Under the pieces are notes generated by a model, which saw only the letters and a list, made by a program, of their open reading frames with translations, did not search any database and was not told the origin of the DNA. The position numbers were made by a program, and so were the translations under genes. 64,000 nucleotides of DNA from positions 1,178,001 to 1,242,000 of the forward strand of contig NZ_CP083370.1 in assembly GCF_017488845.2 (NCBI RefSeq), read 5' to 3'. Positions 1 through 64,000 of this stretch are shown in pieces; the first letter of the stretch is position 1; every line of letters begins with the position of its first letter. The DNA is from Ensifer canadensis. Lineage in GTDB: Bacteria; Pseudomonadota; Alphaproteobacteria; Rhizobiales; Rhizobiaceae.

Positions 1-16
1 TGGATAGGAGATCATG

Positions 17-1999
17 ATGTCGAATCCCGTTTCCCTTACATTTCCTGATGGCTCCGTCCGCGAATACGCCCCGGGCACGACCGGGCGCGATGTCGCCGAG
101 TCGATTTCGAAGTCGCTGGCCAAGAAGGCCGTCGCCATCGCGCTCGATGGCGAGCTGCGCGACTTGTCCGATACCATCGCCGATGGCCGCATCGAAATCG
201 TCACCCGCGACGACAAGCGTTCGCTTGAGCTGATCCGCCACGATGCGGCGCACGTGATGGCGGAAGCCGTGCAGGAGCTGTGGCCGGGCACGCAGGTGAC
301 CATCGGACCGGTGATCGACAACGGCTTCTACTACGACTTTGCCAAGAACGAGCCCTTCACGCCCGACGACCTGCCGGTCATCGAGAAGCGCATGAAGGAG
401 ATCATCGCTCGCAACAAGCCGTTCACCAGGGAAGTCTGGCCGCGCGAAAAGGCACGCCAGGTCTTCGCCGACAAGGGCGAGGCCTACAAGGTAGAGCTGG
501 TCGATGCGATCCCGGAGGGCCAGGATCTCAAGATCTACTATCAGGGCGACTGGTTCGACCTTTGCCGCGGCCCGCACATGGCCTCGACCGGCCAGATCGG
601 TACGGCATTCAAGCTGATGAAGGTTGCCGGAGCCTATTGGCGCGGCGACAGCAACAACCCGATGCTGACCCGCATCTACGGCACGGCCTGGCATACCCAG
701 GAAGAGCTTGACCAGTACCTGCATATCCTGGCCGAAGCGGAAAAGCGCGACCATCGCCGCCTCGGACGCGAGATGGATCTCTTCCATTTCCAGGAAGAGG
801 GTCCGGGCGTCGTCTTCTGGCACGGCAAGGGTTGGCGTCTGTTCCAGACGCTGACGGCCTATATGCGCCGCCGGCTCGCCAACACCTATCAGGAAGTCAA
901 CGCGCCGCAGGTGCTCGACAAGTCGCTGTGGGAAACGTCCGGTCACTGGGGTTGGTACCGCGACAACATGTTCAAGGTGACGGTCGCCGGCGACGACACC
1001 GATGACGAGCGGGTCTTCGCGCTGAAGCCGATGAACTGCCCGGGTCATATCCAGATCTTCAAGCATGGCCTGAAGTCATACCGCGAACTGCCGGTGCGGT
1101 TGGCCGAATTCGGCAACGTCCATCGTTACGAGCCATCCGGTGCGCTGCACGGGCTGATGCGCGTGCGCGGGTTCACCCAGGATGATGCCCACGTCTTCTG
1201 CACCGACGAGCAGATGGCGGCCGAGTGCCTGCGCATCAACGATCTGATCCTTTCGGTCTACGAGGACTTCGGCTTCAAGGAAGTCGTCGTCAAGCTGTCG
1301 ACCCGTCCGGATAAGCGCGTCGGTTCCGACGAGCTCTGGGATCGCGCCGAAAGCGTCATGACCGACGTGCTGAAGACGATCGAGGCGCAGTCCGAAGGCC
1401 GCATCAGGACCGGCATCCTGCCGGGCGAGGGCGCCTTCTACGGTCCGAAGTTCGAATATACACTGAAGGACGCGATCGGCCGCGAATGGCAGTGCGGCAC
1501 GACACAGGTCGACTTCAACCTGCCGGAGCGCTTTGGCGCCTTCTATATCGACAAGGATTCCGAGAAGCGTCAGCCGGTGATGATCCACCGGGCGATCTGC
1601 GGTTCGATGGAACGCTTCCTCGGTATTCTGATCGAAAACTTCGCCGGCCACATGCCGCTGTGGATCTCGCCGCTGCAGGTCGTCGTCGCGACAATTACTT
1701 CCGAGGCAGACGACTATGGTCGCGAGGTCGCGGAGCTTCTGCGTGATGCCGGACTTACGGTCGAGACCGACTTCCGCAACGAGAAGATCAACTACAAGGT
1801 CCGTGAGCATTCGGTGACCAAGGTTCCGGTCATCGTCGTTTGCGGCAAGCGCGAGGCGGAAGAGCGTTCGGTCAACATCCGGCGTCTCGGCTCGCAGGCC
1901 CAGACGGCGATGTCGCTCGACGAGGCGATCGCTTCGCTCTCGGCTGAGGCCACGGCGCCTGATCTCAAGCGCAAGGCTGAAAAGAAAGCCCGGGGTTAA
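17..1999 (+). CDS. thrS: Threonyl-tRNA synthetase
   Basis: Class II aminoacyl-tRNA synthetase that charges tRNA-Thr in the cytoplasm; 660 aa, normal for the family. Domain order is complete: N-terminal TGS domain (residues about 1-65), the editing/SAD domain with [11 protein letters not shown] near 77, the catalytic core with MNCPGH near 340 (its Cys is the expected zinc ligand) and motif 2 [17 protein letters not shown], then the C-terminal anticodon-binding domain ending near [19 protein letters not shown]. Two ATGs stand in tandem at 14 and 17. An AGGAG at 6-10 is better spaced (6 nt) from the second, so 17 is preferred. A hairpin overlaps the stop codon. Confidence 0.97.
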
Positions 2000-2008
2000 C
2001 ACCCCGGG
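1989..2008 (+). terminator. Hairpin overlapping the thrS stop codon
   Basis: CCCGGGGT (1989-1996) pairs perfectly with ACCCCGGG (2001-2008) around a 4-nt loop that includes the TAA stop. The tail is only weakly T-rich, so this is a candidate rather than a classical terminator. Confidence 0.4.
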
Positions 2009-2054
2009 ACCTTCGCTCTGTCAGCAAACTGTCATATTAGCGGAATATCCGGAT

Positions 2055-2105
2055 GCTACAGCGCCGCGCGTCTTATCAGACGCGCAAAGGTCGCCGTCGT
2101 ACTTC
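2055..2105. repeat. Dispersed palindromic intergenic repeat, copy 1
   Basis: The stem GCGCGTCT (2066-2073) and AGACGCGC (2078-2085) is a perfect 8-bp inverted repeat, preceded by CTACAGCGCC and followed by AAAGG. The reverse complement of 21771-21817 carries the same CAGCGCCGCGCGT...GACGCGCAAAGG layout, so at least two copies lie in this window. From memory, similar elements are scattered through rhizobial intergenic regions; that part is recall, not computed. Confidence 0.6.
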
Positions 2106-2111
2106 GAGTTG

Positions 2112-2159
2112 CTGCATGTTCCTATCCTTAAACCGGGTACGATTTAAGGAAGCATGCAG
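2112..2159. repeat. Long hairpin upstream of the acyltransferase gene
   Basis: Outer stem CTGCATG (2112-2118) with CATGCAG (2153-2159); inner stem TCCTTAAA (2125-2132) with TTTAAGGA (2143-2150). It follows directly after the palindromic repeat and is probably the second module of the same element. It lies 24-71 bases before the next start codon, so it could shape that gene's 5' leader. Confidence 0.55.
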
Positions 2160-2182
2160 GAGGCCATCCATCGGAGACTTCC

Positions 2183-3022
2183 GTGCAGTTCAAAGAGCTG
2201 TCTTACGCAAATGAAAATGACCGGCGCCTGAAGCGCTGGTTCATCCGCTCCATGGAGGGCCTGGCGGGTCGCAACCGATACGTCAAGCTTTACGCGCGTT
2301 GGCAATCCGACGTCGTCGGCAAGAGCGACCGGATCTTCGGCGAGATGCTGAAGCTGATCGATGTCCGCCTGCGGCTTCAGGGCGAATGGCCGCCTCGGCA
2401 CCTGCCGGACACCCCCCTGGTTATCGTTGCCAATCATCCCTTCGGCATCGGCGATGGCATTGCCGTTCTGGCGCTTGCCGAGCAACTCGGCAGGCCGTTT
2501 CGGGTGCTGATCAACAACGAGCTGTTGAAGGTGCCGGAGATGGCGCCCTATTCGCTGCCGGTGTCCTTCGAGGAGACGAAGGAGGCCTTGGCGCTGAACA
2601 TGGCGACGCGCCACGAAGCGGTGCGATTGCTGAAGGACGGCGTGACGATCGTGATCTTCCCGGCCGGCGGCGTAGCAACGGCGCGCTCGGGCTGGGGCAG
2701 GGCCGAGGATCTGCCGTGGAAGATCTTTCCGGCCAAGTTGATACAGGCCGCGCGCGCGAACGTCATACCGATCTATTTCGAGGGGCAGAACGGCCGCATC
2801 TTCCATCTCGCCAGCAAGGTCTCGCTGACGCTCAGGATCTCTCTCCTGATCCGCGAATTCCGAAGGCTGTCGGGCACGACGATCGCGGCCCGCATCGGGC
2901 ATATCCTCACCTGGGAAGAGCTTTGCTTGCATGCTGACCGCAAGGATCTGCTCGGTCGCATCTACGAGGCGGTCTTTTCGATGGCACCGCCGCGTCGCCG
3001 TTTCCTCAAGCGTGCCGGCTGA
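2183..3022 (+). CDS. PlsC-like lysophospholipid acyltransferase family protein
   Basis: A 279-aa protein of the glycerolipid acyltransferase superfamily, likely membrane-associated and transferring an acyl chain to a lysolipid. Visible motifs are VVIVANHPFGIGDGIAV-type block I near residues 75-90 and the FPAGGVATA block near 158, equivalent to the FPEGTRS motif. The histidine and aspartate of block I are five residues apart (HPFGIGD) rather than the usual four (HX4D), a spacing also seen in NHPFG-type members. Substrate is not evident. It stands alone downstream of thrS, behind a long hairpin. Confidence 0.75.
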   Translation: MQFKELSYANENDRRLKRWFIRSMEGLAGRNRYVKLYARWQSDVVGKSDRIFGEMLKLIDVRLRLQGEWPPRHLPDTPLVIVANHPFGIGDGIAVLALAEQLGRPFRVLINNELLKVPEMAPYSLPVSFEETKEALALNMATRHEAVRLLKDGVTIVIFPAGGVATARSGWGRAEDLPWKIFPAKLIQAARANVIPIYFEGQNGRIFHLASKVSLTLRISLLIREFRRLSGTTIAARIGHILTWEELCLHADRKDLLGRIYEAVFSMAPPRRRFLKRAG

Positions 3023-3069
3023 CGTAGCGTCAGGCGTGCCTGCCGCACGGTCAGCCTGGCGGCGTCAGA

Positions 3070-4074
3070 TCAATCCTGTGCTTCCGCGGCTGCTTCCGGG
3101 CTTGCGGCCGCGCCGCCATTGGTCAGCAGCACTTCGATATCGGTGTTGACGCCGGCCTTCACCGTGAAATCGCGCTGGTAGATCTTGTTCTTGTTTCTTG
3201 CGACAGCCGTATAGTTGCCCTCGAGAAGAACCAGCGTCGGGAACGCCCCTTCCTCCTGGTCGACGATGTCGCCGGCCGAAGTCAGGATCGACCAGCCGGT
3301 GTCGGCGATGGCTTCGCCGCCCGGCTCGGAGACCAGCTTCAGCGTCAGCTTCGCAGCCTTGTGCTGGATCGTCGCTTCGGTCAGCTTGCCGGCTTCCACC
3401 TGGATGTCGGCCGTGATCACCGCATTTGTCGTGCCGTAGTTGGAGCTGACATGATAGGTGCCGGCGCCGAGGCGAAGGACGGTGCTGGGCTTCACGTCGG
3501 CGGCAATCAAGGCCCGTTCGCCATCGCTCTGCGTTTCGGACGAATAGATGGAGAAGCTGAGTTCGCCCGGCGGGATGCGCACATCGCTGCCTGAGACCGC
3601 ATTCAACGTCATGCCGCCAGCATCAAGGACCAGTACCTGCTTGTCGAGCACGCCGTCTTCCGGGATGCGGATCTTGCGCGTCGCGGCCGCACGGCCAAAT
3701 GCGACGTTGACGAAATACTCGCCCGGCACCAGGCTGAAGGCCGTCGATCCGCCTTCGGACGTCGCCAGCAGCGGCAGCTTGCCGTCGCTTCCGGGGATCG
3801 GGCTGAACACGCGCCAGGTCAGGCCGGCCTCGACGGGCTGACCCTTGCCGGTCAGAAGCGCCTCGAGTTTCACGTCCTTCAGTGTGCCGCCCTGTGTCGG
3901 GTCGCTGGTCAGCGGACTGAAGCCGGTCAGCTTCTGCGTCTTGCCGGTGGTGGAAATGGAGGGAAAGCTCTCGAAGGCCTCCGTGGCGTCCTGCGCCAGG
4001 ACGCTGCCGGCGGTGATGCTTGCGAGTGCGACCGCCAAACCGGTTCTGATGAAAATACGAGGGCAGGTGCGCAT
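3070..4074 (-). CDS. Exported protein of unknown function
   Basis: 334 aa from the ATG at 4074. The N-terminus MRTCPRIFIRTGLAVALASI followed by AGSVLAQ is a clear Sec signal peptide with a cleavage site after VLA-Q, so the mature protein is periplasmic or outer-membrane associated. An upstream in-frame ATG at 4128 would bury the signal peptide and is less likely. The mature part is rich in short beta-strand-like segments (for example LRLGAGTYHVSSNYG and LEGNYTAVARNKNKIYQRDF), suggesting repeated beta-sandwich or carboxypeptidase-regulatory-like modules. No catalytic motif was recognised. It converges with the acyltransferase gene. Confidence 0.7.
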   Translation of the reverse strand: MRTCPRIFIRTGLAVALASITAGSVLAQDATEAFESFPSISTTGKTQKLTGFSPLTSDPTQGGTLKDVKLEALLTGKGQPVEAGLTWRVFSPIPGSDGKLPLLATSEGGSTAFSLVPGEYFVNVAFGRAAATRKIRIPEDGVLDKQVLVLDAGGMTLNAVSGSDVRIPPGELSFSIYSSETQSDGERALIAADVKPSTVLRLGAGTYHVSSNYGTTNAVITADIQVEAGKLTEATIQHKAAKLTLKLVSEPGGEAIADTGWSILTSAGDIVDQEEGAFPTLVLLEGNYTAVARNKNKIYQRDFTVKAGVNTDIEVLLTNGGAAASPEAAAEAQD

Positions 4075-4173
4075 GAGAGCAGTTGACTTCCTGACTGGGT
4101 GACTCCACTTGAGACGCCGGTATGGCATTTTCGTGGCTGCCGGTCGGCGGCAAAATAGTGGAATTCACCCAAT

Positions 4174-4758
4174 ATGAAAACCGAAATAAAGCTCGTTGAC
4201 TATCTCGCGTCCCGCCGGTCCATTCCCGCTTTTCAGATGGGTGAACCAGGACCCGGTAGAGCTGAAGTCGAGGAAATGCTGAAGCTCGCCTCGCGTGTGC
4301 CGGATCACGGCAAGCTCGCTCCGTGGCGGTTCATCGTTTACCGCGGCGAAGAGCGGGCGCGCATCAGCGCCGAACTGAAGACAATGGCACTCGCCAAGAA
4401 GCCCGATCTGTCTGACGAGATGATCAAGGTCGAGGAGACGCGGATGACGCGGGCTCCGGTCGTCGTTGCGGTCGTCAGCAAGGCAGCCCCGCATTTCAAG
4501 ATCCCGGAATGGGAGCAGCAGATGTCGGCCGGTGCCGTTTGCCTCAACCTGCTTATGGCGGCCAATGCGCTCGGCTATGCCTCCAATTGGCTGACCGAAT
4601 GGTACGCCTTCGACGAAGCTGCCTATCCGTTGCTCGGCGTTGAGCCGGGCGAGAAGATCGCCGGCTTTATCCACATCGGCACCGCTACGGTCCCGCCAAC
4701 GGAGCGTCCACGCCCGGAACTGGCCGAGATCGTCACCTGGGTCGGAGAAGACGCCTGA
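4174..4758 (+). CDS. Nitroreductase family flavoprotein
   Basis: A 194-aa FMN-dependent NAD(P)H oxidoreductase of the nitroreductase fold. Diagnostic segments are the N-terminal RRSIPAFQ (FMN phosphate-binding), [16 protein letters not shown] near 40-55, and [15 protein letters not shown] near 130-145, as in YdjA-type enzymes. The physiological substrate cannot be read from sequence. The stop overlaps the start of the next flavin enzyme gene, so the two are translationally coupled and probably form one redox unit. Confidence 0.88.
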
Positions 4759-5360
4759 TGTTCTACGACACGGCCGCAAACAGGCATGGCCTGCCGCATG
4801 ATCCGTTCAAGGCCATCGTCTCGCCGCGGCCGATCGGCTGGATCGGCACGCGCGCCACGGACGGCTCGCTGAATATCGCGCCCTATTCCTTTTTCAATGC
4901 GATCAGCGACCGGCCGAAACTCGTGATGTTTTCGTCGAGCGGCTACAAGGATTCGGTGCGCAACATCGAGGCCACCGGCGAATTCACCGCCAGCTTCGCC
5001 AGCCGGAATCTGAGCGAGGCGGTCAACAAGACCTCGATTGCAGCTCCCCATGGCGAGAGCGAGTTTACGATAGCCGGGTTGACGCCGGTTGACGGGACGT
5101 TGGTCAAGGCGCCGTTCGTGGGCGAGGCCTATGCGGCGCTGGAGTGCCGGATGACCGAGATGTTCCAGCCAAAGGGGCTCGATGGCGAGCCCTCGGACAA
5201 TTACGTCGTCATCGGCCAGGTGGTCGGCATCCACATTCGCGACGAGGCGATCCGCGACGGTCGTTTCGACATGGCGACGGTCCGCCCGCTCGCCCGCCTC
5301 GGCTACATGGATTACTGCGACGGCGGCGACGTCTTCCAGATGGTGCGTCCCACGCGCTGA
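4758..5360 (+). CDS. Flavin reductase-like / FMN-binding split-barrel protein
   Basis: 200 aa with the flavin reductase-like split barrel: HDPFKAIVSPRPIGWIGTRA at about 13-33, followed by LNIAPYSFFNAISDRPKLVMF, the usual FMN-contact block. Proteins of this type reduce or bind FMN and often serve a partner oxygenase or reductase. It overlaps the nitroreductase gene by one base (TGATG-type junction), which indicates co-translation. Exact substrate unknown. Confidence 0.85.
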   Translation: MFYDTAANRHGLPHDPFKAIVSPRPIGWIGTRATDGSLNIAPYSFFNAISDRPKLVMFSSSGYKDSVRNIEATGEFTASFASRNLSEAVNKTSIAAPHGESEFTIAGLTPVDGTLVKAPFVGEAYAALECRMTEMFQPKGLDGEPSDNYVVIGQVVGIHIRDEAIRDGRFDMATVRPLARLGYMDYCDGGDVFQMVRPTR

Positions 5361-5383
5361 GGCGTGGGTAGTCGGAGGAAGCG

Positions 5384-6088
5384 TCAGCCGCCTGTATCCA
5401 GCCATGCCGCTTGCTCCGGCGAGCGGCAGACCACGGAAGAAAAGCCATTGGCGCGGCTGGCAGCGAAGGCGCGCCGGACGGCCTTTTCAGTCACTGCCGT
5501 TTGCGGCAGCATTTCGTAACAGCCAAGACCCGCTTCATGGGCGCGAAGAGCAGCAGCGGCGCGCCCGGCGGCGATTGGTGCGACCAGAACCTCATCCTGC
5601 GGCTCCTTCGATGGTCTGCAGCCGATAGCCGCCGCCAGCGCAGAGGCATCGAAAATAATTCCTTCGAGACGCGGCGAGCTTTCGCCAAGGGAGTAGGGCG
5701 AAAGTACGCTTTCGGGGACCGAGCCATATTCGGCAAGGATAGCGACCTGCTGCAGGCGATTGCCTACGTTCGCCTCCGCGACGCGCAGCATGACATCGAG
5801 CCTCTGCACATCTGCGCGGCTCCGGCATCCGGAAAGCAGGACGCCGCTAATGTCGTTGCGAAGAAGCGAGGCCATGTCCTCCGCTGCCAGGCGGTTTATT
5901 GGAGCGATCCGTGCGAAGACACGGCAGGCACCGCGCGCGACTGCCACCAGCTGAGCTAGTGCATCGTCACCAAAACCGAGATCGACAATAATGCCATCGA
6001 AAGCGTTGAGATCGACGGACGTCGGTAGCGGCGCGCCGGCGCTCTGAAACAGCAGTGGTTTCATGGTTTTGAAGCGGTTAACGGACAT
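5384..6088 (-). CDS. Degenerate HpcH/HpaI aldolase / citrate lyase beta-like protein
   Basis: 234 aa, shorter than typical CitE proteins (about 280-300). The CitE-like order is recognisable: MKPLLFQSAGAP start, FDGIIVDLGFG strand, RVFARIAPI (the substrate Arg strand), GVLLSGCRSRADV in place of the usual GI-LPK-ES segment, and a C-terminal AAGRAAAALRAHEAGLGCYE helix. The Lys/Glu pair and the metal-binding Glu/Asp strand (here FDASALAAAIG) look altered, so catalysis is doubtful. The start may be the internal ATG at 6064 (MKPLLF), which fits family N-termini better. Divergent from the DUF2336 gene. Confidence 0.6.
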   Translation of the reverse strand: MSVNRFKTMKPLLFQSAGAPLPTSVDLNAFDGIIVDLGFGDDALAQLVAVARGACRVFARIAPINRLAAEDMASLLRNDISGVLLSGCRSRADVQRLDVMLRVAEANVGNRLQQVAILAEYGSVPESVLSPYSLGESSPRLEGIIFDASALAAAIGCRPSKEPQDEVLVAPIAAGRAAAALRAHEAGLGCYEMLPQTAVTEKAVRRAFAASRANGFSSVVCRSPEQAAWLDTGG

Positions 6089-6143
6089 GGTGAACCAATC
6101 TTAAACCTTTGCCGGCTAGGCTTCCAACATCAGGTGGCTTTGG

Positions 6144-7301
6144 GTGTCTAGTGGGGCGTCGGTGATCATACAAGCATTTCTTCGCTGGGTGGAGACGGCG
6201 AGAACGGGCGATCGTGCCCGCGCTGCCCGGGCCCTCGGTCGCGCCTATGTCGACGCGCAGATGAACGGTATTGATCGTCAGGCTGCCGAAATGGCAATGA
6301 CCTTTCTGCTCGACGATCCCTCTCCGAAGGTACGTTCGGCTCTGGCCGAAGTGCTCGCGCCATCCTCCGATATTCCTCGTGCCATCATTCTCGGGCTTGC
6401 CGAAGACCAGCCGGAAATCGCCTACATCGTCATTTCCCGCTCGCCTGTTCTGACCGACGAGGACCTTGTCGATCTTGCAGCCCGGGGCTCGGTCGAGACA
6501 CGGGCGCTGATTGCGGCCCGCGCATTCGTGTCACGTTCCGTCTCAGCCGCTATCGCTGAAATCGGCGGCGAAGAAGAAATGCTGATCCTGCTTGAAAATG
6601 GCGGTGCCCAGCTGCCGCGCCGGTCGTTGAAGCGGATCGCTGAGCGTCTCGGCTATTCCGCTGCCATCCGCGATCTGCTGCTGGACCGCGCCGACTTGCC
6701 AAGCGATGCCCGGCACGCGCTCGTCGAAGAGGTGGGGGCAGCTCTCGCCGCCTTCGGTCTGGTTCAGATGGCGATCGGAAAGACGCGGGTAGAGCGGATC
6801 ACGCGCGAGGCCTGCGACGTCGCAGCGGTCGGCATGGCCGGCGCTTTGGCTGTGGATGAATTGCCTGACCTCGTCGCTCATCTGCGCGGGACCGGTCGCC
6901 TGACGCCGGCGTTCCTGTTGCATGCACTTGTCACCGGTCGGGCGGAGTTTTTCTCGGCAGCCATCGTCGATCTCTCTGGCGTCACGGAAAAGCGCGTTCG
7001 CTCGATCCTCTCGAGCGGCCGCATCCATTCCATTCGCGCCCTGTTCGAGAGCGCCGGCCTTGGGCGTGACGTCAGCGAAGCGTTCGCTGAGGCGGTCCTG
7101 CTCTGGCGCAAGGACGGCACGACCGGCACGGACGATTGTCGCGCCTCGGTCTGTGCCGCGCTGCTCGCAAGCTTGCACGGTCAAAGGGCGCCTTCGCCGG
7201 CCTGCAATGCAATGGCGGAAATTCTCGAGCGTCTGGCCTTTGCCGAGCAACGGCAGTCTGCCCGCGACTATGCCCAATTGGCCGCGCGCCAGGCCGCCTG
7301 A
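6144..7301 (+). CDS. DUF2336 domain-containing protein
   Basis: 385 aa, starting at a GTG with AGGTGG eight bases upstream. The alpha-helical, HEAT-like N-terminal half contains ALGRAYVDAQMNGIDRQAAE and FLLDDPSPKVRSALAEVLA, the signature of the alphaproteobacterial DUF2336 family. No catalytic residues are evident. In other alphaproteobacteria some family members act in cell-cycle or stress signalling, but nothing here ties this copy to a pathway. It has a 55-bp divergent promoter region with the CitE-like gene. Confidence 0.78.
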   Translation: MSSGASVIIQAFLRWVETARTGDRARAARALGRAYVDAQMNGIDRQAAEMAMTFLLDDPSPKVRSALAEVLAPSSDIPRAIILGLAEDQPEIAYIVISRSPVLTDEDLVDLAARGSVETRALIAARAFVSRSVSAAIAEIGGEEEMLILLENGGAQLPRRSLKRIAERLGYSAAIRDLLLDRADLPSDARHALVEEVGAALAAFGLVQMAIGKTRVERITREACDVAAVGMAGALAVDELPDLVAHLRGTGRLTPAFLLHALVTGRAEFFSAAIVDLSGVTEKRVRSILSSGRIHSIRALFESAGLGRDVSEAFAEAVLLWRKDGTTGTDDCRASVCAALLASLHGQRAPSPACNAMAEILERLAFAEQRQSARDYAQLAARQAA

Positions 7302-7387
7302 CGTCAATTCGCCGAAAGGTCAGCCAGCCGTGCTGGCCGCCAAACCACGAGCGCCGAAAGCCTGATGAATGACCCCGCCTGATTGCG

Positions 7388-7804
7388 TCAGTCGGTGAAC
7401 CGCCGCGCCACCCAGGAATAACCGTCCTCGATGTAGTGAACCGGCTTGCTGACCAGGGTCTTCAGCTTCTCACGGTCGGGAACGGCGCCGGAGAGAAACG
7501 CAAGGGCGCGCTTTGGCAGGGTCGGTTGCACCTCTGCTGCCTGCGGCGCCGGCGTCTCGGGCTGCGGAAGCGGAGCGACGACCTCCGGCTGCGGATCATT
7601 GGTGGCGAAGCCGGGGCCGGAACTCTCGCAGACGGCGACGACCACGGGATAGTTGGCATTGGAAAAGCGCGGCAACTGTTTCTGCGAATCCGTATCGCAT
7701 TGGGCGATCGAGGGCCATGTCCCGTCGACCGTCGAGATATATTGGCACTGGCTGACGTCGTGGTCACAGCCAAGGATGGTCATAACGATCAGGGTGGCTT
7801 TCAT
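7388..7804 (-). CDS. Conserved hypothetical protein, short N-terminal hydrophobic segment
   Basis: 138 aa from the ATG at 7804 (MKATLIVMTILGCDHD); the reading frame stays open farther upstream, but that part has poor coding character. A short hydrophobic N-terminus precedes a cysteine-containing region (CQYISTVDGTWPSIAQC), a proline/glutamate-rich linker (PQPEVVAPLPQPETPAPQ), and a basic C-terminal tail. It looks like a small exported or membrane-anchored rhizobial protein. No family function recognised. Confidence 0.6.
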   Translation of the reverse strand: MKATLIVMTILGCDHDVSQCQYISTVDGTWPSIAQCDTDSQKQLPRFSNANYPVVVAVCESSGPGFATNDPQPEVVAPLPQPETPAPQAAEVQPTLPKRALAFLSGAVPDREKLKTLVSKPVHYIEDGYSWVARRFTD

Positions 7805-8031
7805 GGTCTGGCTGTATCCATCTGGGCGCCGGTTGCACGACTTCTGCCTGTGTGATTCTTCCGGAATTAGGGCAATGGCCTGAACGCGCAGAAACAATTT
7901 GTTTCGCCGCGTCATTCGGATTGATGGGCAGGTCTGGTCCTTGCGCAATTTGACGTATTGGGTGCCGACCTACAGGCCGTTAGTTTCGCTTCAGAACCGC
8001 AAACGAACCAAGCCATTGCCGAGGATAAAAA

Positions 8032-8514
8032 TTGCCTGACGTCACGATCGCCGAAGAGTTACCACGCCAGCCGGAAATCCTGCGCCTTCTGGAAATGTCG
8101 GACGCCTATGCCGCATTGCTCTATCCTGCGGAAAGCAACCACCTTGTCGATGTGCCGACGCTGGAGAAGCCAAGCGTATCCTTCTTCGTCGCGCGTTTTG
8201 ATGGAATTGTCGTCGGTTGCTGCGCGCTGGTCGAAGCCGGCGATGGTTCGGCGGAGATCAACCGCATGTTCGTCGACCCGCAGGCGCGGGGACTGAAGGT
8301 CGGAAAGCGTTTGTTGCAGACAGTCGAGCGGCACGGCGAGAACTGCGGTCTTGATATCATCCGGCTTGAAACCGGTATTCACCAGCCGGAAGCAATCGGG
8401 CTCTACAGGAGCGCCGGATATGTCGAGCGCCCGCCTTTCGGCAACTACCAGCCGGATCCGCTGAGCCTGTTCATGGAGAAGGCGCTGCGCACACCTGCAG
8501 ATCTCGATCGATAG
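8032..8514 (+). CDS. GNAT family N-acetyltransferase
   Basis: 160 aa, TTG start with GAGGA seven bases upstream. The acetyl-CoA-binding segment is FVDPQARGLKVGKRLLQTVE (about residues 82-101), a Q/RxxGxG/A-type motif A, followed by the C-terminal IGLYRSAGYVERPPFGNY block. The substrate is unknown. The gene converges with parE; two hairpins lie between them. Confidence 0.85.
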   Translation: MPDVTIAEELPRQPEILRLLEMSDAYAALLYPAESNHLVDVPTLEKPSVSFFVARFDGIVVGCCALVEAGDGSAEINRMFVDPQARGLKVGKRLLQTVERHGENCGLDIIRLETGIHQPEAIGLYRSAGYVERPPFGNYQPDPLSLFMEKALRTPADLDR

Positions 8515-8548
8515 TCGGAGCGGCGTCTTTGAAGGCGCCTCGCAAATG

Positions 8549-8626
8549 GGCAACGCCCGTCGTTTCGGGCGTGCCATTATCGGCTTCACCCACGGTGCCT
8601 ATCTGCTTGTAAACACATAGGCACCG
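8549..8626. terminator. Two hairpins between converging GNAT and parE genes
   Basis: GGCAACGCCCG (8549-8559) pairs with CGGGCGTGCC (8566-8575), and CGGTGCCTAT (8593-8602) pairs perfectly with ATAGGCACCG (8617-8626). Neither has a strong T-run, but their location between convergent genes fits bidirectional termination or mRNA 3'-end protection. Confidence 0.45.
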
Positions 8627-8641
8627 CGACGTCTCGGTCGA

Positions 8642-10705
8642 TCAGATATCGAGATTATCCGCGAACACGGCGCGTTCCTGGATGAACCGGAAGCGTGCGT
8701 CGGCCTTGGTGCCCATCAGGCTGTCGACGGCTTCGCGCGTGCCTTCGAAATCGACGTCGTCGATTTGGACCTTGAGCAGCGTGCGGAACTTCGGATCCAT
8801 TGTCGTTTCCTTGAGCTGCGCCGGCAGCATCTCGCCGAGACCTTTGAACCGGCCGACTTCGACCTTGCCGCGGCCGTTGAATTCGGTGCGCATCAGCTCT
8901 TCGCGATGGGCGTCGTCGCGGGCATAGAGCGTCTTCGAGCCCTGGCTCAGGCGGTAGAGCGGGGGTACGGCGAGATAGAGGTGGCCGCCGCGGATGAGCT
9001 CCGGCATCTCCTGGTAGAAGAAGGTGATCAGCAGCGAGGCGATGTGCGCGCCGTCGACGTCGGCGTCGGTCATGACGACGATGCGTTCGTAGCGCAGGTC
9101 CTCTTCCCGGTATTTGCTGCGAGTACCGCAGCCGAGCGCCTGGATCAGGTCGCCGATCTGCTGGTTGGCGCCCTGCTTTTCCCGACCGGCGCTGGCGACG
9201 TTGAGGATCTTGCCGCGAAGCGGCAGGATGGCCTGGTTCGCGCGGTTACGCGCCTGCTTGGCCGAGCCGCCAGCCGAATCCCCTTCGACGATGAAAAGTT
9301 CCGCACCTTCGGCTGTGTTCTGCGAGCAGTCGGCAAGCTTGCCGGGCAGGCGCAGCTTGCGCACCGCGGTCTTGCGGTTGACTTCCTTTTCCTTGCGGCG
9401 GCGGACGCGCTCGTCGGCGCGCTCGATCACCCATTCAAGCAGTTTTGCCGCCTCGGCCGGGTTGTCGGCAAGATAATGATCGAAAGGATCGCGCAGGGCG
9501 TTTTCGACGATGCGCTGTGCTTCGACGGTTGCCAGCTTGTCCTTCGTCTGGCCGACGAATTCCGGCTCGCGAATGAAGACCGAGAGCATGCCAGCGGCTG
9601 AAATCATCACGTCATCGGTGGTGATAATGGCGGCGCGCTTGTTCTGCGTCAGCTCGGCGTAATTCTTCAGACCCTTTGTGAGCGCGATGCGGAAACCTGC
9701 CTCGTGCGTCCCGCCTTCAGGCGTCGGAATGGTGTTGCAATAGGAATGGACTTGCTGGTCGCCACCATACCAGGTGACGGCCCATTCGAGCGATCCGTGG
9801 CCGTTCGACTTCTCGGACTTGCCGGCAAAGATCTCGCGGGTAACCGTGAACTCCTTTCCGAGCGTTGCGGCAAGATAGTCCTTCAGGCCGCCGGGGAAGT
9901 GGAACACCGCCCGGTCCGGTATCTCGGAGCCTTCCGGCAGCAGCGACGGATCACACGACCAGCGGATTTCGACGCCGCCGAAGAGATAGGCCTTCGAGCG
10001 TGCCATGCGGAACAGGCGCGCCGGCTCGAAGCGGGCATGCGGTCCGAAAATCTGCGGATCGGGATGAAACCGAACCCGCGTTCCGCGTCGGTTGTGGACG
10101 TCACCTAGCTCCTCCAGGCCACCCTGCGGCACGCCGCGCGAAAAGCGCTGGCGATAGAGCTTGCGATTTCTGGCAACCTCGACTTCGAGATCGTCCGACA
10201 GCGCGTTGACGACGGAGACGCCGACGCCGTGCAGACCGCCGGAAGTTTCATAGGCCTTGCCGTCGAACTTGCCGCCGGCATGCAGAACCGTCATGACGAC
10301 TTCGAGCGTCGATTTGCCCGGGAATTTGGGATGGTTTTCGACCGGAATGCCGCGGCCGTTGTCGGTTACCGACAGATAGCCGTCGGCGTCGAGATGGACT
10401 TCGATGAAGTTGGCGTGCCCCGCCACCGCTTCGTCCATCGAGTTGTCGATGACTTCGGCGAAGAGATGGTGCAACGCCTTTTCATCGGTGCCGCCGATAT
10501 ACATGCCCGGACGCCGACGGACAGGCTCCAGCCCCTCCAGCACCTCGATCGCCGAAGCATCATAGTCGCCGCTGTCGCTGCCTTTGGGAGCAGGGCGCGG
10601 TTCTTCACGCGGAGCCGGCGCCGTTCGCGCAACAGGCGCGGCGTCTGCCACGACGGGCTTCGGTTGTTCGGGTATTGCGGAGAAGAGGTCGCTGTTGTCG
10701 TCCAT
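8642..10705 (-). CDS. parE: DNA topoisomerase IV subunit B
   Basis: 687 aa; the ATPase subunit that works with ParC to decatenate daughter chromosomes. N-terminal GHKL ATPase features are RRRPGMYIGGTDE and VIDNSMDEAVAGH, then TDNGRGIPV and GGLHGVGVSVVNAL. The Toprim domain has EGDSAGGSAKQARNR, ILPLRGKILNV and the metal-binding DADVDGAHI. The C-terminal GRFKGLGEM is conserved. It is ParE rather than GyrB because it lacks the GyrB-specific insert and begins with a Pro/Ala-rich leader (about 45 aa), as in rhizobial ParE. Monocistronic on the minus strand. Confidence 0.95.
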   Translation of the reverse strand: MDDNSDLFSAIPEQPKPVVADAAPVARTAPAPREEPRPAPKGSDSGDYDASAIEVLEGLEPVRRRPGMYIGGTDEKALHHLFAEVIDNSMDEAVAGHANFIEVHLDADGYLSVTDNGRGIPVENHPKFPGKSTLEVVMTVLHAGGKFDGKAYETSGGLHGVGVSVVNALSDDLEVEVARNRKLYRQRFSRGVPQGGLEELGDVHNRRGTRVRFHPDPQIFGPHARFEPARLFRMARSKAYLFGGVEIRWSCDPSLLPEGSEIPDRAVFHFPGGLKDYLAATLGKEFTVTREIFAGKSEKSNGHGSLEWAVTWYGGDQQVHSYCNTIPTPEGGTHEAGFRIALTKGLKNYAELTQNKRAAIITTDDVMISAAGMLSVFIREPEFVGQTKDKLATVEAQRIVENALRDPFDHYLADNPAEAAKLLEWVIERADERVRRRKEKEVNRKTAVRKLRLPGKLADCSQNTAEGAELFIVEGDSAGGSAKQARNRANQAILPLRGKILNVASAGREKQGANQQIGDLIQALGCGTRSKYREEDLRYERIVVMTDADVDGAHIASLLITFFYQEMPELIRGGHLYLAVPPLYRLSQGSKTLYARDDAHREELMRTEFNGRGKVEVGRFKGLGEMLPAQLKETTMDPKFRTLLKVQIDDVDFEGTREAVDSLMGTKADARFRFIQERAVFADNLDI

Positions 10706-10951
10706 GGGGCGTCTAGATCATTCCTGTCGTGCGGAGGTGCTGAAGGCCATAGCAAGACCTCGGTCTTGTCGCCATCCCCAGTCATTCGAATCACCCGAAT
10801 TCTGCCAGACTCTTGCCGATTGTGCGAACAAAAGGAGAATGGCCGCGCCGGATGCCTGCAAAATAAAGCCTCTGCGTCGGCGTTTGTTACCAACTGTTGC
10901 TTTGCTGTCGGGCCGATGGCAAGGCTTTGCCGCGAACCAGGGAGCCCTTCG

Positions 10952-11848
10952 TTGTCCGTGTCCACAGCTGATTTTTGCTTTCGCCGGCTTGCCGCCATTT
11001 TTCTGTCCGTCGGCCTTTTTGCAAGCTCGATCGTTTGCGCCGAGGCGCAGGTGCTTAAGCCCTACAAGGACGATCTGTTTTCATACGGCAAGGTGCTGGA
11101 GGAGAGCGAGGGCGGTGACTACCGCGTCGTCGACTATCAGGAACTGCGCGATATCAATGAACGCGACGAAATTCCGGAGCGGCGCGTCAAACGCGCCTTC
11201 GTCTCGTTGGGTGTCAAAGGCGAGCAGGTCAACGAGACGCTCGATGTTGGCGGGCGCTCGCTCGACGTGACGCGCGTCGGTCGGGAGCGCGGCGCAGCAT
11301 TCACCGTGATTTTCATCCATGGACGCGGGGGAGACCGGCGCCTCGGCGCCAATGATTTCTCCTTCGGCGGCAACTTCAATCGCCTGAAGAACCTCGCTGT
11401 CGCCAATGGGGGCGTTTATTACGCGCCGAGCGTGCGGTCCTTCGATGCGGCCGGGGCCGCGGACGTTGCAGGCCTGGTCAAACTTGCCGCCGAGCGCTCC
11501 GGCGGGAGACCTGTCGTGCTGGCCTGTGCCTCCATGGGCAGTTTCATTTGCTGGGGTGTGTCTCGTGACGCGGGCGCTGTGGCAGCGCTTGGCGGCATGA
11601 TGATCATGGGCGGCGCTGCCGATCCTGATTTTACCAAGAGCGCCGCCTACAAGGCGAAATTGCCGATGTTCTTCAGCCATGGCAGCCGAGATAGTGTCTA
11701 TCCGGCAGCGAGCCAGAAGGCGCTGTACAGCGCGTTGAAAGGGCAGGGCTATCCGGCCCGCTTCGTGCTCTTTGAGACCGGATCGCATGGAACGCCGGTC
11801 CGTATGACCGATTGGCGCGACGCCTTGAACTGGATCGGCAGCCGCTGA
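10952..11848 (+). CDS. Secreted alpha/beta hydrolase fold protein
   Basis: 298 aa from a TTG start with GGAG seven bases upstream; alternatives are GTG 10958 and ATG 10916. The N-terminal FRRLAAIFLSVGLFASSIVC-AEAQ segment is a Sec signal peptide, so it acts in the periplasm. The fold shows IFIHGRGGDRR (oxyanion region), a nucleophile elbow CASMGS in which the first Gly of G-x-S-x-G is Cys, an acid in SHGSRDSVYP, and the likely catalytic His in ETGSHGTP. Substrate unknown. It precedes the lipid-linked pentose operon by 129 bp but is probably separately transcribed. Confidence 0.8.
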   Translation: MSVSTADFCFRRLAAIFLSVGLFASSIVCAEAQVLKPYKDDLFSYGKVLEESEGGDYRVVDYQELRDINERDEIPERRVKRAFVSLGVKGEQVNETLDVGGRSLDVTRVGRERGAAFTVIFIHGRGGDRRLGANDFSFGGNFNRLKNLAVANGGVYYAPSVRSFDAAGAADVAGLVKLAAERSGGRPVVLACASMGSFICWGVSRDAGAVAALGGMMIMGGAADPDFTKSAAYKAKLPMFFSHGSRDSVYPAASQKALYSALKGQGYPARFVLFETGSHGTPVRMTDWRDALNWIGSR

Positions 11849-11977
11849 CGGACATCGCTCGCGGCTCGGCATTTGTTAACCAGAACGGCAATTTCCGGGT
11901 GTAGGCGCGCTGCTTATTTCCACCTTTGAAAGTGATCGGCGCGATTATCCCCGGCAGATATTGCTGGGGTAGATTTC

Positions 11978-13420
11978 ATGAATGCGCATATCGAAACACG
12001 GCAAATTCCGTTGTGTGTCGACTTGGATGGCACCTTACTGGCTGCCGACACACTGTGGGAAGGTGCTGCGATCATCGTTTTGCGCAATCCGCTGATGCTC
12101 TTCCCGATGCTCATGTGGCTATCGCAGGGCAAGGCGCGTCTGAAACATGAGGTTGCCTTGCGCTCCGGACGAATGGCGGCGGACTGGCCGTATCGCCAGG
12201 CCGTCCTTGCTCGATTGGCCGCCGAAAAGGCCCAAGGACGCGACATCGTGCTGGTTACCGGTGCTGCACCTTCCGTCGCGCGAGAGGTCGAAGCGCATAT
12301 CGGGCTCTTTTCTTCGATCATGCATTCGTCGGAGGCACTCAATCTGACCAGCAGCCGAAAGCGTGATGCGTTGGTGGAACGGTTCGGCGAAGGTGGCTTC
12401 GACTATATGGGCAACAGCCGCGACGACATCGCGGTCTTCGAGGCGTCGCGCCGGGCAATCGTCGTGGCACCCGATGCGGCGGCTGAGAAATGGCGTCGTA
12501 GTCACGATGCCGAGAAACTCGACACCGGCAAAGTGAGCATGCTTGCGCCGCTGAAGTCGATCCGCGTCCATCAGTGGGCGAAGAACGTGCTGATCGGCGT
12601 GCCGATGATCCTCAATCATGAGGTGCTGCATCTGGATGCGCTGGTGAGTGTTGCCATCGCATTCTTTGCGTTCAGCTTCCTGGCCTCCGCCGTCTACGTC
12701 ATCAACGACCTCTCCGATCTGGCGAACGACCGGCGCCACGCGAAGAAGCGCAACCGGCCGCTTGCCAGCGGCCAGATGTCGGTGCCGACGGCATTGGTGC
12801 TGGTCGTCTGCCTGACCCTGGCCTCGGTTTCGCTGACCTTTCTCCTTCCGTGGAAGTTTGCTGGCGTGCTGGCGTTTTATGCCTGTGCTACGACGGCCTA
12901 CACCTTTGTGCTCAAGCGCAAGCTTCTCGTCGACGTGTTCACGCTTGCCGGCCTCTACACGACCCGTATCGTTGCCGGTGCGGCGGCGACCGGAACGGAA
13001 CTTTCCTTCTGGCTGGTGTCGTTCGCGATCTTCTTTTTCCTCAGCCTGGCTCTGGTGAAGCGCTACGTCGAACTGCATGAATTCGACAACAAGGACGGCG
13101 GTGCCGTTCCCGGGCGCGGCTATCTCGCGGTCGATTTCGAGATGGTCGGGCAGGCAGGCGTGGCCTCAGCCTTCACTTCCGCTCTGGTGCTTGCGCTTTA
13201 CGTGCACAGCAAGGAACTGCAGGAAATGTACACGACGCCGTGGGCATTGTGGCCGCTTTGCCCGCTGGTGCTTTATATGCTCCTTCGGATCTGGATGCTG
13301 GCGCGCCGTGGCATGCTGCACGAGGATCCGGTGGTCTTCATCATGCGCGATTGGCGCAGCCAGCTGACCATGCTGATCGGGGCGTTACTTATTCTTTTCG
13401 GAGCCGTCGGGCCGCAATGA
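11978..13420 (+). CDS. HAD phosphatase-UbiA prenyltransferase fusion (DPPR synthase-like)
   Basis: 480 aa in two parts. Residues 1-190 form a HAD phosphatase: CVDLDGTLL (nucleophile and acid Asp15/Asp17), the VTGA Thr, a Lys in SSRKRDAL, and YMGNSRDDIAVFE for the fourth motif. Residues about 195-480 are a polytopic UbiA-type transferase with RVHQWAKNVL and NDLSDLANDRRH...KRNRPLASG, the NDxxDxxxD signature of decaprenyl-phosphate phosphoribosyltransferases (mycobacterial Rv3806c, Azorhizobium NoeC). Inference: it transfers 5-phosphoribose to a polyprenyl phosphate and removes the 5-phosphate. First gene of the operon; its stop overlaps the next start (ATGA). Confidence 0.82.
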   Translation: MNAHIETRQIPLCVDLDGTLLAADTLWEGAAIIVLRNPLMLFPMLMWLSQGKARLKHEVALRSGRMAADWPYRQAVLARLAAEKAQGRDIVLVTGAAPSVAREVEAHIGLFSSIMHSSEALNLTSSRKRDALVERFGEGGFDYMGNSRDDIAVFEASRRAIVVAPDAAAEKWRRSHDAEKLDTGKVSMLAPLKSIRVHQWAKNVLIGVPMILNHEVLHLDALVSVAIAFFAFSFLASAVYVINDLSDLANDRRHAKKRNRPLASGQMSVPTALVLVVCLTLASVSLTFLLPWKFAGVLAFYACATTAYTFVLKRKLLVDVFTLAGLYTTRIVAGAAATGTELSFWLVSFAIFFFLSLALVKRYVELHEFDNKDGGAVPGRGYLAVDFEMVGQAGVASAFTSALVLALYVHSKELQEMYTTPWALWPLCPLVLYMLLRIWMLARRGMLHEDPVVFIMRDWRSQLTMLIGALLILFGAVGPQ

Positions 13421-14739
13421 ACACACAAGACTACGAAAGTTGGGGCCGGCTCGACCGTCGGCCACGACAGGGCATTTCACCCGACGACTACGAAGATCGC
13501 ATCGGCAATATCGAGCCCGATGCCTTCCTGCCGTTCGGCAACGGCCGCAGCTACGGCGACAGCTGCCATAACGATCGCGGCATGCTGATCGACAACCGTC
13601 GACACGCGCGCATAATCGCCTTCGATCCGGGCACAGGGATGATGACCTGCGAAGCCGGCGTTACCCTTGGCGACGTTTTGGCCCGCGCCATTCCGCACCG
13701 CTTCTTTCTTCCCGTGACACCAGGTACGGCTTTTGTCACCGTTGGCGGCGCGCTTGCCAACGATGTCCACGGCAAGAACCACCATGCCCGCGGTACCTTC
13801 GGCAATCATGTGACTGGCTTTACGCTCCTGCGTTCCAATGGCGAGCACCTGGCCTGCACTCCGGCGGAGAACCAGGAGCTGTTTTCCGCCACGATCGGCG
13901 GAATGGGGCTCACCGGCTTGATCCTGACCGTCAGTCTTCGCCTCACCAAGGTGCCGTCGCCGCATGTGCAGCAGCACGCGATCCGCTTCGATAATCTCGA
14001 CGAATACTTTGGTCTCGTCGATCGCGTCGACGAAGAACACGAATACTCAGTCGCCTGGATCGACCAGCTTGCAACGGGACGGCGTATGGGCCGTGGGGTT
14101 CTGCTGGCCGGCGACCATGCCGATGGCTCTTGCGAGCTTCCCGATATGCCGAAAGGCATGAAGCTCTCGGTGCCGTTTTCGCCACCGTTCAACCTGCTCA
14201 ATTCAGCGACGCTCAAGGCCTTCAACGAATACTATTTCCGCAAGCAGAAACCGGGCGAGGCCGTGTCGACGGTGCCGTGGACTTCCTATTTCTATCCGCT
14301 CGACGCCATCGGCGCGTGGAACAGGCTGTACGGCCCCAAAGGTCTGTATCAGCACCAGAGCGTCTATCCCGCCGAGAATGCGCGGGAGATCACCGCGACG
14401 CTGATGGAGACCGCGCGCCGTGCCGGACACGCATCGTTCCTGACCGTCTTGAAGCGCTTCGGGGACGTCGCCTCCCGCGGGCTCCTATCGTTTCCGCGGC
14501 CTGGTTTTACTTTGACGCTCGACTTCGCCAATCAAGGTGAACGGACGGTTAAGCTGCTGGACAGGCTGGATGCAATCGTTGTCGAAGCCGGGGGCGCGAT
14601 CAATCCTTACAAGGATGCGCGTATGAGCCCGCAAGTCTTTGAAAAATCTTTCACTTCCTGGAGGGAGCTTGAGGCTTTGCGCGATCCAGCGCTGACGTCG
14701 AACTTCTGGCGCCGCACGGCGCTGGCTTTGCCAAAGTGA
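13417..14739 (+). CDS. DprE1-like FAD-dependent oxidoreductase
   Basis: 440 aa with a VAO-type FAD-binding domain followed by an arabinono-lactone-oxidase-type C-terminus. FGNGRSYGDSCHNDRG, PGTAFVTVGGALANDVHGKNHHARGTFGNHV and GGMGLTGLIL closely match decaprenylphosphoryl-beta-D-ribose 2-epimerase subunit DprE1. The His of HGKNHH and the Lys of NPYKDAR (DprE1 Lys418) are kept; the position of the benzothiazinone-target Cys387 is Thr (GFTLTLDF). Predicted reaction: oxidation of the ribose 2-hydroxyl of the lipid-linked sugar made by the upstream enzyme. The start overlaps the upstream stop by four bases. Confidence 0.85.
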   Translation: MNTQDYESWGRLDRRPRQGISPDDYEDRIGNIEPDAFLPFGNGRSYGDSCHNDRGMLIDNRRHARIIAFDPGTGMMTCEAGVTLGDVLARAIPHRFFLPVTPGTAFVTVGGALANDVHGKNHHARGTFGNHVTGFTLLRSNGEHLACTPAENQELFSATIGGMGLTGLILTVSLRLTKVPSPHVQQHAIRFDNLDEYFGLVDRVDEEHEYSVAWIDQLATGRRMGRGVLLAGDHADGSCELPDMPKGMKLSVPFSPPFNLLNSATLKAFNEYYFRKQKPGEAVSTVPWTSYFYPLDAIGAWNRLYGPKGLYQHQSVYPAENAREITATLMETARRAGHASFLTVLKRFGDVASRGLLSFPRPGFTLTLDFANQGERTVKLLDRLDAIVVEAGGAINPYKDARMSPQVFEKSFTSWRELEALRDPALTSNFWRRTALALPK

Positions 14740-14832
14740 GAATGCCGACAATTTTATTAAATTAAACACGCGAACTTCACTGAATATGCGTCTCTCGCGT
14801 GTAGGTACTTCCCCGGGACTGGGGGTAAAACT

Positions 14833-15273
14833 ATGAAATATATTCCATTCATTCTCTTCACTGTGCTGACCAATGCGGCGGCACAGTTGATGCTGAAACA
14901 GGGCATGATGTCACTCGGGCCGATCTCGATGACGGCAGAGACGGCGATTGTTCGCCTGTTCCAGATCGTTTTCAATCCATGGGTCTTCGCGGGTCTCGCG
15001 ACCTTTGTCATCTCGATGGCATCGCATCTCTATGTGCTGTCGAAGGTAGAGCTTTCCTTCGCCTATCCGTTCCTGAGCCTGGCCTATGTGGCGGTTGCGA
15101 TCTTCGCCTACTTCGTCTTCCGCGAGGACCTCAATGCCTGGCGCATCGCCGGCATCGCGCTCATCTGCGTTGGAACGGTTCTGATCGCCCAGTCGGGCAT
15201 GTCATCCCATGGCGACGAAAAGTCGATCGATACGGCTGGTGCAAGAACAGCAGATTTCGGGAGCAAGTCATGA
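14833..15273 (+). CDS. ArnE/EamA-like small multidrug-resistance family membrane protein
   Basis: 146 aa with four predicted transmembrane helices (about residues 3-20, 48-68, 75-97, 100-120). NAAAQLMLKQGM at the end of helix 1, LYVLSKVELSFAYPFLSLAY, and ICVGTVLIAQSG at the end of helix 4 resemble ArnE/ArnF, the SMR-type subunits that flip undecaprenyl-phosphate-aminoarabinose. In this operon the likely job is moving the sugar-lipid across the inner membrane. The cytoplasmic tail ends with overlap into the next gene (ATGA). A 93-bp AT-richer gap with an 8-bp stem precedes it, the only gap in the operon. Confidence 0.72.
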   Translation: MKYIPFILFTVLTNAAAQLMLKQGMMSLGPISMTAETAIVRLFQIVFNPWVFAGLATFVISMASHLYVLSKVELSFAYPFLSLAYVAVAIFAYFVFREDLNAWRIAGIALICVGTVLIAQSGMSSHGDEKSIDTAGARTADFGSKS

Positions 15274-16280
15274 AGCATATTATCTTTGGTGGCGACGGTT
15301 TCGTCGGCCGGCATCTGGCGCAGCGCCTCGTTCAGGATGGCGAGGAGGTCGTGGTCGCCGATATCGTCAAGTCCGATCTGCCGCACTACAACCGTGCCCG
15401 CTTCGTCCATTGCGATGTGACGCAGATGAGCGATGTGCTGAAGGTCGGTATCGGCCCTGACGACATGGTCTACAACATGGCGGCCAAGATGCTGTCACCG
15501 TTGCAGATCCGTTCGAAGCGCTGGGATTTCTTCTGGCCGGTCAACTACTACGGTGCCGAGAACATCATGAAGGCCATGGGCGCAGCCAATGCGTCGCGTC
15601 TCGTTCAGTTCACCACGGACATGATCTACGGCCACACGGTGCAGTCGCCGCAGACCGAGGACCATCCGGCAAAGCCGCTCGGCGAATACGGAAAATCGAA
15701 GTGGGCAACGGAGCAACTTGCCGCTCAATGGCGCAAGCAGGGCATGAACATCTCGATCTTCCGCCCACGCCTGATCATCGGACCCGGCCGCCTCGGTATC
15801 CTCGAAAAACTGTTCAAGCTGATCGACATGAACCTGCCGGTGCCGATGATCGGTTCGGGCAGGGTACCGTACCAGTTCATCTCGGTGTTCGACTGCGCCG
15901 AAGCGGCGCGGCTCGCCTGGAAGGGTGGCGTGCCCAACGAGGCCTACAACCTCGGCTCGGATAGTCCTCCTTCGGTGCGTGAGCTTCTCGGCAACCTGAT
16001 CAAGCACGCCGATTCAAAGTCCTTCCTGCTGCCGACGCCTGGCTTCGCAGTGAAGCAGACACTGGCGCTGTTCGATCTGATCAACAAGCCGATCATGGAT
16101 CCGGAGCAGTACCTGATTGCCGACGAACTTTGCGTCCGTGAAACGGGCAAGCTGAAGCATCAGCTCGGCTGGCGGCCGGAGTTCAACGATGGCGACATGC
16201 TGATTGCCGCCTATGACGAGTATCGGGCCAAGAAATCCGGCGCTGCCATGCAAAACGCCGCAGCCGTACCGGCCGAGTGA
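15270..16280 (+). CDS. NAD-dependent epimerase/dehydratase (extended SDR)
   Basis: 336 aa. The Rossmann nucleotide motif is at the very start (IIFGGDGFVGRHLAQRL), Asp30-type acid in VVVADIVKSD suggests NAD preference, and TTDMIYG followed by EYGKSKWATEQ provides the Ser/Thr-Tyr-Lys triad (YxxxK). PRLIIGPGRLG and YNLGSDSPPSVREL fit sugar-nucleotide or sugar-lipid epimerases. Given the DprE1-like oxidase upstream, it may serve as the keto-reductase that DprE2 provides in mycobacteria, though DprE2 is a classical rather than extended SDR. Four-base overlap with the gene before. Confidence 0.82.
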   Translation: MKHIIFGGDGFVGRHLAQRLVQDGEEVVVADIVKSDLPHYNRARFVHCDVTQMSDVLKVGIGPDDMVYNMAAKMLSPLQIRSKRWDFFWPVNYYGAENIMKAMGAANASRLVQFTTDMIYGHTVQSPQTEDHPAKPLGEYGKSKWATEQLAAQWRKQGMNISIFRPRLIIGPGRLGILEKLFKLIDMNLPVPMIGSGRVPYQFISVFDCAEAARLAWKGGVPNEAYNLGSDSPPSVRELLGNLIKHADSKSFLLPTPGFAVKQTLALFDLINKPIMDPEQYLIADELCVRETGKLKHQLGWRPEFNDGDMLIAAYDEYRAKKSGAAMQNAAAVPAE

Positions 16281-16291
16281 GGGGAATGACA

Positions 16292-17746
16292 ATGCTGGAT
16301 AGACCGAACCGCACAGGCGTCTCGGCGCCGTCGATCGAAGGCGGGGTCGCAAGGCCAAATCTGATCACGGTCGAGCAGGCGAAAGCCATGTCGATCGGGG
16401 ACATCACGACCGCCTTCAAGGACCATCTCAACCCTGGTCAGCTTCACTTCATGAAGCTGCTCGGCTTTCACAAGGTGAAGATCGAAAGCGCCGAGGGCAT
16501 GTACTACACCGATCAGAACGGTCGGAAGATTCTCGACTTCTTCGGCGGCTTCGGTTCGCTGGCCTTCGGCCACAACCATCCGCGTATTCTCGAAGCACGC
16601 CAGAAGTTCCAGGACGAGAAGCGCCACGAAATTGCGATCGCCTTCATGTCGCAATATGCATCGGCGCTCGCCAAGAACATTGCCGCCTGCTCGCCTGCTG
16701 ATCTCGACATGGTCTTCCTCGGTTCCTCCGGTTCCGAGGCGATGGAGGCAGCCGTCAAGCTCGCCGAGCGCGCCGCCGGCCCGAAGCGTCCGAAGGTCGT
16801 CTACGCGGAAAATTCCTTCCATGGGAAAACCAAGGGCGTGCTTGCCATTACCGACGGCCAGCTTTACCGCGCCGAGTTTAGGGTTGCCGACAACACGGTC
16901 CGCGTTCCCTTCGCCGATATCCAAGCCGTCGAGAACGCCTTCAAGTCCGATCCCGAAATCGGCGTGATCGTGCTCGAGACGATCCAGGGCGGCGGTGGCA
17001 TCATCCAGGCGCCGGCCGAGTACTGGCAGCAGCTGCGTGCGCTCTGCGATCGCTATGGCGTCCTGTGGGTCGCTGATGAAGTGCAGTGCGGTTATGGCCG
17101 TTCGGGTCGCTTCTATGCTTTCGAGCATTATGGCGTCATTCCTGACGTCACCGCGCTCGCCAAGTCGCTCGGTGCCGGCAAGGCGGCGGTTGGCGCAATG
17201 ATCGCCCGCCGCGACGTCTACATGAAGGCTTATGGCACATCGAAGACGGCGATGATCCACGCCATGGCGACCTTCGGTGGCATGGGCGAAGCCTGCGTCA
17301 CCGCGATCGAGGGCATCAATGTGCTCTACGACGATCATCTGATCGATCGCGCCGCTGACAGCGGCGACTATCTGCTTGAACGCCTGCAGGCGCTGAAGGA
17401 AAAATATCCGAAGATCATCAAGGACGTACGCGGCAAGGGACTGATGGTTGGCCTGGAGTTCCAGGATTTCAGCCAGACGTTGCCGATGGTTCTGCGTCCG
17501 GTCGTTTCCGTGTTGGATGACAAGCTGAAGGGCTCGCTCTCTGGCTTCATCGGTGCGTTGCTTCTGCGCGACTACGACGTGCTGGTTGCCTTTACCGAAT
17601 ACAATCGCAATGTCATCCGGCTCGAGCCGCCGCTGATCTGCGAGCGCGCGCACGTCGACCAGTTCATCGCGGCACTGGATGAGCTTCTTGGCCGCGGCAT
17701 CGTGCATATCGTCAAGGATTTCCTCGGTAGCCAGATCGGCGGCTGA
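16292..17746 (+). CDS. Class III PLP-dependent aminotransferase
   Basis: 484 aa from ATG 16292, chosen because AGGGG (16280-16284) sits seven bases upstream; GTG 16277 and ATG 16286 are alternatives. Typical class III landmarks: FFGGFGSLAFGHNHP, GSSGSEAMEAAVKLA (PLP phosphate), SFHGKTKG, WVADEVQCGYGRSGRF (PLP Asp) and ALAKSLGAGK with the Schiff-base Lys. It resembles ornithine/acetylornithine-type and HpnO-type enzymes, but no hopanoid genes are nearby. As the operon's last gene it suggests that a keto or aldehyde intermediate of the sugar-lipid pathway is aminated; the true substrate is unknown. A terminator follows. Confidence 0.85.
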   Translation: MLDRPNRTGVSAPSIEGGVARPNLITVEQAKAMSIGDITTAFKDHLNPGQLHFMKLLGFHKVKIESAEGMYYTDQNGRKILDFFGGFGSLAFGHNHPRILEARQKFQDEKRHEIAIAFMSQYASALAKNIAACSPADLDMVFLGSSGSEAMEAAVKLAERAAGPKRPKVVYAENSFHGKTKGVLAITDGQLYRAEFRVADNTVRVPFADIQAVENAFKSDPEIGVIVLETIQGGGGIIQAPAEYWQQLRALCDRYGVLWVADEVQCGYGRSGRFYAFEHYGVIPDVTALAKSLGAGKAAVGAMIARRDVYMKAYGTSKTAMIHAMATFGGMGEACVTAIEGINVLYDDHLIDRAADSGDYLLERLQALKEKYPKIIKDVRGKGLMVGLEFQDFSQTLPMVLRPVVSVLDDKLKGSLSGFIGALLLRDYDVLVAFTEYNRNVIRLEPPLICERAHVDQFIAALDELLGRGIVHIVKDFLGSQIGG

Positions 17747-17769
17747 GCGGAAACCCAAAAATACCTCGA

Positions 17770-17799
17770 AGGGCAGGAGCTTAGTGCTTCTGCCCTTTT
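17770..17799 (+). terminator. Rho-independent terminator after the aminotransferase gene
   Basis: GGGCAGGAGC (17771-17780) pairs with GCTTCTGCCC (17786-17795, one G-U pair), followed by TTTT. It covers the stop codon of the converging YceI gene and may act on both strands. Confidence 0.75.
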
Positions 17800-18383
17800 A
17801 TGTTCATGTCGAATTCGACGACATTGGAATAGATCGGCGTGCCGACGTCCATGCCGTAGGGTGAGCGAAAGATGCTGCCGCGGATTATGAAGGAGATCGA
17901 CCGGCTGTTCCAGTCCATCAGCTTGACGGAGAACCGTTCCTTCCGCGCTTTGCCGCGCGCCGTCAACGTGCCTTCGACGGCGGCCGTGTCCGGGCCGGTC
18001 TGCTTGACGCTGGTCGAGCGGAAGGTGACGGTGCGATAGGTCGCGCTGTCGAAGACCGCACTCGACTTCAGGAAATCTTCGACGCGGCTTTCTCCCGTCT
18101 CGACACTTTCCGGGTAGAGGGTGAACTCGACCGACGAACGGGCGATGTTATTGCCATCGATACGGAAATTGCCGGAGAACTTGCCGAAGTCGCCGATGAT
18201 GCCGCCGCCACCGACTTGCGCAACGGAGAAATGCACACGTGACGCACCGGTGATGCCGTAGCTGCCGGCAGCGTCCGAGAGTTGCGGCGCACTGGCACTT
18301 GTGGCGCTTGGTCCGAACGTCGTGGCAAGCACGACGCCAAGTGCCAATGCTGTTGGCGTTGCCTTCGATTGCTGCTTGATCAT
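17781..18383 (-). CDS. YceI family periplasmic protein
   Basis: 200 aa with a signal peptide (hydrophobic ALALGVVLATTFG, cleavage near SASA). The mature part shows the YceI lipocalin-like pattern: SRVHFSVAQVGGGGIIGDFGKFSG, VEFTLYPESVETG, FLKSSAVFDSATYRTVTFRS and VEGTLTARGKARK. Such proteins bind isoprenoid-quinone-like lipids in the periplasm. It lies three bases behind the cytochrome b561 gene, a frequent pairing, and probably works with it in membrane redox chemistry. Confidence 0.88.
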   Translation of the reverse strand: MIKQQSKATPTALALGVVLATTFGPSATSASAPQLSDAAGSYGITGASRVHFSVAQVGGGGIIGDFGKFSGNFRIDGNNIARSSVEFTLYPESVETGESRVEDFLKSSAVFDSATYRTVTFRSTSVKQTGPDTAAVEGTLTARGKARKERFSVKLMDWNSRSISFIIRGSIFRSPYGMDVGTPIYSNVVEFDMNIKGQKH

Positions 18384-18386
18384 GGT

Positions 18387-19001
18387 TCACTTCCTCTTGG
18401 CAATGACCTGACTGCCCTTGGTCTTTTCGACCTCGCCGCGCCGCAGCAGTCGCGTCGGCAGCATGCGAACCAGAACTTCGTCGCGGCGCACCATGTGATG
18501 GTAGAGCGCGGCCATCGCGTGGAGCGCGACAAGAGCCAGCGTCGCGTAGGCGAGGATTGCGTGGGTCGACGTCCAGAAGCTCTCGGCTGCTTCCGATTTC
18601 GCCATCGGCAGATGCGAGATGACGAACCAGTCGAAATAGAAGCTTGGAATGTTCAGCGTCGAGGTCGACGCAACCGCCCAACCGGCAAGGGGCACGGCTA
18701 TGGTCAGGCCGATCAGGATTGCATGCGTGGTCCGGGCCGCGCGTCGTTCGAGCACGGAAAGGCCTGAAGGCGCCTGTGGTTGCCTATCGAGCACATGCCA
18801 GACGGCGCGTAGCGCGGCGAGGGCAAGCACGGTGAAGCCGAAGGATTTGTGCCATTGGTAGAGCGAGAACTGCAGGGCTGGATCCAGGGATAGCCTGCGC
18901 ATGACAAAGCCGAGTGCCAGTAGGCCAAGGATCGACATGGCGATCAGCCAATGGAGGATGATCGTCACCCAGCCGAATGTAGACTTGCTGTTTTGCAGCA
19001 T
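18387..19001 (-). CDS. Cytochrome b561 family protein
   Basis: 204 aa from ATG 19001 (MLQNSKSTFGW). Four transmembrane helices, with the heme-ligand histidines visible in TIILHWLIAMS (helix 1), YQWHKSFGFTVL (helix 2), and two in the C-terminal half (ISHLPMAK..., STHAILAYATLALVALHAMAALYHH). It is an inner-membrane diheme b-type electron carrier, probably passing electrons between quinol and a periplasmic acceptor. It is the promoter-proximal gene of a two-gene operon with yceI-like. Confidence 0.88.
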   Translation of the reverse strand: MLQNSKSTFGWVTIILHWLIAMSILGLLALGFVMRRLSLDPALQFSLYQWHKSFGFTVLALAALRAVWHVLDRQPQAPSGLSVLERRAARTTHAILIGLTIAVPLAGWAVASTSTLNIPSFYFDWFVISHLPMAKSEAAESFWTSTHAILAYATLALVALHAMAALYHHMVRRDEVLVRMLPTRLLRRGEVEKTKGSQVIAKRK

Positions 19002-19207
19002 GGCACGCTCCTGCGGCATTCGGACGAAATATTCGCCTTCGTCACCCGGATAAGACCCGTTGGCCCCATCTTTTATTCTCCGACGATACCGTAAATTCGC
19101 AGGCCGATCCTGTTGATACAGTCGAAAGATATCTCATCTGCTCCGCGCAGGGCAGTCGACGGGCTGGTCTGATGGTTGCAGATCCAACGTATTGCGGAAC
19201 ATGAGAC

Positions 19208-19646
19208 ATGACGCAGAATAGCGCGACGACCGAGATGATCCCACTTGAAAACGTGGTGTTGAAACATGCCAACGCCGGCATCGCGCTGGGGGCGGAGCAT
19301 CGGTTCGCAGAATCGCTCGAGCAATGCGGCGCAACTGGCGGACGCGAACTTCGAGGGGGAAGACCTCTATTATTGGGTCAAAGGCGGTTACGGTGCCGCG
19401 CTCCACGATGTCAGGCTTCACCGCGAGAGCATCGCTGTTTCGAAACTCGTTCGCGAATGGACGCTTTCACTGCGCCAGCCGCTCGGGTCGATGACCATCG
19501 CCCGCTCCTATCTGGCGCTCGGTGAGGCTGAGCATGCCTATCCCCATATCCAGGACGTCCAACGGCTGACGGGGGACGAGGTGTTCGACCTGTTCGACCG
19601 ACAGCACGTGGCTGATATCCGCAAGGCACTTGCGGCAAAGGCGTAA
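19208..19646 (+). pseudogene. Small hypothetical gene with an apparent frameshift
   Basis: The first ~40 codons from ATG 19208 (MTQNSATTEMIPLENVVLKH...) have strongly GC-biased third positions, but that frame turns into Arg/Gly-rich sequence after about 19325. From there the coding signal continues in the frame one base away (ADANFEGEDLYYWVKGGYGA through ALAAKA) to the TAA at 19644-19646. Joined, the product would be about 146 aa. Either the gene is broken by a one-base indel near 19315-19340 or the assembly has an error. The stop codon's last base is the first base of a MITE-like element, so the original C-terminus may also have changed. Function unknown. Confidence 0.55.
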
Positions 19647-19914
19647 TACCAACCTGCGCTGATATTGACCGATTGCGCCGGAGCGATTTTGGTTTCCGGC
19701 AAGGAGATAACCGCAGCCGGACCGCGTGGTCCGGTGAGGATTGTCAACGCCATCAAGGGGCAAAAGTGCCCGGCCCTTCGGGCGGGCCGTCTGTCGCCCA
19801 CTGGCAGCGTCGCAATCCTCGACCGATGCCAAGGCATCGCTCTCAGGTCCGCTCCTCGCCGGATGACCGCACACGGTCCCACGCAATAGGTCAATATCAG
19901 CGCAGGTTTGGTAT
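19646..19914. mobile_element. MITE-like element with ~32-bp terminal inverted repeats
   Basis: The left end (19646-19677) begins ATACCAACCTGCGCTGATAT and the right end (19882-19914) is its reverse complement with one extra base and one mismatch (ATACCAAACCTGCGCTGATA...). About 200 bp of non-coding-looking DNA with GC-rich hairpins (CCGGCCC/GGGCGGG region near 19768-19790) lies between. TA dinucleotides flank the CCAACC...GGTTTGG core (47-48 and 912-913 in the last digits), consistent with TA target duplication as in IS630/Tc1-type elements. No transposase is present, so it would need one in trans. Confidence 0.75.
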
Positions 19915-19917
19915 AGG

Positions 19918-20529
19918 TCAGGATGCCCCGGTTATCTCCTGAAACGAGATGCCGAGATCGTCCGCGACGGCCTGCATCATCAGGCGGCGCACGGTTGTCG
20001 GCGATAGCAGCGGCATAGGCAGCACTGCCATGCTGGAAAGGCCAATTCCGAGACCGAGGATCCGCCAGGAGATCGTTTCTGCGAGCACGCCTGCACGGAA
20101 TTCATCCGCCGCGACACCGTCCGCAATGATGCCGCAAAGCAGACGATGCCAGCCGGAAACGGCCCGGGCGTAAGCGCCGGCCAATTCTGGGTCGGCCTGG
20201 GCTGCCCGCCATGCCTCCGCCCAGAACCGCATACCGCTTTCCCGTGTATCGTCCGTGTGGTCACTGACGAAGAGCTTGAGCGCTGCCGTCGCACTGAGTG
20301 CAGGGCGCATCTCCACGAACTCGGCACGGGCCGCAGCCTCGTAATGCAGGAAGGCCGCACACTTGAGGTCGCTTGCCGTTTTGAAGTGATGGTGGATGAT
20401 GCCGTTGGCCGCTCCCATTTCGGCTGCAACCCGACGTGTCGTCATCCCGTCGAAGCCGTCCTTCAGCATGACGGCGATGGCCGCCGCAATGATCGCCTCG
20501 CGCCGGGCGAGGCGGGTCATGTACACCAT
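19918..20529 (-). CDS. TetR family transcriptional regulator
   Basis: 203 aa from ATG 20529, with GGAG seven bases upstream; the frame is open farther upstream, but that stretch overlaps the intergenic operator region. The N-terminal helix-turn-helix is RREAIIAAAIAVMLKDGFDG then TTRRVAAEMGAANGIIHHHF, the TetR recognition block. The C-terminal ligand domain resembles BetI-type regulators (FWAEAWRAAQADPELAGAYA). It faces a GNAT gene across a gap containing a perfect 20-bp palindrome, so it likely represses itself and that gene. Ligand unknown. Confidence 0.88.
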   Translation of the reverse strand: MVYMTRLARREAIIAAAIAVMLKDGFDGMTTRRVAAEMGAANGIIHHHFKTASDLKCAAFLHYEAAARAEFVEMRPALSATAALKLFVSDHTDDTRESGMRFWAEAWRAAQADPELAGAYARAVSGWHRLLCGIIADGVAADEFRAGVLAETISWRILGLGIGLSSMAVLPMPLLSPTTVRRLMMQAVADDLGISFQEITGAS

Positions 20530-20583
20530 ATTCAGTCTCCGGTTGTATGCGATTGACATAGCGCAGATTTGATCATATGTCCA

Positions 20584-20603
20584 ATTTGAGCGTTGGCTCA
20601 AAT
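20584..20603. promoter_or_regulatory. Palindromic candidate operator between TetR and GNAT genes
   Basis: ATTTGAGC (20584-20591), GTTG spacer, GCTCAAAT (20596-20603): a perfect 8-bp inverted repeat. Size and symmetry fit a TetR dimer site, and it lies 54 bp before the TetR start and 82 bp before the GNAT start. Confidence 0.6.
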
Positions 20604-20684
20604 CGTTGGCGGACGATCTAAAACCGCGGCCGGCCTTTTTGGCTTGGTCCTCGTTTTCATCCATTTGATTTTCAGGAGTCGCTT

Positions 20685-21176
20685 ATGAGCGAACATGCAT
20701 TGCCGTCTGATGCAGAAATTACCTTCCGCCGTATCTCCGCGCTTACCGTTTGCGAGGTCTGCGAGCTCAGCGAAACGCTGAGCGAAGGACAGCGCAATAT
20801 GGTCGCCGACAACGGCACCTCGATTGCGGAAGCGCATTTCTCCGAGAATGCCTGGTTCCGCGCGATCTACGCCGAGGAGACGCTCGTCGGTTTCATCATG
20901 CTGCACCAGGGATCGGATTGGGACGACGGCATCGATTGCCCGGGCGTCTACCTCTGGCGCTTCATGATAGCCCGTCCATTTCAGGGCAAGGGCATCGGCA
21001 AGAAGGCGATCGAACTCGTCGTGCGCGACCTCAAGGCGCGTGGCATCCGCGAGCTCTACACCAGCTGCGGACTGGGTGAGGCGAGCCCAGAAGGTTTCTA
21101 CAAGGGGTTGGGCTTTGTTCTGACAGGCGATAGCTACGGCGAAGAGCCGGAGGCCGTGCTCAAGTTTGCGGCCTGA
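20685..21176 (+). CDS. GNAT family N-acetyltransferase (BltD/spermidine-type)
   Basis: 163 aa. The acetyl-CoA motif is RFMIARPFQGKGIGKKAIEL (about residues 87-106) and the C-terminal SPEGFYKGLGFVLTGDSYGEEPEA matches polyamine-type BltD/PaiA-like acetyltransferases. TetR-linked polyamine or drug acetyltransferases are common, so control by the divergent TetR protein through the palindrome at 20584 is likely. Substrate assignment is tentative. Confidence 0.85.
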   Translation: MSEHALPSDAEITFRRISALTVCEVCELSETLSEGQRNMVADNGTSIAEAHFSENAWFRAIYAEETLVGFIMLHQGSDWDDGIDCPGVYLWRFMIARPFQGKGIGKKAIELVVRDLKARGIRELYTSCGLGEASPEGFYKGLGFVLTGDSYGEEPEAVLKFAA

Positions 21177-21235
21177 AAGAGGCATCACTGGCGGCGCTCG
21201 GCGGGTTGCCGCTCAGAATATCTTATGAGAGAGAC

Positions 21236-21718
21236 ATGCAAAACGACCAACACGAGGCCAATCGGCTCTCAGAAACGGTGATCCGGCCTTACCGCGCGGA
21301 AGATCGTGACCGGCTGGTGGCCATCTGGCTGTCCGCCTCGCGCATCGGGCATCCCTTTCTCGGCGAAGAGCGGCTGGTCACCCAGCTGCAGATCGTCCGC
21401 GACACGTACCTGCCGATGGCCGACAATTGGGTCGCAGAGGTCGGTGGGCATCCGGCGGGCTTCATCGGGCTGATCGACAATTTTGTCGGCGGGTTGTTCG
21501 TCGATCCCGAAGTCCATGGCGCCGGCATCGGCCGCGGACTGATCGAACACGCCGCGACGCGGCTCGGTCATCTCGACGTCAGCGTCTACGCCGACAACGC
21601 GAGCGCGGTCGAATTCTATCACCGTCGCGGCTTTGTCGTCACGGGCCGACAGGAGAGGGATGATGAAGGATTGCCTTTTGCGGTGATCCACATGGCTCGC
21701 ACCGTCGCCCGCATATAG
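21236..21718 (+). CDS. GNAT family N-acetyltransferase
   Basis: 160 aa from ATG 21236 (MQNDQHEANRL), with GAGAGA just upstream; an in-frame upstream start at 21206 is less likely. Motif A is LFVDPEVHGAGIGRGLIEHA (about residues 94-113) and the C-terminus has VYADNASAVEFYHRRGFVVTG, typical of small-molecule acetyltransferases such as YjaB-like. It follows the previous GNAT gene by 59 bp and may share its transcript. Confidence 0.85.
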   Translation: MQNDQHEANRLSETVIRPYRAEDRDRLVAIWLSASRIGHPFLGEERLVTQLQIVRDTYLPMADNWVAEVGGHPAGFIGLIDNFVGGLFVDPEVHGAGIGRGLIEHAATRLGHLDVSVYADNASAVEFYHRRGFVVTGRQERDDEGLPFAVIHMARTVARI

Positions 21719-21770
21719 ATCCTTAATTCGGAATCGATCCAAGGACGATATTATTCAGCAGGTTGAAAGC

Positions 21771-21817
21771 GTTACAGCATCCTTTGCGCGTCATACTTAA
21801 CGCGCGGCGCTGCAATG
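21771..21817. repeat. Dispersed palindromic intergenic repeat, copy 2
   Basis: Read on the minus strand it gives CATTGCAGCGCCGCGCGT, a variable loop, then GACGCGCAAAGGATGCTGTA, matching the layout at 2055-2105. The stem here is GCGCGT (21786-21791) with ACGCGC (21800-21805). Confidence 0.6.
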
Positions 21818-21943
21818 CGAGAGACCACCGGCCGGGCCGATCGTTTTGGTCCTTCCGGAATATTCAGCGACGGATGCTTTCCTTTGCCGGCTGCATTTGC
21901 TAGGCCGCTTGCCGAGAAAATGACCTGACCCGGAGGAAATTTC

Positions 21944-22714
21944 ATGACGCCTGACATCCGCCCGCTCGTCGCCGGAAACTGGAAGATGAACGGAACGCGC
22001 GCATCGTTCGATCAGATCAAGGCGATGGCCGAAGGGGTCAAGGGCGATCTGTCGAGCAAGGTCGAGACGCTGATCTGCCCGCCCGCGACGTTACTCTATG
22101 TTGCGACCGCGCTTTGCGACGATAGCCCGCTGATGATCGGCGCCCAGGATTGCCATCAGAAGCAGTCCGGCGCACATACCGGCGAAGTTTCTGCCGAAAT
22201 GATCGCCGATTGCTTCGGCACCCATGTGATCGTCGGCCATTCCGAGCGACGCACCGACCATGCCGAGCATGACGGGTTGGTGCGCGCCAAGACGGACGCC
22301 GCCCACGCCGCCGAACTGGTCGCCATCGTCTGCATTGGCGAAACCGGTGACGAGCGACAGGTGGGCAAGACGCTCGACGTGCTCAAGCGTCAGCTTGCCG
22401 AAAGCCTGCCCGACAGCGCCACGGCGGAAAACACTGTCATTGCCTATGAGCCGGTCTGGGCGATCGGTACGGGTCTGACGCCGACGACTGCCGACGTCGA
22501 AGAGGCGCATGCCTTCATGCGCCAGGAACTGGTGTCGCGGTTCGGTGGTGCCGGCGGCAAGATGCGCATTCTCTACGGCGGTTCGGTCAAGCCGTCCAAT
22601 GCCCGCGAATTGATGGGCGTTGCCAACGTCGATGGCGCGCTGATCGGTGGTGCGAGCTTGAAAGCCGAAGACTTCCTCGCCATCTACCGGGCTTATGAAG
22701 ATTTGACGGCCTGA
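21944..22714 (+). CDS. tpiA: Triosephosphate isomerase
   Basis: 256 aa glycolytic/gluconeogenic enzyme interconverting dihydroxyacetone phosphate and glyceraldehyde 3-phosphate. All catalytic elements are present: AGNWKMNG (Lys13-type), VIVGHSERR (electrophilic His), [11 protein letters not shown] (catalytic Glu and loop 6), and [13 protein letters not shown] (phosphate-binding). GGAGG six bases before the ATG supports the start. Association with secG and pyrG matches the rhizobial chromosomal tpiA rather than the erythritol-linked tpiB. Confidence 0.96.
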
Positions 22715-22848
22715 TTGTCCGGCACAGGCCGGGCAGGGGGTTGGAATAGCGGACGGCTTGGTATAAAGAAGCGCGAAAATTGCGCCCGGGAAGCCCCGAT
22801 TCCGCGCAAGATTTGATTCGTTTGCCCAAAGGGCAGGACTGGAAGCTG

Positions 22849-23319
22849 ATGCAGACCGTACTACTCGTCATCTATCTCATGGTCGTCGTTGCCCTGATCG
22901 GCGTCGTTCTCATTCAGCGCTCCGAAGGTGGTGGCCTCGGCATCGGCGGTGGCTCGGGCTTCATGTCCGCACGCGGCACTGCCAATGCGCTGACCCGCAC
23001 GACGGCGATCCTCGCGGCACTGTTCTTCGTTCTGGCCCTGGCGATGGGTATCCTCGCCCGTTACCAGCCGCAGGCGACCGACATCCTCGACCGTATTCCG
23101 GGCACCAGCTCGGGCGGCGGCGTCCTCGATTCGCTTGGCGGTGGCAACACTCAGGCTCCGGCCGGCGGCGCGACCCAGCAGCCTGCGACCGGCAACGGTG
23201 CAACAGCACCGGCTCCGGCGACCACAGGCGAGGCTCCGGCTAGCGGTGCCACGACAACGCAAACGCCTGCAGGCGGCGCCAACGGCAACACGGGATCGCA
23301 AGTTCCCAGCGGCCAATAA
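22849..23319 (+). CDS. secG: Preprotein translocase subunit SecG
   Basis: 156 aa from ATG 22849. Two transmembrane segments (MQTVLLVIYLMVVVALIGVV and ATAILAALFFVLALAMGIL-like) flank the conserved cytoplasmic loop LIQRSEGGGLGIGGGSGFMS, the SecG signature. The C-terminal 75 residues are a low-complexity Ala/Gly/Pro/Thr tail, usual in rhizobial SecG. It is the accessory subunit of SecYEG in the inner membrane. A strong terminator follows. Confidence 0.93.
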   Translation: MQTVLLVIYLMVVVALIGVVLIQRSEGGGLGIGGGSGFMSARGTANALTRTTAILAALFFVLALAMGILARYQPQATDILDRIPGTSSGGGVLDSLGGGNTQAPAGGATQQPATGNGATAPAPATTGEAPASGATTTQTPAGGANGNTGSQVPSGQ

Positions 23320-23340
23320 GGTCGCAATTTAAATGAACCC

Positions 23341-23373
23341 ACCGGCGGATGGCACCATCCGCCGGTTTTATTT
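23341..23373 (+). terminator. Rho-independent terminator after secG
   Basis: ACCGGCGGATGG (23341-23352) pairs perfectly with CCATCCGCCGGT (23355-23366), followed by TTTTATTTTG. Confidence 0.88.
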
Positions 23374-23456
23374 TGTGTGAAATCTGATTCCCTTCGAAGA
23401 CGGAAAAATTCGGATAGGCGAATTTTTCGGTGGCGGAATCGTTTGTTAAAAGGTAA

Positions 23457-25097
<1,641 letters not shown>

Positions 25098-25122
25098 TCC
25101 GTCAGCACGGTTCTGAAAATTG

Positions 25123-25156
25123 CGGCCGGTCCTACGTGACCGGCCGTTTTCGTTTT
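25123..25156 (+). terminator. Rho-independent terminator after pyrG
   Basis: CGGCCGGTC (25123-25131) pairs with GACCGGCCG (25138-25146), loop CTACGT, then TTTTCGTTTT. Confidence 0.9.
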
Positions 25157-25238
25157 GGCTTCATATGCCGCATCGACACCGAAGCGCCCGGCGAGCAGGG
25201 TCGCCGGGTGCGATCTCGATCTCGCCGAAAAGAATGGT

Positions 25239-26438
25239 CTACCGCCGATCGGCGCTTGCAAGGTTGCGCCATTGCGGCACGCGCCAAATGGTGATGAGGC
25301 GCAGCAGCCATTCCAGCGGTCCATAGGCGAAGCGTTGCAGCCACCAGCGGCTAAGAACAAGCTGGGCGGCGTAGACGACAAGGGCCATCGATACGGTTTC
25401 GAGCGGCGAGATATGGCCGATCAAGCCGAAACCGTAGCCATGAAAGATAAGCGCGCAGATGAGCGACTGTAGCAGGTAGTTGGAAAGCGCGGTCCGGCCG
25501 GCCGGCGCCAACAGGTTGCGCAGCCACCGTCCAGCGGCACTATCGAGGAACAGCATCATCGCGCCGACATAGGCTCCCGTCAGAAACGGCGCGGTCAACA
25601 GCCCGACGGCAAGTCCGGTGATCGCCTGAGGCGAATCGGCCATTTGGACGCTGGTATAGGCATAGATGACGGCGCCAGGCAGGCCGACGAAAAGGCCGAG
25701 GCGAACAAGCCAACGGAACAGGGCGCGGTTCTCCTGCGGCCGAGACAGGATCTGCCGACGTCCGGCAATCAGGCCGACAAGAAACATGGCCAGCGCCGAT
25801 GGCGCCTGCAACAGGCCGAGGATGACCCAGACCGATGACAGTTCCGTCAGGTGCTGGCCGATGATGGATTGCCAATCGCCCCGAAAGGCCGCTTCCGTCG
25901 CTGCAGCCGCGGCGATGATGGCGTACCGCTCAAGGACTGGAGGCTCCAGGACGGCGGCGACGCCAAGGGCGAACCAGGCAAGCGCCGTACTGATCACCAG
26001 CAGGCGAGCGAGACGCCAGAGGCTGGCATCGCTTCGCGTGCGCAACATCATCAGGGCGATGCCAAGGACGGCGTAGGTCGTCAGGATGTCGCCATGAAAC
26101 AAAAGCACCGCATGCGTCAGGCCAATCAGCCAGAGCCCCGCCTGCCGCCGCAAGAGTCGCGGCACGAAGGCGTCGCCTGCCTTTTCGGCGGAGCGCATCT
26201 GCAAGGTGAAGCTGTAGCCGAAGAGAAAGGAAAAGAGCAGGTAGAACTTCATTTCGAAGAACAGTGCGACAGCGAAGTGCACCGCGCGGTCTAGGCCGGT
26301 ATCGAACGATGGGTCAGGCAATTCGAGGCCGTAAAATGCCGAAGCGAAGGCCATGATGTTGACGAGCAGAATGCCGAGCAGCGCGAAGCCGCGCAGCGCA
26401 TCGACCCCGTTTATGCGGTCTTGGGTGGTCATGGTCAT
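25239..26438 (-). CDS. DUF418 (YeiB-like) multi-pass membrane protein
   Basis: 399 aa, about ten hydrophobic helices. The N-terminal DRINGVDALRGFALLGILLV is the heparan-acetyltransferase/acyltransferase-3-like signature shared by YeiB, and the C-terminal DUF418 block contains GRTALSNYLLQSLICALIF and GPLEWLLRLIT. Related proteins are proposed membrane acyltransferases, but activity and substrate are unproven. It runs opposite to pyrG and is separated from the phospholipid cassette by 274 bp. Confidence 0.85.
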   Translation of the reverse strand: MTMTTQDRINGVDALRGFALLGILLVNIMAFASAFYGLELPDPSFDTGLDRAVHFAVALFFEMKFYLLFSFLFGYSFTLQMRSAEKAGDAFVPRLLRRQAGLWLIGLTHAVLLFHGDILTTYAVLGIALMMLRTRSDASLWRLARLLVISTALAWFALGVAAVLEPPVLERYAIIAAAAATEAAFRGDWQSIIGQHLTELSSVWVILGLLQAPSALAMFLVGLIAGRRQILSRPQENRALFRWLVRLGLFVGLPGAVIYAYTSVQMADSPQAITGLAVGLLTAPFLTGAYVGAMMLFLDSAAGRWLRNLLAPAGRTALSNYLLQSLICALIFHGYGFGLIGHISPLETVSMALVVYAAQLVLSRWWLQRFAYGPLEWLLRLITIWRVPQWRNLASADRR

Positions 26439-26712
26439 CTCCGTAACGGCAGGCGATGTGGCGGCCGGCCGGATCCATCTGATTCAAAACGCCTATCGCC
26501 GAACGGGCATGGTTGGGCGAACGGTCGACGTAGCTCCGCCAACCGGGGGGTCGGCAGTGGGTGGCGCAAAACGTTCAAGGGCGGCTCAGTGGCGCTATAA
26601 TAAATAGAGTAATCTATCTAATAATAAGTTTCGAGGACGTCAAGGGGTTCGCCGAGCCGATGCAGGCGACGGCGTTCAACGGATTGAGGTTGGGGGGTGC
26701 GGTCCGCGGAGG

Positions 26713-27366
26713 CTAGTTTGCTGCGGCTTTGGCCTTCAGCCAGGCGGTCTGGCGTCGCGCGCGGCGCAATGCCGTAACGGCTGCCCCGACCGAGACGACA
26801 ACAAGGGCGACGAGCAGTACTTCGCCATCGCCGAGCCACAACCCTTCAAAAGCCGAAACGACGGCCGCCAACGTGATCACCGCCATGCGGTGCTGTTTTG
26901 CCAACGGGCCGGAAAAGTCGCTCGGTGCGCCATTGGCACGGCCGAGTTCGCGGACATAGGCGGTGAGCACGGCGAAGGCGCCTGCGGCAAAGCCGAGCGC
27001 AGGCAGGCCGACGCCATAGCCGGCGCCGGCGAAAATGAAGAGGTCGGCGACCCGATCGGGAAATTCATTCCAGAACGGACCGTCCGGTTCACCCTTGCCG
27101 CCCTCGACGGCAACCATACCGTCAAATAGATTGCAGAGCAGACGCATCTGGCAGAACAGGGCCGCCGCGATGAAAAGCAGGGCGCGAAGTCCGTCCTGGG
27201 TCTCGCTGGTCAGCCAGAAAGCAACGCCTGCCAGAGCCGCGGCCGCCATGCTTGCCTGCGATATCTGGTTGGGCGTGATCGACATCGCGGCGAGGCGTCG
27301 GGCGATTGCCTGCGCCCAGCGGGTGTTTCGGCTGGCCAACGGCCTGCGGTCGCCGGTTTCTGTCAT
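26713..27366 (-). CDS. CDP-alcohol phosphatidyltransferase family protein, variant motif
   Basis: 217 aa, about six transmembrane helices. The head-group transferase signature is recognisable but atypical: NLFDGMVAVEGGKGE followed by WNEFPDRVAD. Compared with DxxDGxxAR...GxxxDxxxD, the first Asp is Asn and the Arg is Val, and the spacing to the last two Asp is longer. This looks like a distinct subfamily rather than a dead enzyme. Predicted to join CDP-diacylglycerol (made by the neighbouring CdsA) to an unknown alcohol. Last gene of a four-gene operon; three bases separate it from the gene before. Confidence 0.78.
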   Translation of the reverse strand: MTETGDRRPLASRNTRWAQAIARRLAAMSITPNQISQASMAAAALAGVAFWLTSETQDGLRALLFIAAALFCQMRLLCNLFDGMVAVEGGKGEPDGPFWNEFPDRVADLFIFAGAGYGVGLPALGFAAGAFAVLTAYVRELGRANGAPSDFSGPLAKQHRMAVITLAAVVSAFEGLWLGDGEVLLVALVVVSVGAAVTALRRARRQTAWLKAKAAAN

Positions 27367-27369
27367 TGG

Positions 27370-27756
27370 TCAAGCTCCCCCGCGGCTGATCGAATAGTTG
27401 TAGAGCACTGCATAACTGCCCGATACCAGCAGCGGCACGGCAATGGTTTTGAGAATTTCCGGTGTTCCGGTTGCCGCGTGCACGGCGACGAGGATGCTTG
27501 TCGAAGCAAGGCAGGCGAGGAGCGGCGGCATCCAAAGCTGCGAAGTGCCGCGGAAACGAAGAGACAGCGCGTCGATGGCCGATTTCAGGCACAGTGTCAG
27601 CGCGGCTGAAAGGGCGCCCTGCACCAGGCCGGCTACGAGTGGTCGCGGCATTGGGTGGTGCCTGTTGGCAAACAGCGCCCATCCGCCCATTGCTATGAAA
27701 GCAAAAAGCACGTGGACGATGCTGCTGCGGGCAAAAGCGCGCAGGTGGCCGCTCAT
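27370..27756 (-). CDS. Small four-helix membrane protein of unknown function
   Basis: 128 aa with four hydrophobic segments (SSIVHVLFAFIAMGGWALF, LVAGLVQGALSAALTLCL, PPLLACLASTSILVAVHA, TIAVPLLVSGSYAVLYNY). No motif recognised. Its ATG overlaps the cdsA-like stop (ATGA), and it lies three bases before the CDP-alcohol transferase gene, so it belongs to the phospholipid cassette. A helper or transporter role for the lipid product is possible but not shown. Confidence 0.65.
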   Translation of the reverse strand: MSGHLRAFARSSIVHVLFAFIAMGGWALFANRHHPMPRPLVAGLVQGALSAALTLCLKSAIDALSLRFRGTSQLWMPPLLACLASTSILVAVHAATGTPEILKTIAVPLLVSGSYAVLYNYSISRGGA

Positions 27757-28703
27757 GTCAACGACCACCAGTATCGCGTCAGATGAAAGAAGATCGGTGC
27801 CGAGAATACGACCGAATCCAGCCGGTCGATCAAGCCGCCATGGCCTTCGATCAGGTGGCCCCAGTCCTTGACGCCGCGATCCCGCTTGATCGCCGACATC
27901 ACCAGCCCGCCGAAGAAGCCCATCATCGTGATGATGAACGACATCACCCCGGCCTGGATCGGGGTAAACGGCGTGATCCACCAGAGCGAGGCGCCGAGCA
28001 GCGTCGCGCTGGCAACGCCGCCGACGAACCCCTCCACTGTCTTCGACGGCGAGAGCTTCGGCGCGATCTTGGTGCGCCCGAAGAGCTTGCCCCAGACATA
28101 TTGCAGCACATCGCTCGATTGCACGACGATCACCAGGAAGGCGATCAACAACACGTTGCGCCCCCCGTAGCCGGGTATCTGCAGCGTCAGCAAGGCCGGT
28201 ACGTGCGAGGCGCAAAACACGCAGATCATCAACGCCCATTGGACTTCGGAAATCCGCAGCAGGAAGTTTTGCGTATCGCCCCGCAGGACCGCAATGATCG
28301 GCATCAGCAGGAAGGCATAGACAGGAATGAAGATCGCGTAGATGCCGTATTCTTCGGCCCAGAGCAGATAATAGTTGATCGGTAAGGCCAGGAAAAAGGC
28401 AGCAGCGATCGCCCAATGGTCGGCGCGGCGCGTATTGATCAGCGTGATGAATTCACGTAGCGCCGCAAATGAGCAGAAGGCGAAAAGCAGCAGCACCCCG
28501 ACACGTCCGGCGATGAAGGCGATGGCAATGAGGAACACCATTGCCCACCAGGCCTTGATGCGGGCGTTGAGGTTCTCGATCGCTCCATTGGAGCCGTCGG
28601 GCGAAAGCCTGCGCTGCAGTACGTAACCGACCGAAGAGGCGAACAGCAGGATGCCGCCGACGCCGAGCAGCAGGGTGACCATATCGGAAGTCGTGGTACT
28701 CAT
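27753..28703 (-). CDS. Phosphatidate cytidylyltransferase (CdsA family)
   Basis: 316 aa, about eight transmembrane helices. The C-terminal signature SAIKRDRGVKDWG followed by HGGLIDRLDS matches the CTP:phosphatidate cytidylyltransferase pattern S-x-x-KR-x4-KD...HGG-x-DR-x-D. It makes CDP-diacylglycerol at the inner membrane. It is probably a second, cassette-specific CdsA rather than the housekeeping enzyme, which in proteobacteria usually sits near uppS/dxr. Overlaps plsC-like upstream and the small membrane gene downstream by four bases each. Confidence 0.88.
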   Translation of the reverse strand: MSTTTSDMVTLLLGVGGILLFASSVGYVLQRRLSPDGSNGAIENLNARIKAWWAMVFLIAIAFIAGRVGVLLLFAFCSFAALREFITLINTRRADHWAIAAAFFLALPINYYLLWAEEYGIYAIFIPVYAFLLMPIIAVLRGDTQNFLLRISEVQWALMICVFCASHVPALLTLQIPGYGGRNVLLIAFLVIVVQSSDVLQYVWGKLFGRTKIAPKLSPSKTVEGFVGGVASATLLGASLWWITPFTPIQAGVMSFIITMMGFFGGLVMSAIKRDRGVKDWGHLIEGHGGLIDRLDSVVFSAPIFFHLTRYWWSLT

Positions 28704-29347
28704 GCGTCGTTATCCGTCTGTGCCGGGGCGAGGGAAAGCAGTGCTGCTTGCGCCCTGGCGATGAAGTCTTCCTTGCTCTCGTCTGGTCCAACCTTCAACG
28801 GCTCGCCGAAGTTGATCGTGCAGATCAGCGGGATCGGAACGAACTCGCCCTTCGGCATCACGCGGTTGAGATTGTTGATCCAGACAGGGACAAGCGCCAC
28901 GTCCGGCCGCTTGCGTGCGAGGTGATAGAGCCCGCTCTTGAATGGCAGCAGCTTGGCCTCGGTCTGGTTGCGCGTGCCTTCGGGAAACACGATCAGCGAG
29001 GCACCTTCGTCCAGAGCCGTCGCCATCTGTTCGACCGGGTCGCTTGTGCGCGCGGCGGGGTCGCGTTCGATCAGCACCGCATTGAAGACGTCGCGGCCGA
29101 TGAACGATGTCAGCTTCGACTTCAGCCAGTATTCGGCGCTGGCAACCGGGCGGGCGCGGTCGCGCAGCCAAGGCGGCAGCACGGCCCAGATCAGGATGAA
29201 ATCGCCATGGCTGGAGTGGTTGGCGAAATAGATGCTCTGTCTCGGCGGCAGGCCGGTTTCGTGCCAGAGTGCCCGGGCAGCTGTCAGTGCGCGGGCAAAC
29301 ATCATGATGGCGACCGAAGCGAGCTTGGCAATCAAATCGCGAATCAT
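28700..29347 (-). CDS. 1-acylglycerol-3-phosphate acyltransferase-like protein (PlsC family)
   Basis: 215 aa. Block I is FANHSSHGDFILIW (HX4D, about residues 42-55) and block III is VFPEGTRNQTEAKLLPFKSG (about 120-139); block IV VALVPVWINNLNRVMP is also present. It makes phosphatidate, the substrate of the adjoining CdsA-family enzyme. First gene of the operon plsC-cdsA-membrane protein-CDP-alcohol transferase, all coupled by overlap or three-base gaps. Confidence 0.88.
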   Translation of the reverse strand: MIRDLIAKLASVAIMMFARALTAARALWHETGLPPRQSIYFANHSSHGDFILIWAVLPPWLRDRARPVASAEYWLKSKLTSFIGRDVFNAVLIERDPAARTSDPVEQMATALDEGASLIVFPEGTRNQTEAKLLPFKSGLYHLARKRPDVALVPVWINNLNRVMPKGEFVPIPLICTINFGEPLKVGPDESKEDFIARAQAALLSLAPAQTDNDA

Positions 29348-29984
29348 GCCGCCTCAACTCCATGTTGAAGGCATCCAGGTATCGAAGGTTGCCTTGCTCC
29401 GCGTATCCGGATGTGTCCCCCGCCGTGCAATGAAATGATCAAATGTTGCCCCTAAAAACGCGCAGGCCCATCGTAACCTCAGGCTGCATCGGCCGACTTT
29501 ACGCGATTGCGTCCGCTTCACAAGCGGCCGAAGTCGCTCCTGGGATGATGACGTGTGGGCGCCGCAAATTCTTCGATCTCTGCACGTTTTTAGCTGACAC
29601 GCTGAAAACGATGCGACGTCACACCGCAGTCTTTTACCGAAAGGCGGCTTCTACTGAACGTTGACCGCTTGCAGCGCAGCCGCCAATTTTCGAGTGTTGT
29701 AAGAGGAGCGTCGTTCAATGCGCCAGTTTCCTGATCGACAGGTTTGTGCCGACCTTTATCGCGACCTGCGCCATCAAACGCGATCTTAGTGTTTGACGCG
29801 AATGGCCCGACCTCGTTGTTCGGGCGCTGAACGCAGGTGTAACGAGAACAACCGCAGCGGCCGACGCGACGCTGCGGTTCCCAGTCCCTCGTGTCGCCGT
29901 GTTACGTCGTGTTACTGTTACGTACTCCCCAAAACACCGGTTTCAGCCTTTTCTGTTCTTCAGCTAAAGAAAGGGTCAGTACCT
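29348..29984. other. 637-bp gap without a recognised gene
   Basis: No long reading frame with coding character was seen. A 23-codon frame at 29718-29789 (MRQFPDRQVCADLYRDLRHQ...) has AGGAG ten bases before its ATG and could be a leader peptide. The lower part (29790-29960) is rich in short GC stems, for example GCAGCG...CGCTGC around 29849-29876, and could encode a small RNA. The gap holds the promoters of the divergent plsC-like and lipoprotein genes. Confidence 0.5.
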
Positions 29985-30155
29985 ATGCGCTTCATAACTT
30001 TGTTGTTCGTGCCTTTGACGATCGCCCTGCTAGGGCTTTCGGGCTGTGCCACGACGTCCTCGAGCAATACGACCTACGCGCAGCCGCAAACATTCGCCCC
30101 CGGTCTCGGGGCTTCGAATACGGGCAACGCCACCGCGGCGCCGGGATACTATTGA
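29985..30155 (+). CDS. Small lipoprotein
   Basis: 56 aa from ATG 29985, with AAAGGG upstream. MRFITLLFVPLTIALLGLSG followed by Cys is a type II signal peptide with an LSGC lipobox. The mature part is only about 36 residues, Ser/Thr/Ala/Gly-rich, ending in PGYY. Too short for family assignment; comparable to other tiny alphaproteobacterial lipoproteins. Inner- or outer-membrane anchoring cannot be decided. Confidence 0.65.
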   Translation: MRFITLLFVPLTIALLGLSGCATTSSSNTTYAQPQTFAPGLGASNTGNATAAPGYY

Positions 30156-30337
30156 CGCTCGGGCAGTTCGGCACCTGGTGGCAACCATAAATCTGCGGCG
30201 GGCGGTGCCCGGCGCGGATGGATTCTGTTCTCTGCAGATGTTTGGGTCCAGACGGGCAATCGGTGCCATGGCCGCCAGTCGGCTTGCAATCGCCGGACAA
30301 AAGTTGCAAACAGCGGCAAACCATCAGGGAAACCGCC

Positions 30338-31228
30338 ATGAGCCTCTCCAAGCGCACCACCCGCCCGCTCGATCATCTCGTGCTACCGGTGGACGCACTT
30401 GAACAGGCACGGCGTCGCCTCAATGATCTCGGTTTCACGGTGGCCGAGGATGCTCGCCATCCCTTCGGCACCGAAAACGCCTGCGTCTTCTTCTCCGACA
30501 ACACTTATCTTGAGCCGCTTGCCGTCGCTTCGCGCGAAGAATGCGAAATGGCAGCCCTGGACGGCAACGCCTTCGTCGCCCGCGACCAGGCTTTCCGATT
30601 CCGTCAGGGGCCGGAAGGTCTGTCAGCGATCGTGCTCGGCACTGAAGACGCTGCGACGGATCATATGCGGTTTCGCGCCCGTGGCATCTCGGGCGGCGAG
30701 ATGTTGGAGTTCTCGCGGCCCATGCGGCTGCCGGATGGCCGGGAAGGGCTTGGCTCCTTCCGGCTGGCCTTTGCCGCCGACCTGCGCTCGCCGGATTTCT
30801 TCCTGTTCAGCTGTCAGCGGGTGCGCGCGCTTCCAATCGATCGTGGCGCGCTCGAGCGGCACGACAACAGCGTGCTCGGCATTTCCGAGGTCGTGCTTTC
30901 GGAGACGAACCCGACCGATTTCCAGTACCTGCTGCAAGAGGCGGTCGATGAGCGCGAAGTCGCGGCTCACTCCTTCGGCATGGATATCGAGACGACGAAC
31001 GCCAAGATCTCTGTGCTGAGCGCCGCCGGCATGGAGGCTTTCTTCGGCCGTTCGGTCCGCAGCGCCGAGCGCGGCTTGCGCGGCCGGGCCGTGATCTTCC
31101 GCGTCGCGGACCTCGAAGTGACGCGTGCGCTCTTCGCGCGCAACGATATCGAATTTTCAGAAATGGGCGGACGCCTCATTGTCCCCGAAATGCCGGGGCA
31201 AGGGGTGATCTTCGCGTTTGGAGCTTGA
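30338..31228 (+). CDS. VOC superfamily (glyoxalase-like) protein
   Basis: 296 aa beginning [18 protein letters not shown]; an in-frame upstream start at 30218 would add a poorly coding 40 residues. Two vicinal-oxygen-chelate-type halves are visible: [37 protein letters not shown] near the start, and a second beta-alpha-beta repeat ([20 protein letters not shown]). It fits the glyoxalase-like domain found in lactoylglutathione lyase relatives. Activity unknown. Its stop overlaps the kdsA start, implying co-translation. Confidence 0.78.
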
Positions 31229-32070
31229 TGATGGAAACGAATGCCAGAGTAGTCGTCGGTGAAGGTGCCAAGCAGGTCGCCTTCTCGCAGAGGGAGCGCC
31301 TGTCGCTGATCGCCGGCCCCTGCCAGATGGAAAGCCGCGAGCACGCCTTCATGATGGCGGGAAAGCTTGCCGAACTATGCAAGTCGCTGGATATCGGCCT
31401 GGTCTACAAATCGTCCTTCGACAAGGCCAACCGTACATCGCTTTCTGGCAAGCGCGGCATCGGCCTCGACACGGCGATGGAAATCTTTGCCGATCTCAAG
31501 AAGGAGTTCGGTTTCCCGGTCCTGACCGATGTGCACACCGAGGAGCAGTGCGCCGTCGTCGCCGAGACCGTCGACATCCTGCAGATCCCGGCCTTCCTGT
31601 CGCGCCAGACCGACCTTCTGGTGGCAGCTGCCAAGACTGGCCGCACCATCAACGTCAAGAAGGGCCAGTTCCTGGCGCCTTGGGACATGAAGAACGTGCT
31701 CGCCAAATTCACCGAAAGCGGCAATCCCAACATTCTTCTGTGCGAGCGTGGCGCGTCCTTCGGCTACAACACGCTGGTTTCCGATATGCGCTCGCTGCCG
31801 ATCATGGCCTCGCTCGGCGCGCCCGTCGTCTTTGACGCCACCCACTCGGTGCAGCAGCCGGGCGGGCAGGGCGGTTCGACCGGCGGTCAACGCGAGTTCG
31901 TTGAAACGCTGTCGCGTGCAGCCGTCGCTGTCGGCATCGCCGGCCTGTTCGTCGAAACCCACGAGGAACCGGACAACGCTCCTTCCGATGGCCCCAACAT
32001 GGTGCATCTGAAGGACATGCCGCGGCTGCTCGAAAAGCTGCTGGCCTTCGACGCCGTCGCAAAGGGCTGA
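31228..32070 (+). CDS. kdsA: 3-deoxy-D-manno-octulosonate 8-phosphate synthase
   Basis: 280 aa, standard length; condenses arabinose 5-phosphate with phosphoenolpyruvate to Kdo-8-phosphate for lipopolysaccharide. [64 protein letters not shown] and [12 protein letters not shown] are all family blocks. The metal-site Cys seen in class II enzymes appears as the C of AGPCQ..., while metal dependence is not decided here. ATG 31228 overlaps the VOC stop; ATG 31231 is better spaced from GGAG and could be the true start. Downstream enolase supplies phosphoenolpyruvate. Confidence 0.95.
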
Positions 32071-32136
32071 GACAGGCTCGTGAAATTTTCATGAACCCCG
32101 GTGGCGCGGTTGTTTTTACATCTTGCGCGCCATTGA

Positions 32137-33474
<1,338 letters not shown>

Positions 33475-33502
33475 TAGCCTCGATCGATCGCTGAAAAAAT
33501 TG

Positions 33503-33537
33503 ACCCGCTCACGGTTGCCGTGGGCGGGTTTTGCTTT
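33503..33537 (+). terminator. Rho-independent terminator after eno
   Basis: CCCGCTCACGG (33504-33514) pairs with CCGTGGGCGGG (33518-33528, one G-U), then TTTTGCTTT. Confidence 0.87.
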
Positions 33538-33617
33538 ATCCGGCCATTCATGGTCAACGGTCGGTTAATCAATGCCGGTTAGTCTCACCCTGTATTGCGT
33601 ATCAGGGTGTGAACGGG

Positions 33618-33938
33618 ATGTGGACAAGGCATCATAAGAAACGGAAACTGGGCCGACTGGTGCTGCCGCTGATCGCGGTCGCCTTTCTGTCTTATTTCGG
33701 CTATCATTCCATTCACGGCGGCTACGGCTTGAAGGCGACGGAGCAATTCGATCGCCAGATCGTTGAGCGGCAGGCACGGCTGGACGAGCTCACAAAGCGG
33801 CGAACGACCCTCGAAAAGGAGGTTCAGCTGATGAGCGACGGTTCGCTGGAGCGTGACATGCTGGATGAGAAGGCTCGCCTCGCGCTCAATATGTCGCGCA
33901 GCGATGAAATTGTTATTTTCCACCGCATGACGAATTAA
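33618..33938 (+). CDS. FtsB/DivIC-like septum formation initiator
   Basis: 106 aa from ATG 33618 (MWTRHHKKRKLGRL). A basic cytoplasmic N-terminus, one transmembrane helix (LVLPLIAVAFLSYFGYHSIH), then a coiled coil (FDRQIVERQARLDELTKRRTTLEKEVQ) and a short C-terminal domain LERDMLDEKARLALNMSRSDE are the DivIC/FtsB layout. It would take part in the divisome with FtsL and FtsQ. Its place between eno and pdhA is the standard proteobacterial/rhizobial context of ftsB. Confidence 0.88.
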   Translation: MWTRHHKKRKLGRLVLPLIAVAFLSYFGYHSIHGGYGLKATEQFDRQIVERQARLDELTKRRTTLEKEVQLMSDGSLERDMLDEKARLALNMSRSDEIVIFHRMTN

Positions 33939-33955
33939 CCGAAATTCGGTTAATT
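33933..33955. promoter_or_regulatory. 23-nt perfect odd palindrome upstream of pdhA
   Basis: AATTAACCGAA (33933-33943), A, TTCGGTTAATT (33945-33955). It overlaps the ftsB-like stop codon and lies 120 bp before pdhA. It could be a regulator-binding site for the pyruvate dehydrogenase operon, or an AT-rich terminator for the gene before. Confidence 0.5.
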
Positions 33956-34074
33956 GGCATTTCATATTTAAATTCAATAACTTGCGCGGAATGCGAGCCA
34001 TGCAAATATGGCATTGCTGTGGCGCTTTTCTTTCCCTATGGTAACCCTCAAAGGCTAACCATTGGGAGGAATGA

Positions 34075-35121
34075 ATGGCTCCGCGAAAAAACGCGTCCGT
34101 CTCCAGCCGTAAGACCGCAGCAAAGCCGGCCAAGAAGGACCTGAGCGGCGGTAATATCGCCGAATTCACCAAAGAAGACGAACTGAAAGCCTACCGCGAA
34201 ATGCTGCTGATCCGGCGTTTCGAGGAAAAGGCCGGCCAGCTCTATGGCATGGGTTTCATCGGCGGCTTCTGTCATCTCTACATCGGCCAGGAAGCTGTCG
34301 TCGTCGGCATGCAGATGGCGCTGAAAGACGGTGACCAGGTCATCACCGCCTACCGTGACCACGGCCACATGCTGGCCTGCGGCATGAGCGCCCGCGGCGT
34401 CATGGCCGAACTCACGGGTCGTCGCAGCGGTCTTTCCAAGGGGAAGGGCGGCTCGATGCACATGTTCTCCAAGGAAAAGCATTTTTACGGCGGTCACGGC
34501 ATCGTCGGTGCCCAGGTGTCGCTCGGCACCGGCCTTGCCTTTGCCAACCGCTATCGCGGCAACGACAATGTCAGCGTCGCCTATTTTGGGGATGGCGCGG
34601 CCAACCAGGGCCAGGTCTATGAAAGCTTCAACATGGCGCAGCTGTGGAAGCTTCCGGTGATCTACGTGATCGAGAACAACCGCTACGCCATGGGCACGTC
34701 GGTCACCCGCGCATCGGCGCAGACCGATTTTTCGAAGCGCGGTGTCTCCTTCGGCATCCCGGGCTTCCAGGTCGATGCCATGGATGTTCGTGCGGTCAAG
34801 GCGGCGGGCGACGAGGCTGTCGAGTATTGCCGTTCGGGCAAGGGCCCGATCATTCTCGAAATGCAGACCTATCGCTACCGCGGCCACTCCATGTCCGACC
34901 CGGCGAAGTACCGCTCGAAGGATGAAGTGCAGAAGATGCGGTCGGAACACGATCCGATCGAACAGGTGAAGGCACGTCTGACCGAAAAGGGATGGGCGAG
35001 CGAGGACGAGCTGAAGCAGATCGACAAGGACGTCCGCGACATCGTCGCCGACAGCGCCGATTTTGCCCAGGCTGATCCGGAGCCGGATGTATCCGAGCTC
35101 TACACCGATATCCTGCTTTGA
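34075..35121 (+). CDS. pdhA: Pyruvate dehydrogenase E1 component, alpha subunit
   Basis: 348 aa. The thiamine-diphosphate motif is [31 protein letters not shown] (starts near residue 173; GDG to NN). The phosphorylation-loop equivalent [16 protein letters not shown] and [19 protein letters not shown] are family hallmarks. GGGAGG precedes the ATG. It decarboxylates pyruvate and reductively acetylates the lipoyl domains of PdhB/PdhC. First gene of the pdhABC operon. Confidence 0.96.
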
Positions 35122-35138
35122 TCCGGGGAGGCTCAAAT

Positions 35139-36512
35139 ATGCCAGTAGAAATTCTCATGCCCGCCCTTTCCCCGACGATGGAGGAAGGCACGCTCTCGAA
35201 ATGGCTGAAGAACGAAGGCGACAAGGTCTCCTCCGGCGACGTCATCGCCGAGATCGAGACTGACAAGGCCACCATGGAAGTGGAAGCCGTCGATGAAGGC
35301 ACGATCGGCAAGCTGCTGATCGCCGCCGGCACCGAAGGCGTCAAGGTCAATACGCCGATCGCAGTCCTGCTGCAGGATGGCGAAGGCGCTGGCGATATCG
35401 CCGCACCGAAGGTGGATGCGCCCAAGGCTGCCACCGCCAGCGAAGCACCCGCAGCTTCGGCGCCGGCACCGGTTGCGGCCCAGCCGAAGGTCGAAGTTGC
35501 CGCCGATCCGGCAATCCCGGCCGGCACCGAAATGGTGACGATGACCGTGCGTGAAGCTCTGCGCGACGCCATGGCCGAGGAAATGCGCGCCAGCGACGAC
35601 GTCTTCGTCATGGGCGAAGAAGTCGCCGAATACCAGGGCGCCTACAAGATCACGCAAGGCCTGCTTCAGGAATTCGGCGCCCGTCGTGTCATCGACACGC
35701 CGATCACCGAACACGGCTTTGCCGGCGTCGGCGTTGGCGCTGCCATGACCGGCCTGCGCCCGATCGTCGAGTTCATGACCTTCAACTTCGCCATGCAGGC
35801 GATTGACCAGATCATCAACTCCGCCGCCAAGACGCTCTACATGTCCGGCGGCCAGATGGGCGCGCCGATCGTGTTCCGTGGCCCGAGCGGTGCTGCGGCC
35901 CGCGTAGCGGCGCAGCACTCGCAGTGCTATGCCGCCTGGTACAGCCACATTCCAGGTCTCAAGGTTGTCATGCCCTATACGGCAGCTGATGCGAAGGGCC
36001 TGCTGAAGGCGGCCATCCGCGATCCGAACCCGGTCATCTTCCTCGAAAACGAAATCCTCTACGGTCAGTCCTTCGAAGTGCCGAAGCTCGACGATTTCGT
36101 GCTGCCGATCGGCAAGGCCCGTATCCACAAGGTCGGCAAGGACGCAACCATCGTTTCCTTCGGTATCGGCATGACCTATGCGATCAAGGCGGTCGCCGAA
36201 CTGGAAGCGCAGGGCATCGACGTCGAGCTGATCGACCTTCGCACCATCCGTCCGATGGATCTGCCGACGGTGATCGAATCCGTCAGGAAGACCGGTCGTC
36301 TGGTGACAGTCGAAGAAGGCTATCCGCAGTCTTCCGTCGGTACCGAGATTGCGACCCGCGTCATGCAGCAGGCCTTCGACTATCTCGATGCCCCGATCCT
36401 GACGATCGCCGGCAAGGATGTGCCGATGCCTTACGCCGCGAACCTCGAGAAGCTCGCGCTTCCGAACGTCGCAGAGGTCGTCGATGCGGTGAAAGCCGTT
36501 TGCTACAAATAA
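35139..36512 (+). CDS. pdhB: Pyruvate dehydrogenase E1 component, beta subunit with lipoyl domain
   Basis: 457 aa from ATG 35139 with GGGGAGG upstream. Residues 1-80 are an extra lipoyl domain ([18 protein letters not shown]; lipoyl Lys in [10 protein letters not shown]), then an Ala/Pro linker (about 85-130), then the transketolase-like E1 beta core ([52 protein letters not shown]). E1 beta proteins in most bacteria lack the lipoyl domain; it is characteristic of alphaproteobacteria such as Sinorhizobium. The domain is nearly repeated in pdhC. Confidence 0.96.
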
Positions 36513-36527
36513 GGGGAGGGCCCTTCG

Positions 36528-37868
36528 ATGCCTATCAACATCACAATGCCTGCCCTCTCTCCGACGATGGAAGAAGGCAATCTGGCCAAGTGGCTGGTCA
36601 AGGAAGGCGATAAGGTCAAGTCCGGCGACGTGATCGCCGAGATCGAGACGGACAAGGCGACGATGGAAGTCGAGGCCGTCGATGAAGGCACCGTTGCCAA
36701 GATCGTCGTTCCCGCCGGCACCGAAGGCGTCAAGGTCAATGCGCTGATTGCGGTCCTTGCAGCCGACGGCGAAGATGTCGCCGCGGCCGCCAAGGGCGGC
36801 AACGGTGCAGCGGCACCGGTCGCGGCCGAAACGAAGGAAGCGCCCGCGCCGGCAGCGGCCAGCGCTCCGGCGCCCGCTGCAACTCAGCCGGTGGCGGCAG
36901 CGCCGCAGGCGGCCAAGACGGAATCCGGCAGTCGCGTGTTCTCGTCGCCGCTAGCGCGTCGTCTTGCCAAGGATGCCGGCATCGATCTCTCGGCGATCGC
37001 CGGCTCCGGCCCGCATGGCCGCGTGATCAAGAAGGACGTCGAGACTGCTGTTGCCGGTGGCGGCGCGAAGCCGGCCGCTGCACCAGCAGCAGGTGCTGCA
37101 GCTCCCGCTGCCGCGCCGCTTGCCAAGGGCATGTCGGAAGACGCCGTACTCAAACTGTTCGAGCCCGGCTCCTACGAGCTCGTGCCACATGACGGCATGC
37201 GCAAGACGATCGCCAAGCGGCTCGTCGAATCCAAGCAGACGATCCCGCACTTCTACGTCTCGCTCGATTGCGAACTGGATACGCTTCTGGCGCTCAGGGC
37301 CCAGCTCAATGCTGCCGCTCCGGAAAAGGACGGCAAGCCGGTCTACAAGCTCTCGGTCAACGACATGGTGATCAAGGCGCTGGCGCTGGCTCTGCGTGAC
37401 GTTCCGGATGCCAACGTGTCCTGGACCGACAGCAACATGGTCAAGCACAAGCATGCCGACGTCGGCGTCGCCGTGTCCATCCCGGGCGGCCTGATCACGC
37501 CGATCGTTCGCCAGGCGGAGCTGAAGAGCCTGTCTGCCATCTCCAACGAGATGAAGGACCTCGGCAAGCGCGCCAAGGACCGCAAGCTGAAGCCCGAGGA
37601 ATATCAGGGCGGCACGACGGCGGTCTCCAACATGGGCATGATGGGCGTCAAGGACTTCGCCGCCGTCGTCAACCCGCCGCACGCCACGATCCTTGCGGTC
37701 GGTGCGGGCGAGGAACGCGTCGTCGTCAAGAACAAGCAGATGGTCATCGCCACTGTGATGACGGTCACGCTTTCGACCGACCATCGTTGCGTCGATGGCG
37801 CGCTCGGCGCCGAACTGCTCGGAGCCTTCAAGCGCTACATCGAAAACCCGATGGGCATGCTGGTCTGA
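36528..37868 (+). CDS. pdhC: Dihydrolipoamide acetyltransferase (E2) of pyruvate dehydrogenase
   Basis: 446 aa. A single N-terminal lipoyl domain (Lys in [15 protein letters not shown]), an Ala/Pro-rich linker, the peripheral-subunit-binding domain ([20 protein letters not shown]...[14 protein letters not shown], about 137-175), a second Ala/Pro linker, and the acyltransferase core ending with [17 protein letters not shown] (catalytic His and Asp). It is the core of the complex and receives electrons back through Lpd. A hairpin follows the stop. Confidence 0.96.
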
Positions 37869-37877
37869 TGTGGACAA

Positions 37878-37899
37878 GGACCGGCCCTCGGGCCGGTCC
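37878..37899 (+). terminator. Hairpin after pdhC
   Basis: GGACCGGCCC (37878-37887) and GGGCCGGTCC (37890-37899) form a near-perfect stem. There is no T-run, so it may attenuate or protect pdhABC mRNA rather than terminate fully before the esterase gene. Confidence 0.5.
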
Positions 37900-37935
37900 G
37901 TTCCTTGATCGCAACGCCGAAGGCGGGCCCGGACG

Positions 37936-38577
37936 ATGAAAACACTTCTCTGCTACGGTGACAGTCTGACATGGGGCTATGACGCGTCCGGCCCGGGCCG
38001 TCATGCACTCGCAGACCGTTGGCCGAACGTGCTGCAGAAGGCGCTCGGGCCGGACGTTCATGTTGTTGCCGAAGGGTTGAATGGACGCACGACCGCCTAT
38101 GACGATCACCTCGCCGATTGCGACCGCAACGGCGCGCGGATGCTGCCTACCGTCCTTCACAGTCATGCGCCGCTCGATCTGATGGTCATTCTGCTCGGCT
38201 CCAACGATATGAAGCCGATCATTCACGGCACGGCTTTCGGCGCGGTCAAGGGTATCGAGCGCCTGGTCAATCTCGTGCGTCGTCACGATTGGCCGGTCGA
38301 AACGGCGGAAGGCCCCGAAATCCTGATCGTTTCGCCGCCGCAGCTTTGCGAGACGGCAAACAGTGCGTTCGCGGCGATGTTCGCCGACGGCATCGAGCAG
38401 TCGGCGATGCTGGCGCCGCTCTACCGCGACCTTGCAGACGAACTCGATTGCGGGTTCTTCGATGCGGGATCGGTTGCAAGGACAACGCCGCTCGATGGCG
38501 TGCATCTGGACGCTGAAAACACCCACGCGATCGGCCGGGGCCTCGAGCCGGTCGTCCGGATGATGCTCGGTGTCTGA
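37936..38577 (+). CDS. SGNH/GDSL hydrolase, arylesterase-like
   Basis: 213 aa. Block I is LLCYGDSLTWGYD (nucleophile Ser10), block II has AEGLNGRTT (oxyanion Gly), block III LGSNDMK (Asn), and block V DGVHLDAENTHAIG (catalytic Asp and His). This is the arylesterase/acyl-thioesterase I subtype for which a Sinorhizobium enzyme encoded at the pdh locus is known. No signal peptide, so cytoplasmic. The natural ester is unknown. It sits between pdhC and lpd and overlaps the next gene's frame. Confidence 0.88.
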   Translation: MKTLLCYGDSLTWGYDASGPGRHALADRWPNVLQKALGPDVHVVAEGLNGRTTAYDDHLADCDRNGARMLPTVLHSHAPLDLMVILLGSNDMKPIIHGTAFGAVKGIERLVNLVRRHDWPVETAEGPEILIVSPPQLCETANSAFAAMFADGIEQSAMLAPLYRDLADELDCGFFDAGSVARTTPLDGVHLDAENTHAIGRGLEPVVRMMLGV

Positions 38578-38578
38578 G

Positions 38579-39160
38579 ATGACGGACGACGTCACCATCA
38601 GACCGGCGGAACGAAACGAGGCGGCAGAACTCGCCGTTCTCGTCGACATCGCCTCGCAAGGCTTTGCCGCCTGGCTCTGGTCTGGCGCGGTTCTTGGCGG
38701 GGCGACCGATACGGCTTTCGAGCGCGGGCGCAACAAGCTGCGCGAGGATGTCGGCCCTGGAAACTGGCGGGATGCGGTCGTTGCCGACCTCGATGATGAA
38801 ATCGCGGGGGTATCGATCGGCTACGGTATCGACGCTTCGGTGGCGGAAATCGAAGCGAAGCATGCTGTGCTCGAACCCCTGCTGGCGCTGCAGCGGCCTG
38901 TGGTCGGCCACTGGTTCATCGATAGCCTCGGCGTTTACCGCCATCGGCGCGGCCGCGGCATCGGACGCAGACTGCTTGCACATGAAATTGCACGCGCCGG
39001 CTCGGCGCCGGTGAGCCTGATCACCGAAAGCCACAATGACAGGGCGCAGGCACTCTACAGGGCAAACGGCTTCGAGGAGGCGGCTCGGACCGAGGCCGTG
39101 CCGCTCTTCGAAGGTAGCAGAAAACACGACTGGGTGCTCTTCACCCGCAAGGTCGCTTGA
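38579..39160 (+). CDS. GNAT family N-acetyltransferase
   Basis: 193 aa from ATG 38579, the base after the esterase stop region; a GTG at 38570 would overlap it. The CoA-binding motif is VYRHRRGRGIGRRLLAHEIA (about 121-140) and the C-terminal NDRAQALYRANGFEEAARTE completes the fold. Function unknown. Placed with the esterase inside the pdhC-lpd interval, it is probably co-transcribed with lpdA. Confidence 0.82.
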   Translation: MTDDVTIRPAERNEAAELAVLVDIASQGFAAWLWSGAVLGGATDTAFERGRNKLREDVGPGNWRDAVVADLDDEIAGVSIGYGIDASVAEIEAKHAVLEPLLALQRPVVGHWFIDSLGVYRHRRGRGIGRRLLAHEIARAGSAPVSLITESHNDRAQALYRANGFEEAARTEAVPLFEGSRKHDWVLFTRKVA

Positions 39161-39178
39161 GACAAAGGCAGGAAACAC

Positions 39179-40624
39179 ATGGCTGAGAATTACGACGTCA
39201 TCGTCATCGGTTCGGGTCCGGGAGGCTATATCGCCGCTATTCGTGCGGCGCAGTTGGGCCTCAAGACTGCGGTCGTCGAGCGCGAGCATTTGGCTGGCAT
39301 CTGCTCCAACTGGGGCTGCATTCCGACCAAGGCGCTGCTTCGCTCGGCCGAAGTGCTGCACTATGCCCAGCATCCGGGCAGCTACGGCATCAAGATCGAA
39401 GGTGCGGTGACGCCCGATCTGAAGGCGATCGTTGCCCGCTCGCGCGGCATTGCCGAGCGCATGAACGGCGGCGTCGGCTTCCTCATGAAGAAGAACAAGG
39501 TTGACGTCATCTGGGGCGAGGCCAAGCTGACCAAGCCCGGCGAGATCGTCGTCGGCAAGACGACGAAGGCGATCGTTCAGCCGCAGGCGCCGCTGCCGAA
39601 GAACACCAAGGGCGAGGGCACCTATACTGCCAAGCACATCATCATCGCCACCGGCGCCCGCCCGCGGGCCCTGCCGGGCATCGAGCCCGATGGTAAGCTG
39701 GTCTGGACCTATTTCGAGGCGATGAAGCCGGAGGAAATGCCGAAGTCGCTGCTTGTCATGGGCTCGGGCGCGATCGGCATCGAATTCGCTTCGTTCTACC
39801 GCACCATGGGTGTCGACGTGACCGTGGTCGAGGTCATGCCGACCGTGATGCCGGTCGAAGACGCCGAGATCTCCGCCATCGCCAAGAAGCAGTTCGAAAA
39901 GCAGGGCATGAAGATCCACCTTGAGGCCAAGGTGACGAAGGTCGATAAGGGCGCGAACTCGGTCACCGCCCATGTCGAGATGAAGGACGGCAAGGTCGAA
40001 AAGATCACCGCCGACCGGATGATCTCCGCCGTCGGCGTTCAGGGCAATATCGAGAACCTTGGTCTCGAAACGCTTGGTATCAAGACCGACCGCAGCTGCA
40101 TCGTCATCGATGGCTACGGCAGGACCAATGTTCCCGGCGTCTACGCGATCGGCGACGTTGCCGGCCCGCCGATGCTCGCCCACAAGGCCGAGCACGAGGC
40201 CGTCATCTGCGTGGAGAAGATCGCAGGCTTGCCGAATGTCCACCCGATGGACAAGCTGAAGATCCCGGGCTGCACCTATTGCCACCCGCAGGTCGCCTCG
40301 GTCGGTCTCACCGAAGCCAAGGCAAAGGCCGAGGGCCGCGATATCCGCGTCGGTCGCTTTCCCTTCGTCGCCAACGGCAAGGCGATTGCCCTTGGCGAAG
40401 ATCAGGGCATGGTCAAGACCATCTTTGACAAGAAGACCGGCGAGTTGCTGGGCGCGCACATGGTCGGCGCCGAGGTGACCGAACTCATCCAGGGTTTCGT
40501 CGTCGCGATGAACCTGGAGACGACAGAAGAAGACCTGATGCACACGATCTTCCCGCATCCGACGATTTCGGAGACGATGAAGGAAAGCGTGCTCGATGCC
40601 TATGGGCGTGCGCTGAACGCCTGA
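39179..40624 (+). CDS. lpdA: Dihydrolipoamide dehydrogenase (E3)
   Basis: 481 aa. FAD motif VIVIGSGPGGYIAAIRAAQLG, the redox-active disulfide in GICSNWGCIPTKAL, the NAD motif LLVMGSGAIGIEFASFYRTMG, and the C-terminal HPTISE with the catalytic His. It reoxidises dihydrolipoyl groups of the PDH complex. By position it is the pyruvate dehydrogenase-specific E3; a 2-oxoglutarate dehydrogenase-linked copy would be expected elsewhere. AGGAAA precedes the ATG. Confidence 0.96.
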   Translation: MAENYDVIVIGSGPGGYIAAIRAAQLGLKTAVVEREHLAGICSNWGCIPTKALLRSAEVLHYAQHPGSYGIKIEGAVTPDLKAIVARSRGIAERMNGGVGFLMKKNKVDVIWGEAKLTKPGEIVVGKTTKAIVQPQAPLPKNTKGEGTYTAKHIIIATGARPRALPGIEPDGKLVWTYFEAMKPEEMPKSLLVMGSGAIGIEFASFYRTMGVDVTVVEVMPTVMPVEDAEISAIAKKQFEKQGMKIHLEAKVTKVDKGANSVTAHVEMKDGKVEKITADRMISAVGVQGNIENLGLETLGIKTDRSCIVIDGYGRTNVPGVYAIGDVAGPPMLAHKAEHEAVICVEKIAGLPNVHPMDKLKIPGCTYCHPQVASVGLTEAKAKAEGRDIRVGRFPFVANGKAIALGEDQGMVKTIFDKKTGELLGAHMVGAEVTELIQGFVVAMNLETTEEDLMHTIFPHPTISETMKESVLDAYGRALNA

Positions 40625-40702
40625 TGGACCGGCCGTCGCCGGAACTTTTGGCGCGATCCCGCATTGATGACGCGACCTTGTCCTCAATGCACGGAGATCA
40701 CC

Positions 40703-40954
40703 ATGGCTGTAAACGGCGTCGGCATCCTGGCTGCGATCATCATCGGCGGTTTTGCCGGATGGCTTGCGGAGAAGTTCATGAACAGCGATGTCGGGCTGTT
40801 CATGAACATAGCGCTCGGCATCATCGGCGCGGTGGTGTCGAATATCATTCTGGCAGCCTTCGGCATGGCTTTTTCCGGCTGGCTTGCCTATCTGGTCTTC
40901 GGCTTTATCGGCGCCTGCCTGCTGATTGCCGTCGGCCGCGCTGTCAAACGATAG
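40703..40954 (+). CDS. GlsB/YeaQ/YmgE family small membrane protein
   Basis: 83 aa from ATG 40703, with CGGAGA upstream. Three hydrophobic segments with glycine-rich helices: GILAAIIIGGFAGWLAEKFM, GLFMNIALGIIGAVVSNIIL and GWLAYLVFGFIGACLLIAVG. The GxxxGxLA and GIIGAxV patterns define the transglycosylase-associated family, whose members are stress-induced in enterobacteria but lack known activity. Located between lpdA and lipA. Confidence 0.85.
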   Translation: MAVNGVGILAAIIIGGFAGWLAEKFMNSDVGLFMNIALGIIGAVVSNIILAAFGMAFSGWLAYLVFGFIGACLLIAVGRAVKR

Positions 40955-40989
40955 CCTGCGACGCTTCCTGCGTCAGCGATCGGGCTATC
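40950..40989 (+). terminator. Compound hairpin after the YeaQ-like gene
   Basis: Outer stem GATAGCC (40950-40956) with GGCTATC (40983-40989); inner stem GACGC (40960-40964) with GCGTC (40970-40974). It overlaps the stop codon and separates the gene from the lipA promoter. No strong T-run. Confidence 0.5.
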
Positions 40990-41002
40990 CAGAAAAAGGT
41001 GG

Positions 41003-41031
41003 CCTGACATTTCTCGTCGAGCCATCTATAT
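41003..41031 (+). promoter_or_regulatory. Candidate housekeeping sigma promoter of lipA
   Basis: CCTGAC (41003-41008), 17-bp spacer, CTATAT (41026-41031). This differs by one base from the rhizobial sigma-70 consensus CTTGAC-N17-CTATAT. Transcription would start near 41038, about 50 nt before lipA. Confidence 0.7.
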
Positions 41032-41088
41032 AGATCGAAAAAGGGTCTGCCGGCACCAAGCCGCAGCCGCCGCGACGAGGAAGACAGT

Positions 41089-42060
41089 ATGGTAACGGTA
41101 TTCGATGCCGTCTCTGAAGGGGCGCAACGCGTCCGCCATCCGGAAAAGGCCCACAAGCCCGATACCGAAATGCTGCGCAAGCCGGAATGGATCCGCGTCA
41201 AGGCGCCGACCTCCAAGGGCTATCAGGAGACGCGCGAGCTGGTGCGTTCGCACAATCTCGTCACGGTCTGTGAAGAAGCCGGCTGCCCCAACATCGGCGA
41301 GTGCTGGGACAAGAAGCACGCCACCTTCATGATCATGGGCGAGATCTGTACCCGCGCCTGCGCTTTCTGCAATGTCTCGACCGGCAAGCCGAATGCGCTC
41401 GACATGGCCGAACCCGAGAACGTCGCCAAGGCCGTCAAGCAGATGGGCCTCTCCCACGTCGTCATTACCTCCGTCGACCGCGACGACCTGGCCGACGGTG
41501 GCGCCGAACATTTCGAGAAGGTGATCTGGGCGATCCGCGCCGCTTCGCCGCAGACCACCATCGAAATCCTGACGCCCGACTTCCTGAAGAAGCCTGGCGC
41601 ACTGGAGCGCGTCGTCGCCGCCAAGCCTGATGTGTTCAACCACAACATGGAAACCGTACCGGGCAACTATCTCACCGTCCGTCCGGGCGCCCGATACTTC
41701 CACTCCATCCGCTTGCTTCAGCGCGTCAAGGAGCTCGATCCAACGATGTTCACCAAGTCCGGCATCATGGTCGGCCTCGGCGAAGAGCGCAACGAAGTGC
41801 TGCAGCTGATGGACGACCTGCGCACCGCCGACGTCGATTTCATGACCATCGGCCAATACCTGCAGCCGACCCGCAAGCACCACAAGGTCGAGAAGTTCGT
41901 CACCCCGGAGGAATTCAAGTCCTACGAGACGGTCGCCTATACCAAGGGCTTCCTCATGGTCGCCTCGAGCCCGCTGACCCGCTCGTCGCACCATGCCGGC
42001 GACGACTTCGCCCGCCTGCGGGCAGCGCGCGAAAAGAAGTTGGTGGCTGCTGCCGGGTAG
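41089..42060 (+). CDS. lipA: Lipoyl synthase
   Basis: 323 aa radical-SAM enzyme that inserts two sulfurs into protein-bound octanoyl groups. The auxiliary cluster cysteines are in [14 protein letters not shown] (C-x4-C-x5-C) and the radical-SAM cluster in [10 protein letters not shown] (C-x3-C-x2-C); a conserved C-terminal RSSHHA supplies the usual Ser ligand region. It matures the lipoyl domains of PdhB, PdhC and other complexes, explaining its place beside the pdh locus. It has its own promoter and terminator. Confidence 0.97.
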
Positions 42061-42085
42061 AACCGAGGCACTTCGAAACAACAGG

Positions 42086-42117
42086 AACTCCGGCCCCAGT
42101 GCCGGAGTTTTCGTTTG
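42086..42117 (+). terminator. Rho-independent terminator after lipA
   Basis: AACTCCGGC (42086-42094) pairs with GCCGGAGTT (42101-42109), then TTCGTTT. The rest of the gap to 42376 shows only a weak candidate promoter, CTTGAT (42211-42216) N17 GATATT. Confidence 0.85.
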
Positions 42118-42376
42118 ACGGTTACTCATCTCGGGCGATGTGCATAATTTCCCGATTGCGCGCGAAACTTGCGAATTTTTGGCCGATCGCGTATCGGCTG
42201 TTCTCTCTTCCTTGATTGGAATGCTGATGGTTCGATATTTGTCGAACCAAGACGCCGCTTTTCTTTTGAAGAGCCTATGCCGGGTGCCGATCATCTGATC
42301 GATCGTCAGGTTTCGATCGTGACAACGATGATTTTCCAACCGACCCTAGACCGGGATTGTTTGGCGGAGTTTGTCG

Positions 42377-42967
42377 ATGGATCAGCCAGTAGCGCCTGGG
42401 AACGTGAACGACGTCGACGATGCCGTTGCTGCCGGTCATATCCGCAATGCCAGGCGTATCCTCGTGGTCGGATGCTCCGGTGGTGGCAAGTCGACGCTTT
42501 CGCAGAAGCTGGCTCGGCATTTCGACCTTACCTACATCTCCATTGATCGCGATATTCTGTGGTTGCCTGGCTGGGTCCAACGCGATCGGGCCGAACAGCG
42601 CCGACGCATCGTCGAGAGGATCGCCGACGATCGCTGGATCATGGATGGCACCAATCCTTCGACCTTCGATGTCCGCGTGCCGAGAAGCGATATCGTGGTC
42701 TGGGTGCGGATGCCGCGGCTTCTCTGTGTCTGGGGCGTCGTCACCCGCTGGCTGAAATATCTCGGCCGCGCCCGCCCGGAAATGGCGCCGGGCTGCATCG
42801 AGAAGGTCGATTGGCAGTTCCTCGAATTCATCTGGACCTTCGAGGACAAATTCTCGCCGCGTATCGTCGCAGGCCTTGCCCAGCACGGCCCGCATGTGCC
42901 GGTTCTGCAGTTGAAATCGCGGCGCCAGATGCAGAGGCTCCTTGATCTTCTCGGCGTGCCCGCTTAA
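42377..42967 (+). CDS. P-loop nucleotide kinase-like protein (adenylate kinase/FlaR type)
   Basis: 196 aa from ATG 42377. Walker A is VVGCSGGGKSTLSQKLAR (about residues 31-48), and DRWIMDGTNPSTFDVRV with SDIVVWVRMPRLL gives the Walker B and nucleobase region, as in AAA/topology-modulation FlaR-type kinases. The N-terminal 25 residues are acidic and probably disordered. The phosphate acceptor is unknown. It lies nine bases before the Coq10-like gene, with which it likely shares a transcript. Confidence 0.8.
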   Translation: MDQPVAPGNVNDVDDAVAAGHIRNARRILVVGCSGGGKSTLSQKLARHFDLTYISIDRDILWLPGWVQRDRAEQRRRIVERIADDRWIMDGTNPSTFDVRVPRSDIVVWVRMPRLLCVWGVVTRWLKYLGRARPEMAPGCIEKVDWQFLEFIWTFEDKFSPRIVAGLAQHGPHVPVLQLKSRRQMQRLLDLLGVPA

Positions 42968-42976
42968 CTCCCTTCT

Positions 42977-43426
42977 ATGCCGCACTTTGAAACAAACCAT
43001 GTCGTCAAGCACACGGCCGACCAGATGTTCGATCTCGTCGCTGATGTCGAACACTATCCGGAATTCCTGCCGCTCTGTGAGGCGCTGACCGTGCGCTCAC
43101 GCAAGGAAAGGGATGGCAAAATCCTGCTGCTGGCTGACATGACCGTCGGCTACAAGGCGATCCGCGAGACCTTTACGACGCAGGTGCTGCTCAACAAGGC
43201 CGAGCGCCAGATCGAGGTCAAATATATCGACGGTCCGTTCAAATATCTCGACAATCGCTGGCGCTTCGAGCCAGCGGGTGAGGGGCAGTCGATCGTGCAT
43301 TTCTACATCGACTATGAGTTCAAGAGCCGCATTCTCGGCGCCTTGATGGGCTCGATGTTCGACCGTGCCTTCCGCATGTTCTCCGACGCCTTCGAGAAGC
43401 GCGCCGACAAGATCTACGCCGTCTGA
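42977..43426 (+). CDS. Coq10/RatA-type START domain protein
   Basis: 149 aa. PHFETNHVVKHTADQMFDLV, DVEHYPEFLPLCEALTV and HFYIDYEFKSRILGALMGSMF are the polyketide-cyclase/START pattern of the ubiquinone-binding Coq10 proteins; in enterobacteria the same family includes RatA. In alphaproteobacteria a quinone-binding role is the more likely one. Its last codons converge with the cinA-like gene (13-bp tail overlap). Confidence 0.87.
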   Translation: MPHFETNHVVKHTADQMFDLVADVEHYPEFLPLCEALTVRSRKERDGKILLLADMTVGYKAIRETFTTQVLLNKAERQIEVKYIDGPFKYLDNRWRFEPAGEGQSIVHFYIDYEFKSRILGALMGSMFDRAFRMFSDAFEKRADKIYAV

Positions 43427-43914
43427 GCGACCTCGGTCAGCATCTCGAGCGCCGTTCGGATGGTTGCCAACCGCACGGCGTCGCGGCCGATATCGCCGTA
43501 GCGCATATCGCGGTGGAGGGCTGCGCCGTTGCGGCCGGTTGCTGACAGATGGACCAGGCCAACAGGCTTTTCCATCGATCCGCCGCCCGGGCCGGCAATG
43601 CCGGTCACGGCAACGGCAAAGTCTGCCTCGGAGCGCGCAACCGCGCCGCGCGCCATTTCGATGGCGGTCTGCCTTGAAACTGCGCCGTGCGCTGCGAGCG
43701 TTGCCGGATCGACACCGAGCATCTGGATCTTGGCGTCGTTGGAGTAGGTGACGAAACCGCGGTCGACGACGGCGGATGATCCGGAAATTTCCGTCAGTGC
43801 CCCGGCAATCAGGCCTCCCGTGCAGGATTCGGCGGTTGCCACCTTGAGACCGCGCGCGGTGAAATCGGCAATGATTTTGCCGGCCGTCGCCTGAATGTCA
43901 TTCGGCCACATCAT
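43414..43914 (-). CDS. CinA C-terminal domain amidase (nicotinamide-nucleotide amidase, PncC type)
   Basis: 166 aa from ATG 43914, with an excellent GGAGG upstream; a tandem ATG at 43911 is possible. [20 protein letters not shown] (nucleophile Ser), [18 protein letters not shown] and [18 protein letters not shown] are the CinA-C core. It hydrolyses nicotinamide mononucleotide to nicotinate mononucleotide in NAD recycling. Only the amidase domain is present, no MoaB-like N-terminal half. It overlaps the ispDF 3' end by 17 bases. Confidence 0.9.
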
Positions 43915-45121
43915 GGGCTCCCCCTCCGGTGTAGACAACGGTTGCGGTCGCGATTGCGGCGATACCCTCGTCGCGGCCGATGAAACCGAGCCGCTCGTTC
44001 GTCGTCGCCTTGACCGAGCAGCGGTCAAGATCGATGCCGAGCATGTCGGCAAGGTTCTCCCGCATCGCCTGGCGATGCGGCCCGACTTTCGGGGCCTCGG
44101 CAATCAGCGAAATATCGGCATTGGTGATCGTGCCGCCGCGCTGACGCACAATGTTTGCCGCATGTTCGAGGAAGATGCGCGATGCGGCACCCTTCCACTG
44201 CGGGTCGGACGGCGGGAAGTGATCGCCAATATCACCGGCACCGCAGGTAGCAAGCAGCGCATCTGTGAGCGCGTGCAAGGCAACGTCGGCATCGGAATGG
44301 CCGGAGAGCTTCTTGGTGTGCGGAATAAGGACGCCACAAAGCGTAACGCCATCACCTTCGACCAGCTGGTGTACGTCATAGCCATTGCCGGTGCGAACGT
44401 CCGGAATCAGATGTCGCTTGAGTTTTTCGTCGGCCATGGCGATGTCCCTTTTCAGTGTGAGCTTGACGTTGTCGACCGTGCCTTCGACGAGGGTAACAGG
44501 GATCCCCGCCCATTCGGCGATTGACGCGTCGTCGGTGAAATCTGTGCGGCCGCTTGTCGCTGCGGCTCGGTGGGCGTCGAGGATGGTCTTGAGGTCGAAG
44601 GTCTGCGGTGTCTGTGCCGCATGAAGGTGATTGCGCGGAACGGTTTCGGTCACCATGCCGGCGGCATCGGCGCGCTTGAGCGTATCGGAAACGGCAAGCG
44701 CCGGCAGCACGGCACGCGCTCCCCTTGTCAGCGCATCGGCACAGCGCGACAGCAGGGCGTGGTCGGCAAAGGGGCGCACGGCGTCGTGAATCATCACGTT
44801 GCGTGAGCCGGTTGCCGCTACGGCTTCAAGGCCTGCGAGAACCGATTGCTGTCGCGTTGCGCCGCCGTGGACCACGATCAACTCGCGCGCCAGCGATCGC
44901 CTGCGTGCCGCTGCCAGCAGATCCTCGTCATCGGGGTGGATGACAACCACGATCGGGCCGGTCCCCGGCCATGTCGCGAAAGTGTCAAGCGTATGGGCGA
45001 TAACGGGCTTGTCGCCGATGGTGCGGTACTGCTTCGGCCCTTCGGCCGACTGTCCCGCGCGCTCGCCGCGCCCTGCTGCAACAATCACGACGCCGCAGGA
45101 AAGCTGTTCTTCAGGCTGCAT
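43898..45121 (-). CDS. ispDF: Bifunctional IspD/IspF isoprenoid enzyme
   Basis: 407 aa from ATG 45121 ([19 protein letters not shown]). The N-terminal IspD half (2-C-methyl-D-erythritol 4-phosphate cytidylyltransferase) has AAGRGERAG...[13 protein letters not shown] and HDAVRPF. The C-terminal IspF half (MECDP synthase) has [13 protein letters not shown] (zinc Asp/His), [19 protein letters not shown] and [14 protein letters not shown]. Fusion of the two steps is usual in Rhizobiales. Pathway: non-mevalonate isoprenoid synthesis. Confidence 0.96.
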
Positions 45122-45285
45122 CTTCTGTATGTGGTCCCGGATTTCGCCAATCTTCGCCGTGATGTACCGCGAAGGTCCGTGCTTTGCCAGCCGAGCAGGG
45201 AAATTTGCCCGACGCATCGAAATCGCTTGGCAAGCCAAAGAACAATGTCTAAAAATAGTGCAAGAACAACATGTGCCTGAAAGAT

Positions 45286-46299
45286 ATGCATTTGCCAGCT
45301 CCGGCTCTGTCAACACCGCTTCGGATCGGGAATATCGAAATCCGCAACCGGGTGGCGCTCGCCCCGATGTCTGGCGTCACGGACCTGCCATTCCGCACCT
45401 TTGCCTGGCGCTTCGGCGCAGGGTTCGTCGTGACGGAAATGGTGGCGAGCCGCGAACTGGTCGGCAACGCGTCGGAATCCTGGGCCAGGCTGAAGAACTC
45501 CGGCATCAAGCCGCATATTGTTCAGCTTGCCGGACGTGAGGCCCATTGGATGGCCGAGGCGGCAAAAATCGCTGCCGCTAATGGCGCCGACGTCATCGAT
45601 ATCAACATGGGCTGCCCGGCAAAGAAGGTGACGGGTGGCTATTCCGGCTCGGCGCTGATGCGCGATCCTGACCATGCTCTGTCCCTGGTCGAGGCAACGG
45701 TCAACGCCGTGGATGTACCGGTCACGCTGAAGATGCGGCTTGGCTGGGACGAAAACTCGATCAATGCGCCGCTGATTGCAAGAAGGGCGCAGGAGGCCGG
45801 TGTCCAGGCGATTACCGTGCACGGCCGCACCCGGATGCAGTTCTACACCGGCAGGGCCGATTGGGATGCGATCCGCGCCGTGCGCGAGGTCATTTCCGTG
45901 CCGCTGGTTGCCAATGGCGACGTCGATACGGTGGCGGATGCCGAAGAGATCCTCAGGCGCTCCGGCGCCGACGCCGTCATGGCCGGGCGGTCTTCGCAGG
46001 GCCGTCCTTGGCATGTCGGCGTTCTCGCTGGCGCGTCAAGCCATCCCGACCAGGCTGAGATCGCCGACATTTTCGTGGAGCACTATGAGATGATGCTCGA
46101 ATTTTACGGTGCCGACACGGGCCTGAGGCATGCACGCAAGCATGTCGGCTGGTATCTCGACCGTTTCGCACCTGATCTTGCCGGGGCAGAGAAGGGGGCG
46201 ATCCTGACATCGACCGATGCCAGATCAGTCGCCGCGCGCGCATCCGATGCAATTCAAAGTTCGCTTGCGACCTTCTCTGGCGAAGGGATCGCCGCATGA
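45286..46299 (+). CDS. dusB: tRNA-dihydrouridine synthase (NifR3/DusB)
   Basis: 337 aa from ATG 45286; an in-frame ATG at 45271 adds five residues and cannot be excluded, as neither has a strong ribosome-binding site. FMN-binding TIM barrel with [33 protein letters not shown] (the catalytic Cys is in GCPAKK), [27 protein letters not shown] and VVANGDVDT. It reduces uridines in tRNA D-loops. The nifR3-ntrB-ntrC order is classic; its stop overlaps ntrB. Confidence 0.94.
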
Positions 46300-47450
46300 C
46301 CGAAAAACCCAATCCGGAAGCCTTGGCTGCTGCCAACGGGCTGTCGATGGCGGTGCTGAATGCCATTCAAAATCCGGTGATCCTTGTCGATGAGAACGGT
46401 CTCGTCGCCTTCGCCAACTGGGAAGCGGAGTCCTTTTTCGGTGCCAGCGCCAATCATCTGGCCCGGCACGATATCAGCGCCTTCATTCCGTTTGGCAGCC
46501 CACTTCTGACGTTGATCGAGCAGGTGCGCGAGCGCAGGGCCCCGGTCAACGAGTATCGCGTCGATCTCAGTTCGCCGCGGCTGGGCGCCGACAAGCTGGT
46601 TGATCTCTATGTGGCGCCAGTCATTTCGGAGCCCGGCTCCGTCGTGGTCGTCTTCCAGGAGCGGTCGATGGCCGACAAGATCGATCGCCAGCTGACACAT
46701 CGGACGGCGGCGCGGTCGGTCACCGGCCTTGCCTCGATGTTAGCGCACGAGATCAAGAACCCGCTTTCCGGCATTCGAGGGGCCGCGCAATTGCTTGAGA
46801 CTTCCGTCAACGACGAGGATCGGGCGCTGACGCGGTTGATCTGCGACGAGACCGACCGGATCGTCTCGCTGGTCGATCGGATGGAAGTGTTTTCCGACGA
46901 GAGACCCGTCGATCGCGTGCCGCTCAACATTCACTCGGTGCTCGATCATGTGAAGGCGATCGCCAAGGCGGGCTTTGCGCGCCGGATCAAGGTGACGGAG
47001 AATTACGATCCATCGCTTCCGTCGGTCTTTGCCAACCGCGACCAGCTCGTGCAGGTGTTTCTCAATCTCGTCAAGAACGCAGCGGAAGCGATCGGTGATC
47101 GCCACGAAGGCGAGATCATGCTGACGACCGCCTACAGGCCCGGTATCCGGCTTTCGGTCGCGGGCACCCGAGAAAAAATCTCGCTGCCGCTCGAATTCTG
47201 CGTGCATGACAATGGTCCCGGCGTTCCTTCTGACTTGCTGCCGCATCTGTTCGATCCGTTCATTACGACCAAGACCAATGGTTCGGGCCTCGGACTGGCG
47301 CTCGTCGCCAAAATCATCGGCGGCCATGGCGGCATCGTCGAATGCGACAGCCAGCAGAACCGCACGACTTTCCGCGTCCTGATGCCGGCCTCCAAGGGGC
47401 AGGCGGCGGACGAAGACGAACTGCCTATGACAAAAGGAAACATTGCATGA
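46296..47450 (+). CDS. ntrB: Nitrogen regulation sensor histidine kinase NtrB
   Basis: 384 aa cytoplasmic kinase. An N-terminal PAS-like domain ([20 protein letters not shown]) precedes the H-box [21 protein letters not shown] (His near residue 151), and the ATPase has [13 protein letters not shown] (N box), HDNGPGVP (G1), FDPFITTK (F) and [13 protein letters not shown] (G2). With PII control it phosphorylates NtrC when nitrogen is limiting. Coupled by four-base overlaps to dusB and ntrC. Confidence 0.96.
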
Positions 47451-48901
47451 CGGGTGCCACCATCCTCGTCGCGGATGACGACGCAGCCATTCGCACCGTG
47501 CTCAATCAGGCGCTGAGCCGCGCCGGCTACGATGTCCGGATCACGTCGAATGCGGCCACGCTCTGGCGCTGGATTTCCGCCGGCGATGGTGATCTTGTCG
47601 TCACCGACGTTGTCATGCCCGACGAGAATGCATTCGATCTGCTGCCGCGCATCAAGAAGGCGCGTCCCGATCTGCCGGTTCTTGTCATGAGCGCGCAGAA
47701 CACGTTCATGACGGCGATCAAGGCCTCCGAAAAAGGCGCCTATGATTATCTGCCGAAGCCCTTTGACCTGACCGAGCTGATCGGCATCATCGGTCGGGCG
47801 CTGGCCGAACCGAAGCGCCGCCCGTCCAAGGTCGACGACGATTCGCAGGATGGCATGCCGCTCGTCGGTCGCTCGGCAGCGATGCAGGAAATCTACCGGG
47901 TTCTCGCCCGCCTGATGCAGACCGATCTGACGCTGATGATCACCGGCGAATCCGGCACGGGCAAGGAACTGGTGGCACGCGCACTGCATGACTACGGCAA
48001 GCGCCGCAACGGCCCCTTCGTTGCGATCAATATGGCGGCAATCCCGCGCGATCTGATCGAATCGGAATTGTTCGGTCACGAAAAGGGCGCCTTCACCGGC
48101 GCCCAGACGCGTTCGACCGGTCGTTTCGAGCAGGCCGAAGGCGGCACGCTGTTCCTCGACGAAATCGGTGACATGCCGATGGACGCACAGACGCGGTTGC
48201 TGCGTGTGCTGCAACAGGGCGAGTACACGACGGTTGGCGGTCGCACGCCGATCCGCTCCGATGTGCGCATCGTCGCGGCAACCAACAAGGACCTGAAGCA
48301 GTCGATCAACCAAGGTCTCTTCCGCGAGGACCTGTACTATCGGTTGAATGTGGTGCCGCTGCGCCTGCCGCCGCTGCGCGACCGCGCGGAAGACATTCCC
48401 GATCTTGTGCGCCACTTCGTGCAGCAGGCCGAGAAGGAAGGTCTGGACGTCAAGCGTTTCGATCAGGAAGCGCTCGAACTGATGAAGGCGCATCCGTGGC
48501 CGGGCAACGTGCGCGAGCTCGAAAACCTCGTGCGCCGACTGACTGCGCTTTACCCGCAGGACGTCATCACGCGGGAAATCATCGAAAACGAGTTGCGCTC
48601 GGAGATCCCCGACAGTCCGATTGGAAAAACACAGGCGCGCAGCGGTTCCCTTTCGATCTCGCAGGCGGTCGAGGAGAACATGCGGCAATATTTCGCCGGC
48701 TTCGGTGACGCGCTTCCACCGAGCGGTCTTTACGAGCGTGTGCTTGCCGAGATGGAGTATCCGCTGATTCTTGCGGCTTTGACGGCGACGCGCGGAAACC
48801 AGATCAAGGCGGCCGATCTGCTCGGGCTCAACCGCAACACGCTGCGCAAGAAGATCCGCGAACTCGGCGTGTCAGTCTATCGCAGTTCACGCACGGCTTG
48901 A
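47447..48901 (+). CDS. ntrC: Nitrogen regulator NtrC (sigma-54 activator)
   Basis: 484 aa. Receiver domain ([14 protein letters not shown]; phosphorylated Asp in [14 protein letters not shown]; Lys in LPKPFDL), the AAA+ domain with Walker [15 protein letters not shown], an intact sigma-54 contact loop GAFTGA, Walker [14 protein letters not shown], and a C-terminal Fis-type helix-turn-helix [20 protein letters not shown]. It activates nitrogen-assimilation genes through RpoN. Last gene of dusB-ntrB-ntrC. Confidence 0.97.
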
Positions 48902-49113
48902 CTTGGTCACAGCCACCGTTGCATTTTCGACACAATACGTTGCTTGAACGTGTTATGACCGCCGAGTCGAGCGGTGTTGCGCTGCTTTGCCTGGCCGTTG
49001 GAGCTGTGGCTCATGCGCAACAGCCCCGATTGACGGTCCGGTCAATACCTTGACCCGGAATGTGAGTGAGAATTGCCGGTGCCCACGGGCGTCGGTTGGG
49101 GGAATGTCTTTAT

Positions 49114-51384
49114 ATGGTGGACGCAATGGCCTTGCCGCTGGGGACAGATGACGGAGTCGCGGCGCAGGACCGCCGCGCGTCCTTTGCCCTGCCGGGCCTC
49201 ATGCTGGCGATCGGTGCCCTGGTCTGCGCAACCCTATCGCTGCTCGTTTTGCTTGGGCTGACGCCGATCAGACTGGAGCGCAACGTCTTCATCGCCTGCG
49301 CGGCGATCAACGGCCTGTTCGTGATCGGCCTGATCTACCTCATCGTTCGCGAGATCCTCAGATTGCTTCGCGCGCGTCGCAAGGGCCGCGCTGCCGCACG
49401 GCTTCACGTGCGCATCGTCGCGCTGTTTTCGATCGTCGCCATCACGCCTGCCATTCTGGTCGCGATCTTCGCCAGCATAACGCTGGATGTCGGCCTTGAC
49501 CGCTGGTTCTCGCTGCGGACGCAAGCGATCGTTCGCTCGTCGATCAGCGTCGCCCAAGCCTATGTGCTGGAAAATGCCAGCTATCTGCAGGGCCAGACCG
49601 TGTCGATGGCGAACGATCTGGAGCGCAATCGGCAACTCTACAGCCTCGACCGAACCGGCTTTACCGAGCTGGTGACGCGCCAGGCGAGGGGCCGCGGCAT
49701 GCTTGGCGCCTTCCTCGTCCGTGCCGATGGTAGCGCCATTCTCCAGGCCAATATCTCGACGGAGAAGCCCTTGCCGGCCATCCCGCCGGACGCGCTGAAA
49801 AGCTCGGTTTCCGGCCAGCCGACATTGATACCACCAGGGATTACCAACCTGGTGGGGGCGGTGATCCCGCTTGACGACATTCCCGGCACCTATCTCTACA
49901 CCGTTCGTAACGTCGATCCGGAAGTGATGCGTTCGCTGCGGCTGATGGAAGAAAACACCGCCGAATATAAGACCCTAGAGGCGGGCCGCGCCTTCACGCA
50001 GATCGCCTTCGGCGTTCTCTACATCGGCTTTGCGCTGATCGTGCTGCTGGCGGCGATCTGGACGGCAATCGCGGTTGCCGACCGTATCGTTCGGCCGATC
50101 CGGCAACTGATCGGCGCCGCCGACAGCGTTGCCTCGGGCAATCTCGACGTCGTGGTGCCGGTGCGTGCCGTCGACGGCGACGTCGGCAATCTTTCGCGCA
50201 CGTTCAACAAGATGGTCTCCGAAATCCGCACCCAGCAGGAGCAGATTCTGGAGGCCAAGGATGAGGTCGATCATCGGCGGCGGTTCATCGAGGCCGTGCT
50301 TTCAGGCGTGACGGCAGCTGTCATCGGCGTCGGCCGCGATCGGCAGATCACCATTGCCAACTCTTCTTCAGAAGAGTTTCTGAAAAAGACAGCGCCGGAT
50401 CTGCTCGGTGCCGATCTGCGCGCGGTTGCGCCTGAGATCGAGGAAGTGCTGGTCGAAGCTGAAAGCCGGTACCGCAACAACTTCCGCAAGCAGATCAACA
50501 TCATGCGCGGCGGAACCGAGCGCACGCTGAACGTCCAGGTGACGCGTGAAGAGGGCGGCGAGGCAAACGAATCCTACGTCATCACCATCGACGACATCAC
50601 AGATCTCGTAATCGCACAGCGCTCGACCGCCTGGGCCGATGTCGCGCGCCGCATCGCACATGAAATCAAGAACCCGCTGACGCCGATCCAGCTTTCTGCC
50701 GAACGTCTGAAGCGTCGCTACGGCAAGCAGATCGACCAGGAAGACAGGGTCGTCTTCGATCAATGCACCGACACGATTGTCAGGCAGGTCGAGGATATCG
50801 GCCGAATGGTCGACGAGTTTTCTGCCTTTGCCCGCATGCCGAAGCCGACGAAGGAGAAGGTGGATCTGCGCGCCATCCTGAAGGACGCGGTCTTCCTGCG
50901 CGAAATGGGCAACAACCACATCAGCTTCATTCGCGATTTTGGCAACGAGCCGCTTGAGGGCATGTTCGATGGCCGCATGCTCGGCCAGGCTTTCGGCAAT
51001 ATCGTCAAGAATGCCGTGGAGTCGATCGAAGCGGTGCCGACGGACGCTGTCCGTGGCGAGCCGAAAGTGCACGTACGGAGCCAACGGGACGGAACCAGCG
51101 GCCGGTTTGTCGTCGATGTCATCGACAATGGCAAAGGCCTGCCGACCGAGAACCGGCATAGAATTTTAGAACCGTATATGACGATGCGCGAGAAGGGCAC
51201 GGGCCTTGGCCTCGCCATCGTCAAGAAGATCATTGAGGACCATGACGGACAACTGGAATTGCACGACGCACCGGCCGATTTCGATGGCGGCGTCGGAGCA
51301 ATGATCCGCGTGATCCTGCCGCCCGCCGGAGAAGCCGGGGGCGAAGACACTTTGAAGGGTAAGGGTACGAGCGATGGCCGCTGA
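49114..51384 (+). CDS. ntrY: Sensor histidine kinase NtrY
   Basis: 756 aa from ATG 49114 (MVDAMALPLG). Three N-terminal transmembrane helices (FALPGLMLAIGALV..., NVFIACAAINGLFVIGLIYL, IVALFSIVAITPAILVAIF), a periplasmic sensor region, another helix (FGVLYIGFALIVLLAAIW), HAMP (ADRIVRPIRQLIGAADSV), PAS (GVTAAVIGVGRDRQITIANS), H-box [20 protein letters not shown], and HATPase (GNIVKNAVESIE, DNGKGLP, GTGLGLAIVKKI). Partner of NtrX; linked in alphaproteobacteria to nitrogen, envelope and redox responses. Overlaps ntrX by 11 bp. Confidence 0.95.
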   Translation: MVDAMALPLGTDDGVAAQDRRASFALPGLMLAIGALVCATLSLLVLLGLTPIRLERNVFIACAAINGLFVIGLIYLIVREILRLLRARRKGRAAARLHVRIVALFSIVAITPAILVAIFASITLDVGLDRWFSLRTQAIVRSSISVAQAYVLENASYLQGQTVSMANDLERNRQLYSLDRTGFTELVTRQARGRGMLGAFLVRADGSAILQANISTEKPLPAIPPDALKSSVSGQPTLIPPGITNLVGAVIPLDDIPGTYLYTVRNVDPEVMRSLRLMEENTAEYKTLEAGRAFTQIAFGVLYIGFALIVLLAAIWTAIAVADRIVRPIRQLIGAADSVASGNLDVVVPVRAVDGDVGNLSRTFNKMVSEIRTQQEQILEAKDEVDHRRRFIEAVLSGVTAAVIGVGRDRQITIANSSSEEFLKKTAPDLLGADLRAVAPEIEEVLVEAESRYRNNFRKQINIMRGGTERTLNVQVTREEGGEANESYVITIDDITDLVIAQRSTAWADVARRIAHEIKNPLTPIQLSAERLKRRYGKQIDQEDRVVFDQCTDTIVRQVEDIGRMVDEFSAFARMPKPTKEKVDLRAILKDAVFLREMGNNHISFIRDFGNEPLEGMFDGRMLGQAFGNIVKNAVESIEAVPTDAVRGEPKVHVRSQRDGTSGRFVVDVIDNGKGLPTENRHRILEPYMTMREKGTGLGLAIVKKIIEDHDGQLELHDAPADFDGGVGAMIRVILPPAGEAGGEDTLKGKGTSDGR

Positions 51385-52738
51385 CATTCTGGTTGTGGAC
51401 GATGAGGAAGACATTCGCGAGATCGTATCCGGCATCTTGTCCGACGAGGGGCACGAGACCCGAACGGCTTTCGACAGCGACAGTGCGCTCGCAGCGATCA
51501 GCGACCGCGTGCCGCGGCTCGTCTTTCTCGATATCTGGATGCAGGGCAGCCGCCTCGACGGCCTCGCTTTGCTCGACGAGATCAAGGGACGCCATCCCGA
51601 TTTGCCTGTTGTCATGATCTCGGGTCACGGCAACATCGAGACGGCCGTCAACGCCATCAAGCGCGGCGCCTATGATTTCATCGAGAAGCCGTTCAAGGCC
51701 GACCGTCTGATCCTGATCGCCGAGCGCGCGCTCGAGAACTCCAAGCTGAAGCGCGAAGTCTCGGAGCTGAAGAAGAAGTCGGGCGACCCGGTCGAGCTGA
51801 TCGGTACCTCCGTTGCCGTTTCGCAACTCCGGCAGACCGTCGAAAAGGTCGCGCCGACCAACAGCCGCATCATGATCCAGGGACCGTCCGGCTCCGGCAA
51901 GGAGCTGGTGGCGCGCATGATCCACCGCAAGTCGACACGCTCGACCGGGCCGTTCGTGGCGTTGAACGCTGCGGCGATCACACCCGACAGGATGGAGATC
52001 GCGCTTTTCGGAACCGAGGGAACGCCGGGGCAGCCGCGCAGAACGGGTGCGCTCGAAGAGGCACATGGCGGCATCCTCTATCTCGACGAGGTCGGCGAAA
52101 TGCCGCGTGAAACGCAAAACAAGATCCTGCGTGTTCTCGTCGATCAGCAGTTCGAACGGGTCGGCGGCACCAAGCGCGTCAAGGTCGATGTCCGCATCAT
52201 CTCCTCGACAGCCTACAACCTCGAAAATATGATCTCCGAAGGTCTTTTCCGCGAAGATCTCTTCCACCGGCTCGCGGTCATCCCCGTGCGGGTGCCGGCG
52301 CTGGCCGAGCGCCGTGAGGACATTCCGTTTCTCGTCGATATGTTCATGCGCCAGGTCAGCGAGCAGGCGGGCATTCGCCCGCGCAAGATCGGCGACGATG
52401 CGCTTGCCGTGCTGCAGGCCCACGACTGGCCGGGCAACATTCGCCAGCTGCGCAACAATATCGAGCGCCTGATGATCCTTGCCCGCAGCGACGGTCCTGA
52501 CACGCCGATCTCGGCCGACATGCTGCCGACCGAGGTTGGCGATACCTTGCCGAAGATCTCCGCGCAGGGCGACCAGCACATCATGACGCTGCCGCTGCGC
52601 GAGGCTCGCGAAATGTTCGAGCGCGATTATCTGATCGCTCAGATCAACCGATTCGGCGGCAATATTTCCCGCACCGCCGAATTCGTTGGAATGGAGCGGT
52701 CGGCGCTTCATCGCAAGCTAAAGTCGCTGGGCGTTTGA
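51374..52738 (+). CDS. ntrX: Response regulator NtrX
   Basis: 454 aa. Receiver (ILVVDDEEDIREIVSGIL; Asp in LVFLDIWMQGSRLDG; Lys in FIEKPFKAD), AAA+ domain with Walker A QGPSGSGKELVARMI and Walker B GGILYLDEVGEMPRE, and a C-terminal helix-turn-helix (GGNISRTAEFVGMERSALHR). The GAFTGA loop that contacts sigma-54 is missing: the segment reads FGTEGTPGQPRRTGALEEA, about four residues shorter than in NtrC. It therefore probably does not activate RpoN promoters directly, as described for other alphaproteobacterial NtrX proteins. Confidence 0.95.
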   Translation: MAADILVVDDEEDIREIVSGILSDEGHETRTAFDSDSALAAISDRVPRLVFLDIWMQGSRLDGLALLDEIKGRHPDLPVVMISGHGNIETAVNAIKRGAYDFIEKPFKADRLILIAERALENSKLKREVSELKKKSGDPVELIGTSVAVSQLRQTVEKVAPTNSRIMIQGPSGSGKELVARMIHRKSTRSTGPFVALNAAAITPDRMEIALFGTEGTPGQPRRTGALEEAHGGILYLDEVGEMPRETQNKILRVLVDQQFERVGGTKRVKVDVRIISSTAYNLENMISEGLFREDLFHRLAVIPVRVPALAERREDIPFLVDMFMRQVSEQAGIRPRKIGDDALAVLQAHDWPGNIRQLRNNIERLMILARSDGPDTPISADMLPTEVGDTLPKISAQGDQHIMTLPLREAREMFERDYLIAQINRFGGNISRTAEFVGMERSALHRKLKSLGV

Positions 52739-52790
52739 GCGGTAAACTTCTTCCGGCTGGTGGCCGCCTGTTCCTGGGTGAAAGAACGAC

Positions 52791-54167
52791 ATGAAGGTGA
52801 TCATTTGTGGTGCGGGGCAGGTCGGCTACGGCATCGCCGAACGGCTTGCTCAGGAAGACAATGACGTCTCGGTGATCGACACCTCGGCGGCGTTGATTGC
52901 CAACATTACCGAAAGCCTCGATGTGCGCGGCTATGTTGGACACGGCGCCCATCCGGATGTGCTGGCAAAAGCCGGTGCCGACCAGGCCGACATGCTGATT
53001 GCGGTCACGCTGTTCGACGAAGTCAACATCGTCGCCTGCGAAGTGGCGCATGCGATCTTCAGCGTGCCGACCAAGGTCGCCCGTATCAGAGCGCAGAATT
53101 ATCTGGCGCCGGAATACGCCAACCTGTTCTCCCGCGAGAACGTCCCGATCGATGTGACCATTTCGCCCGAGGTCGAAGTCGGGCGATTGGTGCTTCGGCG
53201 CATTTCGTTCCCCGGCGCTACGGATGTTGTGCGCTTTGCCGACGACCGTATTGCCATGGTGGCGATCGAGTGCATGGAAGACTGCCCGGTCGTCGACACG
53301 CCGCTGCAGCAGCTGAGCGAGCTGTTTCCCGATCTGCAGGCAACCGTGACCGGCATCTTCCGCAACGGCAAGCTGATCGTGCCGCATTCGACGGATCAAT
53401 TGCAGACCGGCGACCTTGCCTATGTTGTCTGCGACCGGGATCATGCGCGCCGGACACTGTCTCTGTTCGGCCACGAAGAACAGGAAGCGCGTCGTATCGT
53501 CATCCTCGGCGGCGGCAATATCGGCTATTTCGTCGCCAAGGCGATCGAGGAAAACCAGCCGAGAACCCGCGTCAAGCTGATCGAAAGCGACCGCGACCGA
53601 GCCGTGATGATGGCTGACAAGCTCAGCAACACGGTCGTCCTCAACGGTTCGGCGATGGATCAGCGCATCCTGATGCAGGCCGACGTGCAGGACGCAGACC
53701 TGGTCGTGGCGCTGACCAACAACGACCAGATCAATATCCTCGGCAGCATGATGGCAAAACGCCTCGGTGCCAAATCGACACTCGTCCTGATCAACGAGCC
53801 GTCCTACCAGGACTTCGCGGGAACCGCCGGCGTTGATGCCTATATCAACCCGCGTGCGGTCACGATCTCGCGCGTTCTCCAGCATGTGCGCAAGGGGCGC
53901 ATCCGCTCGGTCTATGCCGTCCAGAAGGGGATGGCGGAAGTGATCGAAGCAGAAGCGCTGGAGACGTCGCCGCTGGTCGGCAAGGCGCTACGCGAGCTGG
54001 ATCTGCCCGACGGCATCCGCATCGGCGCCCTCTACCGGGACCAGACATTCATTCGCCCGCACGGTGACACCAAGATCAAGGCCAAGGACCGCGTGGTGCT
54101 CTTTGCGTCTGCCGATTCGGTGCGCCATGTCGAGCAGCTTTTCCGCGTCAGCATCCAGTTCTTCTGA
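52791..54167 (+). CDS. trkA: Trk potassium uptake regulatory protein TrkA
   Basis: 458 aa, cytoplasmic. Two RCK modules: VIICGAGQVGYGIAERLAQ at residues 2-20 and IVILGGGNIGYFVAKAIEE near 234, each an NAD-binding Rossmann fold followed by a TrkA-C domain (SFPGATDVVRFADDRIAMV; the second ends KAKDRVVLFASADSVRHVEQ). It gates the TrkH/TrkG potassium channel. It follows ntrX and may be in the same transcript. Confidence 0.95.
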   Translation: MKVIICGAGQVGYGIAERLAQEDNDVSVIDTSAALIANITESLDVRGYVGHGAHPDVLAKAGADQADMLIAVTLFDEVNIVACEVAHAIFSVPTKVARIRAQNYLAPEYANLFSRENVPIDVTISPEVEVGRLVLRRISFPGATDVVRFADDRIAMVAIECMEDCPVVDTPLQQLSELFPDLQATVTGIFRNGKLIVPHSTDQLQTGDLAYVVCDRDHARRTLSLFGHEEQEARRIVILGGGNIGYFVAKAIEENQPRTRVKLIESDRDRAVMMADKLSNTVVLNGSAMDQRILMQADVQDADLVVALTNNDQINILGSMMAKRLGAKSTLVLINEPSYQDFAGTAGVDAYINPRAVTISRVLQHVRKGRIRSVYAVQKGMAEVIEAEALETSPLVGKALRELDLPDGIRIGALYRDQTFIRPHGDTKIKAKDRVVLFASADSVRHVEQLFRVSIQFF

Positions 54168-54182
54168 GGTCAAACAAAAGCC

Positions 54183-55046
54183 ATGCCGAGAATTGCCTAT
54201 GTCAACGGCGCCTACGTGCCGCACGCCGATGCTGCCATCCACATCGAAGACCGCGGCTACCAGTTCGCCGACGGGGTCTACGAAGTCTGCGAGATCCGTC
54301 ATGGCTTCATCGTCGATCTGACCCGGCATCTCGACCGCCTCAGCAGATCCTTAAGCGAACTTCGCATCGATTGGCCGATGAGCCGAGCCGCGCTGATCCA
54401 CGTTATCCGCGAGGTGCTGCGCCGCAACCGGGTGCGAAACGGCCTGTTCTACATGCAGGTGACGCGTGGTACCGCGCGCCGCGATCACGTGTTTCCGGCA
54501 AAGGGTACTGTGCCGACCATCGTGGTGACGGCGAAACGCACCGATGCCGCAGTGATCGCCAGGAAAAATGCCGAAGGCATCTCCGCGATCACGGTTCCGG
54601 AGAACCGCTGGGATCGCGTCGACATCAAGTCGGTCGGCTTGTTGCCGAACGTGCTTGCCCGCCAGAGGGCCAAGGAGGAGGGCGCCCACGAGGCGATCTT
54701 CGTCGACCCCGATGGTACGGTGAAAGAGGGCGCCGCCACCAACGTCTGGATCGTCGATCGCGACGGCGTGCTGCGCACGCGCCCGGCCGATCACGGTATC
54801 CTGAGAGGCATCACCCGCACGACCCTGATGGACGTCGCAGCACCTCTTGGCATCAGGATCGAGGAAAGAGCATTCACCGTCGACGACATGCTCGCAGCCC
54901 GCGAAGTCTTCATCACTGCCGCCACGAGCATCTGTTTTCCGGTCGTTTCCATCGACGGCAAACCGATCGGCAACGGTCATCCGGGAAGCATAGCACAGAA
55001 TATTCGTGAAGCCTTTTTCGGCGTTGCGGAAAAGACATTGATTTGA
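54183..55046 (+). CDS. dat: D-amino-acid transaminase
   Basis: 287 aa class IV PLP aminotransferase. RIAYVNGAYVPHADAAIHIEDRG at the start, YQFADGVYEVCEIRHG, the Schiff-base Lys in RVDIKSVGLLPNVLARQRAK, the Glu in DGTVKEGAATNVWIVD and FITAATSICFPVVSIDGK are the D-alanine/branched-chain transaminase pattern, closer to D-amino-acid enzymes. It would interconvert D-alanine and D-glutamate for cell-wall use. Fifteen bases after trkA. Confidence 0.9.
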   Translation: MPRIAYVNGAYVPHADAAIHIEDRGYQFADGVYEVCEIRHGFIVDLTRHLDRLSRSLSELRIDWPMSRAALIHVIREVLRRNRVRNGLFYMQVTRGTARRDHVFPAKGTVPTIVVTAKRTDAAVIARKNAEGISAITVPENRWDRVDIKSVGLLPNVLARQRAKEEGAHEAIFVDPDGTVKEGAATNVWIVDRDGVLRTRPADHGILRGITRTTLMDVAAPLGIRIEERAFTVDDMLAAREVFITAATSICFPVVSIDGKPIGNGHPGSIAQNIREAFFGVAEKTLI

Positions 55047-55156
55047 TACCAAACTGACAGAGGTGTCGGGGGAAGCGTACTTGTGACGCCTCTGATTGAA
55101 AAAATAGACAAAATGCACCGGCGCGAGACGTCGGCAAATAAGAAAGAATCGGCGCG

Positions 55157-55399
55157 ATGGCGGAACGTTCTCAGAACTTGCAGGATCTTTTTCTCAATAC
55201 GGTCCGCAAACAGAAGATTTCTCTGACAATTTTTCTTATCAATGGCGTCAAATTGACGGGCGTCGTCACGTCTTTTGACAATTTCTGTGTGTTGTTGCGC
55301 CGCGATGGTCATTCGCAGCTCGTCTACAAGCACGCGATCTCGACCATCATGCCGGGCCAGCCGCTGCAGATGTTCGAGAACGAAGAAGCCGCATCCTGA
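55157..55399 (+). CDS. hfq: RNA chaperone Hfq
   Basis: 80 aa, normal rhizobial length. Sm1 motif ([38 protein letters not shown]) and Sm2 YKHAISTI are intact. It forms a hexamer that pairs small RNAs with mRNAs, including nitrogen-fixation and transport regulators. Preceded by a 110-bp gap with an AGAGGTGTC/GACGCCTCT stem (55060-55096) and followed by hflX. Confidence 0.97.
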
Positions 55400-55477
55400 C
55401 GGGACGTTAGGCACATTACCAAACGGGATTCAAAGTCGTCGTCGATCATTCCGGAGCTTGAAACGCTCCGCGACGAC

Positions 55478-56803
<1,326 letters not shown>

Positions 56804-56811
56804 GATCTTCT

Positions 56812-56835
56812 GCCTGAGGCGCTATCGCCTCAGGC
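56812..56835. terminator. Bidirectional terminator between hflX and mazG
   Basis: GCCTGAGGCG (56812-56821) pairs perfectly with CGCCTCAGGC (56826-56835) around CTAT. It contains the mazG stop, so it sits at the 3' ends of both converging genes. Confidence 0.65.
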
Positions 56836-57663
56836 CAATTGCCGTTCGATCGCCTTGGCCGCTTGCCAGAGTTCTTCCATCCGTTCCAGCGTTGCCGCCT
56901 CGAGCGTTTCTCCGTGAGCTTCAAGCTCATGCTCGATATGGGCAAAACGGCGGCGGAACTTGGTGTTGGTGCCGCGCAGCGCCATTTCAGGGTCGGCGCC
57001 GACATGCCGGCCGATATTCACCACCGCAAAGATCAGGTCGCCGAGTTCATCGGCTACCTTCGCACGGTCCTTTTCCCGCAGCGCTTGGCGCAGCTCGCCG
57101 ATCTCTTCCTCGATCTTGTCGAGGATCGGTTCCGGCTCCGACCAGTCGAAACCGACTTTGGCGGCGCGCTCCTGAAGCTTCAGCGCCTCGATAAGGGCCG
57201 GGAAGCTGCGCTGGATCGAGCCCAGATGACTGGCAGCGCCGTCGGATGGCAGGCCGCGTGTGGCGCGCCGCGCCTGGCGCTCGGCCTTTTCAGCCTGCTT
57301 GATCTTGTCCCACTGGGTCTTGACCGTTTCCGGCGTGTCGGCGTCCGAACGGGCGAAAACATGCGGGTGGCGGCGGATCATCTTGCGCGTAACGGCCTCG
57401 ACGACATCGCCGAAGGCGAATTCGCCGGCCTCTTCGGCCATGCGGGCGTGAAAAACCACCTGCAGCAGCAGGTCGCCCAGCTCGTCGCAAAGGTCATGCA
57501 TGTCGCCGCGCTCGATTGCGTCGGCAACTTCGTAGGCTTCCTCGATCGTATAGGGCTTGATCGTTTCGAACGTCTGGACGACGTCCCAGGGGCAGCCGGT
57601 CTCCGGCTGCCTGAGCGCCTGCATGATGTCGAGAAGGCCCTTGATGTCGCGTGATGGTTCCAT
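56830..57663 (-). CDS. mazG: Nucleoside triphosphate pyrophosphohydrolase MazG
   Basis: 277 aa. Two MazG helical modules: LRQPETGCPWDVVQTFETIKPYTIEEAYEVADAIE with EELGDLLLQVVFHARMAEE-like DELGDLL (metal Glu/Asp), and a second with EIGELRQAL, KVADELGDLIFAVVNIGRH. It hydrolyses non-canonical NTPs to NMP and PPi. Length and two-domain layout are typical. Ends at the shared terminator with hflX; the deaminase gene begins four bases upstream. Confidence 0.95.
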   Translation of the reverse strand: MEPSRDIKGLLDIMQALRQPETGCPWDVVQTFETIKPYTIEEAYEVADAIERGDMHDLCDELGDLLLQVVFHARMAEEAGEFAFGDVVEAVTRKMIRRHPHVFARSDADTPETVKTQWDKIKQAEKAERQARRATRGLPSDGAASHLGSIQRSFPALIEALKLQERAAKVGFDWSEPEPILDKIEEEIGELRQALREKDRAKVADELGDLIFAVVNIGRHVGADPEMALRGTNTKFRRRFAHIEHELEAHGETLEAATLERMEELWQAAKAIERQLA

Positions 57664-57667
57664 GGGA

Positions 57668-58255
57668 TCAGTTCAACGGAATGGCGTTGTCGTTTTTGCC
57701 CGACTGGTAGCTGTCGGACAGGTGCTGATAGCGCTCGCGGATGCGCGCGTCCTGGGCCGCAAGCTTCTCTCGCGTTGACTGGTCGGCGTCCTTTGCGACC
57801 GCTGCGATCGACGACGACGTCCAGAAGGCGTTGTTCTGCGCGTAGCCGCCGGGTTCAAGCAGGAACACTTCCTTCAGGATCTTCAGGTCGTGCGGAATGG
57901 AGAAGCTGTCGCGCGAATCTTCGTGGCTGAAGAAATAGTAGAAATTGTCAAAGCCCGCCCAGGTGATCGCCGACAGGCACATCGAGCAAGGCTCGTGCGT
58001 GGAAAGGAAGATCAGATCGCGCGTGTCAGGCTTTTCTGCCATCTCGTAGAAGCGCTTGAGCGTGTGCACTTCACCGTGCCAGAGCGGGTTTTCGGTCTCG
58101 TTGTTGGTCTCGGCGAGAACGAGAGAAAGGTCTGTTTTGCGCAGGATCGCGGCGCCGAACACCTTGTTGCCTGCGGCGACACCCTTTTCCGTCAGGGGCA
58201 GGATGTCCTGCTCGATCACGTTGAGCAGCCGTTCGGCCAGTTCGGATTGTGTCAT
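57668..58255 (-). CDS. Cytidine/deoxycytidylate deaminase-fold nucleoside deaminase
   Basis: 195 aa from ATG 58255 (MTQSELAERLLNVIEQ); an upstream in-frame ATG is less credible. The zinc site is complete: HGEV (catalytic His and Glu) near residue 70 and PCSMCLSAITWAG (two Cys) near 100. The C-terminal half after KILKEVFLLEPGGYAQ is not typical of TadA or guanine deaminase, so the substrate is uncertain. Probably co-transcribed with mazG, a nucleotide-sanitation pairing. Confidence 0.83.
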   Translation of the reverse strand: MTQSELAERLLNVIEQDILPLTEKGVAAGNKVFGAAILRKTDLSLVLAETNNETENPLWHGEVHTLKRFYEMAEKPDTRDLIFLSTHEPCSMCLSAITWAGFDNFYYFFSHEDSRDSFSIPHDLKILKEVFLLEPGGYAQNNAFWTSSSIAAVAKDADQSTREKLAAQDARIRERYQHLSDSYQSGKNDNAIPLN

Positions 58256-58486
58256 GTCTTCAGTCTCCGGCAGATGTGTTGCGGCATTTAACGGAGGTTG
58301 CCCCTTTGGCGCAATGGCCACCGACAGCGCCACCGGCCGGCCCTTCCGGAGATATTTGCTCAAAATGCTGCATGGCCGAGCAAAACAATACGTGACCCGA
58401 AAGCCATTGAAATTTCTGTTTCTTCAATTGCCGTGGGCTATGCGGGATATTCAGCGGAGCCTGTAGTAGGAACCGATTGCAAGAAC

Positions 58487-59944
58487 ATGGTGCAGCAGCT
58501 CTCCGTCTTTCCCGCATTCTTTCGCGTCGCGCAAAAGCGCGTGGCGGTGTTCGGCAATGGCGACGAGGCCTTTGCAAAGGTGCGGTTGCTGCTCAACACC
58601 GAAGCTTCGATCGTCGTCTACGCGGACGCGCCCGAGGCAGACTTCGCGGCATACCTCGGCGAGCGCGTGATTGAAACCGTGCGCGATACCTTCGCTCCGC
58701 ACCAGCTTGAAGGCGTCATCCTTGTGTTTGCCGCGACTGGCAATGCGGCCAAGGATCGCCAGATCGTCATTGCTGCACGCGAACAGAAAATCCCGGCAAA
58801 TGCCGTCGACCAGCCCGACTACTGCGATTTCTTCACGCCGGCGCTCGTCAATCGCGCACCAGTTGCCGTTGCGATCGGCACCGAAGGCGCCGGCCCGGTG
58901 CTTGCCCAGATGATCCGGGCACAGATCGACCAGCTGCTGTCGCCGTCGCTGGGGCTCGTTGCGTCGCTCGCAGCCAGCTATCGTGATGCCGTCGATCGAC
59001 TGGTGCCGCGCGGCGTTGCGCGCCGCCTGTACTGGCGCCGTTTCTTCCAGGGGCCGGTTGCGGACAAGGTTGCGCTGGGTGATGTCGCCGCCGCGCGCCG
59101 CGAGGCTTCTCGCCTGCTTGATGCCGCGCATGCCACCGCGGGCCACGTCTGGCTCGTCGGCGCCGGTCCGGGCGCCGAAGACCTGCTGACGCTCAGGGCG
59201 CAGCGCGTGATGATGGAAGCCGATGCGATCGTCTATGATGCGCTGGTGCCGCAGGCGATCGTCGATATGGGTCGCCGCGATGCGGAAAGGCTCTCCGTCG
59301 GCAAGCGCAAGGGTTGCCACACGAAGTCGCAGGACGAGATCAACCAGCTGCTGGTGGAGCTCGCGGGTGAGGGCAAGCGCGTCGTTCGCCTGAAATCCGG
59401 CGATCCGCTTGTCTACGGCCGTGCTGGCGAAGAGATGGCAGCATTGCGCGATGCGGGCATTACCTATGAGATCGTGCCGGGCATCACTTCCGCCTTTGCC
59501 GCTGCTGCCGATTTCGAACTGCCGCTGACCCTGCGCGGCGTCGCGTCGTCACTGGTCTTTACAACCGGCCATGATCTGACCGGTGAAGTGCTGCCCGACT
59601 GGGCGCGGCTTGCCGTCTCCGGCGCCACGATCGCCGTCTATATGGGCCGCACTGTCGCTGCGTCGGTTGCCGGTCGCTTGATGCAGGCGGGCTTGCCCGC
59701 AGAAACCACCGTGGCTGTGATCGAGAACGCCAGCCGTGCCGATCGCCGGCTGATGCATGGCACGCTGAAGGACTTGCCGGACCTAGAGGGCCGCACGGAA
59801 CTTTCCGGCCCGGTGATGGTCATTATCGGTGACGCTGTCGCCGGCGCGAATTTCGAGCGTTCCGAGCCTCTGGTGGCGGGCAAACGCACCAACAAGCAAA
59901 CGAAGATCGAAGCTGCGGAGCGCAGCGAACAGATTCTGAACTAA
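58487..59944 (+). CDS. cysG: Siroheme synthase CysG
   Basis: 485 aa from ATG 58487 (MVQQLSVFPAFFRVAQKRVA). N-terminal CysG-A/MET8-type precorrin-2 dehydrogenase/ferrochelatase (VAVFGNGDEAFAKVRLLL, VFAATGNAAKDRQIV, NAVDQPDYCDF), then the uroporphyrinogen-III C-methyltransferase (VWLVGAGPGAEDLLTLRAQR, YDALVP, RLKSGDPLVYGRAGEEM, EIVPGITSAFAAAA). It makes siroheme for the sulfite reductase encoded two genes downstream. First gene of the sulfite-reduction operon. Confidence 0.95.
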   Translation: MVQQLSVFPAFFRVAQKRVAVFGNGDEAFAKVRLLLNTEASIVVYADAPEADFAAYLGERVIETVRDTFAPHQLEGVILVFAATGNAAKDRQIVIAAREQKIPANAVDQPDYCDFFTPALVNRAPVAVAIGTEGAGPVLAQMIRAQIDQLLSPSLGLVASLAASYRDAVDRLVPRGVARRLYWRRFFQGPVADKVALGDVAAARREASRLLDAAHATAGHVWLVGAGPGAEDLLTLRAQRVMMEADAIVYDALVPQAIVDMGRRDAERLSVGKRKGCHTKSQDEINQLLVELAGEGKRVVRLKSGDPLVYGRAGEEMAALRDAGITYEIVPGITSAFAAAADFELPLTLRGVASSLVFTTGHDLTGEVLPDWARLAVSGATIAVYMGRTVAASVAGRLMQAGLPAETTVAVIENASRADRRLMHGTLKDLPDLEGRTELSGPVMVIIGDAVAGANFERSEPLVAGKRTNKQTKIEAAERSEQILN

Positions 59945-59954
59945 GGGAAACGTC

Positions 59955-60269
59955 ATGGTGAACAAGGTTTTGACGGCAAATCGGCTTTCGGATGGCATAT
60001 CCGTCTGGCTGGATGCCTCGGGCAACTGGGTCGAATCGCTCCAGCAGGCCTTCATCGCCCGCCATGCCGAGGCGGTCACCGCACTGGAAGCGACAGGCAA
60101 GGTTGCCTTCGACGACAACAAGGTGGTCGATGCCAATGTCGTCGACGTCGAGGAAGTCAACGGCACCCTGCGGCCCTTGCGCATGCGCGAGCGTATCCGG
60201 GCCGAAGGCCCTTCGATCCCCTATGCCGCCGGATACAATGGCCTTGCCGGCCCGAACTTTGCTGCCTGA
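59955..60269 (+). CDS. DUF2849 domain-containing protein
   Basis: 104 aa. Starts KVLTANRLSDGISVWLDASG and carries VDVEEVNGTLRPLRMRERIR and a Gly/Pro-rich end. This small family is known mainly from its position between cysG and cysI in alpha- and betaproteobacteria; no activity has been shown. Eleven bases after cysG and fourteen before cysI, so clearly part of the operon. Confidence 0.88.
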   Translation: MVNKVLTANRLSDGISVWLDASGNWVESLQQAFIARHAEAVTALEATGKVAFDDNKVVDANVVDVEEVNGTLRPLRMRERIRAEGPSIPYAAGYNGLAGPNFAA

Positions 60270-60283
60270 GGAACCGATACAAC

Positions 60284-61957
60284 ATGTACCGTTACGATGA
60301 ATTCGATCATGCCTTCGTCTCCTCGCGCGTCGACCAGTTCCGCGATCAGGTCGAGCGCCGCCTGAGTGGCGAGTTGGCCGAAGACGCATTCAAGCCGCTG
60401 CGCCTGATGAATGGCGTATACCTGCAGTTGCACGCCTACATGCTGCGCGTTGCGATCCCCTATGGCACGCTGTCCAGCCGCCAGATGCGTATGCTCGCCC
60501 ACATCGCCCGCAAGTATGACCGCGGCTATGGCCACTTCACCACCCGTCAGAACATCCAGTACAACTGGCCGCGCCTTTCCGACACGCCGGATATCCTGGA
60601 TGAGCTGGCAAGCGTCGAGATGCACGCGTTGCAGACGTCGGGCAATTGCATTCGCAATGTGACGGCCGATCATTTCGCCGGCGCTGCTGCCGATGAAGTC
60701 GCTGATCCAAGGCCTTATGCCGAAATCCTCAGACAATGGTCGAGCGTTCACCCGGAATTCTCGTTCCTGCCGCGCAAGTTCAAGATTGCTGTCACAGGTG
60801 CTGAGCGCGACCGCGCCGCGATCCAGGTGCACGACATCGGCCTGCACCTGAAAAAGGATGAGGACGGCCGCATCGGCTTTGCCGTTTATGTCGGTGGCGG
60901 ACAGGGCCGCACGCCGATGATTGCCAAGAAGATCCGGGACTTCCTGCCGGAAGAGGACCTGCTGTCCTACACGACGGCGATCATGCGCGTGTACAACCTG
61001 CATGGCCGTCGCGACAACAAGTACAAGGCGCGCATCAAGATCCTCGTCCACGAAACCGGTGCCGAAGAGCTTTCCCGTCAGGTCGAGGTCGAGTTCGCGG
61101 CGCTGAAGGATACGGAGCTGAAGCTTCCAGAAGCTGATATTCAGGCCATCTCCACCTATTTCGCGCCGCCAGCGCTGGAGCCGCGTGCCGAGGGCTGGGA
61201 AAGTCTGGCGCGCTGGAAGAAGACCGATCCGGAATTCTCACGCTGGGTTCACCAGAACGTGCAGCCGCACAAGCATCCGGACTACGGCATGGTGACGATC
61301 TCGCTGAAGCCGATCGGCGGCATTCCGGGGGACGCGACCGACGCGCAGATGGAGGCTGTTGCAGACATCGCCGAGGAGTATGCCTTCGACGAGATCCGTG
61401 TCAGCCACGAGCAGAACCTGATCCTGCCGCATGTGGCTCTGGCTGATCTGGAGCCGATCTACCGGGCGCTCGTCGTTGCCGGCCTGGCGACAGCCAATGC
61501 CGGACTGATCACCGATATCATTGCCTGTCCCGGGCTCGACTACTGCGCGCTTGCAAATGCGCGCTCCATCCCGGTGGCGCAGGAGATCTCGACGCGCTTC
61601 GGCGCGCCTGAACGTCAGGCTGAGATCGGCGAACTGAAGATCAAGATCTCCGGCTGCATCAATGCCTGCGGCCATCACCACGTTGGCCATATCGGCCTGC
61701 TCGGCGTAGAGAAGAAGGGGGCGGAACTCTATCAGATCACGCTCGGCGGCTCCGGCGACGAGAACACGTCGATCGGCGAGATCATCGGTCGCGGTTTCGA
61801 ACCGGAAAAGGTGACCGACGCGATCGAAACGATCGTCGATACCTATCTCGGGCTGCGCAATGACAAGTCGGAGACGTTCCTCGAAGCGTACCGTCGCGTC
61901 GGCCCGCAACCCTTCAAGGACGCGCTCTACGGCGGCAGCGCACAGGAAGCCGCTTGA
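60284..61957 (+). CDS. cysI: Nitrite/sulfite reductase hemoprotein, sulfite reductase type
   Basis: 557 aa. Two ferredoxin-like half repeats; the 4Fe-4S/siroheme cysteines lie in IIACPGLDYCALANARS (C-x5-C) and KISGCINACGHHHVGHIG (C-x3-C). The N-terminal RQMRMLAHIARKYDRGYGHF and TTRQNIQ are the siroheme-ligating region. Its setting with cysG, DUF2849 and DUF934 indicates six-electron reduction of sulfite to sulfide in cysteine synthesis rather than nitrite reduction. Electrons may come from ferredoxin or the downstream flavoprotein reductase. Confidence 0.93.
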   Translation: MYRYDEFDHAFVSSRVDQFRDQVERRLSGELAEDAFKPLRLMNGVYLQLHAYMLRVAIPYGTLSSRQMRMLAHIARKYDRGYGHFTTRQNIQYNWPRLSDTPDILDELASVEMHALQTSGNCIRNVTADHFAGAAADEVADPRPYAEILRQWSSVHPEFSFLPRKFKIAVTGAERDRAAIQVHDIGLHLKKDEDGRIGFAVYVGGGQGRTPMIAKKIRDFLPEEDLLSYTTAIMRVYNLHGRRDNKYKARIKILVHETGAEELSRQVEVEFAALKDTELKLPEADIQAISTYFAPPALEPRAEGWESLARWKKTDPEFSRWVHQNVQPHKHPDYGMVTISLKPIGGIPGDATDAQMEAVADIAEEYAFDEIRVSHEQNLILPHVALADLEPIYRALVVAGLATANAGLITDIIACPGLDYCALANARSIPVAQEISTRFGAPERQAEIGELKIKISGCINACGHHHVGHIGLLGVEKKGAELYQITLGGSGDENTSIGEIIGRGFEPEKVTDAIETIVDTYLGLRNDKSETFLEAYRRVGPQPFKDALYGGSAQEAA

Positions 61958-61973
61958 GGCGCAAGGAACGGAC

Positions 61974-62474
61974 ATGACAAAAATCTGGAAAGAAACCGGC
62001 TTTGTGAGCGACGATCCCTGGATCATCGAAAACGACGAGACCAAAGCGGGTTCCAACGAGAAGGCGATACTCGGCTTCGAGACGTTTCTCGCCAAGGTGG
62101 CTGAGACGGACGAGGTGGGTTTAGGCGTAGTCGTCGCTCCTGCAGATGACGTTGCCAAGCTACAACCCTATCTCGATCGTATTGCGCTGGTCGCGGTCGC
62201 GTTCCCGGCCTTCAATGACGGGCGGGCTTTCAGCCATGCGTCGCTGCTGCGCGCGCGGCTTGGTTTTGCCGGTGAGGTGAGGGCTGTCGGCGACGTTCTG
62301 ATCGATCAGATCCCGTTGATGCTGCGTTGCGGCGTCGACAGTTTCGCGGTAACCAATGCCACGGCCCTGAAGCGTCTGACGGAAGGCCGGTTGCCCGGTA
62401 TCGCCAACCACTATCAGCCGACCGCGAGACCCTCTGCTGACGCCAGGTCCTATAGCTGGCGGCGCGTTTCTTGA
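61974..62474 (+). CDS. DUF934 domain-containing protein
   Basis: 166 aa from ATG 61974 (MTKIWKETGFVSDDPW). The DUF934 core is FPAFNDGRAFSHASLLRARL, GEVRAVGDVLIDQIPLMLRCGVDSF. The family accompanies sulfite reductase genes and is often listed as a putative oxidoreductase, with no proven activity. In many relatives a cysH gene lies between cysI and this gene; here only 16 bases separate them. Confidence 0.9.
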   Translation: MTKIWKETGFVSDDPWIIENDETKAGSNEKAILGFETFLAKVAETDEVGLGVVVAPADDVAKLQPYLDRIALVAVAFPAFNDGRAFSHASLLRARLGFAGEVRAVGDVLIDQIPLMLRCGVDSFAVTNATALKRLTEGRLPGIANHYQPTARPSADARSYSWRRVS

Positions 62475-62621
62475 AGGCAGTGCTGACCGCGACAGTGTGA
62501 AGCACGCCGAAATGCGCGAAAGCGACTATATTTAGAAGGGAATTCCTTCCCGTTGAGTGCGGCTTGGAATATCCGCGTATTGTTGATAGACAGGGTCATC
62601 ATTTACAGGACTGTAGCCACG

Positions 62622-63434
62622 ATGAATGCTCCGGCAAAAACGGAAGATTTCGCGATCCAGGCACCCGCCGGTGTCTTCGTTGAAACGGTGACGAGCGTCA
62701 CCCACTATACGGATCGGCTCTTCCGCTTCCGCATGACCCGTCCTGCGGAGTTCCGCTTCCGCTCCGGCGAGTTTGCGATGATTGGTTTGATGGTCGGCGA
62801 CAAACCCGTCTACCGCGCCTACTCGATCGCAAGCCCGGCCTGGGACGAGGAACTCGAATTCTTCTCGATCAAGGTTCCTGATGGCCCGCTGACATCTCAC
62901 CTGCAGGCGATCAAGCCAGGCGACAAGGTGCTGATGCGCAAGAAGCCGACCGGCACGCTGGTGCTCGACGCGCTGGTTCCCGGCCGCAGGCTCTACATGT
63001 TCTCGACCGGCACCGGCATTGCGCCTTTCGCCAGCCTGATCCGCGACCCCGAGACCTACGAGAAGTTTGAGGAAGTCATCCTCACGCACACCTGCCGCGA
63101 TGTGGCCGAGCTGAAATACGGTTTCGACCTCGTCGAGGAAATTCGCAATCACGAATTCCTGAACGAGATCGTCGGCGACAAGCTTCGCCATTATGCGACG
63201 GTGACCCGCGAGGACTATCCCTTCAAGGGCCGTGTGACCGACCTGATGGTCAACGGCAAATTCTTTGCCGATCTCGGTCTGCCGCCGCTCGACCCAGCCA
63301 TCGATCGCGGAATGATCTGCGGCTCGACGGCAATGTTGAAGGACACCAAGGAAATCCTCGAGGCCGCAGGCCTGACCGAGGGGTCCAACAACAAGCCGGC
63401 CGAGTTCGTCATCGAGCGCGCCTTTGTCGGCTAA
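62622..63434 (+). CDS. fpr: Ferredoxin-NADP reductase
   Basis: 270 aa from ATG 62622 (MNAPAKTEDFAIQAPAG). FAD-binding RAYSIASPAWDEELEFFS, GPLTSHLQAIKPGD, and the NADP segment MFSTGTGIAPFASLIRDP with a C-terminal FVIERAFVG ending are the bacterial subclass I/II Fpr pattern seen in Rhodobacter and Azotobacter. It supplies reduced ferredoxin or flavodoxin; placement after the sulfite-reductase genes suggests a donor role for CysI. Followed by a terminator. Confidence 0.95.
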   Translation: MNAPAKTEDFAIQAPAGVFVETVTSVTHYTDRLFRFRMTRPAEFRFRSGEFAMIGLMVGDKPVYRAYSIASPAWDEELEFFSIKVPDGPLTSHLQAIKPGDKVLMRKKPTGTLVLDALVPGRRLYMFSTGTGIAPFASLIRDPETYEKFEEVILTHTCRDVAELKYGFDLVEEIRNHEFLNEIVGDKLRHYATVTREDYPFKGRVTDLMVNGKFFADLGLPPLDPAIDRGMICGSTAMLKDTKEILEAAGLTEGSNNKPAEFVIERAFVG

Positions 63435-63472
63435 CTGACGACAAGATACGAAACATCGTCGCAGCATTTGGA

Positions 63473-63499
63473 GGGCGCATCATCGGGTGCGCCCTTTTT
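63473..63499 (+). terminator. Rho-independent terminator after fpr
   Basis: GGGCGCA (63473-63479) pairs with TGCGCCC (63488-63494), then TTTTT. Confidence 0.85.
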
Positions 63500-63709
63500 C
63501 GCATCTGTGCGACAGTCGCGACCGGAGCATGAGCTATGCGTTTCCGGCAGCCCCGATCTGAGCAATCAGCGTACCGGCAGCCTTTCGCAGACACTATCGT
63601 TCCCCAGCATTTTCATATGTCGCTCGACCGCGTCCATGCGGAACGAACGGCCAAGAAGGAGTCCCCGCCGGAGATCGCCGGCGACAGCGGATCTTGCAGG
63701 GAGTGGCCC

Positions 63710-64000
63710 ATGAGCCTTGAGACCAGAATTCGCCGCAAATCGTTGCATGACCGGATCGTCACGCCGGAGGCGGCGGCGGCGCTCATCGAGGATGGCATGA
63801 CGATCGGCATGAGCGGCTTTACCAAGGCAGGCGACGCCAAGGCGGTGCCGTTGGCCATGGCGCAGCGTGCGGCGCAGGAGAAGTTTCGCATCACCTTGAT
63901 GACCGGGGCCTCGCTTGGGCACGACATCGACAAGATCCTGACGGAAGCGGGTGTTCTCGCACGCCGGCTTCCCTTCCAGTCCGATCCGGCCCTTCGCGCG
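63710..64000 (+). CDS. Acetyl-CoA hydrolase / succinate CoA-transferase family, 5' part
   Basis: 97 codons from ATG 63710 (GGGAG seven bases upstream) to the window edge. MSLETRIRRKSLHDRIVTPE, IEDGMTIGMSGFTKAGDAKA and ITLMTGASLGHDIDKIL match the N-terminal CoA-binding region of acetyl-CoA hydrolase/transferase enzymes (Cat1/Ach1 type), which exchange CoA between acetate and succinate or hydrolyse acetyl-CoA. The catalytic Glu region lies beyond the edge, so hydrolase versus transferase cannot be decided. Confidence 0.88.
   Translation, partial: MSLETRIRRKSLHDRIVTPEAAAALIEDGMTIGMSGFTKAGDAKAVPLAMAQRAAQEKFRITLMTGASLGHDIDKILTEAGVLARRLPFQSDPALRA

Follow-up and report, generated by a model that had tools for sequence, protein, structure and literature searches.

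Which sugar is built on a lipid carrier is the question raised by an operon of the plus strand (11978-17746) that encodes a HAD-UbiA fusion, a DprE1-like oxidase, an ArnE/F-like protein, an extended SDR and a class III aminotransferase (AT). The reading that we put somewhat ahead of its denial is that its product is an amino-pentofuranose on a lipid, which serves as the donor when a sugar is transferred outside the cytoplasmic membrane. The window is the whole 64 kb stretch of DNA that was analysed, and the genome to which it belongs (G000) comprises 8.09 Mb in six contigs.

Layout and conservation of the gene set

The five-gene operon is confirmed, as all the genes of the initial annotation, mostly overlapping or closely spaced, were found in the order and on the strand claimed (Table 1). 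The HAD-UbiA and DprE1 genes overlap by 4 bases, as do the SMR and SDR genes; a gap of 93 bases separates DprE1 from SMR, and the AT start codon lies five bases past the SDR stop. The ATG at 13417 was taken as the DprE1 start, the mechanical ORF start at 13240 being too early, and the ATG at 16286 as that of AT, with GTG 16277 and ATG 16292 as alternatives. Pfam matches were obtained for UbiA (1.2e-25), FAD_binding_4 (3.9e-20), EamA (1.7e-7), Epimerase (1.1e-32) and Aminotran_3 (5.2e-84), and the match of the HAD domain was sub-threshold. Residue conservation was read from aligned proteins of 80 loci, with ORFs of plausible length only. A 515-codon open frame antisense to the AT gene (16211-17758, minus strand) is probably a by-product of codon bias.

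Table 1. Positions of the operon genes and of conserved motifs in the window.
Feature	Positions	Strand	Basis
HAD-UbiA fusion, predicted polyprenyl-phosphate phosphoribosyltransferase with N-terminal phosphoribose phosphatase	11978..13420	+	Pfam, NCBIfam and PDB matches; domain order as ORF15 in excerpts of PMC11127046
HAD DxD, residues 15 and 17	12020..12028	+	D at both positions in 64/64
UbiA NDxxDxxxD, residues 243-251	12704..12730	+	invariant in 64/64
DprE1-like FAD oxidase, predicted C2 oxidation of lipid-linked ribose	13417..14739	+	NCBIfam, mycobacterial DprE1 match, tree, kept residues
NPYK segment of DprE1-like oxidase	14602..14613	+	K399 aligns with K of the mycobacterial DprE1 KD segment
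SMR/EamA membrane protein, ArnE/ArnF-like, predicted flippase of charged lipid	14833..15273	+	Pfam, NCBIfam, locus counts
Extended SDR, epimerase/dehydratase/reductase type, motifs intact	15270..16280	+	Pfam, NCBIfam, alignment
SDR YGKSK motif, residues 140-144	15687..15701	+	Y and K in 74/74
Class III PLP aminotransferase	16286..17746	+	Pfam, NCBIfam, solved-structure matches
Codon of expected PLP lysine K293 (TALAKSLG)	17162..17164	+	K in 75/75

DprE1 of this type was found in 24 of 61 kin genomes (52-100% identity), and the pathway genes occur in Ensifer, Mesorhizobium, Hoeflea, Shinella, Ochrobactrum-group Brucella species and others. The order UbiA-DprE1-SMR-SDR is the same in 16 of the 16 genomes of the genus examined, in three of which (the window, L044 and L045) the presence of AT was confirmed directly; in the eight loci from other genera of the family, AT stands alongside the UbiA-DprE1-SMR set in 8/8 and SDR in 7/8. 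The grouping is thus more than chance, and the co-occurrence that the initial annotation had proposed to check is conserved across kin genomes. The named loci are the 80 kept of 443 confirmed relatives, and under a stricter filter, short contigs included, UbiA was found in 68, DprE1 in 67, SMR in 78 and SDR in 76 of them. Presence counts such as those of SMR and GtrA below were made at a loose E of 1e-3, and the 101 AT loci come from two overlapping genome collections so that some genomes occur twice (for instance, the contigs of L035 and L180 both have a length of 2102496); L093 has SDR under the loose threshold and lacks it under the filter by which the five SDR-less loci below were read.

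Scattered genes had been named beforehand as evidence against a common route, and in Hoeflea the set is indeed split, with SMR-SDR-AT (L127, L135, L146, L150, L151, L153, L159) apart from UbiA-DprE1 (L186-L191, L195). However, both parts are kept in seven of seven genomes, which argues for a functional link of the genes. The Hoeflea SMR-SDR-AT part lies near parE in six of the seven. The gene set exists as described, is coherent and is found widely within its order.

The carrier lipid, the oxidase and the missing DprE2

The only matches of the UbiA part among solved structures (PDB) were 8j8j (E 1e-25) and 8j8k, the mycobacterial DPPR synthase, and among function-named NCBIfam models the DPPR synthases scored best at about 1e-42, against about 1e-8 for heme/quinone enzymes; the HAD-UbiA protein matched PRK08238 at 7e-172. 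The assignment of UbiA to the DPPR-synthase kind is thereby borne out, the models of quinone/heme enzymes, a clustering with which had been named in advance as counting against it, scoring far below. All 64 aligned proteins share the HAD DxD, the UbiA NDxxDxxxD and the UbiA R/E residues without exception, and ORF15 of Citrobacter youngae has the matching pattern N247/D248/D251/D255 and a HAD-UbiA domain order biochemically shown to make polyprenyl-phosphate ribofuranose (PMC11127046, in excerpts). The product published there for farnesyl phosphate and PRPP has m/z 435. Homology and motifs together point to a polyprenyl phosphoribose synthase with a phosphoribose phosphatase.

A match of 376 residues to mycobacterial DprE1 (E 1.7e-68) was obtained for the oxidase, in which the HGK and YKD segments are preserved; it is a DprE1 homologue with conserved residues whose NCBIfam DprE1 match (6.2e-102) reaches 342 bits, under the equivalog cut-off of 500. 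N396 and Y398 are typical of most of this DprE1 group, and the DprE2-linked enzymes carry Y-x-A/S-K; these residues were rejected as a test of amination because the AT loci L067 and L103 keep Y/A.

No DprE2 was found in the 64 kb window, in L001 and L004-L026 (0/24) or in the flanks of the AT loci L059-L069 (0/11), and the 101 AT loci held none clearly, with two weak matches far from AT (L150, L152). Among DprE1 loci without AT, by contrast, DprE2 adjoins DprE1 in 17 of 19, L043 among them, a check in which the loci reach about 1.5 kb past DprE1 and from which six of 36 DprE1 matches that came without a locus were left out. Two AT-less DprE1 loci without DprE2, L058 (G079) and L072 (G242), group with AT-linked DprE1 in a quick, midpoint-rooted tree of 52 sequences chosen for spread out of 112. 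Four extra DprE1 loci stand outside the count: L237 and L238, from the AT genomes of L125 and L113, with flanks free of DprE2, and L239 and L240 with DprE2 in their flanks. As a rule, AT stands where DprE2 is missing.

In the same tree, the AT locus L067 places beside DprE2-linked rows. L103 (G487:C98), an AT locus outside the order, has a DprE1 of the DprE2-linked lineage, again without DprE2, so that AT and DprE1 seem to have been joined more than once. The gene order of L103 also differs (SMR-SDR-UbiA-DprE1-AT).

Among solved structures, AT matches PigE and putrescine aminotransferase best, and K293, which we take to be the PLP lysine by analogy with class III aminotransferases, is kept in 75 of 75 aligned proteins. 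The proteins nearest to the window's AT are from Ensifer adhaerens, with 97% identity. In an even sample of the order (249 genomes), 12 genomes gave an AT match at E of 1e-100 or below and 36 a DprE1 match at 1e-40 or below; all 12 AT genomes have DprE1 on the same contig within 3.3 kb (about 0.1-3.2 kb), and in this sample such close AT relatives were found only in genomes with DprE1. In a sample of the class, AT (E at most 1e-90) was present in two of 385 genomes, one being the window's own. The aminotransferase, earlier counted as part of the set, is a constant member of it.

The SDR is not DprE2, and all 74 aligned proteins keep its YxxxK tyrosine and lysine. Five loci have DprE1 and AT with no SDR alongside (L036, L091, L093, L109 and L133), an arrangement compatible with direct use of the DprE1 product by AT. 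The locus variants cut both ways, as one DprE1 locus, L094 (G079:C1:78000-97000), keeps UbiA, DprE1, SMR, SDR and f25, a membrane-protein family described below, in a 2.6 Mb genome in which AT was not found, and is a natural AT-less variant. DprE1 is missing from the stretch in 13 of the 101 AT loci, including L110 and L177 on short stretches; for the other 11 it lies elsewhere in the genome (7/7 and 4/4), and in seven genomes with DprE1 away from AT it adjoins UbiA as a separate pair. In L125, L143 and L149 the order is UbiA-SMR-SDR-AT without DprE1 between, and all three genomes have DprE1 elsewhere, in L143 and L149 beside DprE2. Because of these last two and of the SDR without AT in L094, amination of C2 of the DprE1 product by AT is given about even odds, with the SDR as a presumed accessory epimerase or reductase. 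An early formula for the operon, that it epimerises or aminates, is better founded in its second half, since the SDR differs from DprE2 and five loci have AT without an adjoining SDR.

Predicted export and transfer of the sugar

The SMR protein matches ArnF (1.1e-14) and ArnE (6.1e-9) in NCBIfam, both below curated cut-offs, and its gene, encoding a predicted flippase that is not of the MATE type, occurs in 98 of the 101 AT loci. Of eight loci that hold DprE1 and lack AT, L094 excluded, five have GtrA instead, so the flippase differs as well. In L091 (G197:C129, 9189-10196), which has no SMR or SDR beside AT, an LPG_synthase_TM protein (PF03706) adjoins AT and is possibly another flippase; two proteins with PMT_2 matches lie nearby.

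Two membrane-protein families, f7 and f25, have no Pfam match and a predicted GT-C fold, and lie near AT in 64 of the 80 named loci. Their models match GT-C enzymes, and for each family ArnT ranks first or close to first among the fold matches; they are the candidates to which the suggested search for glycosyltransferase genes led. One or the other is present in 24 of the 24 genomes with this DprE1 type among 61 related genomes, and the one family that was searched for in the other 37 was found in none of them. Linked to the gene set and predicted to share the GT-C fold, f7 and f25 would supply the missing transferase reaction. Neither family matched in the 64 kb window, and a transferase of these families next to the operon in Ensifer was rejected. 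A single-sequence search of the window's genome with f7 gave nothing real (best E 0.33), but the f25 alignment did match a gene at G000:C1:1403680-1405365 (L202 8654-10417), about 208 kb from the operon. The initial annotation is borne out in part. Its polyprenyl-phosphate pentose route, including an oxidase and a protein resembling a flippase, is supported, but the operon holds no transferase and hence not the complete route; the predicted GT-C gene lies elsewhere in the genome.

The f25 gene lies between a Na/Pi transporter gene and glmU-glmS, neighbours that name no acceptor. Those of the operon were likewise dropped as an acceptor clue: of 13 large loci, five have the window's upstream alpha/beta hydrolase close to the operon, and two, both from the window's genus, have its downstream genes for YceI and cytochrome b561. 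In L090 (G194:C12, 5932-7236), a membrane protein of 434 aa that PMT_2 matches weakly (E 0.002) lies between UbiA and SMR and is perhaps a further transferase type.

Proposed pathway, rival readings and known systems

For the carrier-lipid pentose part of the route the sequence case is strong, since the first enzyme is homologous to a biochemically tested one: the UbiA part would transfer phosphoribose from PRPP to polyprenyl phosphate and the fused HAD would remove the 5-phosphate. The DprE1-like enzyme would then, as is likely from homology and kept residues, oxidise C2 to give a 2-keto lipid. Instead of the DprE2 reduction to arabinose, AT may convert this lipid to a 2-amino-2-deoxy-pentofuranosyl lipid, and the extended SDR, which some loci lack, may adjust the sugar by epimerisation or reduction. 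The ArnE/F-like protein would be the likely flippase of the lipid, and an f25 or f7 GT-C enzyme would pass the sugar to an acceptor. Amination, its carbon and the acceptor are presumptive. Taken as a whole, with the sugar aminated on its polyprenyl-phosphate carrier, DprE1 yielding the 2-keto form, AT replacing DprE2, ArnE/F flipping and two interchangeable GT-C families using the product, the scheme is evenly balanced between right and wrong.

In amino-sugar routes an aminotransferase commonly works together with an NAD-dependent SDR, and the SDR might accordingly make the ketone for AT at another carbon (e.g., C3) to give a 3-amino sugar, with DprE1 separate; L125, L143 and L149 suit this reading, but their genomes have DprE1 elsewhere and other loci have DprE1 and AT with no SDR, so that we consider it unlikely. 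A little less unlikely is a neutral pentofuranose route in which the SDR replaces DprE2 to give arabinofuranose or another epimer and AT acts otherwise, e.g., on the acceptor. It draws on the AT-less L094, with its DprE1, SDR, SMR and f25, on the intact SDR motifs and on the GalE-like SDR that alone determines the xylofuranose side chain in C. youngae O2 (PMC11127046, in excerpts), and it is opposed by the five loci where DprE1 and AT occur without an adjoining SDR and by the general lack of DprE2 at AT-linked DprE1 loci.

HpnO is a class III aminotransferase, and an AT that is a hopanoid (HpnO-type) or amino-acid enzyme merely sharing the operon is a reading to which we give very little credence. 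The PigE and putrescine aminotransferase matches would suit it, as would the report, in excerpts of PMC12583986, that the HpnO aminotransferase is restricted to Hyphomicrobiales. However, no squalene-hopene cyclase match (TIGR01507) was found in the window's genome, which disfavours a hopanoid aminotransferase for this host; a related aminotransferase stands at two of six cyclase loci, 26% and 35% identical (hpnO need not lie there), and close AT relatives (E at most 1e-100) were found solely in genomes with DprE1. Least probable of all, to the point of being nearly dismissed, is a quinone or heme prenyltransferase in a cluster unrelated to sugar lipids: at Pfam level the protein is a UbiA family member and no more, but the structural and NCBIfam comparisons point to DPPR synthase, and the conserved HAD fusion and NDxxDxxxD motif also speak against this reading.

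The preferred amination on the lipid can be set against known systems. In the Arn system (ArnB, ArnE/F, ArnT), the amino group is put on a nucleotide sugar by a different class of aminotransferase, unlike the amination on the lipid envisaged here; the two have the aminopentose idea and the predicted ArnT-like fold of f7 and f25 in common, with a weak, below-cut-off ArnF/ArnE match besides, and an Arn-like export side fits an aminopentose without proving it. The mycobacterial DPA pathway (DPPR synthase, DprE1, DprE2 and Emb/Aft enzymes) similarly has a UbiA of the DPPR-synthase type, DprE1 and a GT-C last step, but here no DprE2 lies beside DprE1, a HAD fusion replaces the separate phosphatase, and an aminotransferase and an extended SDR are added. 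A second UbiA-GtrA-DprE1-DprE2 set, L043 (G013:C4:217000-236000, 7541-15910), which we take to be NoeC-type, belongs to a genome of the window's genus, has nodA, nodB and genes for an acyl carrier protein and a FabF-like protein close by, and probably serves Nod-factor arabinosylation; it shares the UbiA and DprE1 homologues but has DprE2 (NF053786, 1e-58) and GtrA and no AT or SMR. As genome G013 holds both this set and the chromosomal operon type, the operon is distinct from Nod-factor arabinosylation sets. The three-component pentofuranose systems of C. youngae O1/O2 also have a HAD(PRP)-UbiA synthase, a flippase, a GT-C transferase and auxiliary enzymes altering the pentose (PMC11127046, in excerpts), and differ in their MATE flippase in place of an ArnE/F-like one; DprE1, a class III aminotransferase and an extended SDR are found here, the GT-C families are f7 and f25, which may be distinct from the GT136 family of such systems, and the transferase gene is unlinked in Ensifer. 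By term search, "aminotransferase" is absent from the main text of PMC11127046. Judged from sequence, the system would parallel the three-component and DPA pathways up to the DprE1 step and then depart, with a class III AT at DprE2's place.

By titles and the beginnings of abstracts, the open-licence literature on DprE1, polyprenyl lipids, pentofuranose, aminopentose and NoeC does not describe this gene set. Five conserved genes and two Pfam-less membrane-protein families are here tied into one testable pathway. The DprE1/DprE2 route is a drug target in mycobacteria, and if the proposal is true, that route would have been redirected by swapping one enzyme, aminopentofuranose would join the known lipid-linked donors, and bacteria would have a second, chemically independent way to a lipid-linked aminopentose. 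Many Hyphomicrobiales would then be predicted to bear an undescribed aminopentofuranose on their envelope; such a modification, so far unrecognised, could be positively charged in the manner of aminoarabinose.
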